Below, one piece after another: positions 1-8,105 of a DNA stretch of 8,105 nucleotides. Source of the stretch: Prevotella sp. UBA3208 (GTDB taxonomy: Bacteria > Bacteroidota > Bacteroidia > Bacteroidales > Bacteroidaceae); contig DEWO01000060.1 in the NCBI GenBank assembly GCA_002363695.1, positions 1,830-9,934 on the forward strand, in the 5' to 3' direction. The notes beneath the pieces are model-generated. The model searched no databases. It was not told where the DNA came from and saw nothing but the letters and a program-made list of their open reading frames with translations. Each line of letters opens with the position of its first letter. Position 1 is the first letter of the stretch. Both the position numbers and the translations under genes were made by a program.

Positions 1-696
1 GCCTCGCGCTCGTTCCCCTTCGTTTCGAAGATACTGAAGCGCAACTTCATCGAGACCGCTACCAAGATTATGCTCGATGCCCCCTACTCTCGCCCTGAGA
101 AGTTCGAGTTCGACATTGACCGCATCGGCGTTAAGGCCAGCCAGTTCTCGTTTGCACGTCTGCAGAATGCCGACCCCGTGCTCGGTGTTGACATGAGCTC
201 TACCGGCGAGGTAGGCTGTCTGGGCGACGACCTGAACGAGGCCCTGCTCAATGCCCTCATTGCCACCGGCTACCGTCTGCCCAAGCAGGGTGCAAGCATC
301 CTCATCTCGTCGGGTGCCGCTAAGGGCAAGGTCAGCCTGCTGGAACCCGCCAAGGAACTGGTACAGAAGGGCTACAAGGTCTACGCCACAGACGGTACGG
401 CCAAGTTCTTCAACGACAACGGCGTGGCAGCAACAGCCGTCTGCTGGCCCGACGAGGAAGGCGACAACAACGTCATGGACATGATTGCCCAGCACCAGTT
501 CGACCTCATCGTCAACGTGCCCAAGAACCACACCAAGCGTGAGCTGACCAACGGCTACCGCATCCGCCGCGGAGCCATTGACCACAACATTCCGCTGATG
601 ACCAACGTACGTCTGGCCAAGGCCTACATCGAAGCCTTCACTGCCCTCAAGCAGGAAGACATCAAGATTAAGTCCTGGCAGGAGTACAACAGCTAA
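1..696 (+). CDS. carB: Carbamoyl-phosphate synthase large subunit, C-terminal part (5' end outside window)
   Basis: The frame is open from base 1 and ends at TAA 694-696, giving 231 residues of a protein normally near 1070. CarB makes carbamoyl phosphate from bicarbonate, ATP and glutamine-derived ammonia for pyrimidine and arginine synthesis, in complex with CarA in the cytosol. Visible residues 1-8 (ASRSFPFV) and the stretch with ADPVLGV..MSSTGEVGC are the end of the second ATP-grasp half. From about residue 97 (GASILISSGAAKGK) to about 210 is the MGS-like allosteric domain, with a TDGTAKFF segment, NVPKNHTKRELTNGYRIRR and the closing NIPLMTNVRLAKAYIEAF. No frameshift is seen. It is the only clear housekeeping gene here and marks the chromosomal side of the accessory block. 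Its start and operon partners lie to the left. Confidence 0.96.
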   Translation, partial: ASRSFPFVSKILKRNFIETATKIMLDAPYSRPEKFEFDIDRIGVKASQFSFARLQNADPVLGVDMSSTGEVGCLGDDLNEALLNALIATGYRLPKQGASILISSGAAKGKVSLLEPAKELVQKGYKVYATDGTAKFFNDNGVAATAVCWPDEEGDNNVMDMIAQHQFDLIVNVPKNHTKRELTNGYRIRRGAIDHNIPLMTNVRLAKAYIEAFTALKQEDIKIKSWQEYNS

Positions 697-719
697 TCGT
701 CAGGGGAAATCGTAAATAG

Positions 720-757
720 AAGGGTTGCACTCACAAGAGCGCAACCTTTCTTCTGTT
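720..757 (+). terminator. Intrinsic terminator after carB
   Basis: Arms 720-728 and 741-749 pair over 9 bp (GGTTGC/GCAACC core plus one G-U and A-T pairs). An A/C mismatch follows, then an inner CTC/GAG stem with an ACAA loop. A T-rich run TTTCTTCTGTT comes after. It lies 24 bp past the carB stop. Confidence 0.75.
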
Positions 758-764
758 ATCTGCC

Positions 765-802
765 GGCCGCACGGCGAAGTGCAGCCACATACTATTTTTT
801 TT
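765..802 (+). terminator. Possible second hairpin with T-run facing the minus-strand block
   Basis: GGC-C-GCAC (765-772) pairs with GTGC-A-GCC (779-786) around a GGCGAA loop. A run of eight T (795-802) follows after an 8-base gap. The gap is long for a standard terminator, so it may instead be part of a convergent 3' region shared with the minus-strand gene ending at 808. Confidence 0.35.
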
Positions 803-807
803 GACGG

Positions 808-1269
808 TCACTTGACGGTCAGCCACACAGGCTCGCCCCGATTCTTGGCCTCCACGATTTTCTGCTTCAGACGGTTGAGCCAGACGCGTGAGTCGAGTAC
901 TTGGCCGACCACTCTGTTTTTACCCACAAGGATGCAGCCTTCGGTGTCCTCTGACGTGTTGCCCGCATGGATGCGGACACCCTGCCACTTGCTGTTGAAT
1001 TCGGGGCCACCAAGCAGGATGGGCAGCCACTGTTTGAACTTCGGACTCCAAGAGATGACCACCGCATAGCGGCCTTCGGGGATAGCACTTTTTCCCTTGA
1101 TTTTATACGCCCCGTGCTCGTAGTCGCGCCAAGTGGGCTCCAGCGTGTCGCAGAAATACTTGTCTTCCGTGCCTGTTGAATACTCGTCGGCAATCTGTTC
1201 TCTGATGCAGAGCCTACCAATCGTGTAGGTCTTACGCTTTGCTATACGTTCTAATATCAGTTCCATCAT
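808..1269 (-). CDS. DUF5675 family protein (153 aa)
   Basis: Recognised as DUF5675 from the order FCDTLEPTWRDYEHG (39-53), KSAIPEGRYAVVISWSPKF (60-78), and GVRIHAGNTSEDTEGCILVG (97-116), with a C-terminal VLDSR.WL..L segment. The family is common in phages, prophages and Bacteroidales elements and has no settled function. H101 and the EGC triad (G111, C112) faintly recall the His...HGC active site of YkuD L,D-transpeptidases, but the spacing (11 residues) is shorter, so this is only a hint. There is no signal peptide or membrane helix. Two ATGs (1269, 1266) could start it. No clear Shine-Dalgarno is seen; the leader is an octamer repeat tract. It is downstream of the primase gene and probably co-transcribed. 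An 11-bp tandem repeat (TTGACGGTCA at 801-810 and 812-821) spans its stop. Confidence 0.88.
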   Translation of the reverse strand: MMELILERIAKRKTYTIGRLCIREQIADEYSTGTEDKYFCDTLEPTWRDYEHGAYKIKGKSAIPEGRYAVVISWSPKFKQWLPILLGGPEFNSKWQGVRIHAGNTSEDTEGCILVGKNRVVGQVLDSRVWLNRLKQKIVEAKNRGEPVWLTVK

Positions 1270-1277
1270 CTATTTTT

Positions 1278-1369
1278 CTTCAATTTTTCAATTCTTCAAT
1301 TCTTAAACGTTCTTCAATTCTTCAATTCTTCAATTTTTCAATTTTTAAACGTTCTTCAATTTTTCAATT
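1278..1369. repeat. Octamer repeat tract YTTCAATT with two YTTAAACGTT units
   Basis: Nine copies of CTTCAATT or TTTCAATT occur in the order 3, decamer (1302-1311), 4, decamer (1344-1353), 2. The stop codon and last codons of the 794-aa primase gene (1345-1369) lie inside the tract, and the rest forms the 76-bp spacer to the DUF5675 gene. A second tract lies at 4263-4310 in the same orientation. Confidence 0.9.
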
Positions 1370-3729
1370 TTCATAAAACTGTCATCTGTCATCTGTAAGA
1401 GGTAGCCGCGATGTACCCACTGCGAGAGCATATTGCGGGTGCTGCGCGTGTCCATGCCGTTGGCCTGACGGATGAGGTTTGCATCATGCAGGGTAAACTC
1501 ATCGGGCAGCAGTTCCAACAGATTGCGAGGGCCACGGTGACCAGTCTGCTCCTCGCTGCTGCGATTAGCCTGTTCGATGGCCTCGCCGAAAAACAGCATC
1601 TTGCACCAGAGGTCGTACTGCAACGACCAGCGCACAAAGTCTTCTATCTCGCGCCCCCACTTGTAGTCGTTGCAGATATAGAGCACGCAGGCCTTCAGGT
1701 AGGCTATCACGTTGGCACGAAACGACAGGTTCTCATATACTCTCGATTGTGACAGCCGGGCAAACTCGGCGCACTCATCCTTCAGCCGCTTGGCCAGCCG
1801 GAATGCCTGTGGGCAGTCTACGATGCCTGATGCACGACAGAGGCGGTCGATGTATGGGCGCAGCTCTTCGTCGAAGGCAGCATCGTACGTGCCATACACG
1901 GGCATGTCGGCTCCGATTTCGCGCTCAGGGATGGTGCAGAAGTTAATGCGCGAGATGGGCCCGTCGGTCAGCACCTTCGCAAAGTATTTCTGTCCCTTCT
2001 GGATGGTCGTGGCGGCATTCCAGTTGAATCGGATGCACACCTTCTCGGTCACGCTTTGCACGCCCACACGCGTCTGACCGTAACGGTTGTCTGGGTCGAA
2101 CGAGAGGCACATAATCTGAAACTGCTGCGAACCGCGGGCCGAACCGCGCAGGGCGTCGAACTGGTCTATCTCGTTCATCTTCGTGTAGAGAAAGTGCTCG
2201 TCGGCCTCGGCCATGCGCATGACGAAGGCGGGATTGGTCATGTCGGGGTCTACCTCTTGGATGACCAGCCCTTCGGGACGCTGACGCTTGTCCTTGTTCG
2301 AGCCCTTCGAGTTGACCTCCTTCTTCCACTCGGCCTCCCTACGAAGGTTCTCGGCATCGCGCAGGCGGATGTCGGCCATGATGTGGTTGATGGGTTGCGA
2401 GATACAGTCCTTACCGGCACCCGTACCAGCCATCAGCACGTTCATGAACGTAGCCTCGTGCATCACATTGTCGATATACGGGAAGCGCACCTTCCACAGA
2501 TGGGCACCCAGCGAGGGAAAGATAGCGTGGGCCACTGCCGGCCGGTAGATGTCGGGCGTGCGCGACAGCAGTAGCTGAACCACCTTCGGCAGACGCTTCG
2601 GCATTTCTGGCGGCAATGCTGGTTCGTGGTTATTGGTTAATGGTTCATGATTATTTTTGTCCGCAGGGCAACCCTGAACCTTGAACCCTGAACCTTGAAC
2701 CATCTTCAGCGACTTGGCCAGCACCCGGCGCTGAAACTGCGACATCTTCTGGCTGGGGTCGTAGTACTTCGAGTAGAAGTCGTCCACCAGCGTCTGGATG
2801 TTCTTGTCCTGCCAGTTCTGCGCCATGCGCACCTGCAGCACCCCGAGGAGTTCCTCCTTCGTCAGCAGCTGCGTGGCTCCCACGGAGAGGATGCTCTTCA
2901 GCGCCTCGTGCCTGTGCCCCTCCACAATGAGCACGTCGGGTGTCAGCTCGGCCTCCTTCATGCACGAATCGAAAATGTAGAGGGCTCGCGCATCGGCTTT
3001 CATCGGTTCATGGCTCACGGTGGATGGTTCAGGGTTATTCTGCGCAGGGCAACCATTAACCTTTACCCCTTCACCCTTAACCAGCGGCCTTCCGTCCACA
3101 TCGAGTCCCCGCTGGAGATAAGCCTCGCGGCGCTCCTCTAACTCCTCGCCCTCGATGGGCTCCAGCCAGTGCTCAGAGCGAAACACCTCCTGGTCGATAC
3201 CCGTCACGTAGATGTAGCGCTCGGGGGTCCAGCACGACGAGTCAAGCAGCTCGTCGGCATCGAAGCCCAACTCCTCGCAGAACGCCCGCTGTGCTTCCTC
3301 GATGGTCATGCCCTTGGGGATGCGGATGTAGATGTGCCCTTTGTCGCGAGCCGAACGTGCCAGTCGCAGCACCCCGTCGTGCCACTCCGACATCTCGTCC
3401 TTGTTCACCTCCAAAGCCTTCGTAAACGCCCCGCGCACCAACTTTGGGCTGTCAATATCTACGCACGTCATAAAGGTGAACGCCTCGGGGATGATAGAGT
3501 CCTGCGCCCGATGGTTGTCACGGAACCGCGTGTAGTGCGGGCAGATGAAGGGCAGCCAGTCCTTCTTCTCCTCACGTCCGGCGCGGATGTCTGCCACGTC
3601 CCGGCGAAGCCACTCCTGGCGGAGCAGCTCGTCAAGCTGCTCCGAGGTGGCGGTCTCAGCATAGCCCCGATTGTTCTTCCCGCGGTCGGCGAAATGCTTC
3701 GTGTTCAGTGCTATGAGTCTGCTTACCAT
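1345..3729 (-). CDS. BT4734/VirE-type primase with DUF3987-like ATPase domain (794 aa)
   Basis: The N-terminal part resembles the BT4734/VirE N-terminal primase-like domain. It has CVDIDSP (89-95, giving the DxD pair D91/D93), GHIYIRIPKG (131-140) and SCWTPERYIYVT (165-176), which matches the position of the family's C.D.SR..FVS block. The C-terminal half carries a Walker A-like AGTGAGKDC (434-442), a possible Walker B NEID (519-522) and DGPISRINF (589-597), as in DUF3987-type helicase/ATPases. The likely role is replication or primase-helicase function of a mobile element. Linkers at 216-242 and 343-370 are encoded by two copies of a hairpin-like repeat. The last residues (QMTDDSFM, then KIEKLKNV) come from heptamer and octamer repeats. 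The ATG overlaps the upstream 144-aa gene stop by 7 bp (ATGGTAA), so translation is probably coupled. Domain identity is fairly sure; catalytic activity is unproven. Confidence 0.82.
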   Translation of the reverse strand: MVSRLIALNTKHFADRGKNNRGYAETATSEQLDELLRQEWLRRDVADIRAGREEKKDWLPFICPHYTRFRDNHRAQDSIIPEAFTFMTCVDIDSPKLVRGAFTKALEVNKDEMSEWHDGVLRLARSARDKGHIYIRIPKGMTIEEAQRAFCEELGFDADELLDSSCWTPERYIYVTGIDQEVFRSEHWLEPIEGEELEERREAYLQRGLDVDGRPLVKGEGVKVNGCPAQNNPEPSTVSHEPMKADARALYIFDSCMKEAELTPDVLIVEGHRHEALKSILSVGATQLLTKEELLGVLQVRMAQNWQDKNIQTLVDDFYSKYYDPSQKMSQFQRRVLAKSLKMVQGSGFKVQGCPADKNNHEPLTNNHEPALPPEMPKRLPKVVQLLLSRTPDIYRPAVAHAIFPSLGAHLWKVRFPYIDNVMHEATFMNVLMAGTGAGKDCISQPINHIMADIRLRDAENLRREAEWKKEVNSKGSNKDKRQRPEGLVIQEVDPDMTNPAFVMRMAEADEHFLYTKMNEIDQFDALRGSARGSQQFQIMCLSFDPDNRYGQTRVGVQSVTEKVCIRFNWNAATTIQKGQKYFAKVLTDGPISRINFCTIPEREIGADMPVYGTYDAAFDEELRPYIDRLCRASGIVDCPQAFRLAKRLKDECAEFARLSQSRVYENLSFRANVIAYLKACVLYICNDYKWGREIEDFVRWSLQYDLWCKMLFFGEAIEQANRSSEEQTGHRGPRNLLELLPDEFTLHDANLIRQANGMDTRSTRNMLSQWVHRGYLLQMTDDSFMKIEKLKNV
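1375..1396. repeat. TGTCATC heptamer repeat inside primase 3' end
   Basis: Three heptamer-phased ACTGTCATCTG-type units give a 22-bp string that is identical to 7679-7700 and to the inverted arm in 7574-7595. Here it is coding on the minus strand and yields the residues QMTDDSF. Confidence 0.85.
2620..2701. repeat. In-frame hairpin-like element, copy A (82 bp)
   Basis: Five TGGTTNN-type heptamers (2620-2654), a 15-base core ending CGCAGGGC (2655-2669), then four AACCYTG heptamers plus AACC (2670-2701). The GGTT units on one side can pair with the AACC units on the other with 7-bp phasing. On the minus strand it encodes primase residues 343-370, beginning MVQGSGFKVQGCPADKNN. Confidence 0.85.
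3004..3082. repeat. In-frame hairpin-like element, copy B (79 bp)
   Basis: Same layout as the copy at 2620-2701: five heptamers of GGTTCA type (3004-3038), a 12-base core ending CGCAGGGC (3039-3050), four degenerate AACCNTT heptamers plus AACC (3051-3082). The core is exactly 3 bases shorter, so the frame is kept. It encodes residues 216-242, beginning LVKGEGVKVNGCPAQNN. Its heptamers have diverged more than in the other copy. Confidence 0.82.
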
Positions 3730-4157
3730 ACGGTTTCCTCCTTTCTCGAATTAAAGTAACACATGATTTCCTCCGACTCCTTGTAGAAGAGGCTCTTCAT
3801 CAGCGAGAGCGGATAGCGTCGGGGAAATCGGAACTCCACCCTCAGGCATCCGCGCTGACCGTGGTTCATCTCTCGCGTGCGCTTCACGTCGGCATGAGCC
3901 GTCTGGAAGATGACCTCATACTTCGGGCCGTTCATGCCGTCGCGGAAACGCTTCACCACCGTGCGGCCCTCGTCCACCACCGTCACCCCTGCGCGGTAGC
4001 GCACTATCGGCTTGCCCTCGGCGGTCACGGGAGCCTTGTCCTGCTCCCACGGGCAGACGTGGATGTTAATGTCGCCGTTGTTCATAAACGTGGTCTGAGT
4101 GTCCATCTGGACGTCGTTCAGAATCTGCTGCTTGTAACTGTTGTTTACTGTTTCCAT
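3723..4157 (-). CDS. Hypothetical protein upstream of primase (144 aa)
   Basis: Not recognised. It starts METVNNSYKQQ and ends ETVW. The protein has no signal peptide or membrane helix and looks soluble, with a beta-rich middle (NGDINIHVCPWEQ, RYRAGVTVVDEGRTVV) and a basic C-terminal half (LRVEFRFPRRYPLS). It overlaps the primase start by 7 bp, so it is almost surely in the same transcript and probably coupled to it, suggesting an accessory role in the same replication module. The start ATG at 4157 has only an A-rich leader (AAACAACTCAAAAC), normal for Bacteroidetes. Codon use resembles the primase gene. Between 4158 and 4262 I see no gene and no clear promoter. Confidence 0.8.
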   Translation of the reverse strand: METVNNSYKQQILNDVQMDTQTTFMNNGDINIHVCPWEQDKAPVTAEGKPIVRYRAGVTVVDEGRTVVKRFRDGMNGPKYEVIFQTAHADVKRTREMNHGQRGCLRVEFRFPRRYPLSLMKSLFYKESEEIMCYFNSRKEETVW

Positions 4158-4262
4158 GTTTTGAGTTGTTTTGCGAGTCGGAAGGGCATTCAGAATCTTT
4201 GCGCATTTACCCGGGAATATCCTCCTTAGCGCTTCAACTCAGGGTTAATACTTTTTACGGAA

Positions 4263-4310
4263 CTTCAATTCTTCAATTTTTCAATTCTTCAATTTTTCAA
4301 TTCTTCAATT
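4263..4310. repeat. Octamer repeat tract YTTCAATT, second copy
   Basis: Six consecutive octamers (CTTCAATT/TTTCAATT) without the decamer unit, same orientation as the tract at 1278-1369. It lies at the 3' end of the antirepressor remnant, so the two tracts bracket the 144-aa and primase genes. Confidence 0.9.
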
Positions 4311-4493
4311 TTCTTTTCAGGAACTCAACGCCTGCCTGCGTCCACACCTGGTAGCGTCGCGATAACCCAGTGCCTTGGCCAGGTCGGAGGCCACGAACAT
4401 CGGCTCGCCCTCGGCGCCCATCACAACCCGCACTGCCATACCAAGCTGTCGGTTCTCGAACTTCATCGTCTGATTCTTTGTCTTTACCATCAT
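4297..4493 (-). pseudogene. BRO-N (phage antirepressor-like) remnant with frameshift
   Basis: From ATG 4493 a 58-codon frame ends at TGA 4319-4317. It contains MKFENRQLGMAVRVVMGAEG, then EPMFVASDLAKALGYRD, the hallmark start of the BRO-N domain found in phage antirepressors (known pattern: F....VRVV..DGEPWFVA.DVA..LGY). After GYRDAT the frame turns into low-quality sequence. Another frame over the same bases reads YQVWTQAGVEFLKRKLKN to TGA 4299-4297, which looks like an authentic C-terminal end, so an internal deletion that broke the frame is likely. A full BRO protein is usually over 100 residues. Short 58-aa expression remains possible since the promoter at 4548-4555 precedes it. The downstream end dissolves into octamer repeats. 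Confidence 0.65.
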
Positions 4494-4547
4494 TGTTTAT
4501 TATTAAAAGGATTACTGCTCCAGCCCCGAGCCGAAGCTTTCTGATGG

Positions 4548-4583
4548 CAAAATTAGCGCGTTTTTTTGTATGGGGATAATAAA
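4548..4583 (-). promoter_or_regulatory. Promoter for the antirepressor remnant/144-aa/primase operon
   Basis: TAATTTTG (4555-4548 on the minus strand) fits the Bacteroidetes -7 element TAnnTTTG exactly. A T-rich stretch TTTATTA lies about 21 bases upstream as a weak -33. The start would be near 4541, giving a leader of about 48 bases to the ATG at 4493. The phased repeats at 4606-4662 are just upstream. Confidence 0.55.
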
Positions 4584-4605
4584 TAACTTGCTAATCTCTT
4601 GAAGA

Positions 4606-4635
4606 ACAAGTAAATACAAGTAAATACAAGTCCAG
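4606..4635. repeat. 10-bp direct repeats ACAAGTAAAT (iteron-like)
   Basis: ACAAGTAAAT at 4606-4615 and 4616-4625 is exact; ACAAGTCCAG follows at 4626-4635. The 10-bp period puts each unit on the same DNA face. The ACAAGTA core continues into the palindrome at 4635-4662. Confidence 0.8.
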
Positions 4636-4662
4636 CACAAGTACTTGTACAAATATTTGTGC
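4635..4662. promoter_or_regulatory. 28-bp palindrome of two ACAARTAYTTGT half sites (probable operator)
   Basis: GCACAAGTACTTGT is followed by ACAAATATTTGTGC. Each contains a perfect 12-bp palindrome (ACAAGTACTTGT and ACAAATATTTGT, sharing no bases). The whole is symmetric apart from A/G differences between halves. It sits 80-107 bp upstream of the -7 element at 4548-4555, consistent with an upstream operator, activator or replication-initiator site. No cognate regulator is identified. Confidence 0.6.
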
Positions 4663-4707
4663 AAAAAACAATGGGAAACCAGCTCTCATAAACCGATTTC
4701 CCATTGT
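4663..4707 (-). terminator. Strong intrinsic terminator of the 132/124-aa gene pair
   Basis: On the minus strand ACAATGGGAAATCGG (4707-4693) pairs with CTGGTTTCCCATTGT (4682-4668), 15 bp with wobble pairs only in the last four, a 10-base loop, then a six-T run (4668-4663 overlapping). It begins 21 bases past the stop at 4728. Confidence 0.9.
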
Positions 4708-4727
4708 CCGGATAATGTTTTGTCTGC

Positions 4728-5102
4728 TTACTTCACCTGCTGGTTCCAGTTCGACTCCGAACGGTCGTAGATGCCGCTTTCGCTGAGCACGGTGAAGAGC
4801 TCGCGATGACATGACACATCCGAGATTTTCCGCTCAGCCACCAGCGTGTTCACCAGCGTAGTAATCTGCATGGCCTTCATGTCCTGCACGCGCAGCAGAA
4901 AGTTTCTTGCCTCATCCTCGTTCCCGTAGAAGATGGGCTTCAGCCGCGATACCGTTTGCGACTGCTTCTGGCTGAGCTCTGCCTTCGGGCTGGAACCTGC
5001 CTCATAATACGGTGCCGACGCATGGTCGCCCGTCAGCAGGTTTACCTGCTTGGCAGAGGCTATAGTCCGGGCTATCAGCTCATTTAGTTCTTCGCTTGTC
5101 AT
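4728..5102 (-). CDS. Hypothetical protein with LTG..APYY motif (124 aa)
   Basis: Not recognised. ATG at 5102 is preceded by a clear AGGAGG (5116-5111) eight bases upstream, placed inside the end of the 132-aa gene; the two overlap by 23 bp. Residues 1-20 form a helix-like start. NLLTGDHASAPYY (about 21-33) echoes NMLTGANSQAPYY in the neighbour. The C-terminal part (KPIFYGNEDEARNFL ... VAERKISDVSCHRELF ... SESNWNQQVK) is compact with charged helices and could be a winged-helix-like fold, but that is a guess. No signal or membrane segment is present. Translation is probably coupled to the upstream gene, and a strong terminator follows. Confidence 0.8.
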   Translation of the reverse strand: MTSEELNELIARTIASAKQVNLLTGDHASAPYYEAGSSPKAELSQKQSQTVSRLKPIFYGNEDEARNFLLRVQDMKAMQITTLVNTLVAERKISDVSCHRELFTVLSESGIYDRSESNWNQQVK

Positions 5103-5478
5103 TGCCGAACCCTCCTATCATTGGTGTTGCGGGATAATACGGAGCCTGCGAGTTGGCCCCGGTGAGCATGTTCTGCTGGCCTATGCTCATGCCCTTGGCG
5201 TAGCCCTCCATCATGGCGCTGTCCAGCTGTTGCTGACGCTCGTGCTCTTTCTGAAGAGCCTCGCGCCGTTTCTCCAGAAAGAAGCCGGTCACATCCACCT
5301 CTATGCCAGCCCAGTCGGGCACGCCTGAGAACATCGCCTTTACCCCCTCGAAATGGTCTATGGCCGCCTCCAGACCGTGCAACTCGAAAAACTGCCCGAC
5401 ATGCCACATGATGGCTTCTCTGAGCGATGTTTCCTTCTTCTTGCGCGTGGGTCGTACAGTGGCATTCTGTGATGGCAT
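5080..5478 (-). CDS. Hypothetical protein, coiled-coil-like C-terminal half (132 aa)
   Basis: Not recognised. It begins MPSQNATVRPTRKKKETSLR with a basic start, followed by MWHVGQFFELHGLEAAIDHF and GVPDWAGIEVDVTGFFLEKR, then a charged helix (about 66-92) suited to a coiled coil, and a tail MSIGQQNMLTGANSQAPYY. The order and amphipathic pattern argue for a real gene, unlike the long frame overlapping it on the same strand (5728-5099), whose part below 5478 is Arg/Gly/Ala-rich and noise-like. No good Shine-Dalgarno is seen upstream of ATG 5478 (CAGATAGTTCTT). It is probably transcribed from the promoter at 5776-5783 and shares a motif and 23-bp overlap with the next gene. Confidence 0.8.
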   Translation of the reverse strand: MPSQNATVRPTRKKKETSLREAIMWHVGQFFELHGLEAAIDHFEGVKAMFSGVPDWAGIEVDVTGFFLEKRREALQKEHERQQQLDSAMMEGYAKGMSIGQQNMLTGANSQAPYYPATPMIGGFGNDKRRTK

Positions 5479-5623
5479 AAGAACTATCTGACTGGAGGGT
5501 TATTGGATTAGTTGTTACTGGGGTCTCTTGCTGTCTCTTTACTGAATTCTCTCTCTTGCGTTCGTTTCTCGTTTCTGTTGTCTTACCGTTAACCGATGTT
5601 TCCTCATACATGTCTGCCGACCC

Positions 5624-5728
5624 CATCAGGAAATCTCCCAATATGGGTAGGCTACTTCTGCTGTTGATGACTCTCGACAGTGCCGATAGTTTACTGGAGA
5701 GTGCTGTGCTTGATAGTGTAAATCTCAT
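5624..5728 (-). pseudogene. dnaN: Truncated 5' end of dnaN (DNA polymerase III beta clamp)
   Basis: From ATG 5728 the frame reads MRFTLSSTALSSKLSALSRV then INSRSSLPILGDFLM, which closely fits the first 35 residues of the Bacteroidetes sliding clamp (pattern M+F.VSSTAL...L..L..VIN...+LPIL..FL). The match stops there: the next residues (GSADMYEETSVNG and a Thr/Arg/Glu-rich stretch) are not clamp-like, and the frame then runs out of register through the 132-aa gene. A complete clamp has about 370 residues, so this is a fragment, captured just downstream of a promoter and an A-rich leader (GAAAACTAAAAAC). It could act as a leader peptide or just be debris. Bases 5479-5623 hold no other gene that I can support. 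Confidence 0.7.
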
Positions 5729-5775
5729 GTTTTTAGTTTTCTAACTGCTTTTTTTAGATGACTCAATAGGAACTG

Positions 5776-5783
5776 CAAAAGTA
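5776..5783 (-). promoter_or_regulatory. Promoter -7 element for the dnaN-fragment/132/124-aa unit
   Basis: Minus-strand TACTTTTG fits TAnnTTTG exactly. The -33 region would fall in the preceding terminator hairpin and shows no clear TTTG. The distance to the fragment ATG is about 48 bases. Confidence 0.5.
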
Positions 5784-5784
5784 T

Positions 5785-5816
5785 AAAAAATCCCGCACCT
5801 ATAAGCAGATGCGGGA
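5785..5816 (-). terminator. Intrinsic terminator, partly bidirectional
   Basis: TCCCGCA (5791-5797) pairs with TGCGGGA (5810-5816) around a 12-base loop. On the minus strand six T follow directly; on the plus strand GATATTTTTG follows. It closes the DUF4160/DUF2442 side transcription unit and abuts the next promoter. Confidence 0.85.
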
Positions 5817-5838
5817 GATATTTTTGAGTTAAAGATTG

Positions 5839-5966
5839 CTAATACGCGGCGTGCCTCCTCAGAATCTCCAACATCTCGGCTGGAGTCACCACAATAGGTG
5901 TCTGCGGGAAATGCTCCTTGCTGGGGACACGCTACCCTTGTAGCCCTTGTACTCTAAGTAATCCAT
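5839..5966 (-). pseudogene. Frameshifted small gene; first 13 residues HicB-like
   Basis: A textbook AGGAGG (5982-5977) lies ten bases before ATG 5966. The first residues MDYLEYKGYKGSV match the usual start of HicB-type antitoxins (M.YLEYKGYKGSVE.S). The frame then becomes SPARSIS and stops at TGA 5888-5886. Another frame over the same bases gives VPSKEHFPQTPIVVTPAEML then EILRRHAAY to TAG 5841-5839, which looks like coherent protein, so a one- or two-base indel near 5928 probably broke a single small gene. The second part is not typical HicB, so HicB identity is uncertain. The alternative is a 26-aa peptide. Confidence 0.5.
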
Positions 5967-5984
5967 CGTTCTTTTACCTCCTTA

Positions 5985-6180
5985 TTATATTAATCCCTTA
6001 TTCTCCATGATCTTCTTCGATTTCTCATTGCAGATGAGCAGCAGGCATATGTCGCCACGCTTGCATGTCACCTCGTTTCAAGTCTCACGCTGGTCTTGTC
6101 GTGCCTACACGAGCCACCTCTATCTGGTACAAGTCACGAATGCCCTTGCCTTTGGTATATGGCATGAAGTAGTAGAAAAG
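5985..6180 (-). pseudogene. Decayed coding remnant of unknown family
   Basis: Two protein-like stretches in different frames: LFYYFMPYTKGKGIRDLYQI followed by EVARVGTTRPA (stop TGA 6087-6085), then NEVTCKRGDICLLLICNEKS and KKIMENKGLI (stop TAA 5987-5985). Both look like real protein sequence but neither is a full gene. The simplest reading is one gene broken by an indel between 6078 and 6090. I do not recognise the family. It follows the DUF2442 gene without a gap. Confidence 0.45.
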
Positions 6181-6181
6181 A

Positions 6182-6469
6182 TTATTGTCGAAGATTTAAT
6201 TCTGAAGCCTCATGAACATAATTCTGGAAATTACCCAATATCTGTTCAATGTGGATTACCTCAGGACAAGAGTCCCAAGTTACACCGCCCCCCATCAGAT
6301 ACCACTTGTTGCGTTCTTTTACAGGAACACGTTTCAGAGATGGAAAAGCAGAGATTGGCATAACTATTGAACGACCATCGTATAGGTCGACCTGGAATTT
6401 ACCTCTTTGGGGAAACGACAACCGCTTTATGCGTGGTGTAACGTTCCAAAATCCTTCTGTCTTGTACAT
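6182..6469 (-). CDS. DUF2442 domain protein (95 aa)
   Basis: The centre fits DUF2442: KFQVDLYDGRSIVMPISAFP (24-43), SLKRVPVKERNKWYLMGGG (44-62), and a closing CPEVIHIEQILG (68-79). The family is small (around 80-100 residues), so this is full length. DUF2442 genes are known to sit beside DUF4160 genes, and both are often listed as toxin-antitoxin-like without a defined mechanism. Here a DUF4160 gene lies upstream on the same strand at 6678-6956, with a 39-aa ORF between. The ATG at 6469 lies 3 bases past the stop of that ORF and has no strong ribosome site of its own, so coupling is likely. Confidence 0.85.
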   Translation of the reverse strand: MYKTEGFWNVTPRIKRLSFPQRGKFQVDLYDGRSIVMPISAFPSLKRVPVKERNKWYLMGGGVTWDSCPEVIHIEQILGNFQNYVHEASELNLRQ

Positions 6470-6472
6470 AAA

Positions 6473-6592
6473 CTATCTCGTTTTTTTTACTTTAATGATT
6501 TTTATTGGCTTACCCTGCTTAAACAGCATCCATTGGCGAAGTAGTTTTTCTCGATATTCTGAGGCTATCTTAAGTACTTCCTTCACTTGCAC
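6473..6592 (-). CDS. Small 39-aa protein resembling a DUF4160 C-terminus
   Basis: GTG start at 6592 with AGGAGG (6610-6605) twelve bases upstream; the sequence is MQVKEVLKIASEYREKLLRQ then WMLFKQGKPIKIIKVKKTR. The piece with YREKLLRQW..FKQGKPIK resembles the usual end of DUF4160 proteins (hREELL..W.l...GKPI.KI). The frame is open a further 19 codons upstream of the GTG, without an ATG. It may be a truncated second DUF4160 gene, the natural partner of the adjacent DUF2442, or a genuine small basic protein. It ends 3 bases before the DUF2442 start. In 6593-6677 only short peptides are possible. Confidence 0.5.
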   Translation of the reverse strand: MQVKEVLKIASEYREKLLRQWMLFKQGKPIKIIKVKKTR

Positions 6593-6677
6593 ATCTCTCG
6601 TTGTCCTCCTAATTTTATTTCTCAATATTGACTGAAACCGTCTTTTCTCCGTTGAATGCCTTGGTCACAAGCCATGA

Positions 6678-6956
6678 TTATTTTTCGTAATATCCTTTTT
6701 CACTATATTGCGACCAACGAAGATACATTTCCTGATAGTGATCTTTAATGAACTCTGATATTCTGGATATCTCGCGATCGTTGAGCATACCACGATTTTG
6801 AAGCACAGCATCGCCATTGCTCTTGACGAAGAATTTGGCAGAGCCTCCCTCAGAAAGTTTGCTATCGCTAGCATGGACGTGCATACATTCCACTACACAG
6901 AAAGACGTGAAATACAGGTAATAGCCTGCCACCTTGAAGTCGTAGTACTTTGGCAT
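6678..6956 (-). CDS. DUF4160 family protein (92 aa)
   Basis: Begins MPKYYDFKVAGYYLYFTSFC and shows the family's ECMHVHASD (23-31) followed by KLSEGGSAKFFVKSNGDAVL and a C-terminal helical part (EISRISEFIKDHYQEMYLRW). Full length for the family (about 80-100 residues). The HVH segment is the conserved His core of DUF4160 (known family feature; biochemical role unknown). GGAGG in the end of the 73-aa gene lies about 8 bases before the ATG, and only 3 bases separate that gene's stop from this start, so the genes form an operon. Often paired with DUF2442, as here. Confidence 0.85.
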   Translation of the reverse strand: MPKYYDFKVAGYYLYFTSFCVVECMHVHASDSKLSEGGSAKFFVKSNGDAVLQNRGMLNDREISRISEFIKDHYQEMYLRWSQYSEKGYYEK

Positions 6957-6959
6957 TTG

Positions 6960-7181
6960 TCAGTCCTCCATGTACTTCTTATTTTGCTGAAGATAGCGGC
7001 TCGCGATTGACAGCTCAATATCATCCATCGTCGTCTCCAGCACTTCTCCGTCTGTGCCATATACCACTGCTTTGTTAGGACTGTTGAGGTTGAGCACCTG
7101 TATGCATTCGCCATTGCGAGTGAATGCATACCCATTTACTATAATATCTGCCTTGTCGGCTACGGCTTTTATGTCAGGCAT
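6960..7181 (-). CDS. Hypothetical protein (73 aa) in DUF4160 operon
   Basis: Not recognised. I chose ATG 7181 (MPDIKAVADKADIIVNGYAF) over the TTG two codons upstream. This ATG overlaps the stop of the 101-aa gene by 8 bp (ATGCCTGA), a coupling arrangement. The protein is short, with strand-like segments (DIIVNGYAFTRNGECIQVLN, KAVVYGTDGEVLETTMDDIE) and a C-terminal helix, and could be a small beta-barrel or SH3-like fold (guess). No membrane segment. It ends MED just before the DUF4160 start. Confidence 0.78.
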   Translation of the reverse strand: MPDIKAVADKADIIVNGYAFTRNGECIQVLNLNSPNKAVVYGTDGEVLETTMDDIELSIASRYLQQNKKYMED

Positions 7182-7479
7182 ATGCAATACGTACGCTTTT
7201 AATTGGTTTTAAAAAGGAATCGTGGTCGATGTATAGCCCATCCAGAATAGGTATGAGGTCGATGTATTCTTCTTCTGGTTCTGAATGGTGGCGATACTTT
7301 GCCATAACAACCAAATAGCCATTGTCCCACTTCACAACACTAGTATATCGCTCCAGGCTGTATGGAGCCTTGAAACGGATATTGTACCCTCCGAAGCAGA
7401 AGGCTGTAAAGCCATCTGCATTGCTGAGTGTTGCCTCATGCTTTGAACTAACCGGTATATCAGACAATGTCGTTGCCAT
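7174..7479 (-). CDS. Hypothetical protein (101 aa), first gene of DUF4160 operon
   Basis: Not recognised. ATG 7479 has a strong Shine-Dalgarno (AAGGAG, about six bases upstream) and an exact TAnnTTTG promoter, so the start is secure. The sequence is strand-rich and charged: ADGFTAFCFGGYNIRFKAPY, SVVKWDNGYLVVMAKYRHH, then an acidic EPEEEYIDLIPILDGLYIDH. It looks like a soluble globular protein. It shares its 3' end with the start of the 73-aa gene. The cluster 101 aa, 73 aa, DUF4160, DUF2442 probably acts as one unit; toxin-antitoxin or defence roles are inference from the DUF4160/DUF2442 pairing only. Confidence 0.82.
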   Translation of the reverse strand: MATTLSDIPVSSKHEATLSNADGFTAFCFGGYNIRFKAPYSLERYTSVVKWDNGYLVVMAKYRHHSEPEEEYIDLIPILDGLYIDHDSFLKPIKSVRIAYA

Positions 7480-7507
7480 ATTATCTCCTTACTTTGATAT
7501 GTCGGCG

Positions 7508-7540
7508 CAAAGATACGAAAAGTTTTCCGAATAGAAAAAC
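7508..7540 (-). promoter_or_regulatory. Promoter of the 101-aa/DUF4160 operon
   Basis: Minus-strand TATCTTTG (7515-7508) is an exact TAnnTTTG -7 element. About 19 bases upstream is a TTTTT stretch in place of the -33 TTTG. The predicted start near 7501 leaves a leader of about 22 bases containing AAGGAG. Confidence 0.7.
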
Positions 7541-7570
7541 CTTTAGGAGCGAAAACTGCAAAAAATGGCG

Positions 7571-7703
7571 ATGACAGATGACAGATGACAGTTTTTTGAA
7601 TTTGGGAGTATAGAGGGTATAGTATTATATATATTATAATATATATAATACTATATATAAAGGCGCACTGATTTTCAGAAAACTGTCATCTGTCATCTGT
7701 CAT
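7571..7703. repeat. Nested inverted repeat: 25-bp TGTCATC arms around a 38-bp perfect palindrome
   Basis: Arms 7571-7595 and 7679-7703 are perfect reverse complements made of 7-bp units (GATGACA / TGTCATC), with one further degenerate unit to 7710. Nearly concentric inside is a perfect 38-bp palindrome at 7618-7655, each half containing AGTATTATATATATTA. The palindrome centre (7636.5) and the arm centre (7637) agree within a base. It lies between the divergent 101-aa and HU genes, about 79 bp before the HU -33 element. Confidence 0.92.
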
Positions 7704-7781
7704 TTGTCATCGACCCGTTCGGGCTGCTGAAACGAATTCGCGCAGTTTGTGCTGAAAATCGGCTGAATTGGAGGGGCAAAA

Positions 7782-7813
7782 TTTGGAACTGACTTGAAAT
7801 TTTCGTACCTTTG
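7782..7813 (+). promoter_or_regulatory. Promoter of the HU-HIG gene
   Basis: TTTG (7782-7785), 20 bases, then TACCTTTG (7806-7813): a full match to the Bacteroidetes -33/-7 consensus. The predicted start near 7820 gives a leader of about 215 bases to the ATG at 8036. Confidence 0.82.
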
Positions 7814-7833
7814 CACTGTCAACCGGAAGAAGG

Positions 7834-7992
7834 ATGCGGATGCACGCGGCGAGTGAGTATTTACTATTAGGCCGGCCAGAATTTACGCCCTGCACAGCGC
7901 GCAAAAACGGACGACGGAAGGAAGGCAAAAAGGGTAAAAGGACGAGAACCGGAAAGAGGCAAAAAGTCCTTACAAAGCAAATGTTTGACTAA
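7834..7992 (+). CDS. Possible upstream ORF in the HU leader (52 aa, very basic)
   Basis: Frame from ATG 7834 (or ATG 7840, with GAAGGA close upstream) to TAA 7990-7992. It reads MRMHAASEYLLLGRPEFTPC then a tail where 14 of residues 23-48 are Arg or Lys. It starts about 14 bases after the predicted transcript start and ends 43 bases before the HU ATG. It may be a leader peptide controlling HU translation, a small nucleic-acid-binding protein, or a by-chance frame in a structured leader RNA. No family is recognised. A frame on the opposite strand (7928-7707) covers part of it but has no support. Confidence 0.35.
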   Translation: MRMHAASEYLLLGRPEFTPCTARKNGRRKEGKKGKRTRTGKRQKVLTKQMFD

Positions 7993-8020
7993 AAATCAAA
8001 ATGTTTAACTAAAATCAAAA
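7981..8020 (+). repeat. 20-bp imperfect tandem repeat before the HU ribosome site
   Basis: ATGTTTGACTAAAAATCAAA (7981-8000) is followed by ATGTTTAACTAAAATCAAAA (8001-8020). The first copy contains the stop of the possible upstream ORF; the second ends next to the AAAGGAA ribosome site (8022-8028). Possibly a binding or translational control site. Confidence 0.65.
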
Positions 8021-8035
8021 GAAAGGAAAAGAACT

Positions 8036-8105
8036 ATGGCACTGAGAGTAAAAGCAGTAGAGAAACTGTTGAAGTTTAGCAAGAACGAGAACGACCCGGG
8101 TGTAT
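8036..8105 (+). CDS. HU-HIG family DNA-binding protein, N-terminus only
   Basis: ATG 8036 opens 23 codons before the window ends: MALRVKAVEKLLKFSKNEND then PGV. This is the typical start of Bacteroidales HU-like proteins of the HU-HIG type (HU fold with an extra C-terminal domain), about 140-170 residues when complete, which bind DNA and are often found near VirE/BT4734 primase genes and amidases in these genomes. An AAAGGAA site lies 7 bases upstream and a full promoter lies at 7782-7813. With only 23 residues the family call rests on the sequence start and the context. Confidence 0.75.
   Translation, partial: MALRVKAVEKLLKFSKNENDPGV

Follow-up and report, generated by a model that had tools for sequence, protein, structure and literature searches.

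Dispersed heptamer-armed hairpins appear to supply protein linkers in rumen Prevotella-like Bacteroidales

Two hairpins built from 7-bp units are read in frame within a single gene of Prevotella sp. UBA3208. The best reading of these structures, and one that we hold to be probable, is that they are decayed members of a set of non-autonomous, dispersed hairpins with heptamer-built arms. Direct support comes from an excess of period-7 arrays, the inverted pairing of such arrays, cores shared by unrelated sites, in-frame occupancy of essential genes, presence or absence of elements at orthologous sites and compensatory changes in the arms. Dispersed repetitive DNA thus appears to be supplying new stretches of protein. 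The window (the whole stretch of DNA analyzed, 8,105 nucleotides) contains the following features:

1345..3729, minus strand: open reading frame of 794 aa, host to both hairpin copies and named a primase by the first-pass annotation; includes AGTGAGKD, which we take to be a Walker A-like stretch
2621..2701, minus strand: hairpin copy at linker site B, 81 bp, [GGTTNNN]5-core-[AACCNNN]4-AACC, template score 39/40, matched by covariance model R1 (see below)
3005..3082, minus strand: hairpin copy at linker site A, 78 bp, eroded, same architecture as the site B copy, score 36/40
1367..1396, no strand assigned: solo half-element ATTTTCATAAAACTGTCATCTGTCATCTGT in the last codons of the 794-aa frame, 97% identical to 7671-7700
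7570..7711, no strand assigned: second heptamer-armed inverted repeat, (GATGACA)3 ... (CTGTCAT)4 flanking an AT-palindromic core; no ORF of at least 60 aa spans it

The first-pass annotation had reported twin in-frame copies of this architecture, and the report holds. Measured against a template of five GGTT and five AACC at 7-bp spacing (maximum 40), the copies score 39 and 36. Neither 2000 codon shuffles of the gene nor 500 mononucleotide shuffles of the window gave more than 26, the best value in both sets. These shuffles, together with a reversed-pattern control in genomes, rule out a chance origin. Each copy starts one base later than had been reported and measures 81 or 78 bp, not 82 or 79; the 3-bp difference between the copies does sit in the core (14 nt in 2621-2701, 11 nt in 3005-3082, both cores ending in CGCAGGGC). 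The description of the arms as five GGTT heptamers and four AACC heptamers plus AACC is valid only if mismatches are allowed. The 2621-2701 copy has GGTT in 4 of its 5 left heptamers, the fifth being GATT, and AACC in all 5 right positions; the 3005-3082 copy reads GGTT, GGCT, GGTG, GGTT, GGTT on the left and AACC, AACC, ACCC, CACC, AACC on the right. Both lie inside one open reading frame and are read in frame, the variable NNN positions yielding no in-frame stop. The sense strand of the site B copy, completed to whole codons, encodes 27 residues (MVQGSGFKVQGCPADKNNHEPLTNNHE), and that of the site A copy 26 (LVKGEGVKVNGCPAQNNPEPSTVSHE). Folding of each copy, proposed as a check by the same annotation, gave a divided answer. 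The 2621-2701 copy folds better than its shuffles (RNA z -2.5 for the sense strand and -3.4 for the other; DNA z -3.0 for the sense strand), but the 3005-3082 copy has no advantage over its own (RNA z 0.14 and 0.04, DNA z 0.85) and is therefore a hairpin by architecture only. As to the core type of the window, its pattern was found in 2 of 139 genomes (two copies in G001 and a single place in G098); with 5 matches to the reversed control, the G098 match is at chance level; the idea that this core defines a widespread family of its own was dropped, matches over the 139 genomes not exceeding that control.

The name primase could not be confirmed, since searches with the host protein gave no match to a Pfam family, even at E 10, or to an NCBIfam family at E 0.001. 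Its predicted structure, too low in confidence (mean pLDDT 53.7) to be of use, places the linkers in two (208-240, 345-370) of ten low-confidence stretches, which lends weak support to the earlier suggestion that they may lie between domains. Homologues of the gene were found at 79 loci, many of them in genomes named Prevotella or Prevotellaceae. One of these, L001 (99% identical), from a roe deer rumen MAG, carries both elements. Of the 26 homologues aligned at site A, L001 alone has a clear GGTT-heptamer element; of the 28 aligned at site B, two do (L001 and L018), and L020, outside the latter count, has a partial one there. Other contents of the two sites include an GGGGACAGTCCC palindrome (L008, L013), CTCCC palindromes (L021, L023, L044), GAGAAAT heptamers (L013, L021) and GAAGAAT heptamers (L011); elsewhere there is a plain linker. 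The comparison with homologues thus bears out the first-pass annotation, in that relatives mostly do without the GGTT linkers; fixed ancestral linkers are ruled out, as most aligned homologues hold other sequences at sites A and B. The alignment of the host gene comprised 19 of 24 sequences tried, L002 (whose homologue contains two stops), L006, L007, L009 and L023 being left out. Frame keeping is not universal, because the linker of L018 at site A, with 91 nt, and that of L021 at site B, with 103 nt, are locally out of frame and the LigA gene of G058, which lies outside the 30 LigA loci considered below, is split over two frames near its linker sites I and II.

Similar elements occur elsewhere. 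The closest genome, G001 (the genome of L001, about 3.1 Mb), holds them both between genes and in frame within genes. One dispersed hairpin family, here named F1, has the consensus [GGTTAGN]5-AGAGGATTG..GGTATTCT-[CTAACCN]5; eleven copies were collected by core pattern plus heptamer flanks, and 13 sequences were aligned. Its cores are 25-55 nt long, have conserved ends and turn up at unrelated places in many genomes. A covariance model of F1 built without the window (R1; 97 positions, 33 pairs) recovers the site B copy at 2612-2709 with 21.8 bits (E 0.0013) and gives the 3005-3082 copy 11.8 bits (E 1.5), the E-values of such models being rough. At E<=1e-3, R1 matches in 48 of 139 congeneric genomes, seven of which have at least 28 matches (palindromes may count on both strands), and at E<=1e-6 in 30 of 201 genomes drawn from the family. 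A 2.3-kb query with two F1 copies matched 48-57 stretches per genome in six genomes, a figure that includes flanking genes and repeat matches per element. F1 is palindromic, a hairpin with compensatory changes: 94.2% of the cells are paired and 21 cells are changed on both sides, against 7.6 in shuffles, although these changes come largely from two GGCAAGG-armed copies and may reflect few events. The F1 core with GGCAAGG arms is found in LigA (L138) and in L147, where the TAG of GGTTAGA is lost. F1 also has traits of a MITE, namely terminal inverted repeats, small size, multiple copies (tens of matches in several genomes) and lack of autonomy; no target-site duplication was seen by eye at the sites compared (PurL, V-ATPase and two intergenic sites). 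Copies are found between genes and in V-ATPase subunit I, LigA and UvrA; a single family thus occupies non-coding DNA and also lies, in frame, within unrelated genes.

The preference for a period of 7 extends well beyond F1. Exact arrays in the 79 loci plus the window number 100 at period 7 and 11, 23 and 12 at periods 6, 8 and 9. In a 0.92-Mb sample of G001, made up of contigs C1-C49 with the exception of C35, several of them incomplete, and of C80, which was picked for the element that it contains, degenerate arrays at periods 7, 6, 8, 9 and 14 number 139, 3, 25, 41 and 36, or 140, 3, 28, 41 and 37 with L001 added. The excess of period-7 tandem arrays that is the hallmark of heptanucleotide simple repeats is therefore present. 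Most genomes compared are MAGs, but an assembly artifact is ruled out: the bias also appears in two genomes whose records are not labeled as MAGs (G008, 400 kb, with 26 arrays at period 7 versus 1, 2 and 9 at periods 6, 8 and 9; G005, 90 kb, with 14 versus 0, 0 and 1), and the same linkers recur in LigA proteins encoded on many separate contigs. G006 had no array in 11 kb of short contigs. By a simple longest-ORF scheme, used without a gene caller for all placements, 38 of the 139 period-7 arrays of G001 lie inside ORFs of at least 100 aa, 12 at ORF edges and 89 between, with ORFs covering 89% of the sequence; the arrays are depleted in genes, yet frequent there.

Arrays of one unit often come in inverted pairs. 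Within 130 nt, G001 has 23 such pairs at period 7 and 0, 4 and 7 at periods 6, 8 and 9, direct pairs numbering 10, 2, 8 and 9 at periods 7, 6, 8 and 9. The hairpin pattern of three GGTTNNN, a gap and three AACCNNN is found in 14 of 139 genomes, its reversed control in 0 of 139. Twenty-nine elements were placed relative to ORFs (26 of the 27 G001 pairs, the weak pair L123 8332-8502 being omitted, the window pair and two L001 copies): eleven lie inside ORFs of at least 190 aa, and the other 18 are spanned by no ORF of 60 aa. Among the host genes, LigA (with two elements) and QueA score over the curated NCBIfam cut-offs; V-ATPase subunit I, PurL (a partial protein) and a carboxynorspermidine synthase relative are named from best NCBIfam matches below cut-off, and an FAD-oxidoreductase-like protein from weak matches alone. 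Two more hosts bear labels of our own, sigma-70-like and WbqC-like, with no search behind them.

Comparison of orthologues gives the clearest view of filled and empty sites, element families in the linkers being named by eye. The LigA list consists of the best 120 of 8000 scored proteins, of which 119 match the expression for site I and 104 that for site II. Site I is located before the zinc finger. In the 30 best loci of 136 genomes with a match, a best-match sample that favors intact genes, both sites keep the frame in all 30, whichever family they contain and also where they contain none. Plain sites measure mostly 75-78 nt (I) and 87 nt (II) and filled ones up to 162 and 192 nt, the fillings belonging to heptamer families or to CTCCC-type families in different species. 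In protein P0053 the elements at sites I and II closely resemble each other, and elements of the GARSKEQ type occupy site I of P0001 and site II of P0082 and P0088. The PurL linkers are in frame in each of 20 genomes (29 rows, repeat rows per genome being counted once). Site 1 measures 63-66 nt in 16 of the 20 and 132-153 nt in the other four (G001, G099, G045, G016), which hold different elements; site 2 measures 54-75 nt in 13 genomes and 138-186 nt in seven. At site 1, G095 appears to keep only part of the G099 element. The V-ATPase linker, 81-180 nt long, is in frame in 23 of 23 genomes (26 rows, counted likewise). Stop triplets occur outside the compared linkers in the PurL matches of G058 and G100 and the LigA matches of G117 and G142. 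In all three genes the filled sites usually replace the old linker and do not simply interrupt it, so the mechanism would be either insertion followed by deletion or replacement itself. Two orthologous intergenic sites have F1 in some genomes and CCTAGGAAA-type or AACGACC-type repeats in others; they are nearly empty in G084 (24 nt) and G095 (2 nt). The number of heptamers differs among orthologous F1 copies.

The link between unrelated genes is closest for the V-ATPase subunit I element of G001 and the UvrA element of G133 (UvrA being identified over the cut-off of TIGR00630), whose cores differ at one of about 45 bases. The V-ATPase segment RLEARGKRSENTFGSEASIPNNPLTSNHSPLTT matches 34 other places in 24 genomes, 7 of them stop-free in open frames of 261-970 aa, with the UvrA one alone identified, and 27 with stops. 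The standard units GGTTAGA and CTAACC carry stop triplets; the V-ATPase copy has variants such as GGCAAGA, GGTAAGA and GGTCAGA.

From these observations a scheme can be envisioned. The element would consist of two arms, each an array of 7-bp units, around a short core, and would have spread in the genomes of Prevotella-like rumen Bacteroidales, settling mostly in intergenic DNA but also in protein linkers. An array of 7-bp units passes through all three reading frames, 7 not being divisible by 3, and for this reason coding copies use or acquire stop-free unit variants; a copy in a gene would persist only when its overall length preserves the frame and none of its heptamers contributes an in-frame stop. 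We propose that selection in genes keeps the frame and openness of the copies, and infer that tolerance is the reason for the in-frame sites. The number of heptamers would change easily by slippage, and copies would decay or lose parts, after which another family could occupy the same linker. Period-7 slippage would account for changes in arm length and perhaps for the origin of the arms. The sharing and spread of non-repetitive cores speak for copying from site to site, and the dispersal of the elements suggests movement by transposition or some related form of copying.

The main challenge to such copying would be a purely local process in which nothing moves, with slippage favoring 7-nt units and template switching at quasi-palindromes acting wherever selection is weak, as in linkers and intergenic DNA. 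Period 7 does dominate across many different unit sequences, and the excerpts of one source (PMC4679880) cite a survey (Mrazek 2007) in which heptanucleotides were the most abundant repeat category in most genomes and slippage was proposed. The varying heptamer number of orthologous F1 copies and the failure of the window core type to exceed chance in 139 genomes point the same way. What makes this account unlikely in our eyes is the recurrence of long F1 cores with conserved ends at unrelated places in many genomes, the almost identical core in V-ATPase subunit I and UvrA, and the pair of closely similar elements in LigA P0053. Still less probable is that the hairpins are REP elements mobilized by a REP-associated tyrosine transposase (RAYT) of the Y1 family. 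They are short dispersed palindromes with tens of matches per genome, and the Y1_Tnp profile matches in 62 of 139 genomes (53 over cut-off), strongly in the F1-rich G025, G036, G089, G095 and G121. However, it has no match in the F1-rich G133 and G145 (MAGs may miss genes) and weak partial matches alone in G001, G016, G099 and G111, and it is strong in genomes with no F1 match, such as G010, G011 and G029; Y1 transposases, therefore, do not appear to track F1. The profile also covers IS200/IS605, and period-7 arms are, to our knowledge, no described feature of REP elements. The search for a mobilizing transposase, made with Y1_Tnp over the 139 genomes, many of them MAGs, identified none with a consistent tie to F1. 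Very improbable is the view that the linkers are functional peptides kept for their sequence, with DNA repeats as a by-product: the two window linkers do encode similar peptides, but close relatives encode unrelated ones at the same position, pairing is at the DNA level and the family also occurs elsewhere with stops.

Dispersed heptamer-armed hairpins have partial precedents. The first-pass annotation had likened the window copies to Rickettsia palindromic elements, in Bacteroidales and built of heptamers, and the comparison is supported, with most homologues holding other linkers and similar elements lying elsewhere in these genomes. As described in excerpts of PMC10969869 and PMC3733652, the Rickettsia elements are dispersed palindromes of about 150 bp in ten families, found both within genes and outside them, and read in frame as part of unrelated proteins. 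The hairpins reported here are likewise intergenic and in frame in unrelated genes; unlike that description, they measure about 80-130 bp, have arms of 7-bp units of several types, belong to Bacteroidales and place different families in the same linker in different species. With the Rickettsia elements compared by description alone, these taxonomic and architectural differences argue against membership; the best reading is that the hairpins work in the same manner and form a separate heptamer-armed Bacteroidales group. Excerpts of PMC4679880 report TAACTGA heptanucleotide direct repeats in Beggiatoaceae, Cyanobacteria and five Bacteroidetes, mostly intergenic and, when in ORFs, mainly at the protein periphery, as well as other heptamer arrays in a few Bacteroidetes; BOGUAY has 169 sets of TAACTGA-type direct repeats and one indirect repeat only. 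The TAACTGA heptamer is also mentioned for Thiomargarita in an excerpt of PMC4853749. Our arrays share with these, so far as the excerpts describe them, the tandem period of 7 and a mostly intergenic location, but have many units instead of one and often form inverted arms around a core. Porphyromonas gingivalis, which belongs to the Bacteroidales, harbors the BrickBuilt MITE. In the excerpts of PMC4596501, BrickBuilt contains a tandem repeat of a 23-nt unit, variable in number, between a leader and a tail with small inverted-repeat ends; it resembles our elements as a repeat-bearing MITE-type element of this order, but is described as always intergenic, whereas the 7-bp elements are also genic. 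REP elements of the GTAG/CGTC superfamilies, in the excerpts of PMC3733652, are short dispersed palindromes, some reported within coding regions. Their described length is 20-40 bp, as against about 80-130 bp with heptamer arms here, where there is no clear RAYT link. In-frame palindromes and heptamer direct repeats are thus already known; what appears to be new is heptamer-armed hairpins in frame in Bacteroidales genes. In agreement with the first-pass annotation, which knew of no formal description, none was found in the open-access literature, a scope that leaves out most subscription journals.

It is possible, though we would put it forward only tentatively, that heptamer-armed hairpins make up a new superfamily of mobile DNA that coding sequence can tolerate, and that an activity which makes or copies 7-nt repeats spreads them. 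They would then be a continuing source of new linker sequence for essential proteins in rumen Bacteroidales, one family after another overwriting the same protein sites between close species. In a lineage distant from Rickettsia, elements are found in LigA, PurL, UvrA, QueA and a V-ATPase subunit, and many sister species show filled and empty sites. The conversion of repetitive DNA into protein, its rate of turnover, the use of a unit as awkward for coding as 7 bp and the agent that moves the elements thereby become open to direct test. The finding also bears on gene calling and alignment in a major rumen group.

The inverted repeat at 7570-7711, the second heptamer-armed one in the window, has no ORF spanning it. 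A half copy of this repeat (97% identity) lies at window 1367-1396, in the final codons of the 794-aa ORF that carries both GGTT/AACC heptamer hairpins in frame, and the 3' end of the same ORF is overlapped by one of two octamer arrays. The features concerned, with the gene that borders the region, are as follows.

1-696: gene 3' end, with a partial match to carbamoyl-phosphate synthase large subunit
1276-1373 and 4263-4312: the two arrays of the octamer TTCAATT(C/T)
7570-7711: inverted repeat with arms of ATGACAG units and an AT-rich, palindromic core

Among related genomes, coding linkers also hold palindromes of another kind. Site I of LigA in three loci (L160, L161 and L162) contains in-frame, C-rich palindromes of the CTCCCCCTTTGGGGGAG type, different from the heptamer elements, and PurL site 1 is likewise filled in frame by this type in L256-L258.

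At the orthologous intergenic sites e1 and e2, L330 and L331 have, in the place of F1 (the dispersed hairpin family with arms of GGTTAGN/CTAACCN units), arrays of a unit of about 10 nt, CCTAGGAAA(N). At e2 in two other loci, L325 and L333 (two genomes), the F1 copy carries a short insert, TTTCCGCCTGCGCCTAAGCGAAGAA, in its 3' arm; this is an element nested within an element.
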